Origin: Methylobacter luteus IMV-B-3098 | GTDB lineage: Bacteria; Pseudomonadota; Gammaproteobacteria; Methylococcales; Methylomonadaceae | NCBI RefSeq assembly: GCF_000427625.1 | Contig: NZ_KE386569.1 | Span: 1,140,216 to 1,204,215 of the forward strand | Direction: 5' to 3' | Length of the DNA stretch: 64,000 nucleotides | Shown: positions 1-64,000 of the stretch, one piece after another | Layout: the number at the start of each line of letters is the position of its first letter | How positions within the stretch are numbered: the first letter of the stretch is position 1 | Notes under the pieces: generated by a model | Database searches by the model: none | Told to the model about the DNA's origin: nothing | What the model saw: the letters and a program-made list of their open reading frames with translations, nothing else | Position numbers and translations under genes: made by a program

Positions 1-221
1 AAATTCTGCACCGATACACCGGGCAGCAGGTTTAAGGCCGAAGCGACATCGTAGCGGTTGTTGCGCGCTATGTCCTCGGCCGTAATGGTTTCCTTGTCTG
101 AAGGTTGTTCTTGTTCCACTTTTGCGTTAACTTCGATAACGCCTAAATTAAAAACATCGTCGTCGGCGGGTGCTGCCTGGGAGAAGGCCGTTATTGTTAA
201 CAACAAAGGAGAAAAGCGCAT
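1..221 (-). CDS. TonB-dependent outer-membrane receptor, N-terminal part (cut by window edge)
   Basis: Partial gene read leftwards from ATG at 221; about 73 residues are inside the window and the frame stays open to base 1. It begins with a basic/hydrophobic signal peptide (MRFSPLLLTITAFSQAAPA), then a short linker, then the start of a plug domain: ITAEDIARNN followed by ASALNLLPGVSVQN, the typical first strand and helix of TonB receptor plugs. It would import a ligand across the outer membrane using TonB energy. It diverges from modE, and a ModE-type operator lies between the two, so molybdate or a molybdenum chelate is the inferred ligand; the sequence seen does not itself show ligand specificity. 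Confidence 0.8.
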   Translation of the reverse strand, partial: MRFSPLLLTITAFSQAAPADDDVFNLGVIEVNAKVEQEQPSDKETITAEDIARNNRYDVASALNLLPGVSVQN

Positions 222-370
222 TATCTTGCCTGTTAGTGCTGATAGTATATAGCTCGGTTTTACACACGTGCCACAGCCATGAATGGCTTATAATCCCGAG
301 CTTTACTCTCGCTTCGATGCTTATGGTGGTGTAAAACAAGCGTTATTTGTTTAAAGCAGAGCTATTTTAA

Positions 371-398
371 TTCGTTATGTATTTAAGTAAATAACGAA
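371..398. promoter_or_regulatory. Candidate ModE operator (inverted repeat)
   Basis: Perfect 8-bp arms TTCGTTAT (371-378) and ATAACGAA (391-398) separated by 12 bp. The inner 24 bp (373-396) have the layout of the E. coli modA ModE box, CGTTAT at one end and ATAACG at the other. The site is 33 bp before the modE start and 150 bp from the start of the divergent TonB receptor, so it could control both. Inferred from resemblance and position. Confidence 0.6.
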
Positions 399-431
399 AA
401 TTGGCAACAGGCTATTCCTGTTCGGGAAATA

Positions 432-1286
432 ATGTTTCACTCAATTTTTGCGAGGCAACCAAGACTAATGACCAGCGACCCAAACCACGACGATTTTCCG
501 ACCGCCTGGCTCGAGGGCGAATTGCGACTGGCCGGCATACTGGACAGCCGTATGATCGGCTTGCTGAGGGCCATCGATGAAAGCGGCTCCATCAATCAGG
601 CGGCCAAACAGCAGGGGTTGAGCTATAAAGGCGCCTGGCAGATGATAGAGCGCGCCAATAATCTGGCGCCCAAAGTCTTGATTGCCACGGCAACCGGCGG
701 CAGCAAGGGCGGCGGCACGCGCCTGACCGCCGCCGGGCAGGCGCTGCTACAGCTGTTTACCCGGCTGGAGCAACAGCACCGGCAATTCCTGCGGCAACTC
801 AATCAGGGGTTGGCGGATGATCCCGAAATGATGCTGCTTCTTAAGCCGCTGGCGATCAAAACCAGCGCCACTAACCAACTGTTCGGCACCATCACGGCCA
901 TTCAGTCCGGCGCCGTCAATGCCGAAGTATCGGTCGAGTTAAAAGGGGGGGAGCGGATTGTCGCCGATCTGGGTTTGTCAATGCTTGACCGGCTTGAGAT
1001 CAGCGTCGGCAAGGATGTGCTGCTGCTGATCAATGCCCCGGAGATTGGCATTGTGACCGAATTCGATCATCAGCGTCTGTCGGCGCGCAACTGCCTGCAC
1101 GGCGCAGTGATTCGCGTGCAGCGGGACGGCGTCGATGCGCAGGTTGCGCTCCGGCTGCCAGGCGGGGACAGCCTCGTCGCCACAGTCGCCCAGGCCAGCG
1201 TTGAATCCCTGGGGCTGAAATATGACGTGCCGGTCAGTGCCGTGTTTAAGAGCAATGCCGTGATGCTTGCCGTGGGGGATGCCTGA
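432..1286 (+). CDS. modE: ModE-family molybdate-responsive transcriptional regulator
   Basis: 284 residues, close to the 262 of E. coli ModE. Residues about 25-115 form the LysR-like winged helix-turn-helix (DESGSINQAAKQQGLSYKGAW is the helix-turn-helix region, followed by GGGTRLTAAG). Residues about 135-205 and 210-284 are two tandem molybdate-binding Mop/TOBE domains; they carry TSATNQLFGTI and SARNCLHGAV, the paired ligand-pocket motifs. Known ModE dimers bind DNA when loaded with molybdate and repress molybdate uptake genes or activate molybdoenzyme genes. ATG at 468 is an alternative start, leaving a more usual N-terminus. A candidate ModE site lies directly upstream, suggesting autoregulation and control of the divergent receptor. 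No modABC transporter genes are in the window. Confidence 0.9.
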   Translation: MFHSIFARQPRLMTSDPNHDDFPTAWLEGELRLAGILDSRMIGLLRAIDESGSINQAAKQQGLSYKGAWQMIERANNLAPKVLIATATGGSKGGGTRLTAAGQALLQLFTRLEQQHRQFLRQLNQGLADDPEMMLLLKPLAIKTSATNQLFGTITAIQSGAVNAEVSVELKGGERIVADLGLSMLDRLEISVGKDVLLLINAPEIGIVTEFDHQRLSARNCLHGAVIRVQRDGVDAQVALRLPGGDSLVATVAQASVESLGLKYDVPVSAVFKSNAVMLAVGDA

Positions 1287-1359
1287 AGAGTCTCGGTCAC
1301 CGGCGCAATAACAAACTTGCCTGCAACCTTGATGGCGAATCTGGCGTCATGGATTTACG

Positions 1360-1953
1360 CTACCAGGATCTGAAACGGCCTGTGTCAAGATGTACGAAAT
1401 TGAGGTGTCTATAATACCCGACCCCGCCACGGTGCAGTGCCAGCGCGGCGTTTCTGATCTTTCGCGTATCCAGTCCTTTCACGTGCAGATCGATAGCCCG
1501 GCCTTGCATGTGCAGACTGTGTTTTGCAGCGCCGCACCGGCACCTTTTACGCAATCGGGCATTGGTGCGCGGGGAGCGGTAACCTGAGGAACAATAGAAA
1601 GGCCGATTGATGCCAAGCATGATTTTCAGGTCATACAACTGATCCAGCAAGGCCGGATCTATAGGATGAACCGCGTCGTTATGGTAATCACGCAGCAGAT
1701 AATTGATTTCCCGCAGGGCACCTTCAATATAATGGCCCTGTTCAAAGTAGGTCAGCTTTAGCTTGTCACCGGTATGTATATGCTCAAGGGCGAGCGTTTT
1801 GTGCGAAGGGTTCACTTTGCCTGCTGCATTTGCGATCTCTGTCTCACTCAGTGTCAACAAAGAACTGCATGCCATCATCCTCAGAAATCTGCGCCTTGAT
1901 GCTATAAAACTGCCTGCATCAATTTCCTGGCTTGTCGATAGATACTGGTTCAC
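1360..1953 (-). CDS. YcbK/MepK-like DUF882 peptidase, Tat-exported
   Basis: 197 residues. The N-terminus has SRRRFLRMM followed by a hydrophobic stretch, a twin-arginine signal. The rest matches the DUF882/peptidase M15 fold: CSSGYRSPRTNARLR in the middle, then KHSLHMQGRAIDLHV, giving the zinc ligands His and Asp of the SxHxxGxAxD motif, and HLNFVHLDTGRFRSW at the C-terminus with the third ligand region. The family includes E. coli MepK (YcbK), a murein endopeptidase that cleaves meso-DAP-meso-DAP cross-links in the periplasm. It is convergent with modE, and no partner gene is beside it. The family call is firm; exact cleavage specificity is inferred from the homologue. Confidence 0.85.
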   Translation of the reverse strand: MNQYLSTSQEIDAGSFIASRRRFLRMMACSSLLTLSETEIANAAGKVNPSHKTLALEHIHTGDKLKLTYFEQGHYIEGALREINYLLRDYHNDAVHPIDPALLDQLYDLKIMLGINRPFYCSSGYRSPRTNARLRKRCRCGAAKHSLHMQGRAIDLHVKGLDTRKIRNAALALHRGGVGYYRHLNFVHLDTGRFRSW

Positions 1954-2311
1954 GTTTTATTTTTTAAATACAACGGATAGTTCTATTTGCTAAGCCTTTG
2001 ACTAGCGGATATTAAATAGATCCTGAATAAACATTCACATGGCTATTTCCATGATATTTGTCATTAAGCGGTCAAATATTTGATGACCGTAACATCAGCT
2101 AAAAAACCAGGGCGAAGCCACTTAATCCGGGAGATGGCGACTGTAAGACACCAGCGGTACGGGGTTTGCAACCGCGTTCCCAACGTTTCTGCGGTATCCG
2201 GGCCCGGTGGCGCATTTGACCAATGCCAAACATCCCGGACGGGGCAACATGCCCCGTCCGGCTGATGGGGACTTCATGGATCGTCATGCGCGGGCAGGTG
2301 CCCTGGGTAAA
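1954..2311. other. Intergenic region between YcbK-like gene and RND operon
   Basis: 358 bp without a convincing gene. About 2100-2160 resembles the middle of a cobalamin riboswitch (GAAGCC, AATCCGGG, CGACTGTAAG in order) but no B12 box was found and no downstream plus-strand gene exists. The right part holds the strong hairpin listed separately. Confidence 0.5.
2235..2261. repeat. GC-rich hairpin downstream of RND operon
   Basis: 11-bp perfect stem (2235-2245 with 2251-2261) around loop AACAT, about 50 bp beyond the stop codon of the last gene of the minus-strand RND operon. There is no U-run, so it looks more like a REP-type palindrome or mRNA 3' stabiliser than a Rho-independent terminator. 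A relative with the same ACAACATG-type loop occurs at 24091-24120. Confidence 0.55.
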
Positions 2312-5300
2312 TCAGCTCCGCCGGCGGGGCAGGGAAGCTTCGGCCGCATCACGGCCAAAACGGCGTCGGCACCACAACTGGAAGCGGTCCAGATAGAGAT
2401 ATACCACCGGCGTCGTGTAAAGCGTCAGCATCTGGCTGACGATCAGCCCGCCGACGATGGAAATGCCCAGCGGCTGGCGCAATTCGGCGCCGTAGCCGGT
2501 TCCGAAAGCCAGCGGCAGAGCGCCCAGCAGGGCCGCCATGGTCGTCATCATGATGGGCCGAAAGCGCATGAGACAAGCCGTGAAGATGGCGTCGTGCGAG
2601 TTCAGTCCTTCGTTGCGTTCGGCATCGAGCGCGAAGTCAATCATCATGATGGCGTTCTTTTTTACCAGGCCGATCAGCAAAATCACGCCGATCAGGGCGA
2701 TGATGCTGAATTCGGTCCCGAAAGCGAGCAGGGCGAGAAGCGCGCCGACGCCGGCTGACGGCAGCGTTGACAGGATCGTCAGCGGATGAATATAGCTCTC
2801 ATACAGCACGCCCAGCACGATATAAATCGTGGCCAGCGCGGCCAGGATCAGCCAGGGCTGGTTGCGCAGGGATTGCGCGAAGGCCTTGGCCGTGCCCTGA
2901 AAGCTGCCGTGTATCGAATCGGGCACGCCCAGTTGATTCATCGTTTCCTCGATAGCTTGCGTAGCCGTCGACAGCGAGGCTCCGCCCTTGAGATTGAACG
3001 ACAGCGTGGCCGCGGCAAACTGGCCCTGATGGTTGACGGTCAGCGGCGCACTGGTCAGATCGTAGCTGGCGAACGCCGACAGCGGCACCTGCCTGCCGGC
3101 CGGCAATTCCGGGTTGGGCGGAACGCTGACGTACAGTTTATCCAGCGTGTCCGGATGCTGCCAGTATTCGGGCGCCGCTTCCATCACAACGTGATACTGG
3201 TTGAGGGGCGTATAGATGACCGAAACCTGGCGCTGGCCGAAAGCGTCATTCAGGGTCGAATCGATCAGCGCCTGCGTGACGCCCAGCCGCGAGGCCGCGT
3301 CGCGGTCCACGTTCAGGAAAACCTGCCGGCCTCCTTCCTGCTGATCGGTATTGACGTCCGCCAGTTCCGGACGTTGCGACAGCGCTTTCAAAATCCGCGG
3401 CGTCCAGGTGTGAAGGTCTTCGAGATTTTCGGCCTGCAGCGTGTATTCGAACATGGCCGCTGCGCCGCGCGCGCCGACCCGCAGATCCTGGACCGGCTGC
3501 AGGAACAGGCTGGCTCCCGGTTCCTTGGCGAGTCTGGCGCGCAGGCGCTGCATGATCTGCTCGGCTGTCAGCTCGCGTTCCGTAATCGGCTTGAGGGTAA
3601 CGAACATGAACCCGGTATTGCTGCCGCTGGTGAACCCGACCACATTTTCAACATCCGGCTCCTTGCGCACGATCTCGGAAAAATCGGTCAGTTTCTGCTG
3701 CATGGCGGCCGATGAAATGCCTTCATCGGCCCGAAGGGCGCCGGCCAGCCGGCCGGAGTCCTGCACCGGAAAGAAGCCCTTGGGCACGATGATGTAGAGA
3801 TAGACATTCAGGATGATCGCGCCCAGCAACAGCACCATCATCAGCGGCCCATGGTCCAGCGCCCAGCGCAGCGTCCGTTCGTAGCCGGCGAGCAGGCGGT
3901 CGAACTGCCGTTCGCTCCAGTGATAGAGCCTGCCGTGCCGCCGGTCCTCGGCGCGGGCCAGCCAGCGGGAGCAGAGCATCGGGGCCGTGGTCAGCGAGGC
4001 CACCAGCGAAATCATGACCGCCGCCGAGAGCGTGGCCGCGAACTCCCGGAACAGACGGCCGACGATACCGCCCATCAGCAGGATGGGAATGAACACGGCG
4101 ATCAGCGACAGGCTCATGGACAATACCGTGAAACCGACCTCGCCGGCGCCTTTGATGGCGGCCTGAAATGGCGGCAGGCCTTTTTCGATGTGGCGCGTGG
4201 TGTTTTCCAGCACCACGATGGCGTCATCGACCACGAAGCCCGTGGCGATGGTCAGCGCCATCAGGGACAGGTTGTTCAGACTGTAGCCGGCCAGATACAT
4301 GACCCCGAAAGTGCCAATCAGCGACAGCGGCACGGTAATGGACGGAATCAGGGCCGAACGCAGGTTGCGCAGAAACAGGAACACGACCAGAACCACCAGC
4401 CCCATGGAGATCCAGAGCGTCGTTTCCACCTCATGCAGCGATGCGCGGATGGTGCCGGCCCGGTCCATGGGCACCGACAGGTCGATGGACTGCGGAATGG
4501 AAGCCCGAAGCTGGGGCAGCATGGCCCTTACCTTGTCCACTGTCGCGATGATGTTGGCTTCAGGCTGCTTTCTCAGTATCAGAATCACGGACGGCTTGCC
4601 ATTGCTGATGCCGGCGTTGCGCAAGTCCTCCACGGAATCGACGGTCTGGCCGATATCGGCGATGCGCACGGGGGCGCCGTTGCGATAGGCGACGATGAGC
4701 GGCAGGTAATCGCCGGCCTCGCTGACCTGGTCATTGGCATAGAGCTGCCAGTGCCGGCTGTCGTCCGCGACGGAGCCCTTGGGCCGGTTGGCATTGGTGG
4801 TGGCGATCGCGGAGCGGACATCCTCGAAGCCGATCCCGTACTTTGCCATCGTGTCAGGGTTGAGCTCCACCCGGACCGCCGGCAGCGAGCTGCCGCCGAC
4901 GTCCACCTGGCCGATGCCCGGAATCTGTGAAATTTTCTGCGCCAGAATGGTCGAAGCCGCATCGTAAAGCTGGCCGCGGGTCTGGGTTGCCGAGGTCAGG
5001 GCGATGATCATGATCGGCGCATCGGCCGGGTTGACCTTGCGATAGCTGGGGCGGGTCGGCAGGTTCGTGGGCAAGAGGCTGCTGGCCGCATTGATCGCGG
5101 CCTGCACATCCCGAGCCGCGCCATTGATGTCCCGGTCGAGATCGAACTGCAGGTTGATGCGCGTGGAGCCCGTGGAACTCGTCGATGTCATTTCGTTGAT
5201 GCCTGCGATCCGGCCGAGAGAACGCTCGAGCGGCGTGGCCACCGTGGCGGCCATGGTCTCGGGGCTGGCGCCGGGCAGCGCGGCCCGCACGGAAATGGCC

Positions 5301-5431
5301 GGGAAATCGACTTGCGGCAGCGGCGAGACCGGCAGTTGCAGGAAGGCGACCAGGCCGGCCAGCGCCAGTCCGATCGTCAGCAGCGTCGTCGCCACGGGAC
5401 GGGCGATGAAATGCGAGGAGAGCATCGTCAC
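2312..5431 (-). CDS. mdtC: RND efflux pump inner-membrane protein, MdtC-like
   Basis: 1039 residues, full length for the HAE1 family of RND drug exporters. TM1 follows the start ([20 protein letters not shown]); the first periplasmic loop has the pore/docking subdomains; TM4 carries the proton-relay pair in [20 protein letters not shown], and TM10 the relay lysine in [14 protein letters not shown]. The start overlaps the stop of the preceding RND gene (5428-5431, ATGA-type junction), so the two are translationally coupled. Two consecutive RND genes after one adaptor is the MdtABC arrangement, in which MdtB and MdtC form a heterotrimer exporting bile salts, novobiocin and similar compounds. 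It is the promoter-distal gene. No TolC-like outer-membrane gene is adjacent. The actual substrate here is unknown. Confidence 0.88.
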
Positions 5432-8400
5432 GGTCGGGCCTCATTGTTTTGAGTCCGCGACAGCCGCTGGCTCAGCCTGTCGAAAGCCAGATAGATGACC
5501 GGTGTCGTAAACAGCGTCAGCACCTGGCTGAGAATCAGCCCGCCGACCATGGTGATGCCCAGCGGATGGCGCAGCTCCGATCCCACGCCCGTGCCCAGCA
5601 TCAACGGCAGGGCGCTGAGTAGCGCCGCCATGGTCGTCATCATGATCGGCCTAAAGCGCAGCAGGGCCGCCTGAAAGATCGCCTCCCGCGCCGGCTTGCC
5701 TTCCTTGCGCTCGGCCTCCAGGGCGAAGTCGATCATCATGATGGCGTTTTTCTTGATGATGCCGATCAGCAAAATGATGCCGATGATGCCGATAATGCCC
5801 AGATCCGTGCCCGACAGCATTAGCGCCAACAAGGCGCCGACGCCGGCCGACGGCAGCGTCGACAGGATCGTGACCGGATGGATATAGCTCTCGTACAGCA
5901 CGCCCAGCACGATATAGACGGTCACGATCGCGGCCAGGATCAGCCACAGCGTGTTCGTGAGCGAGGCCGTGAAGGCGCGCGTGGCGCCCTGGTAGCTGCT
6001 CTGTATGCTCAGGGGCAGGCCGATTTCCTGCTTGGCGGATTCGATGTTTTCGATCGCTTCGCCGAGAGCCGCGCCCGGTGCAAGGTTGAACGAAACCGTC
6101 GCGGCCGGGAACTGGCCCAGATGATTGATGATGAGCGGGACCGACTGCTCAGATATTCTGACCACGGCCGGGAGCGGCACCTGTGTGCCGTTCGAGGAAG
6201 AGACGCGGAGGTCTTTAAGGGCCGCCGAGCCTTTCTGATATTCCGGTTTCACTTCCAGCACGACGCGGTACTGGTTCGACTGCGTGAAGCTGGTCGAAAT
6301 CAGCCGCTGGCCGTAGGCGTTGTATAACGCGTTATCGATATCCTCGGTCGTGACGCCGAGACGGCTGGCGCTGTCGCGGTCTATCGACACGAAGGCCTGC
6401 AGCCCCTGGTCCTGAATGTCGCTGGTCACATCGGCCAGATGCGGCTTGTGCGAGAGCTGCCCGACGAGGCGGTGCGTCCAGTGGTTCAGCTCTTCGAGAT
6501 CGACCGCTTCCAGCGTGAACTGGTACTGCGTGCGGCTGACGCGGTTCTCGATGGTCAGATCCTGCACCGGTTGCAGGTACAGCGTGATGCCGGGCACTTC
6601 GGCAAGCTTCGGTTGCAGCCGCCGGATAACCTCCGACGCGTTGATGCCGCGCTCGGCCAATGGCTTCAGCGTGATGAAAAAACGCCCGCTGTTGAGCGTG
6701 GGATTGGTGCCGTCCACGCCGATGAATGAAGACAGATTCTCGACGGCGGGGTCGGCCAGCACCACCTTGGCCAACGCCTGCTGGCGCCGCGCCATGGCCG
6801 TAAAGGACACGGTCTGCGGCGCTTCGGAGATGCCCTGAATGACGCCGGTGTCCTGAATCGGGAAAAAGCCCTTGGGCACGATCACATACAGGAACACGGT
6901 CAGCGCCAGCGTCGCGAACGCCACCAGCAGCGTGATGGCCTGGTGATTCAGCACCCGGTTCAGCGTCCGGCCGTAGCTGTCTGTGAGTTTTTCGAAGAAC
7001 CGGCCGCTGCTGCGGTAAAAGCGGCCGGACTGTTTTTCGGAAACCGGGCGCAGGATTTTCGCGCACATCATCGGCGTCAGCGTCAGCGAGATAACGCCGG
7101 AGATCAGAATAGCCACGGACAACGTGATCGCGAATTCGCGAAACAGGCGGCCGACCACGTCTTCCATGAACAGCAGCGGGATCAGCACGGCGACCATGGA
7201 AACCGTCAGCGAGATAATCGTGAAGCCGATCTGCTCCGAGCCCCTGAGCGCGGCTTGAAGGGGCGTCTCGCCCTTCTCGATGTAGCGCGTGATGTTCTCG
7301 ACGACGACGATGGCGTCGTCCACGACGAAGCCGGCCGCGATGGTCAGCGCCATCAGCGTCAGGTTGTTGATGCTGAAGCCGGCCAGATACATGACCGCAA
7401 ACGTGCCGATCAGCGACAACGGCACGGCGACGCCCGGAATGGCGGTCGCGGACAGATTGCGCAGAAACAGGAAAATCACCAGCACCACCAGCGCCACGGC
7501 CAGCAGGAGCTCATGCTCCACATCCCGCACGGAGGCGCGGATGGTCGTCGTGCGGTCGCTCAGCGGCACGATTTCCAGGGCGGTGGGCATGGCCGTCTGC
7601 AACTGGGGCAGCAGCGCCTTGATGCGGTCCACCACGTCGATGACGTTGATGCCGGGCTGGCGCTGGATGTTAACGATCACGGCCGCCGTCTCGTTGGCCC
7701 AGGCGGCCAGGCGCACGTTTTCGGCCGCATCGCTGACTTCGGCTACATCGGACAGGCGCACGGGCCTGTCGTTGCGGTACGCGATGATGATCGGCCTGAA
7801 TTCGTCTGCCGAGCGGAGCTGGTCATTGGCGTCGATCGTGGCCGCGCGCATCGGGCCGTCGAACATGCCTTTGGGCTGGTTGATATTGGCGCGCGCAATG
7901 GCTGTGCGCAGGTCTTCCAGGCTCAGGTTGTAGGCCGCGAGCGCCATCGGATTGGCCTGGATGCGCACGGCCGGGCGCTGGCCGCCGCTGATGGTGACCA
8001 GGCCGACCCCCGGCAATTGCGACAGTTTCTGCGCCAGGCGCGTGTCCACGAGGTCTTCGACTTTGGTCAAGGGCAGCGTTTTCGAGCTGACCGCCAGCGT
8101 CATGATCGGCGCGTCGGCCGGGTTGACCTTGCTGTAAATCGGCGGCATGGGCAGGTCGTCAGGCAGAAAGCTGGTGGCCGCGTTAATGGCCGCCTGCACT
8201 TCCTGTTCGGCAATGTCGATCTCCAGATTCAGATCGAACTGGAGCGTGACGACCGATGCGCCGCCCGAGCTGGAGGACGACATCTGATTGAGCCCCGGCA
8301 TCTGGCCGAACTGGCGCTCCAGCGGCGCCGTGACCGACGAGGTCATGACGTCCGGACTGGCGCCCGGGTAGAGCGTGACGACCTGAATGGTCGGATAGTC

Positions 8401-8520
8401 GACCTGGGGCAGGGCGGAGATCGGCAGCGTGCGGTAGGCGACGATCCCGACCAGCAGCAGGGCCACCATCAGCAGCGTCGTGGCGACCGGGCGCAGGATG
8501 AAAATGCGGGACGGGTTCAT
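5428..8520 (-). CDS. mdtB: RND efflux pump inner-membrane protein, MdtB-like
   Basis: 1030 residues, complete RND permease. It opens with [20 protein letters not shown] (TM1), has the TM4 relay motif [21 protein letters not shown] with both aspartates, and the TM10 motif [14 protein letters not shown] with the lysine. Both periplasmic porter/docking repeats are present and uninterrupted. It lies between the adaptor gene (overlap at 8517-8520) and the second RND gene (overlap at 5428-5431), all on the minus strand with 4-bp overlaps, which implies one transcript and coupled translation. By analogy with E. coli MdtB it would assemble with the downstream paralogue into one heteromeric pump. MdtB/MdtC assignment rests on gene order; the two paralogues are similar to each other. 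Confidence 0.88.
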
Positions 8521-9686
8521 GACGCCGGCCGTGCGGGCTCTCGCGTGACGAGCTCCACTTTGGCGCCTTCGCGCAGCTTGTCGGTGCCATCGATCACGAC
8601 CCGTTCGCCGGGCTCAAGCCCCTCAAGCACGGCGACCTGCCCGCCCTCGGCAGGACCCAGCGTCAGCGGGCGCACGCTGACGGTCTCGTCCTCCTTCACG
8701 ACATACGCAAACGTGCCTGGCGTGCCGCGTTGGATGGCCGACCCCGGTATGATCGTGACGGCCCGCAGCGTATCGACGGTCATCCTGACATTGACGAACT
8801 GGTTCGGAAACAGGGCATGGTCCTCATTGTCGAATTGTGCCTTGAGCCTGATGGTGCCGGTTGTTGTGTCGATCTGATTGTCCACGGCCACGAGCCTGCC
8901 CTGGGCCAGACGGGTATTGCCCGAGCGTTCGTAGGCCTCTATCGGCAACTTCTCGCCGGCGCGCAGCCGTTTCATGACGGCCGGCAAGTCATTTTCAGGC
9001 AGCGTGAAGACGACCGTGATGGGCTGGATCTGCGTCAGCACGACCAGACCATCGACATCGGAAGCCTGAATAATATTGCCCTTATCGACCAGCCGCAGGC
9101 CCAGGCGTCCCGTAAACGGGGCCTTGATGCGCGTATAGGCCAGCTGCAGTTTGGCATCCGCGATTAGTCCGCGGTCCGTTTCCACCGTGCCCCGATACTG
9201 TCTGACCAGCGCCTCCTGCGTGGCGGTCTGCTGCGCGGCGATGGAATCCTGTTCCAGCAGGGTCTGGTAGCGTTCCAGGTCTATCTGCGCGTTCTTCAGC
9301 AGCGCCTCATCGCGCAGCAGCTGGCCTTCGGCCTGCATGAGCTGAGCCTGGAACGGGCGCGGGTCGATTTCCGCCAGCAGATCGCCTTCGCGCACCATCT
9401 GGCCTTCCTCGAAAGCGACGCGGATCAGCTCGCCGTCCACGCGCGACCGGATCGTCGCCGTATTGAGCGCCGTCACCGTCCCCAATCCATTCAGATAAAT
9501 CGGGAAGTCGCCCCGCGTGGCCGCCTCGGCCACAACCGCCACGGTGGAAAAATCTGGTTTGCCCGGTTTTTCATCAGCCTGTTGTTCTGGCTGGTCGGGG
9601 CGGAGCTTGACAAGATAGGCGGCCGCCATGATGGAAAGAATGACGGCCAGTCCGATGAGAAGCAGCTTCAAGTTACGCGATTTCAT
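8517..9686 (-). CDS. mdtA: RND efflux membrane-fusion (adaptor) protein, MdtA-like
   Basis: 389 residues. One N-terminal membrane anchor (about 8-26), then the lipoyl half-motif [20 protein letters not shown], an alpha-helical hairpin about 115-190, the second lipoyl half ([15 protein letters not shown]), a beta-barrel domain and a C-terminal membrane-proximal domain ([18 protein letters not shown]). This is the HlyD/AcrA family: it links the RND pump to an outer-membrane channel across the periplasm. It is the first gene of the three-gene minus-strand operon; no local regulator gene lies upstream. Inside the cell envelope it would act with the two downstream RND proteins and an unlinked TolC-type channel. 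Confidence 0.88.
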
Positions 9687-10011
9687 TTAATGGAGCGCTT
9701 CCTTAATAGAACAGAGATAAAAATTTCAATATTAATGCTCAACTATGATACGCAATGGCTAAAGGTTTTATTGGGAAAGTCACAAAGGTTTTAAGAAAAA
9801 ACGCTTAATGTCCTCCAAATGCCTGCAGACGAGGATTTGTACCCCGCATAGACATCAGTTCAAGGCATAAGAGCGCGAAATTCATGGAGAAAATTGTAAT
9901 ACTTCAAACTCGATCCGACGATTTTAACAATTAATCGTGATTAAGGCAGGTACTGAATGTATTGATCGATTGCTGAGGGATATCTCAACATGGTCGTGAA
10001 TTGCACAGGAC

Positions 10012-10134
10012 GCCTAACGTAAAGGTAAGGGGTGTGCCGCAGAAGGTGGTTAAACGAAGCCAACAAAACCGATTCAAAAGCGAACCTTCAAAATCGCCAA
10101 CGGGCGGCGCGTTGCTTTGACCGCTGTGTTAGGC
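10012..10134 (+). repeat. attC-like site (integron recombination site candidate)
   Basis: 123 bp bounded by GCCTAAC (10012-10018, fits RYYYAAC) and GTTAGGC (10128-10134, fits GTTRRRY). The inner flanks are imperfectly complementary (GGTAAGGGGTGTGCCGC against the reverse complement GGTCAAAGCAACGCGCCGC), as expected of a long attC fold. No integrase gene or cassette ORF accompanies it. Could be another dispersed repeat that happens to carry these ends. Confidence 0.4.
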
Positions 10135-10211
10135 AAAATATGTAAATTCAATAGGATGTGCCGACGAAGGAGGCGCATCACTCGTGATGTCATCAAATCA
10201 ATATGGAAAAG

Positions 10212-10325
10212 CGTAGGGCGGTTTCGCGCAGCAAACCGCCATTTCCAGCAGGCTGGCAATATGGCGGAACATGACGGTTTCAAGGCTCCGTTTGTGGTGG
10301 ATTGCCAAGGCAAATCCGCCCTACG
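10212..10325. repeat. MITE/REP-like element with GTAGGGCGG ends
   Basis: About 114 bp beginning CGTAGGGCGGTTT and ending AAATCCGCCCTACG, i.e. terminal inverted repeats of at least 10 bp, with smaller internal palindromes (GGTTTCGCGCAGCAAACC). No coding capacity. It belongs to the same broad class as the CGTAGGGCG-ended repeats around the TIR gene near 28 kb. Confidence 0.6.
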
Positions 10326-10627
10326 ATTCTGACTTCGGGCAGAAGTTCAAGCCGCAATTCGAAAGCGAAGAGGCATAAGGATCTATAAAAACCACCTCTA
10401 TACGCTGCTCAAAGGACATTCAATAAGCGCAATCGTAGCCGGTGTTTGTTGCACTGTTTTCATTTTTTGCCCTTTCATATTTTTCGTCTTACTGCATAAA
10501 TTCTGCCGCCTATTGCTCTCCAGTAAGCCATCAATTTTATAAATGGCATCATGAGGAAACATCATTTAACACCCCGTCAGTACTTCAGTACTGTGTGTTG
10601 GAACTCAATCAAAATTAGGGGATTAAC

Positions 10628-11722
10628 ATGAAAACGCTCACCCAATTGACCTGCGCACTGTTATTGGCAAGTCTCGAGGCTTTGGCAGATGATAGCTCGC
10701 ATTTTGACGTGTTAGCGAATCTGGAAACAGGTCCGGGCAATGTGACGGCGACTGCTGACGGACGAATCATCATGAGCCAGCACCAGTTTTATCAACCCGA
10801 ATATACGGTCGTTGAGTATAAGGATCAAAAACTGGTGCCATTTCCTTCGCACGACTGGGCGGCCACAGACTCGACTGCATCCTTGAAGTTAGACTCGGTA
10901 TTAGGCATACGATCCGATGCCAATGGCGTGGTGTGGATGTTGGACAATGGCATGCGGAGCGGCGTGACACCGAAACTGGTCGGCTGGAATACCAAAACCA
11001 ATAAACTGCAGCGTTTGATTTACCTGCCAGCCCCTATTGCGCCAAAAGATGCGTTCGTCAACGATTTTGCTTTGGATACCCAACACAGTCACGCTTTTAT
11101 TAGCGATCCGGCGGGTGGCAATAACGCTGGATTGATTGTGGTCAACCTATATACCGGTGCCGCGCGGCGTGTGCTGGAAGGCCATGCCAGCGTGCTCCCG
11201 GAAAATGTCGATCTCATCATCGATAACGTGCCCATTCAGTTAGCAGCCACGTCAGGCGAAAAAGTCAGGCCGCACATAGGTGTGAATCCAATCACCGAAG
11301 ATTTGACCAACGAATGGGTTTATTTTGGACCGATGCATGGCCTCAGTCTTTACCGGATCAAAGCAGCCGACCTGATTAACGAGAGTTTAACCGCCGAGCA
11401 GCTCGCCAACCGGGTTGAGCGTTATAGCGACAAACCCATTTCCGACGGTATCAGCATCGACAAGCAGAATAATATTTATTTGGGTGATCTCGCCAACAAT
11501 GCCATTGGCATCATCGGTTCTGACCGCAAATACCGACAATTCGCCCAAGACCTAAGATTGTCCTGGGTCGATTCATTCAGTTTTGGCCCCAATGGGCAGT
11601 TGTATGCAGTGGTCAACCGATTGCATCGCTCTGCCACGCTGAACGGTGGGGATGCCCAGTCGAAACCGCCTTACTATTTGTTGCAAGTCAAAGCCCTGGC
11701 TGCCGGCCTACAAGGACGTTAA
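10628..11722 (+). CDS. Secreted major-royal-jelly/SMP-30-like beta-propeller protein
   Basis: 364 residues with signal peptide MKTLTQLTCALLLASLEALA, so the mature protein is periplasmic or extracellular. Repeated blade-like segments follow: GNVTATADGRIIMSQHQF, GIRSDANGVVWMLDNGM, FVNDFALDTQHSHAFISDPAGGNNAGLIVVNL, NEWVYFGPMHGLSLYRI, DGISIDKQNNIYLGDLANNAIGII. These match the MRJP/yellow branch of SMP-30-type beta-propellers, often lactonase-like or ligand-binding; no enzymatic activity can be named. A good ribosome site (AGGGGATT) precedes ATG 10628. It is convergent with the LysR gene, their ends overlapping by 4 bp, and lies one gene away from the pxm operon; whether it works with pXMO is unknown. 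Confidence 0.75.
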   Translation: MKTLTQLTCALLLASLEALADDSSHFDVLANLETGPGNVTATADGRIIMSQHQFYQPEYTVVEYKDQKLVPFPSHDWAATDSTASLKLDSVLGIRSDANGVVWMLDNGMRSGVTPKLVGWNTKTNKLQRLIYLPAPIAPKDAFVNDFALDTQHSHAFISDPAGGNNAGLIVVNLYTGAARRVLEGHASVLPENVDLIIDNVPIQLAATSGEKVRPHIGVNPITEDLTNEWVYFGPMHGLSLYRIKAADLINESLTAEQLANRVERYSDKPISDGISIDKQNNIYLGDLANNAIGIIGSDRKYRQFAQDLRLSWVDSFSFGPNGQLYAVVNRLHRSATLNGGDAQSKPPYYLLQVKALAAGLQGR

Positions 11723-12660
11723 AGCTCAATATCAAGCGAATCTATCATTCGGCCTATTGCTGCGATTTGTTCGCGCAGCCAGCAATGGGCCGGATCTTTT
11801 TCTCGCAACGGGTGCCAGATCATAACCAAGTCGTAATCCGGCAAATCGAGGGGCACCGGTAGAATATTCAATGCGACCATTTTGCTAAACGCCACGGCCA
11901 GGCGATAAGGTAAAGACAAAATCATGTCGGTCTGCGTAACGATCAAAGGCGCAGACAAGAAATGCGGCACGATCAGCTTAATCCGACGCTCCAATCCCAG
12001 TTCCGCCAATTTGGCATCGATGACTCCGACCTGGCTACCTGTTCGCGAAATGAGCATGTGCGGAGCGTCCAAATAGTGCGCCAGAATCGGATTGGCGGAG
12101 ATGTTGGGATGATTTTTACGTACCACACAAGCCATGCGGTCCCTAAAAAGATGTTCACAAATCAAATGCGCAGGGGGCTCGAGTACCGAGGCAAAACCCA
12201 ACACCACATCCAGACTGCCATTTTCCAACTGCGTCAGCGGAAATGCTGATTCGGTACGTTTGATATGGATGTCGACGCCGGGGGCGGCTTGCTCGATTAA
12301 GCGGGATAAATCGGGTAGCAGCAAAAATTCCATGTAATCGGTCGCGGCCAGCGTAAATCGACGCTGACTGGAGGCCGGGTCGAAGGCTTGCGGCGGTTCC
12401 AGCAGCCTTTCCATTTCCCGCAACAAGTTGCGTACGGGTTCCACTAAAGCCAATGCACGATCAGTTGGCTGCATGCCGCTTGGCGTTTTGACTAGCAGCG
12501 GATCGTCAAGCTGTTGACGTAAGCGATGCAAGGTATGGCTCATAGCCGATTGCGTGACAAACATGCGATCAGCGGCCCGCGTGACATTGCGTTCCTGCAT
12601 CAGCACATCGAAAGCCAACAATAGGTTCAAGTCGAAGCTGCGGAGATTGGACATGTTCAA
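11719..12660 (-). CDS. LysR-family transcriptional regulator, divergent from pxmABC
   Basis: 313 residues. Residues about 6-65 are the LysR winged helix-turn-helix (FDLNLLLAFDVLMQERNVTRAADRMFVTQSAMSHTLHRLR region); residues about 95-305 are the periplasmic-binding-like effector domain (FTLAATDYMEFLLLPDLSRL onward). The N-terminal style (LRSFDLNLLLAFD) is that of the NodD/NahR-like LysR branch. LysR genes usually control the gene transcribed away from them through the shared intergenic DNA; here that is 12661-12898 in front of pxmA, which makes this the best local candidate regulator of the operon. Inducer unknown. Its 3' end overlaps that of the convergent gene at 10628-11722. Confidence 0.85.
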   Translation of the reverse strand: MNMSNLRSFDLNLLLAFDVLMQERNVTRAADRMFVTQSAMSHTLHRLRQQLDDPLLVKTPSGMQPTDRALALVEPVRNLLREMERLLEPPQAFDPASSQRRFTLAATDYMEFLLLPDLSRLIEQAAPGVDIHIKRTESAFPLTQLENGSLDVVLGFASVLEPPAHLICEHLFRDRMACVVRKNHPNISANPILAHYLDAPHMLISRTGSQVGVIDAKLAELGLERRIKLIVPHFLSAPLIVTQTDMILSLPYRLAVAFSKMVALNILPVPLDLPDYDLVMIWHPLREKDPAHCWLREQIAAIGRMIDSLDIEL

Positions 12661-12898
12661 TCCTCACCAAAAATACAGGGTTTATGGTAACCAAAATTCA
12701 GAATGACCGGCATGAACAGTCTTGATAGCGGGATGAACCTTATACATTTAACAGCCGGACGATTTTCACCTACCTTATCCCTCAAGCGTGTCGTCTAGCC
12801 TATACGGTTTACCCCCTCAGGCCAAGCCTCGGCTGGCGACGCGCCCAAATGATCATGCGACGACTGTCGTTCATTATAAGACTTTAGAGGGATTCACT

Positions 12899-13651
12899 AT
12901 GTCCGCACACATTCCTGTTTCAACCTTCAAGCCATACCGGGGCGAAAAAGCCCGGCTGGCGCGCGCCTATGACTATCTAATTTTGGTCCTGGCGCTGTTT
13001 TTATTCATCGGTTCGTTTCACCTGCATTTCGCACTCACGGTCGGCGATTGGGACTTCTGGGTCGATTGGAAAGATCGCCAGTGGTGGCCTTTGGTGACGC
13101 CGTTGATCGGCATTACGTTTCCGGCCGCCGTTCAAGCCGTTTTGTGGGATAAGTTTCGTCTGCCTATGGGGGCTACCTTATGTGTCGCGGCTTTACTGAT
13201 TGGCACCTGGGTCACCCGTGTCTTTGCCTATCACTACTGGAACTATTTCCCCATCAACATGGTGTTGCCAGCTACGATGCTACCGGGAGCCTTGGTCCTG
13301 GACGCATTGTTAATGTTAACTAACAGCCTGACCATCACTTCCATCTTTGGCGGCGCCGCGTTTGCCTTGCTGTTTTACCCTACCAACTGGCCGATCTTCG
13401 GCATGTTCCATCAACCGGTCGAATATGCCAATAGCCAGCTCACCGTTGCCGATTTGTTCGGTTTTCAATACATTCGCACGGGCATGCCGGAATACCTGCG
13501 CATCATCGAGCGCGGCACCTTGCGAACCTACGGCCAATACGCAACACCCTTGTCAGCCTTTTGTTCGGCGCTGTTGTGTTCACTGATGTATCCCTTATGG
13601 TGGCATATCGGCAAGTGGTTTGCCAGCACCCGATACCTGACCAAAATCTAA
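12899..13651 (+). CDS. pxmA: Copper membrane monooxygenase subunit A (pXMO, PmoA-like)
   Basis: 250 residues, almost the length of PmoA (247). Start chosen at ATG 12899 (MSAHIPVSTF), with GAGG eight bases upstream; the frame is open back to a GTG at 12788 but that extension has no PmoA counterpart. Family signatures are clear: TVGDWDFWVDWKDRQWW in the first loop, FPAAVQAVLWDKFRLPMGAT, YHYWNYFPINMVLPATMLPGA, FYPTNWPI, and YIRTGMPEYLRIIERGTLRTYG near the end, with about seven membrane helices. The A-subunit is integral to the alpha3beta3gamma3 pMMO-type complex in intracytoplasmic membranes. It is first in an A-B-C operon, the hallmark order of pXMO rather than pMMO (C-A-B). Function as methane or other alkane/ammonia oxidation is family knowledge and unsettled for pXMO. 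Confidence 0.9.
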   Translation: MSAHIPVSTFKPYRGEKARLARAYDYLILVLALFLFIGSFHLHFALTVGDWDFWVDWKDRQWWPLVTPLIGITFPAAVQAVLWDKFRLPMGATLCVAALLIGTWVTRVFAYHYWNYFPINMVLPATMLPGALVLDALLMLTNSLTITSIFGGAAFALLFYPTNWPIFGMFHQPVEYANSQLTVADLFGFQYIRTGMPEYLRIIERGTLRTYGQYATPLSAFCSALLCSLMYPLWWHIGKWFASTRYLTKI

Positions 13652-13663
13652 GGAGAAACTGCC

Positions 13664-14902
13664 ATGAAATCACTATTTAAACCTTGGGTATTAGCTTTAG
13701 TTTGGTTGAGCGCGTTATCTGTACTCCAGATGCCCACCGCCCAGGCCCATGGCGAAAAAGCCTTGGAGCCATTCATTCGCATGCGGACTATACAGTGGTA
13801 CGACGTGCAATGGTCCACGCAAAAGTTCAATGTCAACGATGAAGTCAGTGTCAGCGGCAAGTTCCATGTCGCCGAAGACTGGCCGATCAGCGTCCCCAAG
13901 CCGGAGGCTTCATTTTTGAATATCTCCACACCCGGCCCGGTTCTGATTCGGACTGAGCGTTATTTAAACGGCAAACCCTGGGTCAACTCGGTCGCGTTAC
14001 AGCCCGGTGGCGATTACGAATTCAAGGTGGTTCTGAAGGGCCGTCTACCGGGGCGCTATCACATCCACCCGTTTTTCAACCTGAAGGATGCCGGACAAGT
14101 CATGGGCCCCGGCGCCTGGCTGGAAATTGGCGGTGCAGCCTCTGACTTCAGCAACACTATCAAGACTATCAGCGGCGAAGCCATCGATATGGAAAGCTTC
14201 GGCCTGAGCAATGGTATTTTCTGGCATCTGTTTTGGGGCTTTCTGGCTGCCGCTTGGTTGATCTGGTGGGTGCGTCGGCCCTTATTCATCAGCCGTTATC
14301 GCATGTTGGAGGCTGGATTGGAGCATGAGCTCGTCACTAAAAATGACAAACTGATCGCCAAGCTGATACTGGCAGGCGTGCCGGTTTTAGTGCTGATTCT
14401 GAATGAGATCACGGCCAAACGCTACCCGGATGCCATTCCGTTGCAGGCCGGATTGGATCAAATTTTACCGCTACCGGCTCAGGTCAATGCCGGCACGGTC
14501 AACGTAGATACGCTGAAAGCGGAATACAACGTCGCACAACGGTCCATGGTACTGCAAGTCAAAGTCGACAACCGCAGCCAAAGCCCGGTACGCATTGGTG
14601 AATTCTCGACCTCCAATGTCCACTTCTTAAACCCTGCTTTGAGTTTGAGTGGCGTTATGACAGGTGATGATGACATCACAAGCCCAGGGCTTAGTATCGA
14701 CGATGACAAACCGATAGAGCCGGGCGAGCAGCGGGTGGTTACCCTTGTCGCACGCGATGCAGCTTGGGAATCCGAGAAACTCGATGGCTTGATTCGGGAT
14801 GCCGACAGCCGCATTGGCGGATTACTTTTCCTGTATGACGAACTGTTGGGCCAACGTTATATCTCCAGCATTTCCGCCGCCGTCATACCCAAATTCAGTT
14901 AA
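13664..14902 (+). CDS. pxmB: Copper membrane monooxygenase subunit B (pXMO, PmoB-like)
   Basis: 412 residues, similar to PmoB. A signal peptide ends at AQA and the mature protein starts with His29 (HGEKALEPF), as in PmoB where the N-terminal His is a copper ligand. His133 and His135 (GRYHIHPFF) supply the rest of the CuB site. The position matching PmoB His48 is Gln44 here (RTIQWYDVQW). Then two membrane helices (about 185-205 and 225-245) and a C-terminal cupredoxin-like domain (about 265-412). The B-subunit is mostly periplasmic and holds a copper centre. It follows pxmA by 12 bp, with ribosome site AAGGAG, and precedes pxmC by 15 bp. Confidence 0.9.
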   Translation: MKSLFKPWVLALVWLSALSVLQMPTAQAHGEKALEPFIRMRTIQWYDVQWSTQKFNVNDEVSVSGKFHVAEDWPISVPKPEASFLNISTPGPVLIRTERYLNGKPWVNSVALQPGGDYEFKVVLKGRLPGRYHIHPFFNLKDAGQVMGPGAWLEIGGAASDFSNTIKTISGEAIDMESFGLSNGIFWHLFWGFLAAAWLIWWVRRPLFISRYRMLEAGLEHELVTKNDKLIAKLILAGVPVLVLILNEITAKRYPDAIPLQAGLDQILPLPAQVNAGTVNVDTLKAEYNVAQRSMVLQVKVDNRSQSPVRIGEFSTSNVHFLNPALSLSGVMTGDDDITSPGLSIDDDKPIEPGEQRVVTLVARDAAWESEKLDGLIRDADSRIGGLLFLYDELLGQRYISSISAAVIPKFS

Positions 14903-14917
14903 TTTTAGGAGGCTAAC

Positions 14918-15691
14918 ATGGCTACTACATCTGAACATGTCACGTCATCGACAGAAAGCATGAAATCATTGCCTTGGTATCTGATCGATTTACCGCGATA
15001 TTTGAAAGGCTTTGGTTTATTGTCTGTCATATACATCGGCCTGAGATTGTATCAGGGCGCATTTGCCGTATCCTCAGGCCTGGACTCCACTGAGCCGGCT
15101 TTTGAGCAATACTGGATGCGGCTGTTTTATGTCGAACTCGTTATTATTACCTTGGTTGCCAGCGGATTCTGGGGCTACTTATGGCTTTCACGTGACCGGC
15201 AGTTGGATCAACTGGAACCCAAGGAAGAAATTCGCCGCTATTTCACCCTTACCATGTGGATCAGCATTTATACCTTTGCGGTGTATTGGGCGGGCAGTTA
15301 TTTTGCCGAGCAAGATAATTCCTGGCATCAGGTGGCGATCCGTGACACGCCGTTTACGGCCAACCATATCATCGAGTTTTATTTTAATTTTCCGCTCTAT
15401 GTCATTCTGGGCGGTTGCGCCTGGTTGTACGCCAGAACCCGCTTACCGTTATATGCTAAAGGCATTTCATTACCGTTGACGTTAGCGGTATTTGGTCCGT
15501 TCATGATACTGGTCAGCGTGGGCTTTAACGAATGGGGACACACCTTTTGGTTTAGGGAGGAGTTCTTTGCTGCTCCGATTCATTGGGGTTTCGTGATTGG
15601 CGTTTGGTTCGCTTTGGGCGTCGGCGGCATCTTGCTGCAAGGGGTTACCCGGCTGATTGAACTGTTAGACAAAATCGAAGATGCCGAGTAA
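14918..15691 (+). CDS. pxmC: Copper membrane monooxygenase subunit C (pXMO, PmoC-like)
   Basis: 257 residues, PmoC family. The metal ligands of the membrane site are all conserved: Asp133, His137 and His150 within EQDNSWHQVAIRDTPFTANH (the spacing of Asp156/His160/His173 in Methylococcus PmoC), and Asn204, His208 and His222 in NEWGHTFWFREEFFAAPIHW (spacing of Asn227/His231/His245, the CuD site). About five to six membrane helices. This makes a catalytically competent oxygenase likely. A strong Shine-Dalgarno (TAGGAGG) precedes ATG 14918. It is third in the operon, and its last 11 bases overlap the next gene, an MFS transporter. Confidence 0.9.
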   Translation: MATTSEHVTSSTESMKSLPWYLIDLPRYLKGFGLLSVIYIGLRLYQGAFAVSSGLDSTEPAFEQYWMRLFYVELVIITLVASGFWGYLWLSRDRQLDQLEPKEEIRRYFTLTMWISIYTFAVYWAGSYFAEQDNSWHQVAIRDTPFTANHIIEFYFNFPLYVILGGCAWLYARTRLPLYAKGISLPLTLAVFGPFMILVSVGFNEWGHTFWFREEFFAAPIHWGFVIGVWFALGVGGILLQGVTRLIELLDKIEDAE

Positions 15692-16928
15692 GTCCATCAT
15701 GAGCATAACCGCGGCCCTCGCTCAACCGCGTCGGTTACATTATGCTTGGGTCGTATTAGCGGTGACATTCCTGTGTTTGTTTGTCGCCGCTGCGCTTCGC
15801 GCCGTACCGGGCATCTTAATGTTAGCCTTGGAACACGAATTCGGTTGGAGTCGAGATGCAATCAGTGGCGCAGTAGCTCTCAATTTATTGTTGTTTGGTC
15901 TATCCGGGCCGTGGCTGGGGCGATGGATGGATATCTATGGAGCAAAGTGTGTCTGCTTGATCAGTATTGCGCTGCTAATCTTGGCAGCGGGGCTGTGCAC
16001 CCTCATTAAGGAAATTTGGCAGTTCTACGTGCTCTGGGGGATCGTCGCTGGCATCGGAGCCAGCGGCACCTCCATTGTGTTGGGCTCTGCTTTGGTCAAC
16101 CGCTGGTTTGTGGAACGACGCGGTCTTGCTCTGGGTATTCTCGGCGCGGCGTTTTCCTCTGGGCAGCTTATCTTTACGCCATGGGTGATGCAGATTGACA
16201 TGGTATACGGTTGGCGGCCTGCACTTCTGCTCTTGACGGGACTGATGGGTTTGTTGGTGTTGCCGTCGTCAGCATTATGGCTGGTTGACGAACCTGCGCA
16301 GAAAGGACTAAAGGCTTTGGGCCAGAATGAAGCGGCAACCCGGACTGCAACGGCTGAGTCTAATCCAATGCATACAGTAATCGTTCAAGGCCAGTTTTGG
16401 TTATTGGCGATTAGCTTTGCAATCTGCGGCTTTACAACCTCAGGGCTATTTCAAACCCATTTGATCCCCCATGGTATCGAGCATGGTTTTACCGAAATCA
16501 CCATGGCAATGTCGCTAGGCTTGATGGGGGCAACCGACATATTAGGCACCCTTTTGTCAGGCTGGCTGTGCGACCGCTTCAACAATCGTCGGCTATTGGC
16601 GAGTTACTACATGTTACGCGGCATCTCTTTGATCGGATTGCCGTTTGTCGAATCCAACGCAGAACTCATGCTGTTTTCTGTGGTGTACGGACTCAATTGG
16701 CTTTCCACTGTTCCGGTCACTTCAGCGCTGACCGCCGATTTGTTCGGTAAACGCAATGTTGGGGTAGTATTTGGCTGGATCTGTTGCGCCCATCAAATAG
16801 GGGCGGCATTAGCCGCTTATTCGGCAGGTTTTCTGCATAGTGTTCTCGGGAATTACAATCTGGCGTTTTTATGCTCGGGACTATTCGCATTATTGGCAAC
16901 GCTCATTGTCCTGAGGATTCGCGTTTAA
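15681..16928 (+). CDS. MFS transporter, OxlT/monocarboxylate-like, coupled to pxmC
   Basis: 415 residues with twelve predicted membrane helices in two halves and a central cytoplasmic loop around residues 205-235. Features of the oxalate:formate antiporter/monocarboxylate-type MFS branch are seen: RAVPGILMLALEHEFGWSRDAISGAVALN in helices 1-2, GPWLGRWMDIYGAK as the loop 2-3 motif, and SGWLCDRFNNRRLL as its second-half counterpart. Start at ATG 15681 overlaps the pxmC stop by 11 bp; ATG 15699 is an alternative. The overlap suggests co-translation with pxmABC, so it may move a substrate or product linked to the oxygenase; that role is inference. Substrate unknown. Confidence 0.8.
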   Translation: MPSKSIMSITAALAQPRRLHYAWVVLAVTFLCLFVAAALRAVPGILMLALEHEFGWSRDAISGAVALNLLLFGLSGPWLGRWMDIYGAKCVCLISIALLILAAGLCTLIKEIWQFYVLWGIVAGIGASGTSIVLGSALVNRWFVERRGLALGILGAAFSSGQLIFTPWVMQIDMVYGWRPALLLLTGLMGLLVLPSSALWLVDEPAQKGLKALGQNEAATRTATAESNPMHTVIVQGQFWLLAISFAICGFTTSGLFQTHLIPHGIEHGFTEITMAMSLGLMGATDILGTLLSGWLCDRFNNRRLLASYYMLRGISLIGLPFVESNAELMLFSVVYGLNWLSTVPVTSALTADLFGKRNVGVVFGWICCAHQIGAALAAYSAGFLHSVLGNYNLAFLCSGLFALLATLIVLRIRV

Positions 16929-17030
16929 ACATTTGTCATCGTCAGTTTTACCGCACCAAATCTGAAAATTATCGATGCCAACTAAGCATACACATGCAGA
17001 CTTCCAAGGAAATAAGGTTTGGAGGACCGG

Positions 17031-17087
17031 TTTAGGTCGTTTTTTGCCTGTGGATTGACTGACGTAGTTGTGCCAAAACCGGACTTT
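17031..17087 (+). repeat. 57-bp direct repeat, copy 1
   Basis: Begins TTTAGGTCG and ends CCAAAACCGGACTTT. Matches 20002-20058 in the same orientation with only two visible differences. The two copies bracket about 2.9 kb holding the attC site, the small membrane protein and the degenerate transporter. No ORF of its own is convincing. Confidence 0.75.
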
Positions 17088-17130
17088 CAATAATTATTAG
17101 TGAGGGTCAGATGAAACTTTGAAAACTGTC

Positions 17131-17196
17131 ATTCAACGTTTGTATTCACCGGCCTGCACTACTTTTCGCCCAGGCCGGTTGAGCGCAGGGTTAGAC
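17131..17196 (+). repeat. attC site (isolated integron cassette recombination site)
   Basis: 66 bp with the full attC layout: R-double-prime ATTCAAC (17131-17137, RYYYAAC), stem arm TCACCGGCCTG, a roughly 14-nt variable loop, complementary arm CAGGCCGGTTGA carrying one extra base that would be extrahelical, GCGCAGG, and R-prime GTTAGAC (17190-17196, GTTRRRY). The string TTGAGCGCAGGGTTAGAC is characteristic of many attC 3' halves. No integrase gene is in the window, so this is a solitary attC or a remnant of a cassette cluster. Confidence 0.7.
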
Positions 17197-17370
17197 AGCA
17201 ATGCCCCAGACTCCGGCCCATACTGCAAACGGCAACTCGATAAAGCCCTAAGCAACGGTTATTGCTGTGATGGTTGGAGAAACGTAGGCCGCTAGTAGTT
17301 GATAAGCCTGGAGATGATACCGGAATGAAGGCGAAGCGCATGGACAGGCTTGAGGGATGCTCTTTGATGA

Positions 17371-17535
17371 ACCAACGTTGTCTTTGTCGATCAGATTGAT
17401 TATAAAGAGATTGATTATGAGGACCTGGATAATTTGCCAATATCAAAGCCTATTGGATGGAATCCTCTTTTTTGGAAGATGAAGAAAAAACTGTCCGACA
17501 TGGAATGGTTGGCAAGGGATTTGAATAAAATTTAA
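17371..17535 (+). pseudogene. Open 54-codon C-terminal fragment without start codon
   Basis: A frame with gene-like composition runs from just after a stop at 17368 to TAA at 17533-17535. Its end reads WKMKKKLSDMEWLARDLNKI, preceded by an acidic DYKEIDYEDLDNL segment. No ATG, GTG or TTG lies where a start is needed, so it looks like the tail of a lost gene. The parent family is not recognised. It follows the attC site and precedes the small membrane protein gene by 51 bp. Confidence 0.3.
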
Positions 17536-17586
17536 GATTGGTAATTTGTATCCGGTGAGATGACAAATCATTTCAAGGAGACAAAA

Positions 17587-17967
17587 ATGAACACAAAGAT
17601 AATTAATGCTGCTATCGCTTCTTTAGAAGTGTCCTTGAGTATAAGGAAAATACACCTACAGAAAGGGGCAGCTATAGCTGGAAATCTATTGTTGGGACTC
17701 ATCAAATTTTCAATGATATCTGCGCCCTTTTTATCTATGGTGATGATGATCCTTGCCTTATGGGGGGTTGTAGGAAAGACAACCTATACCGATCTTGATG
17801 CCATACAGAAAAAAGACATCGCGTTTGATACCAGAGAGGCTAAAAATTACCTGGTCAACGAGACAAAAAATATTAAGCAATGTTCTGAGGAGTTGAAGAG
17901 TCCAGACATTAGACCGGAAAGAGAAAAACCGAAGCCAAGTAAAGTAGACTGGGAACATATTGTTTAA
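17587..17967 (+). CDS. Small membrane protein of unknown function
   Basis: 126 residues from ATG 17587, chosen because AAGGAG lies seven bases upstream; an in-frame ATG at 17560 lacks a ribosome site. Residues about 27-65 are hydrophobic (AIAGNLLLGLIKFSMISAPF and FLSMVMMILALWGVV), likely two membrane helices, followed by a charged soluble tail of about 60 residues rich in Lys and Glu with one Cys. No known family recognised. Base composition is AT-rich relative to the pxm operon. It is convergent with the transporter gene at 18042-19736 and lies inside the region bracketed by 57-bp direct repeats. Confidence 0.55.
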   Translation: MNTKIINAAIASLEVSLSIRKIHLQKGAAIAGNLLLGLIKFSMISAPFLSMVMMILALWGVVGKTTYTDLDAIQKKDIAFDTREAKNYLVNETKNIKQCSEELKSPDIRPEREKPKPSKVDWEHIV

Positions 17968-18041
17968 ACCTTTGAGCTTGCGTTAGTCTTCTCTGAAAAG
18001 ACTTAATCTTTCAAGGGTTTTACCGGTAACCTCAGCGCTTT

Positions 18042-19736
18042 CTAAATTTTGAGCTTGCGTTGATGAAAAGCCTGAGCGGACGGCTGATGAGTAATCGTGA
18101 GAACGCCTGCATGAGGTAGCTCGCGGGCCAATAATTTGAGCATCTTCTCTTCGTCATTAGGGGGCAGCGAGTCGAGGGCTTCCTGAATGAAAAGCCATTG
18201 CGGTCGATGTAATAACGCGCGAACAACACCCAAATACTGCTGCTGTTCGTTTGACAACACGTCTTCCCAGGCATCGACCTGGTTCAATTGATTGATCAGG
18301 GCTTTTTGACCCACCTGCTCAAGCTTTTTTTCTACTTCGGCTTGGTCAAACGCTGCCTTGGGTTTTGGGTAGCAAATGGCATCAAATAATGATTTTGCAG
18401 GAAGGTATGGCTTTGGCGGCATAAAGAATGTCGACTGACCAGAAGGTACTTCAATCTGGCCAGATCCCCAAGGCCATAAACCGGCAATCGCTTTAAACAG
18501 CTTGGGGCCATTGTTGGCCTGATCGGAAATCAGCACATGCTCTCCCGCTTTGATTTCACCATTGAAAACGATTGAAAGCTTTTCTCCTTTCAGATCTTCC
18601 AGCCTGACGTTATTAAACGTTAGCGCCGAAACATTGGCTTCATTCACACGGATCTGGCGTGAATTCAGCGGTGAAATGTCATGCTCCAGATGATCAAGGG
18701 CGTCCATGAGCCCTAAAACCCGCTCGACCGATGTTCGCCATTTGGCGATTTGGGCCATGTTATCGACCGGCCACGACAAAGCGGAAACCATGTGCTGAAA
18801 GGCCTGGACGGACTGAATCAACATGCCTAATGAAATTGCACCGGCTATATAACGAGGCGATGCAACTAAAATCGGCAAGGCCATGGATGCGACTGAGTAA
18901 CCCGACGTAAATAATTGAATCCGAATCCAAGCGCTCGTTTGTTCGGCATAGGACCCGATAATTGCTCGAAACGAATCTAACAGCCGCTCTTGTTCGTTGG
19001 TTTCGCCTCGAATCAAGGCGATGGCTTGAGAATTATTTTGAATATCGATCAGATTGTGCCGGAAATCAGCCTCTCTGGTTTGTCTTGTATGAGTGGCCGA
19101 TGTCATCGGTTTCCCCATCCACCAGCCTAAAATCGAAGCGCAGATTGAGTAGCTGATCGAAATCCAGACAAGATATCCCATCACTGGAATCAAAACGTTT
19201 CCAAACTCAAATACAACTTTTCCGGAAATGCCCCAAAGAATTTGGCTAAAGCTCGCCAACATCAGTAAACAGTAAAACAATGAATGGCTTAGCGCTATAG
19301 CGTCTTCAGTAGCAATACGAATATCTTCCGCGATGCGGCCGTCCGGATTATCATGATCACTTGGGGACAAAAAAGTTATCTGATAATGGCGGCCTTGTTG
19401 AATCCACTTGGAAATGACTTTTTCGGTCAGCCATGTCCGCCATCCAATCAATAAGCGCCGTTTGACGATTAAATGGACTGTAGCGATTGTTATGCTGCCA
19501 ATGAAGATCAGGATTAATATGACGGCCTGGCTTTTTACGCCAGCCATTGATCGTTGTTCAATCGCATCAAAAAGAGCGGCATTCCATTGGGTAATATAGA
19601 CAGCCAGTTTAATTTGCATCACCGTCAGTACAATCAGCAAGACAGTCTCTGCCCATATTATTAAACAGTTTTTGGATGTCCAGTAAGAGCCGGCCAATTT
19701 CATAAACGTAGTAAAAAAATTTTTTTTATGATTCAT
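18042..19736 (-). CDS. SbmA/YddA-type ABC transporter with degenerate ATPase domain
   Basis: 564 residues. Residues about 1-330 are the SbmA/BacA-like membrane domain (YWTSKNCLIIWAETVLL; QWNAALFDAIEQRS; WRTWLTEKVISKWIQQGRHY; NPDGRIAEDIRIATEDA), about six helices. Residues about 365-564 are an ABC-D-type nucleotide-binding domain that keeps its shape (FKAIAGLWPWGSGQIEVP; VVRALLHRPQWLF; TITH) but has lost key residues: Walker A is SDQANNGPK (404-412), without the phosphate-binding lysine; the Q-loop Gln is Pro441; the signature is LSNEQ; the Walker B Asp is Gln518. Glu519 and the switch His550 remain. The ribosome site GGGAGGTGATC is excellent and the frame intact, so it is an expressed-looking gene. 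Transport may not be ATP-driven. Substrate unknown; relatives import peptides. Confidence 0.8.
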   Translation of the reverse strand: MNHKKNFFTTFMKLAGSYWTSKNCLIIWAETVLLIVLTVMQIKLAVYITQWNAALFDAIEQRSMAGVKSQAVILILIFIGSITIATVHLIVKRRLLIGWRTWLTEKVISKWIQQGRHYQITFLSPSDHDNPDGRIAEDIRIATEDAIALSHSLFYCLLMLASFSQILWGISGKVVFEFGNVLIPVMGYLVWISISYSICASILGWWMGKPMTSATHTRQTREADFRHNLIDIQNNSQAIALIRGETNEQERLLDSFRAIIGSYAEQTSAWIRIQLFTSGYSVASMALPILVASPRYIAGAISLGMLIQSVQAFQHMVSALSWPVDNMAQIAKWRTSVERVLGLMDALDHLEHDISPLNSRQIRVNEANVSALTFNNVRLEDLKGEKLSIVFNGEIKAGEHVLISDQANNGPKLFKAIAGLWPWGSGQIEVPSGQSTFFMPPKPYLPAKSLFDAICYPKPKAAFDQAEVEKKLEQVGQKALINQLNQVDAWEDVLSNEQQQYLGVVRALLHRPQWLFIQEALDSLPPNDEEKMLKLLARELPHAGVLTITHQPSAQAFHQRKLKI

Positions 19737-20231
19737 TTATGATCACCTCCCGAGACGTAACTCTGTTTAGAGATTGCCTCTATCATCTTATATTGACGAG
19801 CAAATCATAACTTGAAATTGAATTTGGGGTCGGTCAAGTTTCTGTATGACGGCTAGCATGACAGCGTACAGCAAGGGATACGGCAGCGAACATCAGGTTC
19901 CAGTTGATCATTTAGATTATTCGGCGAAGGCTATCTGACATTAACGACTGTCCGTCATCCGGCACTAATCCGCCGATTAAGCCACTGTGGTGAAAGGCCG
20001 ATTTAGGTCGCTTTTTGCCTGTCGATTGACTGACGTAGTTGTGCCAAAACCGGACTTTTGTAATTGATGCCGAAACCGTAAATTTCTGATCAAATGCCTT
20101 CATCCGCCGGCCTATTCAATGCATTGTGGTTGATGTCACTATTCGGCCATTTTGTATTTTCATCCGAATTGGATTGCTGATTGACTCTCTCCAGGGTATT
20201 GGCAATGTATTACCGGAGGAGGATACTTAGG
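19737..20231. other. Intergenic region holding second 57-bp repeat
   Basis: 495 bp without a convincing gene. It includes the upstream region and ribosome site of the minus-strand transporter and the repeat at 20002-20058. Nothing else is recognised. Confidence 0.5.
20002..20058 (+). repeat. 57-bp direct repeat, copy 2
   Basis: Same orientation as 17031-17087; differs at about two positions (C for T after TTTAGGTCG, and TGTCG for TGTGG). Followed by unrelated sequence, so the similarity ends at CGGACTTT. Confidence 0.75.
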
Positions 20232-20264
20232 ATGACCCTTTTCCAAAATAGGCACAAATCATGA
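20232..20264 (+). CDS. Ten-residue leader ORF coupled to the next gene
   Basis: ATG 20232 follows GGAGGAGG and encodes MTLFQNRHKS, ending in a TGA that overlaps the ATG of the gene at 20261 (ATGA). The downstream gene has no good ribosome site of its own, so its translation probably depends on this leader. No regulatory run of codons is visible. Confidence 0.4.
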   Translation: MTLFQNRHKS

Positions 20265-21205
20265 CCACTACTAAAAAGCTCAAATGGCTCTTATCGCTAG
20301 TGCTAATTTTCGGTGGATTTACGATTTATAAGTTATTTGAGGGGCTGGTCCATAATCCTGCCTATCAAGAATATGAATGGATATTCAAAATCATTTCGGA
20401 ATTTGGCCTGTTCGTATCCGTCGTCGTTTCGGTTGGTTACTTTCATCACTGGTTTATCGCTGCTGAAGAGCACAAGGAAGCCGAAATAAGTTTGCGTGAA
20501 ACCCTTTCCAAGTACGTCGATAGTATTTTGCTGAATTCCGTTAAAAGAGGATTTTCCGGTATCACCAATAAAGAATTCGATTTCAGCCAAATTATGCAAG
20601 GATTAAAACCGGGGGATTATGTCTATTGGCTGATCACCTTCGACCCTCGCTTCAAAAACAAATCGCGGGAACTGGAGAATGGGATAAAAAATGGCGTGCA
20701 TTTCAGGATGTTGATTTTAAAAGCTGATTGCCGCATCGGCGAATTGCGCGCAACGGAAACGACCGGCTTTAACCCGCACGAATTCAACGAATACTCCAAA
20801 TTATTCAAAGTTACACTAGAAGATGTGATTAATCGTATAGGAAATAAGATAACGGGGTCTTTAGGCGTTTTTGTTTACGACGGCCTGCCCTGCATTCCTC
20901 TATTCATTATCATCCGCAAAGAGTCCAGAAAAGTTGAAGTTTATAGCAGCTATTATTTAACCGAGCCGGTTTCGAAAATGCCTTATCTGCATTGGGAAAC
21001 GGGGCTTAATTTCAGCGAGCAGACTTCGTTCGAATCGGAGTGCTGGAATATGGCAGAGCTGTTTCTCGACTATTTCAAGACACGATGGGAGATGGAAAAA
21101 GAAAAACTTTATGGCACCATAGGAAAAGAAGTCGCCGAAAATAAAGATTTTATTTTTGCTCCAGCCTCAGCCAGAGAAAAATGTATTGAGCTTTTTATTG
21201 AATAA
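20261..21205 (+). CDS. Unknown protein with two N-terminal membrane helices
   Basis: 314 residues. Two membrane helices at about 9-27 (LLSLVLIFGGFTIYKLF) and 42-60 (IISEFGLFVSVVVSVGYF), then a soluble cytoplasmic domain of about 250 residues. The soluble part alternates strands and helices (GDYVYWLITFDPRF; VHFRMLILKADC; SLGVFVYDGLPCIPLFIIIR; KVEVYSSYYL), reminiscent of a phospholipase D-like fold, but no HKD motif is present. No family can be named. It is preceded by a coupled ten-residue leader and followed by a MITE-like element. The AT-rich composition resembles that of the small protein at 17587 and differs from the GC-rich RND and nuo genes. Confidence 0.6.
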   Translation: MTTTKKLKWLLSLVLIFGGFTIYKLFEGLVHNPAYQEYEWIFKIISEFGLFVSVVVSVGYFHHWFIAAEEHKEAEISLRETLSKYVDSILLNSVKRGFSGITNKEFDFSQIMQGLKPGDYVYWLITFDPRFKNKSRELENGIKNGVHFRMLILKADCRIGELRATETTGFNPHEFNEYSKLFKVTLEDVINRIGNKITGSLGVFVYDGLPCIPLFIIIRKESRKVEVYSSYYLTEPVSKMPYLHWETGLNFSEQTSFESECWNMAELFLDYFKTRWEMEKEKLYGTIGKEVAENKDFIFAPASAREKCIELFIE

Positions 21206-21336
21206 AATAACTTTCTCAAATTTTAGCCAATTTAACTGGAATGGAATAAATCCGGCAACTATTTTGGGAAACGCATAGCAATAGATAAAATCATGTCTAA
21301 AGTGACTCAGTATCGCCGAATGTCTCTTTTGGGTCC

Positions 21337-21505
21337 AGGGTGTGTCAAAACGTAGAAATCGAAAAGTCAGTGGTTTAATGATGCCAGTTATCGAGCTGAA
21401 TACCGATCACTAAGGAGCTAATCATTAAGAAAGCGCTCATTTTAAGCCGTTTAGTGGAGTAATTTTCACTTCAGATAGATATAGTCACGCGTTTTGACAC
21501 ACCCT
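21337..21505. mobile_element. MITE-like element with 16-bp terminal inverted repeats
   Basis: 169 bp bounded by AGGGTGTGTCAAAACG (21337-21352) and its exact reverse complement (21490-21505). The interior has no ORF. This is the form of a non-autonomous element derived from an insertion sequence. No clear target-site duplication was seen. It lies in the 381-bp gap 21206-21586 between convergent genes; nothing else is recognised there. Confidence 0.65.
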
Positions 21506-21586
21506 CGGTCGAACTGAGACAGCCAATATCCTGTGCCGTTGAAGCCAATTTTGTAAATTGGCAGGACAGGTCCAGGCTTTCACATA

Positions 21587-23806
21587 TCATTCGGGCTTGC
21601 CTGCGTTTTTCTGAAGTTTCTCCGCATTCCGCAATTCATGTTGCAATTGTTCCGGCAGAGCCGCCAGGCCCGCACAGGGTTTTGGCCCATCCAGCACTTT
21701 GAGCAGAGCGGCCGCCAAGCCAAAATCGGGATCATTGTCCTCGGCGTTATCGAGGCTGCGTCTTGCAATGCCCGCGGCAATTGAAACATCCGAACAAGCC
21801 AGTTCGATCAGCTTCGGGTGCAGCACGTTGGTACGATAAGCGCTCAGTTGCGCCGGATCATCGTATTCGCATTTCAATAAGGCTCGATTATCGCTGTAGC
21901 AGGCTTTTCGGCTGGCCGCTTTGCCTGGTGACAGGCCGGTGTCGGCGCGCTTCATACGTGCCTCGAAGGCGCTGAATTTTTCAGCGTCCAGCAACTGTTT
22001 GAGCGCCGCTTCCAGCTTGCGCTGCTGCTGATCGTCCCAATCCGACCACGAACTGCCTGCGATAAATAGGCCGTCGAGATTGGCATCCGTCCACTCGCTC
22101 CCCTGAAGCTGTGCCTCAAGCAATTTTGCGCCCTGCAGTTCCCCCGAGGTCAAGTCCGCGCCCTGCAAATCGGCGTAGACCAGGTTCGCGCCTTGCAAAT
22201 TCGCCTTGCGCAGGTTTGCGCCCTGCAGTTTCACCCCGCGTAGGTCCGTACCCTGAAGATCAGCTCCGCGCAGATCCACAGCCTGCAGATTCGCACCGCG
22301 CAGATCCGCGCTCCGCAGGCTTGCCCAGCTCAGGTCCGCGCCCTGAAGATCGGCTCCGCGCAGATCCGCTCCCTGCAGATCCGCCTCGATCAAGCCCGCG
22401 CCCTGGAGCTGCGTCCCGCCCAGGATGGCGCCCTGAAGTTGCGTCTTGTCCCAGCCGATCACGCCCTGGAGTTTCGCTTTCAGCAGGATCGCGCCCTGCA
22501 ACTGGACATGCCGGATATCGGCCTTGGGCAGCATGGCCCCGAAGAGATTGGCAAAGCGCAGATCGCGATTCTGTAAATTAAGCCCGTCGAATTCCTTGAA
22601 GGCCGCGTCGCGAATCTGTTTGTTCGGGTCTGTTGCACGCGTCAGCAGAGACAGGGAAACCTCTTTCGGTACGAGCCGGGCTTCTCTAAGGTTCAGGTTG
22701 CGCGTAAAAAGATCCAGATTGAACCAGGAGCAGGGACCAAGCACTACCTGAAGAATAGAAGCATCGGTCTTTTCAGCCTGTGCCAGTGAAGTGCAGGAAA
22801 CAGCATCATATTTATGGGCGGCAACGCTCAGCCATGACTCGGGCATTCTTCGGATCAGCCAGTCTTCTAAATAAAAAGGAGTATCCTCAGGCGAGTCATT
22901 CCGGGACTTGTCATTCGCCGGAGAGTAATAAGTCTGCACGGTAATGCTGCCGGGGACCACCGCGACAATGCTGATCAGAACCACTAACGGCACCGAGATC
23001 AGTAATACAACCATGCCCTTGGGTTCAGTTCCGGTCTGCTGCATGGACGGAGGGACGATTTCACGAAAGTGCCGGTTCGGCCAATGGCGCTGAATCAAGC
23101 GCGCCAGTCGGTTCCATCCGATGATAGTTAAATATCGAATCCATGCAGGCCAATAACCCACCAGCCTGAAAGCAAAGCTTTGCCACCATTCCCGCGCCCT
23201 GTCCTCGGGCGAGGCGATGAGCGGCCACAAGGCGAGCAGCATGGCTGCATCGGTCCACACCGAGAGGCGTTGAGACCAGGTGATGGCTTCGTCGTGAAAC
23301 GGCAGAAAGCGAATCTGCGCCGCCAGCAACATAAACAAGGGCAGGGCAATGATCGTAATGCCGACTATCAGGGACAGCAGCCAGCGGATCAGCCAGACAT
23401 CGGAGCGCCCTACAATGAGATGCGTGAAAGGGAAGATGAACAGGCGATCGCGTATTTGTTGCCCGGTTGGCGTGGCGGGCAGGTCGCGGTCCAGATTCCA
23501 GAGCTTGTTGGAGAGCAGTTCCAATTGCATGAGCAGGTTAAAATGCAGCAGGACCACCATCCACGGCGCGAAGGCGTAAAAGGTGGTCAGCGGCAATTCC
23601 ACATCCAGAATCGGCAGTTTGACCGGGCTGATGCGAAGCAGGTCTTCGTGCGTGGTGCCCCAGACGATGATGCCGAGATAGGCGGCAAACGCGATGAATG
23701 CGATATGAAGAGCTGACACCGACTGCGATGCGGAGTTGGCCGCTTCCAGCAGTTTTTCGATATGCGGAGAGGTTTCTTGTCTGGGTGGCAATGCAGGGCT
23801 GGACAT
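21587..23806 (-). CDS. Membrane protein with pentapeptide-repeat domain
   Basis: 739 residues in three parts. About 35-290 is a membrane region with four to five helices (ALHIAFIAFAAYLGIIVWG; FAPWMVVLLHFNLLMQL; WLLSLIVGITIIALPLFMLL; MVVLLISVPLVVLISIVAVV). About 415-605 is a long pentapeptide-repeat block of A(D/N)LxG type (LQGADLRGADLQGADL and so on), which folds as a right-handed beta-helix. About 610-739 is a charged C-terminal region with a few cysteines. Large pentapeptide-repeat membrane proteins of this kind occur in many proteobacteria without assigned function. The neighbouring genes give no clue. The repeats account for the DNA-level repetitiveness at 22110-22500. Confidence 0.75.
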   Translation of the reverse strand: MSSPALPPRQETSPHIEKLLEAANSASQSVSALHIAFIAFAAYLGIIVWGTTHEDLLRISPVKLPILDVELPLTTFYAFAPWMVVLLHFNLLMQLELLSNKLWNLDRDLPATPTGQQIRDRLFIFPFTHLIVGRSDVWLIRWLLSLIVGITIIALPLFMLLAAQIRFLPFHDEAITWSQRLSVWTDAAMLLALWPLIASPEDRAREWWQSFAFRLVGYWPAWIRYLTIIGWNRLARLIQRHWPNRHFREIVPPSMQQTGTEPKGMVVLLISVPLVVLISIVAVVPGSITVQTYYSPANDKSRNDSPEDTPFYLEDWLIRRMPESWLSVAAHKYDAVSCTSLAQAEKTDASILQVVLGPCSWFNLDLFTRNLNLREARLVPKEVSLSLLTRATDPNKQIRDAAFKEFDGLNLQNRDLRFANLFGAMLPKADIRHVQLQGAILLKAKLQGVIGWDKTQLQGAILGGTQLQGAGLIEADLQGADLRGADLQGADLSWASLRSADLRGANLQAVDLRGADLQGTDLRGVKLQGANLRKANLQGANLVYADLQGADLTSGELQGAKLLEAQLQGSEWTDANLDGLFIAGSSWSDWDDQQQRKLEAALKQLLDAEKFSAFEARMKRADTGLSPGKAASRKACYSDNRALLKCEYDDPAQLSAYRTNVLHPKLIELACSDVSIAAGIARRSLDNAEDNDPDFGLAAALLKVLDGPKPCAGLAALPEQLQHELRNAEKLQKNAGKPE

Positions 23807-23917
23807 GGCGGTTAACGCGGATTATTGCGGTAGTTGATTTTTGAGTATAAATCAACTGAGTTAATTCTTTATTATGAATAAAGTTAAAAATTTTAACTGT
23901 ACAACCTCATATGCTCA

Positions 23918-23943
23918 CCCTTCGACAAGCTCAGGGCGAACGG
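23918..23943. repeat. Dispersed repeat CCCTTCGACAAGCTCAGGGC
   Basis: Short palindromic-core sequence (CCTTCGACAAGCTCAGG) known to recur in intergenic DNA of many proteobacteria. It lies just upstream of the pentapeptide-repeat gene, beside the palindrome cluster. Confidence 0.5.
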
Positions 23944-23987
23944 AACAAGTCTTAACTTAGTAATGAGCATTGAATAAATCAGGGAAT

Positions 23988-24120
23988 TGTAGGTGCGAAT
24001 TTATTCGCACTGTGCGAATAAATTCGCACCTACATGTCCATGCCGGCACGCCGGCATTGTCTCGGGTCGAATGAATTCGACCCTACAGCTGGCGGGACGG
24101 GACAACATGCCCGTCCCGCC
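23988..24120. repeat. Cluster of four back-to-back palindromes (REP-like)
   Basis: Four palindromes within 133 bp: 23988-24034 (22-bp perfect arms starting TGTAGGTGCGAATTTATTCG, 3-bp spacer); 24040-24057 (ATGCCGGC arms, spacer AC); 24064-24083 (GGGTCGAAT arms, spacer GA); 24091-24120 (GGCGGGACGGG arms). The third recurs at 43922-43941 and, with a longer loop, at 47510-47545; the fourth resembles the hairpin at 2235-2261. The cluster fills the end-to-start gap 23807-24146 between two minus-strand genes. Confidence 0.7.
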
Positions 24121-24146
24121 TGAATAGGGTCAGCTTTTGCGGTCAG

Positions 24147-25697
24147 CTACAACTGGCGCATGAAAGCAACCAGATCCTGCTTCTCCTGGGACTCAAGTTT
24201 AAGCTGCAATACGAGATTAAAAAACTCCACCGTATCTTCAAGCGTAAGCGCCCGGCCATCATGCAGATAAGGCGGGCTATCCTTGAGGCCGCGTAAGGTG
24301 AAAGTCTTCATCGGGCCGTCGCCGGGCTCGTCTTTCAAAAAGCGTTCAAGATGCAGATCGTGCATCTGGTGGTCAAGATAGGCCGGCGGGGTATGGCAGT
24401 TGCTGCACTGGCCCTTGCCGAAGAAAATCTTCTCGCCATTCAATTCATTCTCGGTCGCCTTGGCGGGATCAAGCCGGCCAGTCGCAGGGTTAAGCTTGGG
24501 CGCGGGAGGAAAATCGAGCATATTCTGCAACTGCGCCATGTGGCTGACATGGATGCGGTCGAGGATCGGGAAGCCTTTTTTCATGGCGTGGATCGGATCG
24601 CCGTTGAAGTAGGCGGTGCGGAACTCGAACTCGGTGAAATCCTCGACCGAGCGCAAACTGCGCTTGGAACCGTGGATCTGCTGGTTGAACATTCCCCGAA
24701 GGCTCGTGGTATCCAGCCGGAAGCGCCGCTCCTGTGGCCGATCGTCCGGGTTCAGGTGAAACTGCCCTGTGGTGTGGCCGTTGACATGGCAATCGAAGCA
24801 GGTGACGCCGAGGCTGGGCTGGACGCTCTTGCGGTCATCGGTCGGATTGAATTCCTCCTGCGGAAACGGCGTTAGCAGAAACTGCAGCCCGTTGAGCTGA
24901 ACGGGGGTCAGGATGTCCTTGAACAATCGGTAGAAATTATTGATCGACACCACCTCCCCGCGCGATACATCACCCAGCTCGGGCCGGTTGTGCAGGAAAA
25001 TAGCGGGTGGAAACTCGGGCAGAAACGCCTCGGGCAGGTCAAATTCCACATCGAAGCGCTCGAGCCGCGGAAACATCTTGATCTGCATCTTGGGGAAAAC
25101 CTGTCCGCCATTGGACTGCAACGGATGCGGCAGCGAAGGGTAGGGAAAAACTCCGCGCTCCTTGATTTCATCAGGTTCCAGCGACGCCAGCTCATCCCAG
25201 CTCATATCGTCGGCCAGTCTGGCGGTAGGTCCCACTACCAGGGGCTTGCCCCGCGACATCTTGGCCTCCGGGTCAAACTTTGGCTTGAGATTATACCGGC
25301 GCTCCAGCAATTCTTTCTGGGCCGACATCACAGCCGCTTTATTATCAATCTCCTTCTGCATGATAGCCGTAGGTTCCTGGAACGGCTTGTCGGCGTTCAG
25401 CGGATCCCTGTAGAAATCGAAGCCTGAGATTTTGCCTTGCTTCGGTTGTTCCTTGAAAACTGACGAGGAGGGGTTGGCCTTGGTCGCATTGAAAATATCC
25501 GAGTGGTCATGCTGGCTTTTCTTCTGCTCGGCGCGCTCGATGGGCACTTCTTCCGGTGTTTGCGCAGCAGCAACAGCATCTTTGCGCGTGGCGGCGTCCT
25601 GAGCCAGGGCAAGCGTGAACCAACTGCCTAGAAATGCGCCTATGAAGAGTCTGCCGCAGTTAACAAAGGTCACATGCAGTGAGCGGTTCGATACCAT
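24147..25697 (-). CDS. Di-haem cytochrome c peroxidase/MauG-family protein
   Basis: 516 residues with an N-terminal signal peptide (FIGAFLGSWFTLALAQ), so periplasmic or surface-exposed. Two c-type haem motifs are seen: C300-FD-C303-H304 (TCFDCHVNGH) and C431-SN-C434-H435 (QCSNCHTPP), the spacing expected of the di-haem peroxidase superfamily. The C-terminal TFTLRGLKDSPPYLHDGRALTLEDTVEFFN is the conserved TxxLRxxxxxxPYxHDG block. Members reduce peroxide with electrons from small cytochromes, or act MauG-like on protein substrates; methanotrophs have surface-associated members. An N-terminal extension of roughly 150 residues, rich in charged residues, is longer than in classical CcpA peroxidases. 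No partner gene is adjacent. Confidence 0.82.
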   Translation of the reverse strand: MVSNRSLHVTFVNCGRLFIGAFLGSWFTLALAQDAATRKDAVAAAQTPEEVPIERAEQKKSQHDHSDIFNATKANPSSSVFKEQPKQGKISGFDFYRDPLNADKPFQEPTAIMQKEIDNKAAVMSAQKELLERRYNLKPKFDPEAKMSRGKPLVVGPTARLADDMSWDELASLEPDEIKERGVFPYPSLPHPLQSNGGQVFPKMQIKMFPRLERFDVEFDLPEAFLPEFPPAIFLHNRPELGDVSRGEVVSINNFYRLFKDILTPVQLNGLQFLLTPFPQEEFNPTDDRKSVQPSLGVTCFDCHVNGHTTGQFHLNPDDRPQERRFRLDTTSLRGMFNQQIHGSKRSLRSVEDFTEFEFRTAYFNGDPIHAMKKGFPILDRIHVSHMAQLQNMLDFPPAPKLNPATGRLDPAKATENELNGEKIFFGKGQCSNCHTPPAYLDHQMHDLHLERFLKDEPGDGPMKTFTLRGLKDSPPYLHDGRALTLEDTVEFFNLVLQLKLESQEKQDLVAFMRQL

Positions 25698-25985
25698 AAT
25701 CGTCTCCTTATTCTATTGTAGGCAATGATTAGAGGAGTAAGAGATTTAACCGGTTAAGCCTACAACATGACATTATGGGAGAGTGACGTCTAGTGGTAAG
25801 AAAACCTACACGTAAGCAATGCATTGCAGGTCAAGTAAACTTCCCAATGCCCATTTGAACCATTGGCTTCTTGTTCAACTTTATTTCGCCAGTCAATCAA
25901 ACCACGTGAATTGATTGGCGAAAATGCTGTTGATGCCGGCATGCGGATGCTAAGCTTCTTTCCACACCCGCTATAGGAGAACGCG

Positions 25986-26606
25986 ATGGATATGGCCCAC
26001 AAACAACTTCCCGACCCCGTCCGGACACGGCTGCTCAAGGCGGCTCTGGAATGCTTTTTAGCCGACGAATACCACAAGGTTACTACCCGGCTGATTGCCG
26101 AAAAGGCCGATGCCAACATTTCCATGATCCGGTACTACTTTGGCAGCAAGGAAGGCCTGTACGAGGAAATGATCCGGGATACGCTGAGCCCGTTGCTGGA
26201 TGTGCTGGACGGTCCGATGCTGTCGTCGACGGAGGGATTCACGAGCTTCCTTCGCCTCTATTACGACACTATGACTAAACGACCGGAATTTCCCAAGCTG
26301 ATCCTGAAGGTGCTGGCGCTGAACCAGGGTCCGGGGCGGCGTTTTATCCAACAGTTGCTGGAACGAGGGCGCACACGGGGCGCTCGGAAAGTAGTCGACT
26401 TAAAAACGCAGGGGCTGATCGATCCAACGGTAGACCCGGACATTCTCAGGATGGCATTCGTCAGCCTGGCCATGACGCCGATGCTGTTGAAAGACATTTT
26501 CGAGGAACAAATGGGCCAAGCGATGGATGCAGCGTTCATCGAAGACCTGGCCCGTTTCAATGGACGGCTTTTTACGATGGGCCTTGCGCCGGCCATGCAC
26601 GAATAG
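25986..26606 (+). CDS. TetR-family transcriptional regulator
   Basis: 206 residues. The TetR DNA-binding domain is at about 10-65: VRTRLLKAALECFLADEYHKVTTRLIAEKADANISMIRYYFGSKEGLYEEMI, with the helix-turn-helix and the conserved YYFGSKEGLY. The remaining alpha-helical part is the ligand-binding/dimer domain. A strong ribosome site (TAGGAGA) stands before ATG 25986. The stop is 8 bp before the methyltransferase gene, so both are probably one operon; TetR proteins of this branch commonly repress their own operon. Inducer unknown. Confidence 0.85.
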   Translation: MDMAHKQLPDPVRTRLLKAALECFLADEYHKVTTRLIAEKADANISMIRYYFGSKEGLYEEMIRDTLSPLLDVLDGPMLSSTEGFTSFLRLYYDTMTKRPEFPKLILKVLALNQGPGRRFIQQLLERGRTRGARKVVDLKTQGLIDPTVDPDILRMAFVSLAMTPMLLKDIFEEQMGQAMDAAFIEDLARFNGRLFTMGLAPAMHE

Positions 26607-26614
26607 GGGATGAT

Positions 26615-27733
26615 ATGTCGTTACAGAAAAATGCCGGAGCCGTTCGGCGGTTTTCCAGATTGATGAAATTCGCCGGCTGGCTGCAAAACATCCCGAACCG
26701 GATTACGCCGCCGCCGTTTCGCCTGATGCAGATCGGCTCGGCGTTCTGGCAGTCGCGGGCACTTTACGCCGCTGCCCAGCTCGATATAGCCACAGTGCTG
26801 GGAGATGAACACCTCACGGCAGATGAAATTGCCGCTCGCGTTTCCGCGGACCCCGATGCCACTTACCGGTTGCTTCGGATGCTGGCGGCACTGGGTGTTT
26901 TCGAGGAAGTATCGCCTCGCGTGTTCAGCAATAATGGTCTTTCCGCCTATCTGCGGGAGGACCATCCGAAAAGCGTGCGCGCAATGATTCTGATGCACAA
27001 TTCGGAAGAGATGAGCCGGCCATGGTACGAACAACTGGAAAAGGGTGTACAGAGCGGGGATGTGCCATTTCAGCTTGCGCACGGACAGGAACTGTTTGGT
27101 TATATGGATAGCCATCCCGAATTCGATCGCTTGTTCTCGCAGGCGATGGACTGCGTGGAAGCGCTGACCGGCGACAGCTTCGCGCTGGACTTCGACTGGG
27201 GGCGTTTCGAGCGCGTTATTGATGTCGGCGGATCAAAGGGCAGTAAATCCCTTGCTATCCTGAAACGGCATCCGCATCTGAAAGCCTTGGTGGTGGACCG
27301 CGCCCAAGTTGTCCGTGAAGCGGAGCAACATTGGACAGGGCGCGAGGCGCCGGCGCTGCTCGCCCGCCTGAGCTTTCAGGCCGGCGATCTATTCGAATCG
27401 GTTCCGGCAGCGACGAGCGCCAGGGACATCTACCTGCTCAGCGCCGTCCTGCACGGTTTCGATGACGATAGCTGCGTCAAGGCCCTCCGCAATATTGCCG
27501 GCGCCTGCGCCGGAACGGGCGCCCGCATTGCCCTGATGGAGATGGTTCTGCCCGAATCGCGGCCCGACCTTGCCAGTGCCTCACTCGACATGCAGCTGTT
27601 CATGGGTACCCGTGGCAGGGGAAGGACGCTCGAGGAATGGTTGAGATTGTTCGACAGAAGCGGCCTGGTACTGGAAGAGCAAGTGGGCCTGCAATCGTTC
27701 GCGAAGATACTTGTGCTGCAGTTGGGACAATGA
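26615..27733 (+). CDS. SAM-dependent O-methyltransferase (plant-type small-molecule OMT family)
   Basis: 372 residues. The N-terminal part (about 40-115) is the winged dimerisation domain of acetylserotonin/polyketide-type O-methyltransferases (GSAFWQSRALYAAAQLDIATVLGDEHLTADEIAARV; ATYRLLRMLAALGVFEE). The C-terminal Rossmann domain shows RVIDVGGSKGSKSLAIL, the SAM-binding loop with Ser-Lys-Gly in place of the usual GGxG core, then LSAVLHGFDDDSCVKALRNI, containing the conserved His of this family, and ALMEMVLPESR. It would methylate a hydroxylated aromatic or polyketide-like metabolite. It is co-transcribed with the TetR gene; substrate unknown. Confidence 0.8.
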   Translation: MSLQKNAGAVRRFSRLMKFAGWLQNIPNRITPPPFRLMQIGSAFWQSRALYAAAQLDIATVLGDEHLTADEIAARVSADPDATYRLLRMLAALGVFEEVSPRVFSNNGLSAYLREDHPKSVRAMILMHNSEEMSRPWYEQLEKGVQSGDVPFQLAHGQELFGYMDSHPEFDRLFSQAMDCVEALTGDSFALDFDWGRFERVIDVGGSKGSKSLAILKRHPHLKALVVDRAQVVREAEQHWTGREAPALLARLSFQAGDLFESVPAATSARDIYLLSAVLHGFDDDSCVKALRNIAGACAGTGARIALMEMVLPESRPDLASASLDMQLFMGTRGRGRTLEEWLRLFDRSGLVLEEQVGLQSFAKILVLQLGQ

Positions 27734-27780
27734 ACTCGATAGGATGCGCCGAGGTACGAAGTCAGGGACTCGGGTGATAA

Positions 27781-27818
27781 TCATGCGGCGCAATACGCTG
27801 GCGCTATTGCGCCCTACG
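27781..27818 (-). repeat. 38-bp repeat, left copy of perfect inverted pair around the TIR gene
   Basis: Exact reverse complement of 28731-28768. Internally palindromic (GGCGCAATA ... TATTGCGCC), the type often seen as REP sequences. It lies between the methyltransferase and the TIR-like gene, 18 bp from the stop codon of the latter. Confidence 0.8.
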
Positions 27819-27835
27819 GATGGCGCCTTACCGGG

Positions 27836-28618
27836 TTAGGTGGTAGGAAGAACACCGGCGGCCTCCAAGTCCTTGCGAATTTCTACGACTTTCTCTGAAA
27901 TGTTGGTTGTGAAGCGCTTCTGAATAATTCCTCCGAAATCAGAAAACATGGAAGTGCCTTCACGCAAGAGAAGCATCACGTTGCCACGACCGAGACGTCC
28001 ACAGAACCAACCGAGTTCGTAGATGACGTTAGGCCGCGCTTGGAGATAAGTTTCTCCACCGGACGACACTTCGTCGTCTGGCGTGAATACTGCGATCGCA
28101 TAGGAGCAAGTTTCCGCATAGTGCTCGAACTTTTCAATTACGGTCTTTGCTCCGGCGTCGGGTTGCTGCATCAAAATGATTGGATTTAGGTGAAACTCTG
28201 TCTGGATAATGTCTTTCAGCTCTCGCCATTTTGCTTCATCACGTCCGTGGATAAGAAAAACATTCTCCCTTTTTCGAGCGACCTCTTGGTTCTGTTTCTG
28301 ACTGAGCATCTCTGGATTCCTACGTAGTCGTGTCAAAGAGGCGCGGATGACTGCTAAAATGTTCTCGACTCCCTTCAAAGATGCAGATCCTAGATAGCCA
28401 AACCCGTTCTGGAATTCATGTGCTATCTGAGCCGAATACGAATTTCTACCTAAGGCGTCGTTGTATAGATCAATCAACTCATGCACGTACTGTCGATAGA
28501 GGGCTTCGTCCCCTTCAGCGATATAAATACCGTCTCGCGTCCTCTTGAATGAAATGTGAATGCGGGCTAGTTCCGCTTCGTAACGCTCGACTTCAGCAAT
28601 CACTTGCTCGGGTGTCAT
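27836..28618 (-). CDS. TIR-like (CAP12/Pycsar-type) nucleotide-binding effector protein
   Basis: 260 residues from the ATG at 28618, chosen because AGGAG lies five bases upstream; a TTG at 28639 is less likely. Residues 1-115 are helical and not recognised. Residues about 118-225 are the TIR-like domain of predicted nucleotide-binding proteins: NVFLIHGRDEAKWRELKDII, ILMQQPDAGAKTVIEKFEHY, CSYAIAVFTPDDE and ARPNVIYELGWFCGRLGRGNV, with Glu202 where TIR NADases have their catalytic Glu. Related domains are effectors of CBASS and Pycsar anti-phage systems that degrade NAD, but here no cyclase gene is adjacent, so it may be stand-alone or an orphan. The gene is bounded by 38-bp perfect inverted repeats, suggesting it arrived as a unit. 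Confidence 0.75.
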   Translation of the reverse strand: MTPEQVIAEVERYEAELARIHISFKRTRDGIYIAEGDEALYRQYVHELIDLYNDALGRNSYSAQIAHEFQNGFGYLGSASLKGVENILAVIRASLTRLRRNPEMLSQKQNQEVARKRENVFLIHGRDEAKWRELKDIIQTEFHLNPIILMQQPDAGAKTVIEKFEHYAETCSYAIAVFTPDDEVSSGGETYLQARPNVIYELGWFCGRLGRGNVMLLLREGTSMFSDFGGIIQKRFTTNISEKVVEIRKDLEAAGVLPTT

Positions 28619-28730
28619 GTGTACTCCTAAGCCTAACAATTATTATCTAAATCTGGATATTCTACATTCTTTCACAATCTGAGCATTTAATTAAAATATC
28701 CATCAAATGCAAACTCGGCAAGGCACAAAC

Positions 28731-28768
28731 CGTAGGGCGCAATAGCGCCAGCGTATTGCGCCGCATGA
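28731..28768 (+). repeat. 38-bp repeat, right copy of perfect inverted pair around the TIR gene
   Basis: Exact reverse complement of 27781-27818, starting CGTAGGGCGCAATAGCGCCA. It lies 113 bp upstream of the TIR gene start, between that gene and the nuo operon. Confidence 0.8.
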
Positions 28769-28842
28769 GTGGCACCCACGTTATACCCCAATCCCCATTT
28801 TGAACCATCACCATTTTTTTAACTCTTAGTCATGCAAGGAGC

Positions 28843-28947
28843 ATGAGTGATCATCGGATGTCGATGTTTGTTGAATTTACCCGGACGCCATCCCCGACGG
28901 TGTGGCTACTGTTTTTTGGTTTATTGATTGACAGAGGCACTCCCTGA
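28843..28947 (+). CDS. Possible 34-residue leader ORF overlapping nuoA start
   Basis: ATG 28843 (or in-frame ATG 28858/28864) opens a frame ending in TGA at 28945-28947 that overlaps the nuoA ATG as TGATG. The peptide ends in a hydrophobic segment (PTVWLLFFGLLIDRGTP). AAGGAG lies very close to the first ATG, so the later ATGs may be better starts. The overlap suggests termination-reinitiation coupling into nuoA. Not a recognised family. Confidence 0.35.
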   Translation: MSDHRMSMFVEFTRTPSPTVWLLFFGLLIDRGTP

Positions 28948-29363
28948 TGAACATTGAAGCCATGCTGGCCTCCGACCTCCTGCCGCTCATCATCTATTTC
29001 GTGGCCGTGCTCGCCGTTACCGGCATCATGCTCGGGGGCGCCTATTTTCTGGGACAGCGCCACACTGCCAAAGCCGCCGACGAGCCGTTCGAATCGGGCG
29101 TCGTGCCGGCGGGCGACGTTCATATCCGCTTTTCCATCCAGTTTTACCTGCTCGCCATCTTTTTCGTGATTTTCGATATGGAATCGGTGTTTCTGTTTGC
29201 CTGGTCGGTAGCCTTGCGCGAATCCGGCTGGGCGGGTTTTGTCGAGGCTTTGATTTTCATCGGCGTGCTGCTGGCCGCGCTGGCCTATCTGTGGGCTGTC
29301 GGCGCGCTCGACTGGCGCACGAGGCGGCAGCGCATCGATATCCAAAAGTCCGGGCGGGAGTGA
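28947..29363 (+). CDS. nuoA: NADH-quinone oxidoreductase subunit A
   Basis: 138 residues, three membrane helices (about 12-35, 63-85, 95-115). The conserved ESGVVPAGD segment and FYLLAIFFVIFDMESVFLFAW identify NuoA, part of the membrane arm of complex I at the junction with the quinone-binding peripheral arm. It is the first gene of a 13-gene plus-strand operon ending at 43886. Its ATG overlaps the stop of a small upstream ORF. nuoB starts 3 bp after its stop. Confidence 0.93.
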   Translation: MNIEAMLASDLLPLIIYFVAVLAVTGIMLGGAYFLGQRHTAKAADEPFESGVVPAGDVHIRFSIQFYLLAIFFVIFDMESVFLFAWSVALRESGWAGFVEALIFIGVLLAALAYLWAVGALDWRTRRQRIDIQKSGRE

Positions 29364-29366
29364 ACC

Positions 29367-30005
29367 ATGAACTGGCATCTGACCAAAGCCGAAAGCGATA
29401 CCGCGCCAGGACCGGGCCGGCAAACCTATGAACAGGCGATGCGCCGCAACTTTCTGCTCGCCAGGCTTGAGGACATGGTGGCCTGGGGACAGGCCAATTC
29501 CGTCTGGCCGTTCAATTTCGGGCTGTCCTGCTGTTATGTGGAAATGGCGACCGCCTTCACGAGCCGCCACGACATCGCCCGCTTCGGCTCCGAAGTCATC
29601 CGGGGATCGCCGAGGCAGGCCGATCTGATCGTCATTTCGGGCACGGTGTTTCGCAAGATGGCGCCGGTGGTCAAGCGGCTGTATGACCAGTTGCTGGAGC
29701 CGCGCTGGGTCATTTCCATGGGTTCCTGCGCCAACTCGGGCGGCATGTATGACATCTACAGCGTCGTGCAGGGCGTGGACAAGTTCCTGCCGGTCGATGT
29801 CTACGTGCCGGGCTGCCCGCCGCGCCCGGAAGCTTTGTTGCAGGGTCTGATGCTGCTGCAGCAGGCCATCGGTCAGGAACGGCGGCCGTTGAGCTGGGTG
29901 GTCGGCGATCAGGAGGTGATCAGGGCGCCTCAACCCAGCTTTCGCGATCTGTTGACGGAAGAAAGGATGCGCGCCAAACAGCTCAGAGGGCCGGATCATG
30001 TCTGA
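29367..30005 (+). CDS. nuoB: NADH-quinone oxidoreductase subunit B (iron-sulfur cluster N2)
   Basis: 212 residues. [15 protein letters not shown] has the adjacent cysteines and [17 protein letters not shown] and [20 protein letters not shown] the other two ligands of tetranuclear cluster N2, the last iron-sulfur centre before quinone. Conserved [16 protein letters not shown] follows. The protein belongs to the connecting module of complex I. Its end overlaps the start of nuoCD by 8 bp. Confidence 0.95.
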
Positions 30006-31740
30006 TCGGGTCGTGCGCGAACTGTCCGACCGGTTCGGCGATGGCGCCTTTGCCGTGCAGCCGACAGCCGACAGTATCCCCACGTTCTGGATCGCCAGGG
30101 AACGTATCCGCGATTTCCTCAGGTTTCTGAAAAAAGAGGCGGTCTCCGGCTACGCCATGCTGTTCGACCTGACGGCCCTGGACGAGCGTCAGCGCACGCG
30201 GCGTCAGGGCCAGCCCACCAGCGACTATACGGTCGTTTATCATCTGCTCTCTTTTGATCGCAACGAGGATATCCGTCTTAAGGTGGCTTTGCAGGAAGAA
30301 AGTCTGTCGCTGCCGTCCATCTGCGATATCTGGCCTTCGGCCAACTGGTACGAGCGCGAGGTCTGGGACATGTTCGGCATCGTCTTTGAAGGCCATCCCA
30401 ATCTTAGGCGCATCCTGTTGCCGCCGACCTGGACAGGGCACGCGCTGCGCAAGGACCACCCGGCCCGCGCGACGGAAATGGAGCCTTACAGCCTGTCCGA
30501 CGAACGCGAGGAAAGCGAACAGGAAGCGCTGCGCTTCGTGCCCGAGGAATGGGGCATGACACGGCAAGGCGAGGACAGCGATTTCCTGTTTCTGAACCTC
30601 GGGCCCAATCATCCCAGCGCGCACGGCGTTTTTCGCGTTGCGTTGCAACTGGACGGCGAAGAGATTATCGATGCCGTGCCCGATATCGGCTATCACCACC
30701 GGGGCGCGGAAAAGATGGGCGAGCGCCAGTCCTGGCATACCTATATTCCTTATACCGACCGCGTGGATTATCTGGGCGGGTCCATGAACAACTTTCCTTA
30801 TGTGATGGCCGTGGAGCGGCTGGCCGGCATCAACGTCCCGGAGCGCGCGCAAGTCATCCGGGTCATGATCGGCGAATTCTACCGTCTGGCCAGCCATCTG
30901 CTGTTCTATGGCACGTTTGCTCAGGACATCGGCCAGATGTCGCCCATCTTTTATATGTTTGCCGACCGCGAGAAAGTATTCGACATCATCGAGGCGATCA
31001 GCGGCGCGCGCATGCATTCCAGTTATTTCCGCATCGGCGGCGTGGCCCTGGACCTGCCGGGCGGTTGGGACAGACTCGTGAAGGCGTTCGTCGATTATTT
31101 CCCGGCCCGGCTCGATCAGTACGACAAAATGGTCATGAACAACAGCACTATCAAGCGGCGCACGCAGGGCGTCGGCGCCTATACCACCGCCGAAGCCATC
31201 GACTGGAGCGTGACCGGAGCGGGACTGCGCGCCACGGGCTTTGAATGGGACTATCGCAAGGCGCGGCCTTATTCAGGGTATGAAAACTACGAGTTCGAGA
31301 TCCCTATTGGCCGGCATGGCGATTGCTACGACCGCTGCGCCGTGCGCATCGAAGAGATGCGCCAGAGTGTCCGCATCATCGGGCAATGCCTGAACAACAT
31401 GCCGGCAGGCCCCCACAAGTCCGATCACCCGTTGACCACGCCGCCGCCCAAGGCGCGCACCCTGCATGACATAGAAACCCTGATCGACCATTTTCTCAAT
31501 GTCAGCTGGGGACCTGTGATTCCGGCCGGCGAAGCCTGCGTGACCGTCGAAGCGACCAAGGGCCTCAACGGCTACTACCTGACCAGCGATGGCGGCACGA
31601 TGTCTTACCGCACGCGCATCCGCACGCCGTCTTTCCCGCATCTGCAGATGATTCCGCAGATGTGCCGAGGGCTAATGATCGCCGACCTGATCGCGATACT
31701 GGCCAGCATCGATTTTGTAATGGCTGACGTGGACCGCTGA
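29998..31740 (+). CDS. nuoCD: NADH-quinone oxidoreductase fused subunit C/D
   Basis: 580 residues. Residues about 1-185 are the 30-kDa NuoC domain ([38 protein letters not shown]); about 195-580 are the 49-kDa NuoD domain ([50 protein letters not shown]; ending FVMADVDR). The C/D fusion is typical of gammaproteobacterial 13-gene nuo operons and fits the taxonomic guess. NuoD with NuoB forms the quinone-reduction site. Confidence 0.95.
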
Positions 31741-31741
31741 C

Positions 31742-32218
31742 ATGACTGAGAAACCCGCCGTGTTGACTGCCGTCGAAATAGAGGAGATAACCGCCGAGAT
31801 GTCACATTATGCGGACAAGGCGGCCGCTTCCATCGAGGCGCTGAAAATCGTGCAGAAATACCGGCGCTGGGTTTCCGATGACTGCCTGGTCGCCGTGGCG
31901 CAGTTGCTGGGCATATCGCCGGCGCAACTGGAAGGCGTAGCGACGTTCTATAACCTGATCTACCGCCAGCCCGTGGGCAGGACGGTCATTCATTACTGCA
32001 ACAGCGTCAGCTGCTGGATCATGGGTTCTGAACAGGTCGAAGCGCGCCTGTGCGAGCGGTTACAGGTCGAACCGGGCGGGATGTCCGCGGACGGTGAGTA
32101 CACGGTATTGCCGATCGTCTGCCTGGGCGCCTGCGACCACGCGCCGGTCATGCTGGTCGGCGATCAGCTCAGGCACGATGTCACGGATGATGTCATTGAC
32201 GAGATTTTAGGCAGGTAA
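31742..32218 (+). CDS. nuoE: NADH-quinone oxidoreductase subunit E (24-kDa, [2Fe-2S] N1a)
   Basis: 158 residues. Thioredoxin-like fold with the four cluster ligands in CNSVSC (C-x4-C) and CLGAC (C-x3-C), as required for N1a. The N-terminal helical bundle (AEMSHYADKAAASIEALKIVQKYRRWVSDD) is standard for NuoE. It belongs to the NADH dehydrogenase module with NuoF and NuoG. One base separates its start from the nuoCD stop, consistent with coupled translation. Confidence 0.94.
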   Translation: MTEKPAVLTAVEIEEITAEMSHYADKAAASIEALKIVQKYRRWVSDDCLVAVAQLLGISPAQLEGVATFYNLIYRQPVGRTVIHYCNSVSCWIMGSEQVEARLCERLQVEPGGMSADGEYTVLPIVCLGACDHAPVMLVGDQLRHDVTDDVIDEILGR

Positions 32219-32221
32219 ATC

Positions 32222-33517
32222 ATGGAAAACATGGACAAGCCGCTAACCCAGAACATTCAACCGGATCGCGTTTTCGCGACGCTGGCCGATTACGAGCAGA
32301 CCGGCGGCTATCAGGGTTTGCGCAAGGCCATCGCGGAACTGCCACCTAAGGAGGTGCAGCAATGGGTCAAGGATGCGGGACTTCGGGGGCGCGGCGGCTC
32401 GGGATTTCCGGCCGGGGTCAAGTGGAGCCTGATGCCCCTGGACGATGCGCATCAAACTCGCTATCTGATCGTCAACGGCGACGAGATGGAACCGGGTACG
32501 TTCAAGGATCGGTTTCTGCTGGAGAGAGACCCGCATCAATTGATCGAGGGCACGATCATCGCGGCCTATGCCATCCAGGCCCAAACCGCTTACATTTTTT
32601 TGCGCGGGGAATACCATCTAGCCGCGCGGCGCATTGAGCAGGCCCTGCAGGAAGCGCGCGCCAAGGGCTATCTGGGCGAGCACATACTGGATTTGGACTT
32701 CAGCCTGGACATTCACCTGCATACCAGCGCCGGGCGTTATATCTGCGGCGAGGAAACGGCGCTGATCAATTCATTGGAGGGCAAGCGGGCCAATCCCCGC
32801 GCCAAGCCGCCGTTCGCCGTGGTCAGCGGGCTCTGGGGCAAGCCCACCGTGGTCAATAATGTCGAAACCCTGTGCAACGTGCCGCATATCATCCGCAACG
32901 GGGTTAACTGGTACAAGGGACTGGGGCTGGGCGCAGACCAGGGCACCAAGCTGTTCGGGGTCAGCGGCCGGGTCAGGCGGCCGGGCTTGTGGGAACTGCC
33001 CATGGGAACGCCCATCAGGGAGATTGTCGAAGAGCATGCGGGCGGCATGCGGGACGGTTTCTCGTTGCGCGCTTTTCTGCCGGGCGGCGCTTCGACTGAT
33101 TTCCTGTTGCCCGAACACCTGGACGTGCGCATGGATTACGATGCCGTTGCCAAGGTCGGCAGCCGCATGGGCACCGGCACCATGATCATTCTCGATGACA
33201 AGACCTGCCCCGTGAAGATGGTGCTGAATCTGGAACAGTTTTTTTCACAGGAGTCCTGCGGTTGGTGCACGCCTTGCCGGGACGGATTGCCGTGGACGGT
33301 CACGTTACTGAAGGACATCATCGAAGGGCGAGGCCGTCTGGAAGACCTCGATACGCTGTCAAGGCTCACGGGCATGATGGCGCTCGGCAATACGTTCTGC
33401 GCGTTGGCGCCCGGCGCCATGGAGCCGCTGCAAAGCGCGCTGAAATTTTTCCGCAGGGATTTTGAGCATTACATCGCGGGTGTTGCTCCGCCTCCCTCAG
33501 TGAAAAGGCTGGTATGA
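32222..33517 (+). CDS. nuoF: NADH-quinone oxidoreductase subunit F (FMN and NADH binding)
   Basis: 431 residues. LRGRGGSGFPAGVKWSLM is the NADH/FMN loop; NGDEMEPGTFKDR and YICGEETALINSLEGKRANPR the FMN site; ESCGWCTPCRDG plus the Cys in NTFCALAPGA ligate the [4Fe-4S] cluster N3. This subunit accepts the hydride from NADH. Three bases follow nuoE. The usual tight junction to nuoG is broken here: 536 bp including a tandem duplication separate nuoF from the intact nuoG start. Confidence 0.95.
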   Translation: MENMDKPLTQNIQPDRVFATLADYEQTGGYQGLRKAIAELPPKEVQQWVKDAGLRGRGGSGFPAGVKWSLMPLDDAHQTRYLIVNGDEMEPGTFKDRFLLERDPHQLIEGTIIAAYAIQAQTAYIFLRGEYHLAARRIEQALQEARAKGYLGEHILDLDFSLDIHLHTSAGRYICGEETALINSLEGKRANPRAKPPFAVVSGLWGKPTVVNNVETLCNVPHIIRNGVNWYKGLGLGADQGTKLFGVSGRVRRPGLWELPMGTPIREIVEEHAGGMRDGFSLRAFLPGGASTDFLLPEHLDVRMDYDAVAKVGSRMGTGTMIILDDKTCPVKMVLNLEQFFSQESCGWCTPCRDGLPWTVTLLKDIIEGRGRLEDLDTLSRLTGMMALGNTFCALAPGAMEPLQSALKFFRRDFEHYIAGVAPPPSVKRLV

Positions 33518-33534
33518 GGGAGAATGTATGTGCA

Positions 33535-33932
33535 TCAACTTAATCCAGGGGAAGCTGATGGTCACTATCGAAATCGACGGCGTGAAGTATGCAGGGGCGA
33601 ATTCATTCGCCCAGGGCGACTTAAGTCGCCCCACAAGCGAATCCAGGAGAAGCTGATGGTCACTATCGAAATCGACGGCGTGCAATACCAGGCGGAAGCC
33701 GGTGAAAGCCTGCTGCCAGTCTGCCTCGCCCTGGGCCTGGATCTGACCTATTTTTGCTGGCATCCGTCCCTGGGTTCGGTAGGCGCGTGCCGGCAGTGCG
33801 CGGTGATGCAGTACCAAAGCCCGGAAGACAAAAAAGGACGTCTCGCCATGGCCTGCATGACCCCCGTGACCGACGGCATGCGCATTTCCCTTCAGGCCGA
33901 GCAGGCCAGGCAATTCCGCAGCGACAACATCG
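33535..33932 (+). repeat. 398-bp tandem duplication at nuoG 5' end, copy 1
   Basis: From TCAACTTAATCCAGG to GCGACAACATCG, followed directly by an apparently identical second unit. The unit length is not a multiple of three. Each unit contains two copies of the nuoG start region (AAGCTGATGGTCACTATCGA), separated by a palindromic insert (33573-33632: arms GGGCGAAT/ATTCGCCC, then the perfect palindrome GGGCGACTTAAGTCGCCC). Confidence 0.9.
33558..33656 (+). CDS. Short nuoG-start fragment with palindrome insert
   Basis: 32 residues: the first 9-10 residues of NuoG (MVTIEIDGVKY) followed by translated palindrome sequence (AGANSFAQGDLSRPTSESRRS). Its TGA overlaps the next ATG at 33656 as TGATG. Probably a by-product of the insertion rather than a functional protein, but it keeps ribosomes moving through the junction. 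The same fragment recurs at 33956-34054. Confidence 0.35.
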   Translation: MVTIEIDGVKYAGANSFAQGDLSRPTSESRRS

Positions 33933-34054
33933 TCAACTTAATCCAGGGGAAGCTGATGGTCACTATCGAAATCGACGGCGTGAAGTATGCAGGGGCGAAT
34001 TCATTCGCCCAGGGCGACTTAAGTCGCCCCACAAGCGAATCCAGGAGAAGCTGA
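33656..34054 (+). CDS. Truncated NuoG: free-standing N-terminal [2Fe-2S] module
   Basis: 132 residues. The first 92 are identical to NuoG residues 1-92 and include all four N1b ligands, Cys34, Cys45, Cys48 and Cys67 (TYFC...GACRQCAV...MACMTP). After the duplication junction the frame shifts into the repeated start region and ends with 40 foreign residues. The ribosome site CCAGGAGAAG is the same as that of intact nuoG. Its TGA overlaps the intact nuoG ATG (TGATG), so translation is likely coupled. A folded ferredoxin-like product is possible; alternatively this is simply a broken copy or an assembly artefact. Confidence 0.6.
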   Translation: MVTIEIDGVQYQAEAGESLLPVCLALGLDLTYFCWHPSLGSVGACRQCAVMQYQSPEDKKGRLAMACMTPVTDGMRISLQAEQARQFRSDNIVNLIQGKLMVTIEIDGVKYAGANSFAQGDLSRPTSESRRS

Positions 34055-34330
34055 TGGTCACTATCGAAATCGACGGCGTGCAATACCAGGCGGAAGCCGG
34101 TGAAAGCCTGCTGCCAGTCTGCCTCGCCCTGGGCCTGGATCTGACCTATTTTTGCTGGCATCCGTCCCTGGGTTCGGTAGGCGCGTGCCGGCAGTGCGCG
34201 GTGATGCAGTACCAAAGCCCGGAAGACAAAAAAGGACGTCTCGCCATGGCCTGCATGACCCCCGTGACCGACGGCATGCGCATTTCCCTTCAGGCCGAGC
34301 AGGCCAGGCAATTCCGCAGCGACAACATCG
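33933..34330 (+). repeat. 398-bp tandem duplication at nuoG 5' end, copy 2
   Basis: Second unit, continuous with intact nuoG from 34054. By reading line against line, no difference from copy 1 was found. Identity implies a recent duplication, ongoing recombination, or an assembly error. Confidence 0.9.
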
Positions 34331-36723
34331 AACTGCTGATGATCAACCATCCGCACGATTGCCCGGTCTGCGAGGAAGGCGGCGAGTGCCATCTGCAGGA
34401 CATGACGCTGATGTCCGGCCATACGGTACGCCGTTATCGCGGCCAGAAGCGCACGCATAAAAACCAGTACCTCGGCCCGTTCATCAACCATGAAATGAAC
34501 CGCTGCATCGCCTGTTACCGCTGCGTGCGCTTTTATGACGACTATGCCGGCGGCAGGGATTTGCAGGTTTTCGGCATGCACAACAATGTTTATTTCGGCC
34601 GCTTCGAGGATGGGACGCTGGAAAACGAATTCAGCGGCAACCTGGTCGAGGTCTGCCCGACCGGCGTCTTTACTGATCGGACTTTCAGTGCCCGCTACAC
34701 GCGCAAATGGGATCTGCAAACCGCGCCTTCGGTGTGCGCGCACTGCGGCCTGGGCTGCAATACGGCGCCCGGCGAGCGTTACGGCGAGCTCAGACGGATC
34801 ATCAACCGCTATAACGGTGAGATCAACGGCTACTTCCTCTGCGACCGGGGACGCTTCGGGTACGGTTTCGTCAACAGCCCCGACCGCATTTTAAAGCCGC
34901 GCATTCATGATCGCATGGACATTCCAATTGAGGAGGCTGAACAGAAGTTGCGTGACTGGCTGACTGATTCGACGATCGGCATCGGCTCGCCCCGTGCTTC
35001 TCTGGAAGCCAATTTTGCCCTGCGCAGCCGGGTCGGCGAGGAAAATTTCTATCTCGGCCTGGATGACAATGAGCAGACGATGCTCGAAGCGATCGTCGAT
35101 ATTATGCGTAACGGAGGCATCCGCTCCCCGTCACTGCGCGAGGTCGAGCAGGCCGATGCCGTGCTGATTCTGGGCGAGGACGTGACCCACAGCGCGCCCA
35201 GGCTGGCGCTTTCGTTGCGTCAATCGGTGCGCAATGCCGCGTTCGATCAAGCCCGGAACCTGAACATAGCGCCCTGGCTGGACAAGCCCGTCAGGGAGCA
35301 ACAGATAGATCACCGCAGCCCGCTGTTTATCGCCAGCGTTTGCGCAACGCGTCTGGATGACGCTGCCACGGCCACTTACCGGGGCAGTCCGGAAGACATT
35401 GCCAGGCTGGGTTTTGCCATTGCTCACAATCTTGATTCCCATGCACCGGAGCCTGCCGGTTTGAACGATGATGCGCGCGCACTGGCCGTCACTATCGCCG
35501 ACAGCCTGAAACAGGCCAAGCGGCCATTGGTGGTGTCAGGAACCGCCAGCGCCAGCCTCGCCATTATTGAGGCTGCCTACAACGTGGCCAAAGCGTTGCC
35601 TGCGCAAAACAGGCAACTGACTTTCACGGTGCCGGAAAGCAATAGCCTGGGTCTTGCCATGATGGGCGGAAAACGCTTGCGGCAGGCTTTCGAACGGGTC
35701 CATGCGGCCGGGCGCGTGATCATCCTCGAGAACGATCTCTACCGGCGCGCGCCGCTCTGGGATGTCGATACCTTCCTGCAGGCGGCACAGCAGGTGGCGG
35801 TCATTGACTGCCTGAACAACAGGACGGCCGAAAAAGCCACCCTGCTGTTGCCTGCCGCGACGTTTGCCGAATCCGACGGCACACTGATCAATAACGAGGG
35901 CAGGGCGCAGCGTTATTTCCAGGTCTATCCGGCGCCGGCGCCTGTGCGCTGCAGCTGGCAATGGCTGTTGGCCGACATGAAGGAGCTGAGCTTCGACAGG
36001 CTGACCGCCGCCTGCGCGGCCGCTTTTCCGGTGCTGGCGGATATCAGGCAGGCAGCGCCCGGCGCGGGCTTTAGAGTCGACGGCATGAAGATTCCCCGTC
36101 AGCCCCATCGTTACAGCGGCCGCACGGCCATGCAGGCGCATATCAACGTCAGCGAGCCCCGGCGGCCGGCTGATCCGGAAACGCCATTCACGTTTTCGAT
36201 GGAAGGCGCGACAGCCGATGTGCCGGCCGCACTGGAACCGGTTATCTGGGCGCCCGGCTGGAATTCCAACCAGGCCGTCAACAAGTTTCAGGACGGGATC
36301 GGGGGACATTTGCGCGGCGGCGATTACGGCGTCAGGCTGATTGAACCCTCTGGCGAGCGGGATTGGTTCAGAACTATCCCGGAGCCTTTCAAGCCGATAA
36401 CTGGCCAGTGGCGCATCGTGCTGTTGCAGCACATCTTCGGCAGCGAGGAGTTGAGCTTGCGCTCGCCGCCGGTGGCCGAGCGCTCGCCGGCTGCCTGCGC
36501 CCTGCTGAATCCTGCGGATGCCAGGATGCTGGGCGTGCAGGCGGGCGATAACGTCGAAATTCACTGTATTTCCGGCGGGCCGTTCATCGTGCTGCCAGCG
36601 GGCATCAAGCCGAATTTACCGGCCGGCCTGCTGGGCATAACGGCCGGATTGCCGGGAACCGAGCGGTGTTGTCAAACGCATCACGTGATACTGAAGAAAG
36701 CGATCGGGGAGGGGCCATTATGA
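34054..36723 (+). CDS. nuoG: NADH-quinone oxidoreductase subunit G
   Basis: 889 residues from ATG 34054 (MVTIEIDGVQYQAEAGESLL), which has AGGAGAAG upstream; open frame further upstream is only duplicated DNA read out of register. N-terminal N1b [2Fe-2S] ligands at Cys34, 45, 48 and 67; then HDCPVCEEGGECHLQDM for N5; RCIACYRCVRFYDDYAG and EVCPTGVF for N4; and a second four-cysteine set CAHCGLGCN in the molybdopterin-oxidoreductase-like part (about 220 onward), as in NuoG with cluster N7. No molybdenum site is expected. The length is close to E. coli NuoG. The end overlaps nuoH as ATGA. Confidence 0.94.
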   Translation: MVTIEIDGVQYQAEAGESLLPVCLALGLDLTYFCWHPSLGSVGACRQCAVMQYQSPEDKKGRLAMACMTPVTDGMRISLQAEQARQFRSDNIELLMINHPHDCPVCEEGGECHLQDMTLMSGHTVRRYRGQKRTHKNQYLGPFINHEMNRCIACYRCVRFYDDYAGGRDLQVFGMHNNVYFGRFEDGTLENEFSGNLVEVCPTGVFTDRTFSARYTRKWDLQTAPSVCAHCGLGCNTAPGERYGELRRIINRYNGEINGYFLCDRGRFGYGFVNSPDRILKPRIHDRMDIPIEEAEQKLRDWLTDSTIGIGSPRASLEANFALRSRVGEENFYLGLDDNEQTMLEAIVDIMRNGGIRSPSLREVEQADAVLILGEDVTHSAPRLALSLRQSVRNAAFDQARNLNIAPWLDKPVREQQIDHRSPLFIASVCATRLDDAATATYRGSPEDIARLGFAIAHNLDSHAPEPAGLNDDARALAVTIADSLKQAKRPLVVSGTASASLAIIEAAYNVAKALPAQNRQLTFTVPESNSLGLAMMGGKRLRQAFERVHAAGRVIILENDLYRRAPLWDVDTFLQAAQQVAVIDCLNNRTAEKATLLLPAATFAESDGTLINNEGRAQRYFQVYPAPAPVRCSWQWLLADMKELSFDRLTAACAAAFPVLADIRQAAPGAGFRVDGMKIPRQPHRYSGRTAMQAHINVSEPRRPADPETPFTFSMEGATADVPAALEPVIWAPGWNSNQAVNKFQDGIGGHLRGGDYGVRLIEPSGERDWFRTIPEPFKPITGQWRIVLLQHIFGSEELSLRSPPVAERSPAACALLNPADARMLGVQAGDNVEIHCISGGPFIVLPAGIKPNLPAGLLGITAGLPGTERCCQTHHVILKKAIGEGPL

Positions 36724-37673
36724 ATACCGGGCTTGGCGGTGCCATGGACATTATCGGCATCCTGCTGTCGACGATTCTCGTGGCGGCGATGCTGATCTGG
36801 GTGGAGCGCCGGCTGCTGGCCGTCTGGCAGGACCGCCTCGGACCCAACCGGGTCGGTCCCTTGGGGCTGTTTCAGGTCGCGGCGGACATGATCAAGATGT
36901 TCTTCAAGGAGGACTGGATTCCGCCTTTTGCCGACAAACTCGTGTTCGTGCTGGCGCCCACGATCGTGTTCATTACCATGCTGACCGGTTTTGCCGTGAT
37001 TCCGTTTGCGCCGGGCGTCGGCATTATCGATTTCAATTTCGGGCTGCTTTATTTTCTGGCGCTGACGTCCCTGTCCGTCTACAGCGTTGTGCTGGCGGGC
37101 TATGCCTCGAACAACAAATACTCGATGCTGGGCGGCTTGCGCGCCGCGGCCCAGACCGTCAGCTACGAGGTGTTCATGGGCATTTCCATCATGGGCGTGG
37201 TCATGCTGTCCGGCACCTTCAATCTGCGCGGGATCGTCGAGGCCCAGCGCGACGGCTGGTTCATCCTGCCCCAGTTCGCGGGTTTCGTCGTGTTTCTGGT
37301 CGCGTCCGTGGCCGAAAGCCGCCGGGCGCCGTTCGATCTGCCCGAAGCCGAGCAGGAGTTGATAGCAGGCTTTCATACCGAGTATTCGGGCATGAAATTC
37401 GGCATGTTTTTCGTCGGCGAGTATCTCGGCATTACCCTGACTTCCGCCATGATCGTGACCTTGTTTTTCGGCGGCTGGCTGGGGCCTTGGCTGCCGCCGC
37501 TGGTCTGGTTCTGCCTGAAAACCACTGTCGGCATCCTGTTTTTTATTCTGTTGCGCGGATCGCTGCCCCGGCCGCGCTATGACCAGCTCATGAGCTTCGG
37601 CTGGAAAGCCATGCTGCCGGTGGCATTGCTGAACCTGCTCATTACCGGCGCCGTGGCGCTTTATGGCACATAA
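36720..37673 (+). CDS. nuoH: NADH-quinone oxidoreductase subunit H
   Basis: 317 residues starting [14 protein letters not shown] at ATG 36720, which overlaps the nuoG stop. Eight membrane helices. Conserved [40 protein letters not shown], a quinone-cavity loop, and [31 protein letters not shown], the acidic loop at the quinone entrance. It anchors the peripheral arm and lines the quinone channel. Confidence 0.94.
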
Positions 37674-37683
37674 GGGAGAGATC

Positions 37684-38199
37684 ATGCTGAGTCAATTACG
37701 CACATTATGGGAAGTTCTGAAACATACCTTCACCAAACCCGACACGATCGAATATCCCGAGCAGAAGCGGGAATTGTATCCGCGCTACCGGGGGCGCATC
37801 GTGCTGACGCGCGATCCGGACGGCGAGGAGCGTTGCGTGGCCTGCAATCTGTGCGCCGTTGCCTGTCCCGTGGACTGCATCGCGCTGCAGAAAGCCGAAG
37901 ACGAAAACGGGCGCTGGTATCCGGCCTTTTTCCGCATCAATTTTTCCCGCTGCATTATGTGCGGCTTTTGCGAGGAAGCCTGCCCGACCTGTGCGATTCA
38001 ACTGACGCCGGACTTCGAGATGTGTGAATACGACCGCCAGAACATGGTTTATGAAAAGGAGCATCTTCTGATCGACGGCACGGGCAAGTACCACGATTAC
38101 AATTTTTACCGCGTGGCCGGCATGACGGTCGGCGGCAAGGACAAGGGCCAGGCCGAAAACGAGGCGCCGCCCGTCGACGTTAAAACGCTGTTGCCATAA
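37684..38199 (+). CDS. nuoI: NADH-quinone oxidoreductase subunit I (two [4Fe-4S] clusters)
   Basis: 171 residues from ATG 37684 ([16 protein letters not shown]), with AAGGGAGAG before it; ATG 37663 lies inside nuoH and has no site. Two ferredoxin motifs, [15 protein letters not shown] and [14 protein letters not shown], bind clusters N6a and N6b, which pass electrons to N2 in NuoB. The N-terminal amphipathic helix fits membrane contact. 10 bp after nuoH. Confidence 0.94.
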
Positions 38200-38210
38200 G
38201 GAGTATTGAT

Positions 38211-38720
38211 ATGGAATTGGTACTGTTCTTTATCTCATCGGCGGTCGCCGTCTTCGCGACGGTCATGATGATCACGCGCGTGAATGCCGTGCATGGCCTG
38301 CTTTATCTGATTCTGTCGCTGCTGGCCGTGGGCGTCCTGTTTTTCCTGCTGGGCGCGCATTTCGCCGCCGTGCTGGAAGTGATCATTTATGCCGGCGCCA
38401 TCATGGTCATGTTCGTCTTCGTGATCATGATGCTCAATCAGGGCGAGAAAACCACGGAGCAGGAGCGCGCCTGGCTGACGCCGGGCATCTGGACAGGCCC
38501 CTCGGTGCTGGCGCTGATTCTGTTCGCGGAAGTCGTGGTCGTGATTGCTGAAGGCGGCAGCGCCGGAACCGGGCAACTGGTGGATTCCAAGCAGGTCGGG
38601 ATCGCCTTGTACGGCCCTTATCTGCTGGCTGTGGAACTGGCGTCGATGCTGCTGCTCGCGGGGCTGGTCGGCGCCTATCATCTCGGCAAGCCCATGATGG
38701 CTAAAAGGAGGGATGTATGA
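38211..38720 (+). CDS. nuoJ: NADH-quinone oxidoreductase subunit J
   Basis: 169 residues with five membrane helices. [63 protein letters not shown] is the conserved NuoJ core, with the pi-bulge helix TM3. It is part of the proton-coupling membrane arm. AAGGAG precedes ATG 38211, and the stop overlaps nuoK as ATGA. Confidence 0.94.
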
Positions 38721-39025
38721 ACGGAATCCCGATGGCGTATGGTTTGTCGTTGTCCGCCGTGCTGTTTGCGCTGGGACTGGTCGGCGTGCTGGTGCGGCGC
38801 AATCTGATTTTCATGCTGATGTCGCTGGAAATCATGTTCAACGCGGCGGGGCTTGCTTTCGTCGTGGCCGGGTCGCGCTGGGGACAGGCGGACGGGCAGA
38901 TCATGTTTCTGCTGATTCTGACGCTGGCCGCCGCGGAAGTCGGCGTCGGCCTGGGATTGGTCATGCAGGTTTTTCACCGGTTCCAGACATTGGATGCGGA
39001 TGCGGTGGATGAGATGAAAGGGTAG
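38717..39025 (+). CDS. nuoK: NADH-quinone oxidoreductase subunit K
   Basis: 102 residues, three membrane helices. [40 protein letters not shown] carries the conserved glutamate of TM2 (SLEIMFNA), and [18 protein letters not shown] the second (AAAEVGVGL); both belong to the half-channel proton path between NuoJ and NuoN. Start overlaps nuoJ. A 124-bp gap with a palindromic repeat follows. Confidence 0.94.
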
Positions 39026-39037
39026 ACGATGTAAATG

Positions 39038-39114
39038 TGTAGGCTGGGTTGGAGCTTTAGCGGAAACCCGGCATGGGCAATCCTAAAATGCTGGGTTTAG
39101 CAACCCAGCCTACA
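39038..39114. repeat. Palindromic repeat element between nuoK and nuoL
   Basis: 77 bp with perfect 13-bp terminal inverted repeats, TGTAGGCTGGGTT (39038-39050) and AACCCAGCCTACA (39102-39114), plus an inner inverted pair (AAACCCGGCAT / ATGCTGGGTTT). Intergenic MITE/REP-like insertion in an otherwise overlapping operon. No promoter or terminator T-run was seen, so read-through is likely. Confidence 0.7.
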
Positions 39115-39149
39115 AAATGAGCGATTTGATGAGGCATTAAGGAGGACAG

Positions 39150-40976
39150 GTGATTGAATGGCTTTGGCTGGCGCCGTTGTTTCCATTGCTCGGGTTTTTG
39201 ATCCTGGTATTGGCCGGCGATAAATTATCCGGATCGGCAGTGGCGTGGGTCGGGGTCGGTTCTGTCGGGCTGTCGGCCATTGCGGCGGCGCTGGTCGGCG
39301 CCTCGTTTCTGGCTGGCGATCTGCAGCCTTACCGGCTGGTGCTGGGTTCATGGATGGCTGTCGACGATCTGTCGCTGCCTTTCGGCTTTTATCTGGACGC
39401 CTTGTCGGTCACGATGCTGTTCGTCGTGACCGGCATCGGTTTTCTGATCCATGTCTATTCGGCCGGGTTCATGGCTGATGATGCCGGTTATGCGCGCTTT
39501 TTCGCCTATATGAATCTGTTCGTCGGCGCCATGCTGGTGCTGGTCTTGGCGGACAATCTGGCGATGCTCTATCTGGGCTGGGAGGGCGTAGGGCTCGGCA
39601 GTTATCTGCTGATCGGCTTCTGGTATGAGAACCCGGACAACGGCTATGCGGCGCGCAAGGCTTTCGTGATGACGCGAATCGGCGATACGTCGCTGGCGCT
39701 CGGCCTGTTTCTGCTGTTTACGCAGTTGCACACGCTGGATATTCAGGCTGTCTTGCAGGCTGCAGGCCAGTGGCAGGCCGGAAGCTGGCTGCCGGTGGCG
39801 GCTTCCGCGCTGCTGCTGGGCGGCGCGGTCGGCAAGTCCGCGCAGTTGCCGCTGCAAACCTGGTTGCCGGATGCCATGGCCGGTCCCACGCCGGTCAGCG
39901 CGCTTATCCATGCCGCGACCATGGTGACGGCGGGCGTCTACCTGATCGCCAGAACCCATGGTCTGTTCACGCTGGCGCCTGCCGTGCAGTACGCCGTTGC
40001 GCTGGTCGGAACGGCGACTTTATTGATAGCCGGCTGTTCGGCGCTGGTCCAGACCGACATCAAGCGCATTCTGGCTTATTCGACGATCAGCCAGATCGGC
40101 TACATGTTTCTGGCGCTGGGCGTCGGCGCTTGGTCGGCGGCTGTTTTTCACCTGATGACCCATGCCTTCTTCAAGGCCTTGCTGTTCCTTGCCGCGGGCG
40201 CGGTCATTTTCTGTTTCCATCATGAACACAACATTTACAGAATGGGCGGCTTGCGCAAAGCCATGCCGGTCGCATTCTGGAGCTTTATGATCGGCAGCGC
40301 CGCGCTGGCCGCGCTGCCACTTACGTCCGGCTATTACAGCAAGCACGATATTCTGCTGGAGACTTTCGATGCCTCGCCCGGCCTGTGGGCGGCCGGCTGC
40401 CTTGGCGCGCTGATCACGGGCATTTACAGTTTTCGTTTGGTATTTGTGGCGTTTTTCGGTCCCGAACATCATGAAGTCGAGCAGGGCATCAGCTGGAGAA
40501 TGGGGTTGCCGCTGATCGTGCTGTGCGCGCTGGCGCTGTTGGGCGGGCTGCTGCGGATACCGCTGGATTCGGTGTTTCCTGCAGGCGTTCAGGCGCATCG
40601 CGGTTGCACTGTTGTGAGCGCTCTGACGATTGCTGCGCCAGTGGCCGGTCTGGCGATCGCGGTATTGTTTTATCTGACCGGCACGTTTTCGGCGCAGAGG
40701 TTGGTTTCTTCCGAATGGGTCAGAGGTTTGCAGCGCTACTGGTTTAGCGGTTGGGGACTGGATAGCCTTTACGGCACATTGCTGATACGCCCTTTCAAGG
40801 CTATTGCCGGACTTAACAAACACGATGTGGTGGATAAGGGATATACCGCCATGGCAAGGCGCGGTTTTTACCTTCATTACATGGCCAGTGCCATACAGAC
40901 GGGGCGGCTGCGCTGGTATGTGGCATCGATGGGTCTGGGCACCGTGCTGATCATCGCCATAGGATTGCTGTCATGA
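39150..40976 (+). CDS. nuoL: NADH-quinone oxidoreductase subunit L (antiporter-like)
   Basis: 608 residues starting at GTG 39150 after a strong AAGGAGG. About sixteen membrane helices with the antiporter core: YLGWEGVGLGSYLLIGFWYE (glutamate in TM5), KSAQLPLQTWLPDAMAGPTPVSALIHAATMVTAGVYL (lysine, TM7/8), STISQIGYMFLALGVGAW, and the C-terminal amphipathic lateral helix. It is the distal proton-pumping subunit. The stop overlaps nuoM. Confidence 0.94.
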   Translation: MIEWLWLAPLFPLLGFLILVLAGDKLSGSAVAWVGVGSVGLSAIAAALVGASFLAGDLQPYRLVLGSWMAVDDLSLPFGFYLDALSVTMLFVVTGIGFLIHVYSAGFMADDAGYARFFAYMNLFVGAMLVLVLADNLAMLYLGWEGVGLGSYLLIGFWYENPDNGYAARKAFVMTRIGDTSLALGLFLLFTQLHTLDIQAVLQAAGQWQAGSWLPVAASALLLGGAVGKSAQLPLQTWLPDAMAGPTPVSALIHAATMVTAGVYLIARTHGLFTLAPAVQYAVALVGTATLLIAGCSALVQTDIKRILAYSTISQIGYMFLALGVGAWSAAVFHLMTHAFFKALLFLAAGAVIFCFHHEHNIYRMGGLRKAMPVAFWSFMIGSAALAALPLTSGYYSKHDILLETFDASPGLWAAGCLGALITGIYSFRLVFVAFFGPEHHEVEQGISWRMGLPLIVLCALALLGGLLRIPLDSVFPAGVQAHRGCTVVSALTIAAPVAGLAIAVLFYLTGTFSAQRLVSSEWVRGLQRYWFSGWGLDSLYGTLLIRPFKAIAGLNKHDVVDKGYTAMARRGFYLHYMASAIQTGRLRWYVASMGLGTVLIIAIGLLS

Positions 40977-42460
40977 TGCTGCTGGCGCTGATTGCGGTTT
41001 TGTTTGTTGGCGGGCTGGCGGCTCTTGTCGCCGGGCGCTGGAGTCCTGCCGCTCCGCGCTGGACCGCCTTGGCGGCATTGGCGGTTGAGTTTGTGCTGGT
41101 GCTGTCTCAGTATGCGCTGACCGCCGATAATTCATCGGTCTGGATAGCCGATCTGAAGTGGCCCTGGATTTCCCGTTTCGGCATCGGTTTTCATCTGGCG
41201 ATGGACGGGGTTAGCCTGACGCTGGTCATGCTGACCGTTCTGCTCGGTTTCATGGCGGTCAGTTGCTCCTGGACCGAGATCAAACAGCGGCCGGGTTTCT
41301 TTTACTTCAATTTGCTGATGTGTCTGGCCGGGACCGTGGGCGTTTTCCTGGCGCTGGACCTGTTCCTGTTTTTTTTCAGTTGGGAGGTCATGATCATCCC
41401 GATGTATTTTCTGATCAGCATCTGGGGGCACGAAGACCGCACCGCGGCGGCCATCAAGTTTGTGATTTTCACGCAGGTGAGCGGCCTGCTGATGCTGCTG
41501 GCCATCGTAGTCCTGGCGCTGATTTATCGCGGCGAAACCGGCACTTACAGTTTTGATTATTTTGACCTGCTGGGCATGCCGCTCGATGCGGATGCGGCAT
41601 TCTGGCTGATGCTGGGCTTTTTTATCGCCTTTACGGTCAAGCTGCCGTCGGTGCCGTTCCATACCTGGCTGCCGGATGCGCATACGCAGGCGCCGACCGG
41701 CGGCAGCGTCATTCTGGCCGGCGTCATGCTGAAAACCGGCGCTTACGGCCTGCTGCGCTTTGTCATACCGCTGTTCCCCGAGGCGGCGCATCAGTTTGCG
41801 CCGGTCGCCATGTCGCTGGGCGTCATCAGCGTGCTTTACGCGGCCATGATGGCGTTCGCCCAATCCGATCTGAAACGGTTGATCGCCTATACCAGCATCA
41901 GCCATATGGGTTTTGTGCTGCTGGGCGTGTTTTCCTGGAATCTGCTGGCGTTGCAGGGGGCGGTCATGACCATGCTGGCGCACGGCATCAGCGCCGCGGC
42001 CCTGTTCATGATCGCCGGCGCCTTGCAGGAACGCCTGCATACGCGCGAGATGGGCAACATGGGCGGGCTTTGGGCGGCGGTGCCGCGCCTGTCGGCCATG
42101 GCCCTGTTTTTTGCTATCGCTTCGCTGGGTCTGCCGGGGCTGGGCAATTTTCTGGGCGAGTTTCTGGTATTTCTGGGGGCTTTCAAGGTCAGCATGACGT
42201 TGACAGCGCTGGCGGCGCTGGTCATGATCCTGGCTCCGGTCTATGCCCTGATCATCATACAGAAAGCCTTCCATGGTCCGTTGCCGCATCCGCGCCCTGT
42301 AGTCGATTTCGGCCGCCGGGACATGATCGCCATGGGACTGCTGGTGATCGCCAGCGTCTGGCTGGGGCTGCATCCGCATCGGGTGCTGAGCGGGACGGAG
42401 CCGTCGTTGCAGCAGGCCATGCAAAGTTCTGCCGTTATGGAATCGACCGATGAACAGTAG
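40973..42460 (+). CDS. nuoM: NADH-quinone oxidoreductase subunit M (antiporter-like)
   Basis: 495 residues, about fourteen helices. FFFSWEVMIIPMYFLISIWGHEDRTAAAIKFVIFTQ (TM5 glutamate), VKLPSVPFHTWLPDAHTQAPTGGSVILAGVMLKTGAYGLLRFV (TM7-8, lysines) and AYTSISHMGFVLLGVFSWN identify NuoM, the second proton-pumping subunit. It overlaps nuoL by 4 bp and nuoN by 11 bp. Confidence 0.94.
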   Translation: MMLLALIAVLFVGGLAALVAGRWSPAAPRWTALAALAVEFVLVLSQYALTADNSSVWIADLKWPWISRFGIGFHLAMDGVSLTLVMLTVLLGFMAVSCSWTEIKQRPGFFYFNLLMCLAGTVGVFLALDLFLFFFSWEVMIIPMYFLISIWGHEDRTAAAIKFVIFTQVSGLLMLLAIVVLALIYRGETGTYSFDYFDLLGMPLDADAAFWLMLGFFIAFTVKLPSVPFHTWLPDAHTQAPTGGSVILAGVMLKTGAYGLLRFVIPLFPEAAHQFAPVAMSLGVISVLYAAMMAFAQSDLKRLIAYTSISHMGFVLLGVFSWNLLALQGAVMTMLAHGISAAALFMIAGALQERLHTREMGNMGGLWAAVPRLSAMALFFAIASLGLPGLGNFLGEFLVFLGAFKVSMTLTALAALVMILAPVYALIIIQKAFHGPLPHPRPVVDFGRRDMIAMGLLVIASVWLGLHPHRVLSGTEPSLQQAMQSSAVMESTDEQ

Positions 42461-43886
42461 CCAATTGATCGCTTTTTCGCCCGTCATCTGCGTCGCCGCC
42501 TCGGCGGTCATCGTCATGCTGATTATCGCCGTCAGGCGCCATTTCGCGCTGGCCTGCCTCATGGCCGGACTCGGCATTCTGGTTTCCCTGCTGGCGTTGA
42601 CGGCGGCGGGGCGGCAGGGGAGCGTTCAGGTGACGGCTCTTACCCGGATGGATGCCTACGGGCTCTTTGCCATGGCATTGCTGTTGCTGTCAGGGTTGGC
42701 CGTCATTGCCTTTTGTTATGATTATTTCAAGGATCACGAAGGAGAAAACGAGGAACTGCTGTTTCTGATACTGACAGCGCTCCTGGGTGGCTCCGTGCTG
42801 GTGACGGCGAGCCATTTCGCCACATTTTTCATCGGTCTGGAAACGCTCAGCGTGTCTTTGTTCGTGCTGGTCGGTTATGTGCCGGGGCAATCGCGATCGC
42901 TGGAAGCGGCGACCAAATACCTGGTTTTGTCGGGCGTATCGTCCGCGTTATTGCTGATGGGCATGGCGCTGATCTATTCGGAATGCGGACAGCTCAACTT
43001 CAGCGGCATTGAACAGTATCTGGCCAGTCAGGAGCTATTTAATGCCATGGTACTGATAGGCATTGTTTTTATCGTGGCCGGGGTGGGATTCAAGCTGTCG
43101 CTGGTGCCGTTTCATCTGTGGACGCCCGATGTCTATGAAGGCGCGCCGGCGCCGGTCACGGCCTTTATCGCCACGGTCTCGAAAGGCGCTGTTTTCATGC
43201 TGTTGCTGCGCTTTTTTCTCGACAGCGGCAGCTATTCCTATGCTTCAGTGCTGACTGTTTTCACGGTCATGGCCGTTCTGTCCATTCTGTTCGGCAATGT
43301 GCTGGCGCTGCTGCAAGATAACGTCAAGCGCATGCTGGCCTATTCATCCATCGCGCACATGGGCTACCTGCTGATTGCTTTCATTGCCGGAAGCAGCATA
43401 GCGCCGAACCTCGTCATCGAATCCGTGACTTTTTATCTGGCCGCTTATTTCATCACCACGCTGGGCGCTTTCGGCGTCGTGTCGATCCTGTCCACGCCGC
43501 AGGCAGAGGCGGTGGAACTGTCGAGCTATCGCGGGCTTTTCTGGCGCCGGCCGGGGCTGGCGGCAGTCTTCACGCTCATGCTGCTGTCGCTGGCCGGCAT
43601 TCCGCTGACGGCCGGCTTCATCGGCAAATTCTATCTTTTCGCCGCTGGCGTCGATGCCCAACTGTGGGGACTGTTGCTGATGCTGATTATCGGCAGCGGC
43701 CTGGGGCTTTATTACTACCTGAGAGTCATCGTGGTCATGTCGATAAGCCAGGCAGCGGACAGCCATGCCGGCCCCGTGGCGGCTTTGGGACGAATGTCCT
43801 CTGCGACGCTGGTCTTGTTGACGGTGCTGCTGGTCTGGCTGGGTGTTGATCCCATACATCTGATGAGTTTGATTCAGGGGTTGTAA
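42450..43886 (+). CDS. nuoN: NADH-quinone oxidoreductase subunit N (antiporter-like)
   Basis: 478 residues, about fourteen helices. HFATFFIGLETLSVSLFVLVGY (TM5 glutamate), GFKLSLVPFHLWTPDVYEGAPAPVTAFIATVSKGAVFMLLLRF (TM7-8) and AYSSIAHMGYLLIAFIAGSS mark NuoN, the antiporter-like subunit nearest the peripheral arm. Last gene of the nuo operon. No classical terminator follows; a 20-bp palindrome lies at 43922-43941. Confidence 0.94.
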   Translation: MNSSQLIAFSPVICVAASAVIVMLIIAVRRHFALACLMAGLGILVSLLALTAAGRQGSVQVTALTRMDAYGLFAMALLLLSGLAVIAFCYDYFKDHEGENEELLFLILTALLGGSVLVTASHFATFFIGLETLSVSLFVLVGYVPGQSRSLEAATKYLVLSGVSSALLLMGMALIYSECGQLNFSGIEQYLASQELFNAMVLIGIVFIVAGVGFKLSLVPFHLWTPDVYEGAPAPVTAFIATVSKGAVFMLLLRFFLDSGSYSYASVLTVFTVMAVLSILFGNVLALLQDNVKRMLAYSSIAHMGYLLIAFIAGSSIAPNLVIESVTFYLAAYFITTLGAFGVVSILSTPQAEAVELSSYRGLFWRRPGLAAVFTLMLLSLAGIPLTAGFIGKFYLFAAGVDAQLWGLLLMLIIGSGLGLYYYLRVIVVMSISQAADSHAGPVAALGRMSSATLVLLTVLLVWLGVDPIHLMSLIQGL

Positions 43887-43921
43887 CGGATGTTGTAAAT
43901 ATTATGAACTGATGCAGTGCA

Positions 43922-43941
43922 GGGTCGAATTAATTCGACCC
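43922..43941. repeat. 20-bp palindrome GGGTCGAAT-TA-ATTCGACCC
   Basis: Same arms as the palindrome at 24064-24083, with a different 2-bp centre. Lies in the gap between nuoN and the ECF sigma gene. Too few T residues follow for a classical terminator. Confidence 0.6.
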
Positions 43942-44031
43942 GAAGCCAAATTTCCGGGTGACAGTGATCAGCAAACCGATAATATATTAGCTATTTGCTT
44001 GTCGATAAGACGATAAGAGCAGGTAGCGCCC

Positions 44032-45285
44032 TTGAACGAAAATACAGAACCAAACCTGAGCAAAACACTGGAAGCGGTTTACCGCACCGAGTCGCGGCGC
44101 GTACTGGCGACATTGATTCGTCTGCTGGGGGACTTTGATCTTGCGGAAGAAGCCTTGCACGATGCATTCCAGGCCGCGCTGGAGCAATGGCCGCGTGACG
44201 GCATGCCCGCCAATCCCCGAGCGTGGCTGGTCTCAGCTGGTCGTTTCAAGGGTATTGACGGTATTCGGCGACATGCCCGTTTCGACGTGCTGGACGATGT
44301 TGCCGGGCAAGTCGACACCGCCGTCTTCGAAACGGCAGCAGGGGAAGAAGAGAGTGTCGAGGACGATCATCTCAGGCTCATTTTTACCTGTAGCCACCCA
44401 GCTTTGGCGCTGGACTCTCAGGTGGCTCTAACCCTGCGAGAGGTAAGCGGGCTCACCACGGAAGAAATCGCCAGCGCGTTTCTTTCTACGCCGACGACCA
44501 TCGCGCAGCGTATTGTGCGGGCTAAAGCGAAAATCCGCGACGCCCGAATTCCCTACGAGGTTCCTGCGCATGAGGATTTGCCGGATCGGTTGGAGGCGGT
44601 TTTGCGGGTAATCTATCTGGTATTTAACGAAGGTTATTCAGCCTCTGCCGGCAGTGAGCTGACGCGGCATGATCTCTCGGGCGAAGCCATTCGTCTTGGC
44701 AGGCTCCTGATCGAACTCTTGCCACAGGAATCAGAAGCATCAGGCTTACTGGCGCTGATGCTGCTGCACGACTCCCGCCGCGCCGCGCGCACTTCACCGA
44801 ATGGCGACTTGATCCTGCTGGACGAACAGGATCGCGTGCTTTGGAACCGCGAGCAGATTGCAGAGGGCTTGACGCTGGTTATGCAGGCATTCAGATCACA
44901 CAGCATCGGTTCCTACACACTGCAGGCAGCCATTGCGGCGGTTCACGCCGAAGCCTCCAATTCCGGTGAAACCAACTGGACGGAAATTATCGGACTTTAC
45001 GATCTGCTGCTACAGGCGAATCCCTCGCCTGTGGTCGAACTGAATCGCGCGGTGGCGATCGCCATGCGTGACGGGCCGGAAGCAGGTCTCTTCCTGATCG
45101 ACGCCATACTTTCACGCGGCGATCTTACAGATTATCACCTGGCACATTCGGCGCGAGCGGATCTGTGCCGCCGGCTAGGACGAACCGGGCAAGCCGAAGT
45201 CGCTTACCGGCAAGCGCTCAGCCTTGCCCGACAGGAACCGGAACGGCGTTTCCTCGAACGGCGATTGGCCGAACTGAAAAATTAA
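44032..45285 (+). CDS. ECF42-type RNA polymerase sigma factor with long C-terminal extension
   Basis: 417 residues, start TTG 44032 with AGGT upstream. Residues about 10-75 are sigma region 2 ([50 protein letters not shown]), about 110-165 region 4 ([38 protein letters not shown]). From about 175 a helical, TPR-like extension follows ([74 protein letters not shown]), as in ECF42 proteins, where it is needed for activity in place of an anti-sigma factor. ECF42 genes are characteristically next to DGPF/YCII genes, exactly as here. The signal sensed is unknown. Three candidate target promoters lie downstream. Confidence 0.87.
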
Positions 45286-45294
45286 TCGGCGCGT

Positions 45295-45323
45295 TGTCGA
45301 TTTCGGGTTCCGTCAATCGACTA
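45295..45323 (+). promoter_or_regulatory. Candidate ECF42 promoter 1
   Basis: TGTCGA at 45295-45300, 17-bp spacer, CGACTA at 45318-45323, 46 bp before the YCII gene at 45369. The -35/-10 words match those I recall for ECF42 factors (TGTCGA and CGA), and the same layout occurs twice more downstream. Confidence 0.6.
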
Positions 45324-45368
45324 TAGGCGTTATCCACGTTTTTCAACTATAAATTTAAGGAGTGAGCC

Positions 45369-45761
45369 ATGAAGTATCTATGCCTGGTCTACAGTGAGGA
45401 AGAAAAACTACATTCACTGCCGGAAAGCCCGAAGGATGAGGAATGTCTGGCTTATGACGAGGCGCTCCGCATGAGCGGGCACGGCATCGCCTCTGAGGCT
45501 TTACAGCCTGTTCAGGCCGCCACCACCGTGCGGGTCCGCAATGGCAAGGTTTCCATTACCGATGGCCCCTTCGCCGAAACCAAGGAGCAACTGGCCGGGT
45601 TTTATCTCATTGAGGCTCGGGATCTGAACGAGGCGATCCAGCTGGCCGCGAAGATCCCTCCGGCACGCGTGGGCAGCATCGAGGTGCGGCCGATCCGGCC
45701 GATTCGGGAAATGGCCCAGGCTGAAATACACCCCAACCTGGAAATATCGCCTCTGCCATAA
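45369..45761 (+). CDS. YCII/DGPF-domain protein
   Basis: 130 residues. MKYLCLVYSEEEK opening, HGIASEALQPVQAATTVRVRNG in the middle and the signature ITDGPFAETKEQLAGFYLIEARDLNEAIQLAAKIP, then GSIEVRPIRP. This is the YCII-related DGPF family, a ferredoxin-like small fold whose biochemical role is unknown. Genes of the family are standard targets and neighbours of ECF42 sigma factors. AAGGAG precedes the ATG. Confidence 0.85.
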   Translation: MKYLCLVYSEEEKLHSLPESPKDEECLAYDEALRMSGHGIASEALQPVQAATTVRVRNGKVSITDGPFAETKEQLAGFYLIEARDLNEAIQLAAKIPPARVGSIEVRPIRPIREMAQAEIHPNLEISPLP

Positions 45762-45778
45762 AATATTTGTGATCATCG

Positions 45779-45807
45779 TGTCGATTTCACGTCGCCTCGT
45801 TCGACTA
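45779..45807 (+). promoter_or_regulatory. Candidate ECF42 promoter 2
   Basis: TGTCGA at 45779-45784, 17-bp spacer, CGACTA at 45802-45807, 69 bp before the second YCII gene at 45877. The spacer (TTTCACGTCGCCTCGTT) is close to that of promoter 3. Confidence 0.65.
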
Positions 45808-45876
45808 GTAAGCAGAGCCGGCGGCAAGATCGCCAGAAAGCTCGATCCCAAACTTTAACTGACAGGAGATAAGACA

Positions 45877-46293
45877 ATGCGATTCATGATTATGGTCAGG
45901 GCCACTCAAGACTGTGAAGCCGGTGTTATGCCCGAAGAGAAACTGATAGCTACCATGGCAAAATTCCACGAGGAACTGGCAGAAGCCGGCATGCTGCTTG
46001 ATGCATCGGGGCTTCAGCCGAGTTCGAAGGGCTGGCGTATCAAGTATTCAGGGGATAAGCGCACCCTGATCGACGGGCCGTTTGTTGAGACCAAGGAGCT
46101 CATCGCCGGCTATACGCTTATTCAAGCGAATTCGAGGGAAGAGGCCATCGAGTGGACCCAACGCTTTCCCAATCCCGCCGGTGAGGGAAACGAAGCGGAG
46201 ATCGAGGTGCGTCAGTTATTCGAGCTGGATGACTTTGGTCCCAGCGAGGCGATCGAACGCTTTCGCGAGCTGGAGGCTGAGGCGAAGATGTAG
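45877..46293 (+). CDS. YCII/DGPF-domain protein
   Basis: 138 residues. MRFMIMVRATQDCEAGVMPEEKLIATMAKFHEELAEAG, then LQPSSKGWRIKYSG, the signature LIDGPFVETKELIAGYTLIQANSREEAIEWTQRFPNP and a C-terminal EIEVRQLFELDDFGPSEAIERF. A second member of the YCII/DGPF family, from the longer subtype with a proline-rich turn after the signature. Cellular role not established. It has its own candidate ECF promoter and AGGAG ribosome site. Confidence 0.85.
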   Translation: MRFMIMVRATQDCEAGVMPEEKLIATMAKFHEELAEAGMLLDASGLQPSSKGWRIKYSGDKRTLIDGPFVETKELIAGYTLIQANSREEAIEWTQRFPNPAGEGNEAEIEVRQLFELDDFGPSEAIERFRELEAEAKM

Positions 46294-46318
46294 GCAATCT
46301 TTACTTGGCAAAATAATC

Positions 46319-46347
46319 CGTCGATTTCACTGCGCCTCGTTCGATTA
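46319..46347 (+). promoter_or_regulatory. Candidate ECF42 promoter 3
   Basis: CGTCGA at 46319-46324, 17-bp spacer, CGATTA at 46342-46347, 82 bp before the VOC gene at 46430. A weaker look-alike (CGTCGA at 46927, then CG after 16 bp) precedes the next gene. Confidence 0.55.
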
Positions 46348-46429
46348 TTGAGTGAAGCAGGATTTAGACGGTCGAATTCGTATACAGAACTGTTCCAACA
46401 TTAAAACCTAAATCTGAAGGAGAAATCTC

Positions 46430-46891
46430 ATGCCACAAGTAAAACCTGTTCCGGACTGGATGCACACAGTAACGCCTCATTTGATTTGCGACGGAGCCGC
46501 TGATGCCATCGAGTTCTACAAGAAGGCGTTCAATGCCGTTGAAATGATGCGCCTGCCGGGTCCGCAGGGCAAACTCATTCATGCCAGCATTCGAATTGGT
46601 GATTCAGTGGTCATGCTGGCCGATGAATTCCCGGAATGGGGTTCATTCGGACCCAACTCGCTCAAGGGCTCGCCAGTCACCATTCATCTCCAGGTCGAAG
46701 ATGTCGATGCGCTCTTCGAGCAGGCCGTCAGCGCCGGGGCGGAAGTCAAGATGCCGGTCCAGGATATGTTCTGGGGCGATCGCTACGGATATCTTGAAGA
46801 CCCGTTCGGTCATCACTGGGCAATCGCCACGCACGTTCGCGATGTAAGTCCGGAGGAACTGCAGGAGGCGGCGCTGAAAGGCTGCTGCTAG
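46430..46891 (+). CDS. VOC-superfamily (PhnB/glyoxalase-like) protein
   Basis: 153 residues. VTPHLICDGAADAIEFYKKAFNAVEMMRLPGPQGKLIHASIRIGDSVVMLADEFPEWG is the PhnB-type vicinal-oxygen-chelate half; VTIHLQVEDVDALFEQAVSAGAEVKMPVQDMFWGDRYGYLEDPFGHHWAIATH is the second half with DPFGHHW. The family contains metal-dependent isomerases, dioxygenases and resistance proteins; no reaction can be assigned. It is part of the putative ECF42 regulon, which commonly includes VOC proteins. Confidence 0.83.
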   Translation: MPQVKPVPDWMHTVTPHLICDGAADAIEFYKKAFNAVEMMRLPGPQGKLIHASIRIGDSVVMLADEFPEWGSFGPNSLKGSPVTIHLQVEDVDALFEQAVSAGAEVKMPVQDMFWGDRYGYLEDPFGHHWAIATHVRDVSPEELQEAALKGCC

Positions 46892-47020
46892 CTTTATCAA
46901 CTGTGACAATAGGGTATAGGCAAGGACGTCGAGACCGGTCTTACCAATCGCAGCCTCGAAGAAGTGTAATGAAATCGAGGCTGCGAAATTGAGTTTTCTT
47001 GATACTGAGGGTTAAACACC

Positions 47021-47494
47021 ATGCAAAAAATCACCCCATTTTTGTGGTTCGATGGCAGAGCCGAAGAGGCGATGAATTTTTATACGGCCATTTTTAAAAA
47101 TTCCAGGATTGGAAACATTACCCGTTATGGAGAAACGGGGCCAGGCCCTGTGGGAACGGTCATGTCCGCGACATTCCAGCTCGATGGACAGGAATTCATT
47201 GCCCTAAACGGTGGTCCGCACTTCACTTTCTCGCCGGCCATATCGTTTTTCGTGAACTGTGAGACACAGGAAGAAGTCGATGAATTGTGGGAGAAACTTT
47301 CCGCGGGCGGTGAAAAACAGCAATGCGGCTGGCTTAAAGACCGGTTCGGTGTGTCGTGGCAGATCATTCCTTCCGCTTTAGGCGAGATGTTGCACGGCCC
47401 GGATGCTGAAAAATCGAAAAGAGTCATGCAAGCCATGCTGAAAATGGACAAAATCGACATTAAAAAATTGCAGCTCGCCTATGAGCAATCATAA
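47021..47494 (+). CDS. VOC-superfamily protein (3-demethylubiquinone-9 methyltransferase-like domain)
   Basis: 157 residues. KITPFLWFDGRAEEAMNFYTAIFKNSRI at the N-terminus, GPVGTVMSATFQLDGQEFIALNGGPHFTFSPAISFFVNCETQEEVDELWEKLS in the middle and CGWLKDRFGVSWQIIPSALGEML near the end are the hallmarks of this PhnB subfamily. Despite the traditional name, no methyltransferase fold is present; it is a VOC protein of unknown activity. Last gene of the sigma-YCII-VOC group. Confidence 0.83.
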   Translation: MQKITPFLWFDGRAEEAMNFYTAIFKNSRIGNITRYGETGPGPVGTVMSATFQLDGQEFIALNGGPHFTFSPAISFFVNCETQEEVDELWEKLSAGGEKQQCGWLKDRFGVSWQIIPSALGEMLHGPDAEKSKRVMQAMLKMDKIDIKKLQLAYEQS

Positions 47495-47856
47495 TAAATA
47501 GAGTGTTTCGGGTCGAATACCCATAAGGCACAAGTGGATTCGACCTTACAGGCTGTGGCGCTCTGCGGCAAACGGGATAAACCTTCCTGCGCAACATCAG
47601 CTGATAATTATTCAACGTTCCGATTAAATTGCTTGAGGCAATATCAACACAGCTGCTGCCGGCTATCTCCGTCGAAGCCAGCCATTAAATAGTCCGGAAG
47701 CCAAATCCTGGTTGAATTTTCCCGTTCGGAAAATGCGCCTATGTTTGATACCGAACGGAGGTAATCGAGCAATCGGTTCATTTTATGGAAAATTGAGTTA
47801 AGGACAGAATTACCATCAGAAAGCAGTGAGGCGAAACCGGAAAGGAGGGCGTTGAG
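47495..47856. other. Intergenic region upstream of zwf
   Basis: 362 bp without a supportable gene. It contains an interrupted copy of the GGGTCGAAT/ATTCGACC palindrome (47510-47545), a short palindrome GGCTATCTCCGTCGAAGCC near 47660, and the zwf ribosome site (AGGAGGG). A minus-strand open frame here resembles nothing known. Confidence 0.5.
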
Positions 47857-49269
47857 ATGGCCAATAGCAGAGACCGCGCGGAAATGTCCGATGCGCTGGT
47901 GCTTTTTGGCGTGACGGGCGATCTGGCCCAAAAAATGATCTTCCCGGCGCTTTATGCGATGGCGAAGCGGGGCGGCCTTAATGTGCCGGTGATCGGCGTC
48001 GCGTCATCGCAGTGGAGCCAGGAGCAGCTTCGGCAGCGGGCAGCGGACAGCATTCAGGCATCAGGCAAGATAGATGACCGGCAAGCCCTGAACCATCTGC
48101 TCTCCCTGCTCCGGTACGTGGCGGGAGATTATAATAATGCGGGCACGTTCGACGCGCTAAAGCAGGCTCTTGGCGAGGCCCGGCGGCCGGTGCATTATCT
48201 GGCTATTCCACCTGCGTTATTTGCGACCGTCATCAAAGGGCTCGGCGCCACAGGCCTGGCAGACCAGGCACGCGTCATCGTCGAAAAGCCGTTCGGGCGC
48301 GATCTGGCTTCCGCGCGGGAGCTTAACCGCATCGCGGGGTCAGTGTTCCCGAAAGAGTCGATCTTCCGCATCGATCACTTCCTCGGCAAGGAGGCGATCA
48401 TGAATATCCTTTATTTCCGCTTCGCCAATTCATTTTTGGAGCCGATCTGGAACCGCAACTGCGTGGCCAGTGTTCAGATAACCCTGTCCGAGGATTTCGG
48501 CGTAGAGGATCGCGGTGCATTTTACGAAACCGTCGGCTGCCTGCGCGACGTGATCCAGAATCATCTGTTCCAGGTCGCTGCGCTGCTGGCCATGGAACCG
48601 CCGGCCTACCGGGGCTTTGGCGCCGTGCACGGCGAGCAGGCCAAGGTCTTCCAGGCCATGCGCCCGCTGCAGGCCGACGATCTGGTGCGCGGCCAGTACA
48701 CGGGCTACCGTGATGAACCGGATGTGGCCGGGGATTCCGACGTGGAGACGTTCTGCGCCGTGCGGCTTTTTATCGACTCCTGGCGCTGGGAAGGCGTGCC
48801 GTGGTATCTGCGTTCCGGCAAATGCCTGGCCGAAACGGCTGACGAGGTGCTGGTCCAGCTCAAGCCGCCGCCGCAGCGGCTGTTCGCCGACTCGATGCCG
48901 GCGGACGGCCGGGCCAATTATCTGCGCTTCAGGCTTTCCCCCAACTGCGCCATCGCCGTGGCCGCCCGGGTCAAGCGGGCGGGGAAGGAATTCGTCGGCC
49001 GCCAGCGGGAACTCTATCTGTTTGATGAGCAACTCGATGAGGAGTCGCCTTATGATCGGCTTTTGGCCGATGCCATGGCAGGCGATGATGCACTCTTCAG
49101 CAGTGAGGAAGCGACCGAGGCCGCCTGGGCGGTGGTCGATCCCGTTCTGAAGTCGCATCACCGGGTTCACGCTTACTCGCCCGGCAGTTGGGGGCCGAAA
49201 GAGGCCGATGCGCTTATTGCCGCCGATGGCGGTTGGCTCAATCCCGCGCGGCAGGGGCCGAGGTCATGA
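47857..49269 (+). CDS. zwf: Glucose-6-phosphate 1-dehydrogenase
   Basis: 470 residues. [26 protein letters not shown] is the NADP-binding GxxGDLA fingerprint; [19 protein letters not shown] and [25 protein letters not shown] contain the substrate-site RIDHxLGKE with the catalytic-region His; [15 protein letters not shown] and [19 protein letters not shown] complete the family blocks. It oxidises glucose-6-phosphate to 6-phosphogluconolactone, generating NADPH, and in RuMP methanotrophs serves the oxidative/dissimilatory cycle. AGGAGGG lies 12 bases before the ATG. The transketolase gene follows in the same direction. Confidence 0.93.
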
Positions 49270-49346
49270 CGGCGCCGGACGGGATTGTCTTGTTGCCGGC
49301 CACGGAACCTATCGGCGGCCTGATCCGGCTTTTTTTACGGGAGTAA
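49266..49346 (+). CDS. Possible 26-residue ORF between zwf and tkt
   Basis: ATG 49266 overlaps the zwf stop (ATGA), and the frame ends four bases before the tkt ATG. The peptide [20 protein letters not shown] is of no known family. It may couple zwf to tkt translation or be fortuitous. Confidence 0.2.
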
Positions 49347-49350
49347 CCTC

Positions 49351-51453
49351 ATGACCGATTCAGCTCAACTCGACCAGCTTTGCATCAATACCTTGCGCAC
49401 ACTCTCCATCGATGCCGTGCAGAAAGCGAAATCCGGCCATCCCGGCACGCCGATGGGCGCGGCTCCGACAGCCTACTGCCTCTGGCAGCGCTTTCTGCGC
49501 TACGACCCGGTAGATCCCGAGTGGCCAAACCGCGACCGCTTCGTGCTTTCGGCCGGCCACGCCTCGGCGCTGCTTTACAGCTTGCTGTATCTCTGCGGCG
49601 TCAAGGCGGCGAGCCCCAGCTACAAGGAATCCGACCGGCTGGCCGTGACGCTTGAGGATCTCAAGACCTTTCGTCAGATCGGCAGCCGCTGCACGGGACA
49701 TCCCGAATACGGCTGGACTTCCGGCGTGGAGACGACCACGGGGCCGCTCGGGCAAGGGGCGGCGACGAGCGTCGGCATGGCGATCGCGGAACGCTGGCTG
49801 GCGGCTACTTACAACCGCCCCAACCATGATCTGTTCGACTACAACGTGTATGCGCTATGCAGCGACGGCGACATCATGGAAGGCGTCTGCGCCGAGGCGG
49901 CGTCCCTGGCCGGGCACCTGAAGCTTTCCAATCTCTGCTGGATTTACGACGACAACGACATCACCATCGAGGGCTCGACCCGCTTGACTTTCACAGAGGA
50001 TGTGGCGGCGCGTTTTTTCGGCTACGGCTGGAACGTCATTCATGTCAGCGATGCCAATGACCTGGAGAGGCTGGCGCGAAGCTACGAGATCTTTCTCGAC
50101 ACGGATGATTGCCCCACGTTAATTATCGTCCAGAGTCATATCGGCTATGGCGCCCCGAATAAGCACGACACCAAGGAAGCCCACGGCGAGCCGCTAGGAG
50201 ATGAAGAGGTGCGGCTGGCGAAGGAATCTTATGGCTGGGATCCTGACGCCCAGTTCTACGTGCCGGACGAGGTTCCTGCGCACTTCCGTGATCAGTTTGG
50301 GCAGCGCGGCGCAGCGGCCCGCTTGGGTTGGGATGAACAGTTTGCAGCCTATCGCCAAAAATTTCCTGATCTTGCCGAGCAGATCGACCGGATGCAGCAC
50401 GGTGACTTGCCGGACGGCTGGGACAGCGACTTGCCGGACTTTCCTGCCGATGCGAAGGGCATGGCGACGCGCGAATCGTCTGGCAAAGTGTTGAACGCGA
50501 TAGCCGGCAAAATGCCGTGGCTGCTGGGCGGCGCGGCGGATCTCGCGCCGTCTACCAAGACGCATCTGAGCACTGAGCCGTCTGGCGAGTTTCAGGCGCC
50601 GGGGCAGGGCGGCGATTACAGCGGGCGCAATTTCCACTTTGGCTTGCGCGAGCATGCCATGTGCGCGATCGCCAGCGGGCTGAGCCAATCAAAACTGCGG
50701 CCTTACGCCGCAAGCTTCTTCATCTTCACAGACTACTGCCGCGCGGCGGTGCGGCTTTGCGCGATGATGGAACTGCCAGTCATCTATATCTGGACGCACG
50801 ATTCGATCAGCCTGGGCGAGGATGGGCCTACCCATCAGCCTGTCGAACATCTCGCTTCTTTCCGCGCCATGCCGGGCATGGTCCTGATTCGTCCGGCGGA
50901 TGCGAACGAAGTGATCGAGGCGTGGCGCGTCATCATGCAAATCAGGGATCGTCCCGTCAGCCTGGTGTTGACGAGGCAGGCGGTGCCGACGCTGGACCGC
51001 TCGCAATACGCGCCGGCGAGCGGCGTGTCGAGAGGCGCCTATGTGCTTGCCGATGCCGTGGACCAGTCGCCTGACGTGCTGTTGCTGGCGACGGGCAGCG
51101 AGGTCGCGCCCTGCGTCACAGCTTATGAGCAACTGGCATCGGAAGGGATCAAGGCACGGGTGATCAGCATGCCGTCGTGGGAGCTGTTCGAGGCTCAGAG
51201 CCAGGAGTACCGGGACAGCGTGCTGCCGCCGTGGGTTAAGGCGCGCGTCGCCGTCGAAGCGGCATCCAGCTTCGGTTGGGAGCGCTACGCCGGCAGCGAT
51301 GGCGCCCGGTTTGGCCTGCATGCCTTCGGCCTCTCCGCACCGGCGAAAGTCGTCGCCCATCACTTCGGGTTCACGCCGGAAAACATTGCCGCCGCGGCCA
51401 GGGAGCAAATCGCGCAGCACCGCAAAAGCAGTGCAGGCGGCCAAGAAGATTAG
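49351..51453 (+). CDS. tkt: Transketolase
   Basis: 700 residues. AVQKAKSGHPGTPMGAAPTAYCLWQRFLRYDP is the N-terminal signature; CSDGDIMEGVCAEAASLAGHLKLSNLCWIYDDNDITIEG is the thiamine-diphosphate GDG...N motif; HFGLREHAMCAIASGLS has the catalytic Glu, and FFIFTDYCRAAVRLCAMMELPVIYIWTHDSISLGEDGPTHQPVEHLASFRAMP is the pyrimidine domain. It transfers two-carbon units between sugar phosphates, essential for regenerating ribulose-5-phosphate in the RuMP cycle. It follows zwf by 81 bp, probably in one operon. The frame is complete and of normal length. Confidence 0.95.
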   Translation: MTDSAQLDQLCINTLRTLSIDAVQKAKSGHPGTPMGAAPTAYCLWQRFLRYDPVDPEWPNRDRFVLSAGHASALLYSLLYLCGVKAASPSYKESDRLAVTLEDLKTFRQIGSRCTGHPEYGWTSGVETTTGPLGQGAATSVGMAIAERWLAATYNRPNHDLFDYNVYALCSDGDIMEGVCAEAASLAGHLKLSNLCWIYDDNDITIEGSTRLTFTEDVAARFFGYGWNVIHVSDANDLERLARSYEIFLDTDDCPTLIIVQSHIGYGAPNKHDTKEAHGEPLGDEEVRLAKESYGWDPDAQFYVPDEVPAHFRDQFGQRGAAARLGWDEQFAAYRQKFPDLAEQIDRMQHGDLPDGWDSDLPDFPADAKGMATRESSGKVLNAIAGKMPWLLGGAADLAPSTKTHLSTEPSGEFQAPGQGGDYSGRNFHFGLREHAMCAIASGLSQSKLRPYAASFFIFTDYCRAAVRLCAMMELPVIYIWTHDSISLGEDGPTHQPVEHLASFRAMPGMVLIRPADANEVIEAWRVIMQIRDRPVSLVLTRQAVPTLDRSQYAPASGVSRGAYVLADAVDQSPDVLLLATGSEVAPCVTAYEQLASEGIKARVISMPSWELFEAQSQEYRDSVLPPWVKARVAVEAASSFGWERYAGSDGARFGLHAFGLSAPAKVVAHHFGFTPENIAAAAREQIAQHRKSSAGGQED

Positions 51454-51603
51454 CATTGAAAGATATCCCGCTCTTAATCGCAGCGTCTGTCGTTCGGACA
51501 GCATCTGGCGCTGTGCGTTATTAATACACTTATCAGCATCGTAGGCAGTGTTCAGTCTGCGAGTCCAACCACCAGTCTTTATGAGAAATTGTGCATTGTG
51601 CAT

Positions 51604-51619
51604 TTATATCATAGACATA
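51604..51619 (+). repeat. 16-mer TTATATCATAGACATA, copy 1
   Basis: Exact match to 51728-51743 and 53909-53924. All three copies are intergenic and in the same orientation. Confidence 0.7.
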
Positions 51620-51727
51620 TATGAGAATGCTCTTCCTGTTTGCTTTGAACAAACGATCATATTGGGCCAGCTTGACCCTAATCAAATAGGGCAGACAAAG
51701 AATCCTGATTTCTTAAATACAATACTA

Positions 51728-51743
51728 TTATATCATAGACATA
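51728..51743 (+). repeat. 16-mer TTATATCATAGACATA, copy 2
   Basis: Exact copy about 100 bp upstream of rtcA; the spacing to copy 1 is 124 bp. Confidence 0.7.
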
Positions 51744-51840
51744 ATAACGACAAGATAGCCATCCAATACTTCCAGAAACAGAATTCGCGCCAAATCACTC
51801 GACACACTGTCATAATGATAATGTGGTGAGGATATGAATT

Positions 51841-52860
51841 ATGATTGAGATAGATGGTGCACAAGGGGAGGGCGGTGGTCAGATGCTGAGAACTTCATTG
51901 TCCTTAGCCGCAAGTCTTAAGGAGCCGGTACACATCAAAAATATCAGGCAGGGCAGAAACAAGCCGGGGCTGATGCGTCAGCATTTGGCCAGCGTTAATG
52001 CAATGGCCGAAATATGCAATGCTCAGGTTATTGGTGCGTTCGTCGGTTCCCAGACAATTGAATTTATACCAGGTGACACTAAGGCCGGTAACTATCATTT
52101 TGCCATCAGCAGCGCCGGCAGCAGTACGCTAGTTTTTCAGACCGTACTGCCGGCATTGCTGTTAACCGGAAAGCCCTCGCGGTTGGTTCTGGAAGGCGGA
52201 ACGCATAACCCAATGGCGCCCAGCTTTGATTTTATTCAACATAGTTTTTTACCGGTCCTGGAGCAAATGGGTATTGAATCGAATGCCAGGATAGAGCGCT
52301 ATGGCTTTTACCCGGCAGGAGGCGGAAAATGGACAATAACCATCAAACCGCCTGAAAATTTCCATAAAATCATGCTGGAAAATCAGGGAACGCTACTCAG
52401 AAGTCAGGCAAAATGCATAGCGTCGCGCATACCCGGCCATGTCCTGATCAGAGAAAAAAAACAATTATTGAAAAGGCTGGATTGGCCTGAAGATAGCATT
52501 ACATTGGCGACAGTTGAATCTCCAGGGCCTGGCAATATTATTTCTCTCCAGGTGCATTATCCGGACATTACAGAAGTGGTCGAAAGCATCGGCGCGCGCG
52601 GTATTAGTGCGGAACATGTGGCAGACAAAGCTGCCGATGAGCTATGCCGTTATCAGTCCATTGGAGCACCTGTCGGCTGCCATCTTGCTGACCAGCTTCT
52701 GCTGCCGTTAAGCCTGGGCGCCGGCGGTTCGTTTGTGACCGGGCCTTTATCCGGGCATACCCTGACCAATATCGCTGTGATTCGGCAATTCATCGATGTA
52801 GAGATCAATGTAGTGGAAATCGAACCGGGCAGACAATGGCGCGTTATTGTGAATGTATGA
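51841..52860 (+). CDS. rtcA: RNA 3'-terminal phosphate cyclase
   Basis: 339 residues, normal for RtcA. IDGAQGEGGGQMLRTSLSLAASL at the N-terminus, GNYHFAISSAGSSTLVFQTVLPALL, FYPAGGGKWTI, and ADQLLLPLSLGAGGSFVTGPLSGHTLTNIAVI, where the His of SGHTLTN is the nucleotidyl-accepting catalytic residue. It converts RNA 3'-phosphates to 2',3'-cyclic phosphates with ATP, in RNA repair. E. coli has rtcB and the regulator rtcR beside it; neither is here. Its stop overlaps the lipoprotein gene. Confidence 0.92.
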   Translation: MIEIDGAQGEGGGQMLRTSLSLAASLKEPVHIKNIRQGRNKPGLMRQHLASVNAMAEICNAQVIGAFVGSQTIEFIPGDTKAGNYHFAISSAGSSTLVFQTVLPALLLTGKPSRLVLEGGTHNPMAPSFDFIQHSFLPVLEQMGIESNARIERYGFYPAGGGKWTITIKPPENFHKIMLENQGTLLRSQAKCIASRIPGHVLIREKKQLLKRLDWPEDSITLATVESPGPGNIISLQVHYPDITEVVESIGARGISAEHVADKAADELCRYQSIGAPVGCHLADQLLLPLSLGAGGSFVTGPLSGHTLTNIAVIRQFIDVEINVVEIEPGRQWRVIVNV

Positions 52861-53621
52861 TCAGATCCTTGCGCAGTATAAGCTTGGGGCTGATTCTGAT
52901 ACAGATCGGCTGCACTCTAATAACCGCCGACCAGCCGCCGCGTATTACGCCAGGATCTGACATCAAACCCGCTTTCGCCATACCCACCATACGCGAGCGC
53001 ATGATTTACCTGGCGCGACAGGAATGGATGCTGTTTGGTCAGCCCGTAGCCGATTACACCCGTCAACCACCGGCGCTGACTTATCCTTTCGGAACAACGA
53101 TCAGCCATGAAACCCAGGCGCCGTTTTTCTCACGCGTGTTTTTATACTGGTACACTGTTTCGTCATTGCCGATGGTAGGTTATGAGGGGGAAATGCGGCC
53201 CTGGTCAGGCGCTTTCATCGTTTGGCTGGCGCGTAGTGCCGGTGTGCCTGAAAGCGACCTGCCTTCCACAGTGCTGCATTGGGATTACATCGAGCATGCC
53301 CTGTCAGCCGATAAAAAAGCCCGATTCATCGCCCGCGATGCGAGGTTCTATTCGCCCAGGCCGGGAGACTTGCTTTGCGCGCCTCGCGAAGAGGGCTTCA
53401 TGCATGAAGTTAATACATTTACACGACTGCGCCGCGGGCCTTATCACTGCGATATAGTGGTGGACCGTCGACCGCATGAGCTGGACCTGATTGGCGGCAA
53501 TGTGCTCGATGCGGTCTCTCTGACTCATGCCGAACTGGATGCTCACGGTTACGTATTGCCCAATGCCGAGCGGCCCTGGCAGGTTGTCATCGAGCAGAGA
53601 GATATTGAATCCAAACCTTAA
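52857..53621 (+). CDS. DUF2272-family lipoprotein
   Basis: 254 residues from ATG 52857, which overlaps the rtcA stop as ATGA. Signal sequence with lipobox (LGLILIQIGC), so it is probably lipid-anchored. The body has RERMIYLARQEWMLFGQPV, EGEMRPWSGAFIVWLARSAGVPESDL, YSPRPGDLLCAPRE and YHCDIVVDRRPHELDLIGGNVLDAVSLTHAELDAHGYVLP, the order expected of DUF2272 proteins, an NlpC/P60-like (CHAP-type) fold by resemblance. Function unknown; a cell-wall hydrolase role is possible. The coupling to rtcA is unusual. Confidence 0.75.
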   Translation: MIRSLRSISLGLILIQIGCTLITADQPPRITPGSDIKPAFAIPTIRERMIYLARQEWMLFGQPVADYTRQPPALTYPFGTTISHETQAPFFSRVFLYWYTVSSLPMVGYEGEMRPWSGAFIVWLARSAGVPESDLPSTVLHWDYIEHALSADKKARFIARDARFYSPRPGDLLCAPREEGFMHEVNTFTRLRRGPYHCDIVVDRRPHELDLIGGNVLDAVSLTHAELDAHGYVLPNAERPWQVVIEQRDIESKP

Positions 53622-53629
53622 ACTCGTGG

Positions 53630-53838
53630 AGGCACCAGCGAGGCAGGCAAAGCCGGTGAAGCGGAGCAAGGTCTACCGACAAGATCTGATTGATCACCCG
53701 CAAAATGGCTGGTCGCTGTCCGGGCTTGCCCAGAGCCTGCGCCGGCAAGGTAAAACTAAAGAGGCTGACGATGTCGAGCGGCAGTTCAAACATGTCTGGG
53801 CTGATGCCGATGTAACACTGACAAGCTCGCGCTTTTAG
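53630..53838 (+). pseudogene. C-terminal relic of a TPR-repeat protein
   Basis: The frame read here ends VYRQDLIDHPQNGWSLSGLAQSLRRQGKTKEADDVERQF, then WADADVTLTSSRF and a stop. This is the typical C-terminus of larger secreted TPR proteins (HPxNGWSLxGLAQ, ADVxLTxSRF), but the bulk of the gene is absent; upstream is the DUF2272 gene in another frame. No start with a ribosome site is present. Interpreted as a deletion remnant. Confidence 0.6.
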
Positions 53839-53908
53839 TTCATCAATCGACCAAAATAACGGCTAACAGCCAATAGATAAATAAGCATGGATAACTATAT
53901 AAAAGATA

Positions 53909-53924
53909 TTATATCATAGACATA
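53909..53924 (+). repeat. 16-mer TTATATCATAGACATA, copy 3
   Basis: Exact match to the two copies upstream of rtcA. It lies 27 bp before the dusA start, so it may overlap its promoter region. Confidence 0.7.
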
Positions 53925-53950
53925 TTAATTGTAATTTAGACAGACAGTCA

Positions 53951-54940
53951 ATGAATACAGACAAAAAACCGGTTAAAGGGACGCATGTATTTTCAGTCGC
54001 CCCGATGTTGGACTGGACAGACAAACACTGCCGTTATTTTCACCGCCTGATTTCACAGCACGCCTTGCTATATACTGAAATGGTCACAACTGGGGCATTG
54101 TTGCATGGAGATCATCACCGGTTTCTGCAATTTGAATCCGTCGAACATCCTGTCGTGTTTCAACTGGGCGGCAGTCATCCAAAAGATCTGGCAGTCTGCG
54201 CAAAAATGGTTGAGGACTATGGTTATGACGAGGTCAATCTAAACGTTGGTTGCCCCAGCGATCGGGTTCAGAATGGTCGGTTTGGCGCCTGTCTGATGGC
54301 CGAACCGGAGCTTGTCGCCGAGTGTATGGGAGCCATGCGGCAGGCAGTTTCGATTCCGGTGACGGTTAAATCGAGAATAGGCATTGACGAGCGCGATTCT
54401 TACGAAGAATTGTTGCGTTTTATAGCGATTGTGGCCGATGCCGGCTGCCGCACGTTTATCGTTCACGCCAGAAAAGCCTGGCTGAACGGCCTGTCGCCCA
54501 AGGAAAATCGGGAAATACCGCCGTTGCGCTATGATATGGTCTATCAACTGAAAAATGATTTGCCGACGCTGGAAATCATATTGAACGGTGGTATTACAAC
54601 ATTAAATCAGACTGAAGAGATTCTGAAACATGTTGACGGCGTCATGATAGGGCGGGAAGCCTACCATAATCCATATCTCTTAGCCGACGTCGACAGGCGT
54701 TTTTTTGCCGAGCCCCATGAGCCCAAGTCTCGTCACGAAATTGTGATGCAATTGATTCCTTATATTCAGCTGCAGCTTAAAAACGGTGCCCGCTTGAATA
54801 ATATCTCGCGGCATATTCTGGGGCTGTTTCATGGTGAACCCGGCGCTCGAGGCTGGCGCCGGCATATCAGTGAAAATGTCAGCAAGCCCAATGCGGATGA
54901 AAATGTCATTTTGGACGCATTAAAATTCATTGATCAATGA
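53951..54940 (+). CDS. dusA: tRNA-dihydrouridine(20/20a) synthase
   Basis: 329 residues. [40 protein letters not shown] is the FMN-binding start typical of Dus[20 protein letters not shown] has the catalytic Cys; [41 protein letters not shown] and [27 protein letters not shown] complete the barrel. It reduces uridines in the tRNA D-loop. The gene's 5' end is a frequent integration site for mobile elements in proteobacteria; a 16-mer repeat and a gene relic lie immediately upstream. Confidence 0.93.
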
Positions 54941-54981
54941 TGTATACTGGACAGCCATTTATATAATTGAGACTGAGAACT

Positions 54982-55524
54982 ATGGAAGAGCATTTTTCCA
55001 AAATTATCGAAGCAGTCGGTGAAGACTTAAATCGAGAAGGCCTGATCGATACACCCAAACGCGCAGCCAAGGCTTTCAAATTTCTGAATAACGGCTACGA
55101 TAAGACGCTGGATGAAGTGCTTAACGGCGCTATTTTTACAGCGGACACCGAAGACATGGTTATCGTCAAGGATATCGAATTGTATTCTTTATGTGAGCAT
55201 CATTTGCTGCCTTTTATCGGCAAATGTCATGTCGGTTATTTACCAAAAGGCAAAGTGCTTGGCTTGTCTAAAATCGCCCGTGTTGTTGATATGTACGCGC
55301 GACGCCTGCAAATTCAGGAAAAACTGACCAAGCAAATCGCCGATGCGATTGAAATTGCAACCGGCGCCAGAGGCGTCGCCGTGGTTATTGAAGCCAAGCA
55401 TTTATGCATGATGATGCGCGGCATTGAAAAACAGAATTCAATCATGACGACATCGGTAATGACCGGTATATTTCGTAAAGAAATCAGTACCCGTTCTGAA
55501 TTTTTAAACCTTATCAACCGGTAA
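54982..55524 (+). CDS. folE: GTP cyclohydrolase I
   Basis: 180 residues from ATG 54982 ([15 protein letters not shown]); a TTG 15 bases upstream would add five residues but has no better ribosome site. [40 protein letters not shown] (zinc ligands Cys and His of CEHHLLPF), [19 protein letters not shown] and [15 protein letters not shown] (third zinc ligand Cys). It converts GTP to dihydroneopterin triphosphate, the first step of folate synthesis. It is 41 bp from dusA and 8 bp before hemH. Confidence 0.95.
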
Positions 55525-55532
55525 GTTTTTGC

Positions 55533-56522
55533 ATGCCGCCTCAAAGCGCCACTTCTATTACCAAGAAAACAGGCATGCTACTGGTGAACCTGGGGTCACC
55601 GGCGGCGCCTACCGCCTCAGCAGTCAGGCGCTTTCTTAAGGAATTTCTTGGCGATCCTCGCGTAGTCAATTTACCGCGCCCTCTATGGTGGGTGATACTG
55701 CGCTTTTTTATTCTGCCTTTTCGTCCGCGCAGGTCGACAGCCGCTTATCGTAAAATATGGGATAAAAAGGGATCGCCTTTAGTTTTTTTGACGCGCCAGC
55801 TAACCGAACAGATCGCTGAACGATTAAACGCTAAAGGCGTTATAACCGATTATGCGATGCGCTATGGCGAGCCTTCCATGGCAAAGCAGTTAAATGCTTT
55901 CAAAAAACAGGGTGTCGAAAATCTGATTATCCTGCCACTTTATCCCCAGTACTCTTCAACAACGACAGCATCCGTTTATGATGATCTGATCAAGGAATTG
56001 AACCAGTGGCGACATCTGCCCAGTTTTCAATTTATCAGCGACTATCACCAGAATGAGTATTATATTACGGCCGTTGCAGACTCTATTGCGCAAGCCTGGT
56101 GCAAACAAGGCAAGAATGACCTGCTATTGATGTCCTTCCATGGCCTGCCTGAGCAGTTAACCAAGTGGGGCGATCCTTATTTTCATCAGTGCCATAAAAC
56201 CGCCGCCTTGATCGCCGGGAAACTTCATCTCGACAAGGACCAGTGGCGTGTTGTATTCCAGTCCCGATTCGGCAAGGCGCAATGGCTCAAACCTTATTGC
56301 GCGGAAACATTGCAAAATCTTCCCAAACAGGGTGTTAAAAAAGTTGATGTGGTTTGTCCGGGATTTGCCGTGGACTGCCTGGAAACTCTGGAAGAGATCG
56401 CCATGGAAAATAAAGCTCTGTTTGTTGGGGCCGGAGGCGAGGTCTATCGCTACATTCCGGCTCTCAATGATTCAAAATCTCATGTTGATGCTATAGTTAA
56501 GCTACTCGAAGAAAAAATTTGA
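55533..56522 (+). CDS. hemH: Ferrochelatase
   Basis: 329 residues. GMLLVNLGSPAAPTASAVRRFLKEFLGDPRVV is the N-terminal signature, LLLMSFHGLPEQLTKWGDPY has the metal-site His (SFHGLP), and VVCPGFAVDCLETLEEIAMENKALFVGAGGE has the conserved Glu-rich segment. It inserts Fe(II) into protoporphyrin IX at the membrane, the last step of protohaem synthesis, relevant to a cytochrome-rich methanotroph. It follows folE by 8 bp and is probably co-transcribed. Confidence 0.95.
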   Translation: MPPQSATSITKKTGMLLVNLGSPAAPTASAVRRFLKEFLGDPRVVNLPRPLWWVILRFFILPFRPRRSTAAYRKIWDKKGSPLVFLTRQLTEQIAERLNAKGVITDYAMRYGEPSMAKQLNAFKKQGVENLIILPLYPQYSSTTTASVYDDLIKELNQWRHLPSFQFISDYHQNEYYITAVADSIAQAWCKQGKNDLLLMSFHGLPEQLTKWGDPYFHQCHKTAALIAGKLHLDKDQWRVVFQSRFGKAQWLKPYCAETLQNLPKQGVKKVDVVCPGFAVDCLETLEEIAMENKALFVGAGGEVYRYIPALNDSKSHVDAIVKLLEEKI

Positions 56523-56710
56523 GAATTATCGACATAAGAGGATACGATCAAAACTGTGCAGTATGTGGCCTAGTGCACAACCTTGCTTTTACCGGCGTTG
56601 GCATGGAGTAAGAGTCTGGCGCCTCGAAAGAAAACATCATGCTATCCGGTATTGTCATTGCTGCGGTATAGTTTTTGGTGTCCTCAGTAAAAAAATAAAG
56701 AGCTAATGCG

Positions 56711-58309
56711 ATGAAAGAAACCATATTACAAAGTTGGCAAGATGTTATTTGGCCTGCCGTTCAGTCCAGTAAACCGCTGAAGACCGGCGAGGGCGTCATT
56801 GATGAACGTTCCTTCAATACGATCGAAGTCAACGAGGTGTTTAATGCGATCAATCATGCCTCAACACAGGTGGGGCAAGCGGTTCTGTTTCGCTCTTTAA
56901 CGCAGCCGCTGGATGTTCTGGAGGATATTAAAGCCAAACAGGAAGCTGTCGAGGAACTTCGCAATAACCCGGAGTTAAAAGATAATATCGAGCACATCGT
57001 GCAAAACGCGGCGACGCATGAGAAAAACTTTTACTTACTATTATTCGGTGAATTCCTCGGATCTTTTGGCACAGCCAAGGAAGAGCATGAAATAGAGGGC
57101 TATGGTTATCTACAATATAAGAGAGGCATTCGTCTTATGCTTGAGTTGGTTGACCAGATTCAAGCCAGTGAGGCACCTAAAAGCCGCTATCTCAACAGTA
57201 TTTTTGAAAAAATAAAAGCTTTTGCGGAAACCCGACCTTATTCTCTGATGGAAGGTCCCGCTTATATTACTGAAAATGGCATTCAATCCAAACAGGAGAG
57301 AAAAGGCTCGTTTTCTCCGGCCATTATCTTTAGACCTCGCATCTTCAAACCCCTTTTGCTGGCATTGGTTTTCGGCATCATTTGGGTATTGGCGCATCTA
57401 TTTCCGACAGATATGTTCAGAATTTCAGTGGAAGCCATCCCAACCATTTCCATTTTTTTTATTCCGCTGTTAATGGTTTATTTTCCAGTAGTTGGTGGTT
57501 TCGATAGGGATAGTTGCATTATCCCGTTAAGAAACGAGTTCAAAAGCTCGCAGGCGGTGGGCGAAACTCTGGATGCGCTGGGACAACTGGATGAATTGCT
57601 TTCGTTTATAAAATTTGCCGATGTTTTTGGGGGCGATCTGGTCCTGCCGAAACTGATTGAGGCCGAGCATCACCGCATCAATCTGGTTGATGCCAGGAAC
57701 CCGGTTTTGGGCAAAGAAAATCCTCGTTATATTGGCAACAATTTTGCTTTGGAGGATGACAAGTTGGTCCTGGTAACTGGGCCTAATAGCGGCGGTAAAA
57801 CCGCATTTTGCAAAACTATCACTCAAATTCAATTGCTGGCGCAAATAGGTTGTTACGTACCTGCCAAATCGGCAATTCTTACTGTAGCCGATAGAATTTT
57901 TTATCAGGTGCCGGAAATTAGCCACTTGGATGATGGAGAAGGGCGCTTCGGTACCGAACTGAAAAGGACCAAGGATATCTTTTTGGCTACCACGGCTAAA
58001 AGCCTGGTTGTGCTGGACGAATTATCTGAAGGTACGACTTTTGAGGAAAAGATGGAGTCATCCTCCAATGTGCTTAACGGATTTTATCGAAAAGGCAACA
58101 GCACTATATTAATTACTCATAATCATCAACTCGTCGATGATTTTGTCAGCAAGGGCGTTGGTTTGCCCAGACAGGTCGAGTTTGCTAACGATGCTCCTAC
58201 CTATAAACTTATCCCCGGCATTTCCCGCATCAGCCATGCTGACCGTGTTGCCAAAAAAATTGGGTTTTCAAAAGAAGACATAGACAACTATTTGTCCGGC
58301 TCCAAATAA
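56711..58309 (+). CDS. Membrane-anchored MutS-like ATPase
   Basis: 532 residues. About 1-190 is helical, resembling the MutS lever/core region (INHASTQVGQAVLFRSLTQPLDVLEDIKAKQEAVEEL). Two hydrophobic helices at about 211-230 (RIFKPLLLALVFGIIWVLAH) and 242-262 (IPTISIFFIPLLMVYFPVVGG) look like a membrane hairpin. The C-terminal domain is a MutS-type ABC ATPase: VLVTGPNSGGKTAFCKTI (Walker A, Lys363), LVVLDELSEGTTFEEK (Walker B) and LITHNHQLVDDF. No mismatch-binding domain I is seen, so a role in mismatch repair is unlikely. Function unknown. It stands alone, with its own short upstream region. Confidence 0.75.
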   Translation: MKETILQSWQDVIWPAVQSSKPLKTGEGVIDERSFNTIEVNEVFNAINHASTQVGQAVLFRSLTQPLDVLEDIKAKQEAVEELRNNPELKDNIEHIVQNAATHEKNFYLLLFGEFLGSFGTAKEEHEIEGYGYLQYKRGIRLMLELVDQIQASEAPKSRYLNSIFEKIKAFAETRPYSLMEGPAYITENGIQSKQERKGSFSPAIIFRPRIFKPLLLALVFGIIWVLAHLFPTDMFRISVEAIPTISIFFIPLLMVYFPVVGGFDRDSCIIPLRNEFKSSQAVGETLDALGQLDELLSFIKFADVFGGDLVLPKLIEAEHHRINLVDARNPVLGKENPRYIGNNFALEDDKLVLVTGPNSGGKTAFCKTITQIQLLAQIGCYVPAKSAILTVADRIFYQVPEISHLDDGEGRFGTELKRTKDIFLATTAKSLVVLDELSEGTTFEEKMESSSNVLNGFYRKGNSTILITHNHQLVDDFVSKGVGLPRQVEFANDAPTYKLIPGISRISHADRVAKKIGFSKEDIDNYLSGSK

Positions 58310-58391
58310 AAAAAACAGCACTGCTTCTGGTAGTGCAATCAAGTTTTTACTATCCTTATAGGGACAGCAAATTAATATTCGAATCTCTCGC

Positions 58392-58415
58392 ATAGCCCCA
58401 TAGGTATGGGGCTAT
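58392..58415. repeat. Hairpin ATAGCCCCAT-AGGT-ATGGGGCTAT
   Basis: Perfect 10-bp stem in the gap between the MutS-like gene and the transglycosylase gene. A second small hairpin (GCCGC-GTAT-GCGGC, 58440-58453) follows, with a short T stretch. These may act as a transcription end for the MutS-like gene. Confidence 0.45.
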
Positions 58416-58481
58416 ATCGGTATTTGTTTGCAAAAAATGCCGCGTATGCGGCTTTAATTCTGATCAGGGAAAATAACAAAA

Positions 58482-59054
58482 ATGATAAGAGTCGCTGTTG
58501 TTTTATTGTTTACTTTGCTTATTTCCAATCAAGTACTGGCTGATGTTTATAAATATGTTGATTCTGAAGGGCATGTCTATTATACGGATGATCCTAAAAA
58601 CAGCCTCTATAAACGCATCATTCGCTCAAGACCCAAGAGTTACTCAAAAGCATTGCCTTTCGTAAGTGTCAACAAAAAGAAATATGCGGATATGATTGCC
58701 CAGGCTGCTGTCAGGCATCAGGTCGATGCGAAGTTACTGCATGCTGTGATCCAAGCGGAGTCGGCTTACGATGCCACCGCCGTTTCATCTGCCGGTGCAG
58801 TCGGATTAATGCAATTAATGCCAGCTACCGCAAGGCGTTATGGGGTTACCGATCGCCGCGATCCTGATCAGAATATCAATGGCGGAACACGGTACTTAAA
58901 AGATTTACTAAGAATGTTTGATTCGAACTTGAATTTGGCTGTTGCAGCCTATAATGCCGGCGAAAATGCGGTAATAAGATATCACAATTCAATTCCTCCA
59001 TACCCCGAAACACGTAATTATGTGAAGCAGGTTCTGGCTCTCTATAACAGATAA
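58482..59054 (+). CDS. Soluble lytic murein transglycosylase with DUF4124 domain
   Basis: 190 residues. Signal peptide (MIRVAVVLLFTLLISNQVLA), then DUF4124 (DVYKYVDSEGHVYYTDDPKN), then an SLT goose-type lysozyme domain: LLHAVIQAESAYDATAVSSAGAVGLMQLMPATARRYGV, with catalytic Glu93, and GTRYLKDLLRMFDSNLNLAVAAYNAGENAVIRY. It cleaves peptidoglycan glycan strands in the periplasm, yielding anhydromuropeptides. The HDOD gene begins 7 bp after its stop. Confidence 0.9.
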   Translation: MIRVAVVLLFTLLISNQVLADVYKYVDSEGHVYYTDDPKNSLYKRIIRSRPKSYSKALPFVSVNKKKYADMIAQAAVRHQVDAKLLHAVIQAESAYDATAVSSAGAVGLMQLMPATARRYGVTDRRDPDQNINGGTRYLKDLLRMFDSNLNLAVAAYNAGENAVIRYHNSIPPYPETRNYVKQVLALYNR

Positions 59055-59061
59055 ATATTTT

Positions 59062-59925
59062 ATGGCAGAAATTACTGCGAATTACCTGGTTCAAGATAGT
59101 CTGGAACTGTTCTCTTTGCCTGATATCTATTTTCAGCTTCGCGAAATGATTAACAGTCCTCGTTTCTCGATGAATGATATCGCTTTAGTTATAGCCAAAG
59201 ACCCTGCATTAAGCGCACGAGTCCTGAAAATCGGCAATAGTACTTTTTATGGTGATCAGGCAAGAATTGATACGATTTCCAGGGCGGTCGCCGTCATGGG
59301 TAACGAAAACCTGCGCCATCTGGTTTTTGCAACAACCATAGTTAATTCATTCAACAAGATCCCGAATGACTTGATGGATATGACGTCCTTCTGGCTGCGC
59401 AGTCTTAATTGTGCGGTAATAGCTCAGTTACTGGCTAAAAAAAGTGCCGTACTGCATTGCGAGCGGTTATTTCTGGCTGGTTTACTGCATGATATAGGGT
59501 CATTGATTTTATATGCCAAATTACCAGGTAAATCACTCCAGGTTTTACTAGCAGCCGATCACAAACGCTACCTTGTGGCTGATCTGGAGCAGGAGATAAT
59601 AGGGTTTACCCATGCCGATGTCGGGGCAGAGTTGATTAAATCGTGGGGACTGCCGGATTCATTATCTGAGGCAGTACTCTATTATTTAACTCCAGAAAAA
59701 GCTCTGATGCACAAACTTGATACCCACTTATTATTCCTGGCTACACGTTTGACAGATAGCATCCAGCAAAATAAATCCGTGCCGGAAATACTTGCAGAGG
59801 TTTCCGACGAAACCTTATCCATAGTCAGGCTAGGTGAATCGCAGATCGCTGAAGTTATAAACCAAGCCGATGAGGAATTTGAACAAATGTTCGAATTAAT
59901 AGCGATCGATAAGCGCTTTCATTAA
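59062..59925 (+). CDS. HDOD-domain signalling protein
   Basis: 287 residues, nearly all one HDOD domain: ELFSLPDIYFQLREMINSPRFSMNDIALVIAKDPALSARVLKIGNSTFYG, then ISRAVAVMGNENLRHLVFATTIV and LAGLLHDIGSLILYAKLPGK. HDOD proteins are HD-GYP relatives without the metal-dependent phosphodiesterase centre and act in regulation, chemotaxis or motility signalling. The downstream gene is convergent, overlapping by 4 bp at 59922-59925. Role here unknown. Confidence 0.88.
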   Translation: MAEITANYLVQDSLELFSLPDIYFQLREMINSPRFSMNDIALVIAKDPALSARVLKIGNSTFYGDQARIDTISRAVAVMGNENLRHLVFATTIVNSFNKIPNDLMDMTSFWLRSLNCAVIAQLLAKKSAVLHCERLFLAGLLHDIGSLILYAKLPGKSLQVLLAADHKRYLVADLEQEIIGFTHADVGAELIKSWGLPDSLSEAVLYYLTPEKALMHKLDTHLLFLATRLTDSIQQNKSVPEILAEVSDETLSIVRLGESQIAEVINQADEEFEQMFELIAIDKRFH

Positions 59926-60506
59926 AGCACATACACCCCAAATTTTTCCAATAAGGAAATTAATTTAATTAGCGGTAAGCCAGTCAAGGCATTCGGATCA
60001 TCGCCTTGAATTTTTTCAAACAATGCAATGCCCAGACTTTCAGATTTAAAACTGCCTGCGCAGTCGTAAGGCTTCTCAATGTCGACATAATGTTCAATTT
60101 GTTGTCGTGTCAATGTTTTAAAAAAGACTGTGCTGATATCCAAATCAGTCATGTAATGCATTGTATTACTGTTTATAATGCAGATACTGGTAAAAAATGT
60201 AACGGTATTGCCCGATGCTGCCTGAAGTTGCTTAATTGCTTTGGCTCGATTACCCGGCTTACCTAATTGTTTGTCATTGATCACAGCGACTTGATCTGAG
60301 CCAATAATAAGATGGTCGGGGTGCTTTTCGCATAATGCTTGCGCTTTTAGTTTTCCTAAACGTAAGGCAAGAGTTTCCGGTGCTTCATTCTCTAGCGGTC
60401 TTTCATCAACTTCAGGACTGATGGCCTTAAAATTCAAATGAAGTTTTTTCAATAAAGCTTGTCTATAAGGCGAACTTGACGCGAGAATTAAGTTATTGAT
60501 TTTCAT
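59922..60506 (-). CDS. maf: Maf/YceF family nucleotide pyrophosphatase
   Basis: 194 residues. NNLILASSSPYRQALLKKL is the Maf N-terminal loop, SPEVDERPLENEAPETLALRLGKLKAQAL, IIGSDQVAVINDKQLGKPG has the catalytic Asp, and the C-terminus KPYDCAGSFKSESLGIALFEKIQGDDPNALTGLPLIKLISLL fits the YceF (7-methyl-GTP pyrophosphatase) subgroup. Such enzymes remove modified nucleotides. In E. coli yceF diverges from yceD-rpmF-plsX-fab as it does here, which supports the YceF call. Confidence 0.88.
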   Translation of the reverse strand: MKINNLILASSSPYRQALLKKLHLNFKAISPEVDERPLENEAPETLALRLGKLKAQALCEKHPDHLIIGSDQVAVINDKQLGKPGNRAKAIKQLQAASGNTVTFFTSICIINSNTMHYMTDLDISTVFFKTLTRQQIEHYVDIEKPYDCAGSFKSESLGIALFEKIQGDDPNALTGLPLIKLISLLEKFGVYVL

Positions 60507-60525
60507 ATTGGCAATTGTTGTAAGT

Positions 60526-60554
60526 TTGACGCAGTTATTGATTCCAGATATTAT
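60526..60554 (+). promoter_or_regulatory. Sigma-70-type promoter of the yceD-rpmF operon
   Basis: TTGACG (60526-60531), 17-bp spacer, TATTAT (60549-60554). Transcription would begin about 60560-60562, only a few bases before the yceD ATG at 60564, implying a very short or absent leader. Confidence 0.55.
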
Positions 60555-60563
60555 TGTATAGTT

Positions 60564-61091
60564 ATGTTAGATCGATTGCCTGAATATATAGACCCTTTAC
60601 AGCTCGCAGATAAACGTGCTGAATTGAAGGGAAAAATACCTTTAAACAGCATGGATCGTTTAGCGGAAACACTGCTGAGCGACACCGGGACTGTTGCTGT
60701 GGATCTTTTTTTTGGACGGGAAGGAAGACTGGCCAAAATTGAGGGACACATAGAGGCGATTCTGGAGCTTGAATGTCAAAACTGTTTGCTGGCTATGGAA
60801 TGGCCTGTCAGTGCTGAAATCAAACTGGGTATTGTTACCTCAATAGATCAAGCAGATAGGTTGCCCGAAGATTATGAACCGTTATTAATTAAAGAAGAGA
60901 AAACTTCTCTTAAGGATATCGTTGAGGACGAGTTATTACTTGCTCTGCCAACTTTTCCAAAGCATCAGCACGCTTGTTCAGTGCCGGATGCAAACTTTAA
61001 CAAGGACGCTTCATTATCCGATGAGGAGCAGTCAACCCCTGAAAATCCTTTTTCCATCTTAGCCAAACTTAAAAAAACTGGAGATTTATAA
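60564..61091 (+). CDS. yceD: YceD/DUF177 protein, probable 23S rRNA accumulation factor
   Basis: 175 residues. [23 protein letters not shown] at the start, then [41 protein letters not shown] with the paired Cys of ECQNCL, and [25 protein letters not shown]. Bacterial YceD is linked to ribosome assembly/23S rRNA and is almost always next to rpmF. No Shine-Dalgarno precedes ATG 60564. The stop overlaps the rpmF start (TAATG). Confidence 0.88.
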
Positions 61092-61273
61092 TGGCAGTAC
61101 AAAAAAGTAAAGTATCACGTTCAAGACGTGGTCAACGTCGTTCACACGATGCTTTAACCAGCAGAGCATTATCTCAAGACCCGATGACCGGTGAAACTCA
61201 TTTACGTCACCACGTTACTCCAGACGGTTTTTTCAAAGGTCGCCAAATTGTAACTACTGGCGACGAAGATTAA
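61091..61273 (+). CDS. rpmF: 50S ribosomal protein L32
   Basis: 60 residues, standard length. [26 protein letters not shown] at the N-terminus and [21 protein letters not shown] at the C-terminus are typical gammaproteobacterial L32; there are no zinc cysteines, as in E. coli. Its ATG overlaps the yceD stop. It is followed by a Rho-independent terminator. Confidence 0.95.
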
Positions 61274-61304
61274 TCAATCTTTCTCCCTTTTAGAATGATG
61301 ATAT

Positions 61305-61335
61305 GCCGAACCCAATCTTCGGGTTCGGCTTTTTT
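61305..61335 (+). terminator. Rho-independent terminator after rpmF
   Basis: 9-bp perfect stem GCCGAACCC (61305-61313) with GGGTTCGGC (61321-61329), 7-nt loop, then six T residues (61330-61335). It sits between rpmF and plsX, so it either ends or attenuates transcription into the fatty-acid genes. Confidence 0.85.
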
Positions 61336-61361
61336 CAATAACTCCGGAGTCATTCGTAAGC

Positions 61362-62390
61362 GTGAGTTTAACAATTTCGATTGATGCGATGGGCGGGGAT
61401 TATGGTCCCGAAGTTACCATTCCAGCATCGTTGGATTGTTTAAAAAGCAATCCAGACTTAAAACTGATTTTAGTGGGCGACGAAACTGTTCTGAAACAAC
61501 AGTTAGCACAAGCATTAATTGATTTCAAGGACAGGCTCTCTATTCAGCATGCATCGCAGTGCGTCGGCATGGATGAGTCACCATCTAAGGCGCTGAAAAA
61601 CAAGAAAGATTCATCAATGCGAGTGGCTATCAATCTGGTTCGTGACGGTCAAGCCGATGCCTGTGTCAGTGCTGGCAATACCGGAGCATTAATGGCGACT
61701 GCTCGTTTTGTTCTGAAAATGATTCCAGGCGTTGATCGCCCCGCCATTATTTCTACTTTACCGTCAATTTACGGGCATACTCACGCGCTTGATCTCGGTG
61801 GCAATGTAGACTGTAGTGCTGAACATCTTTTTCAGTTTGCCGTTATGGGCACTGAGTTGGTTAAAGCCGTGGAAAACATTGAAAGCCCGAAAGTCGGCCT
61901 GTTAAATATTGGCGAGGAAGATGTAAAAGGTAATGAGCAAGTTAAGGCGGCGGCAAAGCTGCTGGAAAACTCATCATTAAACTATATCGGTTATGTAGAA
62001 GGCGATTCTTTAAATGCGGGCAATATCAAGGTCGATCTGATCGTAGCCGACGGTTTTGTCGGAAATGTTGCACTGAAATCAATTGAAGGTGCGGCCAAAA
62101 TGATCGGAACTGCGCTTAAAGAAGCTTTTGGCAGGAATATTTGGACCAAGCTGGCCGGATTGCTTGTTTACCCGGTCCTTAAGTCATTTAAAAAACGCAT
62201 AGATCCGCGGCTCTATAATGGCGCCAGTTTTCTGGGACTACGCGGGCTAGTTATCAAAAGTCATGGCGGAGCCGATGTGCTGGCTTTTAAAACGGCCATT
62301 CATCTTGCCGAAGTAGAAATCAAAAAAGATGTTATCAGAAAAATAAGCGAGCAGGTTGAACAAACTTTGGCCAGGAGAGAGAGCGCATGA
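61362..62390 (+). CDS. plsX: Phosphate acyltransferase PlsX
   Basis: 342 residues starting at GTG 61362 (then [16 protein letters not shown], the invariant N-terminus). [65 protein letters not shown] and [17 protein letters not shown] are PlsX blocks. It forms acyl-phosphate from acyl-ACP for phospholipid synthesis. GGAG is about 14 bases upstream. Its stop overlaps the fabH ATG. Confidence 0.95.
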
Positions 62391-63355
62391 CCCGTTATTC
62401 AAGAGTAATCGGTACCGGTGGATATCTGCCAGAAGAAGTTCGCACAAACAATCATATATCGCAAACCGTCGATACATCCGATAGTTGGATTCATGAACGC
62501 ACTGGCATTAAAAGTCGCCGAATTGCAGGACCGAATGAAACGGCTTCAAGCATGGCTGAAATTGCGGCGAGACAAGCCATAGATGCGGCGCAAATTGATC
62601 CTGAAGAAATTGATTTAATAATTGTAGCAACAGGAACTCCCGATCGCGTTTATCCCAGCACAGGCTGTCTGTTGCAACAGCGTTTAGGTATTAAAAATTG
62701 TGTTGCTTTCGATGTGCAAGCAGCATGTTCAGGTTCAATTTTTGCCTTAAGTATTGCTGATCAATACATTAAAACAGGCGCAGCCAAGAAAGTGCTTGTT
62801 GTCGGTTCTGAAATCTGCTCACGCGTTGTCGACTGGACCGACCGTAGTACTTGTATTTTATTCGGCGATGGTGCAGGCGCCTTATTGCTGAGCTCTTCAA
62901 ATGAAGCCGGTATTTTGTCGACTCATATCCATTCCGATGGCGAATACGAAGATTTGCTTTATTGTCCAAATCCGCAGGCGGCTACCGAGCATAATAAAGA
63001 TGAAGCCGGATATATCAAAATGCGCGGCAATGAAGTATTTAAGGTCGCTGTAAATACATTAGGCCGTATTGTCGATGAAACGCTGGCGGCCAACAATATG
63101 CAGAAATCCGATGTGCATTGGCTAGTTCCTCATCAGGCCAATATACGTATCATTGCGGCAACGGCAAAAAAATTAAAAATGCCCATGGATCATGTTGTTT
63201 TAACACTTGAAAATCAAGGCAATACATCGTCTGCTTCAGTGCTCCTCGCGTTTAATGAAGCGGTTCGTGACGGTCGTATTCAGCGAGGGCAAGTAGTGCT
63301 GCTTGAAGCATTTGGCGCAGGATTTACATGGGGCTCTGCATTAATTAAATATTAA
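62387..63355 (+). CDS. fabH: 3-oxoacyl-ACP synthase III (FabH)
   Basis: 322 residues. [17 protein letters not shown] and [18 protein letters not shown] at the N-terminus; catalytic Cys114 in [13 protein letters not shown]; His in [11 protein letters not shown] and Asn in [14 protein letters not shown], giving the full Cys-His-Asn triad. It condenses acetyl-CoA with malonyl-ACP to start fatty-acid synthesis. Overlaps plsX by 4 bp and precedes fabD by 14 bp. Confidence 0.95.
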
Positions 63356-63369
63356 AAACAGACGTATTA

Positions 63370-64000
63370 ATGAATAAGCAAAATTATAATTTGGCTTTTG
63401 TTTTTCCAGGGCAAGGCTCCCAATCTGTCGGCATGGTGGCAGCACTGGCCGAGAGTTATCCGGAAGTGAAGCAAGTCTTTGAACAGGCATCCGATGCGCT
63501 AGGCAAAGATTTATGGTCTATTGTATCTTCAGGACCTGAAGACGAGCTTAACCAGACCCAAAACACGCAACCCGCCATGTTGGCGGCTAGCGTTGCCATC
63601 TGGAAAGTCTGGTGCAAGCAGAGTGAGATCCGTCCGGCCTGGGCAGCTGGCCATAGTCTTGGCGAATATACTGCACTGGTTTGTTCGGAGGCTATGTCTT
63701 TTGAAGACGGAATAAAACTGGTGGCGGCAAGGGGCCGGTTTATGCAGGAGGCTGTGCCCGCCGGTGTTGGTGCCATGGCGGCAATTTTAGGACTTGAAGA
63801 TCATCAGGTTGTTAAAGTATGTGCCGATGCGTCAGAAAATGAAGTTGTTTCAGCCGTTAACTTTAATGCCCCAGGGCAGGTTGTTATTGCCGGGCATACG
63901 GCGGCTGTCGAAAGGGCGATAGCAGCTGCAAAAGAGGCTGGTGCCAGACGGGCAGTACAATTACCGGTCAGCGTCCCGTCTCACTGCGCACTGATGCAGT
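63370..64000 (+). CDS. fabD: Malonyl-CoA:ACP transacylase, N-terminal part (cut by window edge)
   Basis: About 210 residues are seen from ATG 63370 (MNKQNYNLAFVFPGQGSQSVGM); the frame stays open to the window end. FPGQGSQ, TQPAMLAASVAIWKVW and the active-site GHSLGEYTALV with the nucleophilic Ser are clear, as is VSAVNFNAPGQVVIAG. The second catalytic His is probably in VSVPSHCALM at the edge. It loads malonyl groups onto ACP for FabH and the elongating synthases. Confidence 0.95.
   Translation, partial: MNKQNYNLAFVFPGQGSQSVGMVAALAESYPEVKQVFEQASDALGKDLWSIVSSGPEDELNQTQNTQPAMLAASVAIWKVWCKQSEIRPAWAAGHSLGEYTALVCSEAMSFEDGIKLVAARGRFMQEAVPAGVGAMAAILGLEDHQVVKVCADASENEVVSAVNFNAPGQVVIAGHTAAVERAIAAAKEAGARRAVQLPVSVPSHCALMQ

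Follow-up and report, generated by a model that had tools for sequence, protein, structure and literature searches.

In bacteria, partial tandem gene duplications can arise by illegitimate recombination. The locus described here resembles them in that part of a gene, nuoG, is copied head to tail, one intact copy is kept and the junction has no exact homology. It differs in that the copied part brings its own start codon and ribosome-binding site and so forms a separate ORF, of 132 aa, inside an operon. A second comparison is with short proteins resembling the NuoG N-terminus, which we take to be those called HoxU-type. Like the 132-aa ORF, these match NuoG from its start, and the same genome holds one such 240-aa open frame (C1:3012605-3013207; 29% identical to NuoG residues 3-207, from near the NuoG start). 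That frame extends beyond the N1b domain, whereas the 132-aa ORF leaves NuoG at residue 92.

Two classes of palindromic repeats are also related to the locus. REPs have been described inside genes and at N-termini (PMC3733652). The palindrome at nuoG resembles GTAG-tagged REPs and REPINs with a RAYT: it is short and dispersed. Most of the copies listed have GTAG before the stem, and one RAYT-like gene of the genome lies between sister palindromes (L160). It differs from them in its flanking 48-bp duplication, which saves the start codon, and in reading GCAG for GTAG. Rickettsia palindromic elements are described in a review as palindromic repeats that are inserted in genes and translated (PMC10969869). 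As translated, gene-borne palindromes, their analogue in our data is a nuoG repeat in another genus, g25, and not the palindrome studied here, where the shift of 98 nt is no multiple of three and the insert lies outside the working NuoG. Among the matches listed in a search of largely open-access literature titles, we found no tandem duplication at the nuoG start and no palindromic repeats at methanotroph nuoG. The nuoG change given in PMC5913237 is D264G, a point mutation.

A 398-bp tandem repeat between nuoF and nuoG

The genome comprises 5.03 Mb in four contigs, and the window, which is the whole 64,000-nucleotide stretch of DNA that was analysed, is part of contig C1. It carries a nuo operon on the + strand. 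Pfam families were matched by nuoA, B, CD, E, F, H, J, L and M (9 of the 10 proteins scanned) and likewise by nuoG. The nuoI frame (37663-38199) had no Pfam match at 1e-10 and was named by reading, as were nuoK (38717-39025) and nuoN (42450-43886), by reading only. All nuo genes besides nuoG are open frames, and nuoG itself has a single full-length match in the genome. Among named NuoG sequences the best matches were from Methylobacter (68-71%), in a comparison that perhaps did not include the window's own record. Over the first 200 codons, nuoG differs from that of the genus-mate G003 by a dN of 0.024 and a dS of 0.36, and is thus under purifying selection.

Two units of 398 bp lie head to tail between nuoF and nuoG, and the second runs into the intact nuoG (Table 1). 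They are 100% identical, with 0 differences, so that the exact duplication announced by the first-pass annotation is present in the assembly. The repeat is bounded on both sides by a mismatch: the left flank has A against G at the unit end, and the unit start has T against A in the right flank. The junction between the units is blunt (ACATCG/TCAACTT), without exact microhomology to either edge, and the edges have an imperfect CATC(G)AACT in common and nothing more.

Table 1. Features of the nuoF/nuoG boundary, in window coordinates
Feature	Position	Strand	Remarks
nuoF, 431 aa	32222..33517	+	stop 40 nt before ATG 33558, spacing as nuoF-nuoG in G003
Leader ORF, 42 codons (alternative start 33558: 32 codons)	33528..33656	+	TGA overlaps ATG 33656
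Tandem unit 1, 398 bp	33535..33932	+	identical to 33933-34330
Left 48-bp nuoG-start copy, unit 1	33542..33589	+	AGGGG, ATG 33558; putative ancestral place; apparently drifted, VKY for VQY
REP-like insert, unit 1	33590..33639	+	two hairpins; GTAG-like palindrome, dispersed in genome
Right 48-bp nuoG-start copy, unit 1	33640..33687	+	AGGAG, ATG 33656; VQY codons as in relatives
132-aa ORF	33656..34054	+	complete N1b [2Fe-2S] domain within NuoG residues 1-92; 40-aa tail from next unit
Tandem unit 2, 398 bp	33933..34330	+	identical to unit 1
Left start copy, unit 2	33940..33987	+	ATG 33956, in frame with 33656; position = unit 1 + 398
REP-like insert, unit 2	33988..34037	+	copy of unit 1 insert
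Right start copy, unit 2	34038..34085	+	AGGAG, ATG 34054; presumed working nuoG start
Intact nuoG, 889 aa	34054..36723	+	Pfam match; dN 0.024, dS 0.36 vs G003

To look for comparable repeats, we scanned the window together with 20 stretches of 20 kb from this genome, in all 464,000 bases, for periods of 20-4999. Apart from the 398-bp repeat, these 464,000 bases had a single exact tandem array of 60 bp or more, with a period of 51 (L176). The same bases contained no further exact tandem duplication of around 398 bp and no further exact direct repeat of at least 100 bp within 5 kb.

The palindrome and the order of the two steps

In each unit two 48-bp copies of the nuoG start enclose a 50-bp palindromic insert, and the nuoG codons up to residue 92 follow. 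The palindrome sits at codon 11 of nuoG. A duplicated start around the palindrome had been predicted at about 45 bp; the duplication is indeed there, with a size of 48 bp and 3 mismatches between the left and right copies in place of an exact 45 bp. The core of the insert, 43 nt long, forms two hairpins with a folding energy of -25 kcal/mol, where shuffled sequences average -10.5 (z -6.3). Because the palindrome lies between two copies of the nuoG start, the start codon and ribosome-binding site survived, and this joint duplication would explain why a palindrome is tolerated in an operon gene.

Allowing up to 3 mismatches, the sequence GGGGCGAATTCATTCGCCC was matched in the genome 79 times forward and 82 times in reverse, and its reversed control 1 and 0 times. 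One hairpin can score on both strands, and the sister types GGTGCGAAT and GGGTCGAAT account for many of these matches. At least six copies of GGGGCGAATTCATTCGCCC are exact, two of them at nuoG, and these occupy far fewer places than the pattern matches. TGTAGGGGCGA, with GTAG before the stem, was present in 9 of 13 rows among the matches listed, two places being shown twice. The nuoG copy reads TGCAGGGGCGA, with GCAG where most of the listed copies have GTAG. The palindrome fits the GTAG class of REPs, a family placement by shape alone since the main text of PMC3733652 contains neither 'Methylo' nor 'GGGGCGA'.

Fourteen Y1_Tnp matches were found in the genome, of which we examined 10 loci. One, L160, had sister-type palindromes on both sides, the other nine had none of five palindrome patterns, and exact GGGGCGAATTCATTCGCCC was absent from all 10 of the 14. 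L160 (G000:C1:2209700) is a 148-residue RAYT-like Y1_Tnp frame with GGTGCGAAT/GGGTCGAAT palindromes at 1242, 1304 and 1923, and its Y1_Tnp may drive the dispersal of the repeats. Comparing two Y1_Tnp loci with plasmids gave partial matches, mostly to IS200/IS605-type or other transposase genes, none of which covered 80% of the query.

Long flanking direct repeats are not a habit of the palindrome: among 47 rows of repeat copies, some of which are one and the same place, only four had them, the two at nuoG and two more in which the flanks are other palindromic repeats. The 48-bp flanking duplication is thus untypical of this repeat. Survival bias is a natural reading of it, since nuoG would have been disrupted by an insertion in codon 11 that brought no second start. 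Elsewhere in the genome, at L041 (G000:C1:3178958), a repeat copy lies between two copies of another palindromic repeat of the GGTATGCGGTGCATACC type. The window itself contains a palindrome cluster of the same wider family at 23992-24083 (types A-C, up to 2 mismatches), between ORFs 21587-23806 and 24147-25697. The first of these, a - strand ORF, carries tandem repeats of 15, 30 and 90 bp at 22128-22498 and is pentapeptide-repeat-like by eye.

The genus is represented by four genomes, including the window's own. In the three genus-mates (G001, G002 and G003) a single nuoG start follows nuoF, with neither palindrome nor duplication. The distance from the nuoF stop to the nuoG start is 40 nt in G003, as it is to ATG 33558 in the window, and 45 nt in G002. 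In G001 the two genes overlap, the nuoF stop running into the nuoG ATG as TGATG. At the family level, 24 of 151 genomes had a NuoG match at 1e-12 (the other 127 had none at this limit). Of these 24, 23 contained one N1b copy and the window's genome alone contained two. The 111 other nuoG rows likewise had one N1b match each.

The likely explanation is that the 5' end of nuoG was rearranged in two near-neutral steps, with the palindrome first and the 398-bp duplication later. The first-pass annotation had proposed such a history, and both the relatives and the differences between copies support it. We infer the order and relative age of the steps from how the sequences relate to each other. In the older step, a GTAG-like REP palindrome would have entered codon 11 between two 48-bp start copies, doubling the ribosome-binding site, the start codon and the first ten codons of nuoG. 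The right copy would still have driven nuoG, and the left copy, staying where the ancestral start lay, would have become a short leader ORF. The left start is assigned to the ancestral place because of its 40-nt distance from the nuoF stop, as in G003, and the left copy would be the one that drifted, given that the right copy keeps the VQY codons of the relatives. This drifted state is common to both 398-bp units.

In the second, very recent step, the 398-bp segment from the leader to nuoG codon 92 would have been duplicated head to tail with a blunt junction. Unit 2 would then drive the intact NuoG, and unit 1 would give the 132-aa fragment from an identical start context. With 3 differing sites between the 48-bp copies and none between the 398-bp units, the palindrome insertion appears older than the tandem duplication. 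Assuming free drift, zero differences in 398 bp and a dS of 0.36 would place the second step within about the last 2% of the time since the G003 split, a bound that is looser if the copies are constrained or gene-converted. The second duplication is most likely young, unstable and near-neutral, a local and probably transient state. The stretch should be able to revert to one unit without harm to nuoG. We may be looking at a gene start that is being rebuilt, whose tandem unit should be free to collapse or grow. Expansion and contraction of the unit number, as suggested earlier, is plausible, but the nuoG loci examined provided no instance, the N1b copy number never exceeding one at the others.

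An alternative is that the cell has no second unit and that a chimeric read or mis-join, in the library or the assembly, was added to a genuine older palindrome insertion. The perfect identity of the units, their occurrence in one genome and their absence from the other 23 of 24 matching family genomes would agree with such an artefact, as would the stable hairpins, which can disturb sequencing. However, the junction has no exact homology (A versus G on the left, T versus A on the right), and the same assembly has no like-sized exact tandem duplication elsewhere in the 464 kb. False joins by an assembler need an overlap and this junction has none, so that some read, genuine or perhaps chimeric, should contain the junction. 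We consider an artefact unlikely and prefer the two-step rearrangement.

Overlapping reading frames and the N1b fragment

Since start 33956 is in frame with 33656, the 132-aa ORF crosses the second leader, and the chain consists of three ORFs. Both short ORFs had been described as ending in TGATG on the next start (33656 and 34054), and both stops are indeed TGA over the following ATG, that of the 132-aa ORF overlapping ATG 34054. The two starts share 121 identical nt upstream, 277 identical nt from the A onward and the same AGGAG. Given these identical contexts, the fragment may be produced at a rate similar to that of NuoG, if NuoG is made, unless translation of the upstream ORF matters.

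We asked how common such overlaps are at this gene boundary. A one-base overlap of the nuoF stop and the nuoG start was computed in 15 of 92 rows (L013 and L063 being the same place), and an ATG stood at the computed place in 14 of them, seven as TGATG and seven as TAATG. The other 78 of the 92 rows had no such overlap with an ATG. The computed nuoG start was no start codon in L014, L015, L103 and L113, the last of which is one of the 15 overlap rows. Among the genus-mates, G001 has the overlap with ATG and G002 and G003 do not; G002 has TGATG at nuoG without a nuoF overlap, and G003 has no TGATG at the nuoG start.

Since the overlap occurs in relatives, the TGATG in the window is probably a trace of an inherited nuoF-stop/nuoG-start overlap and not a product of the duplication, although its absence from the nuoG start of G003 and the 78 rows without overlap run counter to this. 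An inherited TGATG combined with offsets of 98 and 398, each 2 mod 3, would yield the stops of the chain, and a purpose-built reinitiation device was therefore set aside. The suggested chain of reinitiation into full-length nuoG is possible, but it is not needed, as AGGRG is present before each start and the overlap is probably inherited.

The product of the 132-aa ORF matches Fer2_4 (PF13510) over residues 1-81 (E 2.9e-19). Cys34, 45, 48 and 67 are all present and were invariant in 25 aligned sequences. The earlier description of a 132-residue protein with the complete N1b domain in its first 92 residues, including these four cluster cysteines, was therefore correct. The fragment does not contain the PF10588 region of NuoG. 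A structure model built with 25 sequences had a mean pLDDT of 72 and a pTM of 0.62. The core was confident, with mean pLDDT values of 86-93 in blocks of residues 1-30 and 51-90, and the cluster loop (35-43) and the tail (113-132) fell below 50, in a program that places no cluster.

With a complete Fer2_4 domain, all four cysteines, confident core parts and the same start context as nuoG, the 132-aa protein might be a working free [2Fe-2S] ferredoxin-like protein that, for example, aids assembly, carries electrons or tunes complex I by competition. This is very unlikely. The copies have zero divergence and hence no trace of selection, the cluster loop and tail are modelled with the low confidence given above (no cluster being placed), and the PF10588 region is absent, as is a second N1b copy in the 111 other nuoG rows and the 23 other matching family genomes. 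The fragment is probably a by-product, for which we infer a lack of function. If it is made, it represents a natural test of the effect of a free N1b domain on complex I. A short NuoG-like gene annotated at 33656-34054 would be a duplication product, not a new subunit.

Palindromic repeats at nuoG in genus g25

A palindromic repeat at the nuoG start was also present in family f4 of the same order, in all six g25 genomes found among 38 family genomes searched (L187-L192; G027, G050, G051, G039, G052 and G053, respectively). NuoG in these genomes starts with MPD, followed by in-frame 72-bp palindromic units (24 residues, KIVxNDFxxPKAGPxDGxQGxSPH) and then the usual IEIDG. The number of units is 1 in G051, about 1.6 in G039, 2 in G050 and G053, 3 in G052 and about 5.6 in G027, and the N-terminal extensions are 27, 42, 51, 51, 75 or 138 residues long. 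The nuoG ATG is ATGCCTGA behind GGAGG in six of six genomes, and none of the six has an alternative in-frame ATG, GTG or TTG before IEIDG or IDIDG. By reading, the TGA at the nuoG ATG is the nuoF stop in G027 and G039. The hairpin pattern had 0 to 4 further matches elsewhere in the same genomes.

The g25 repeat differs from the palindrome of the window though it lies at the same gene boundary, and its copy number varies between species. This parallel may be more interesting than the duplication in the window. It could mean that palindromic repeats in the order land and expand time and again at the boundary of nuoF and nuoG, where unit number may tune complex I; we regard this as quite doubtful.

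Similarly, the 398-bp unit could be a length-variable switch, in which gain or loss of units alters the amount of NuoG through the number of hairpins and upstream ORFs. Each unit has the hairpin pair described above (z -6.3), the leader ORFs overlap the following start, and g25 has 1 to about 6 palindromic units at the same gene start in different species. On the other hand, the window's genome shows a single copy number, each nuoG start has its own AGGAG, and the g25 repeat, being in frame, belongs to NuoG itself, which is a different arrangement. Such a switch has little chance of being real. Chance origin of the repeat is ruled out by exact identity over 398 bp, and a decayed second complex I by the single full nuoG, which is conserved.

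A search for known RNA elements at the site gave one match, which was far below the gathering score. Outside of the genomes described above, a similar palindromic stretch was seen by eye in a Chromatiales MAG (L074), upstream of about position 1735 in the nuoF-nuoG spacer, where the gap is 342 nt and is open in the nuoG frame.
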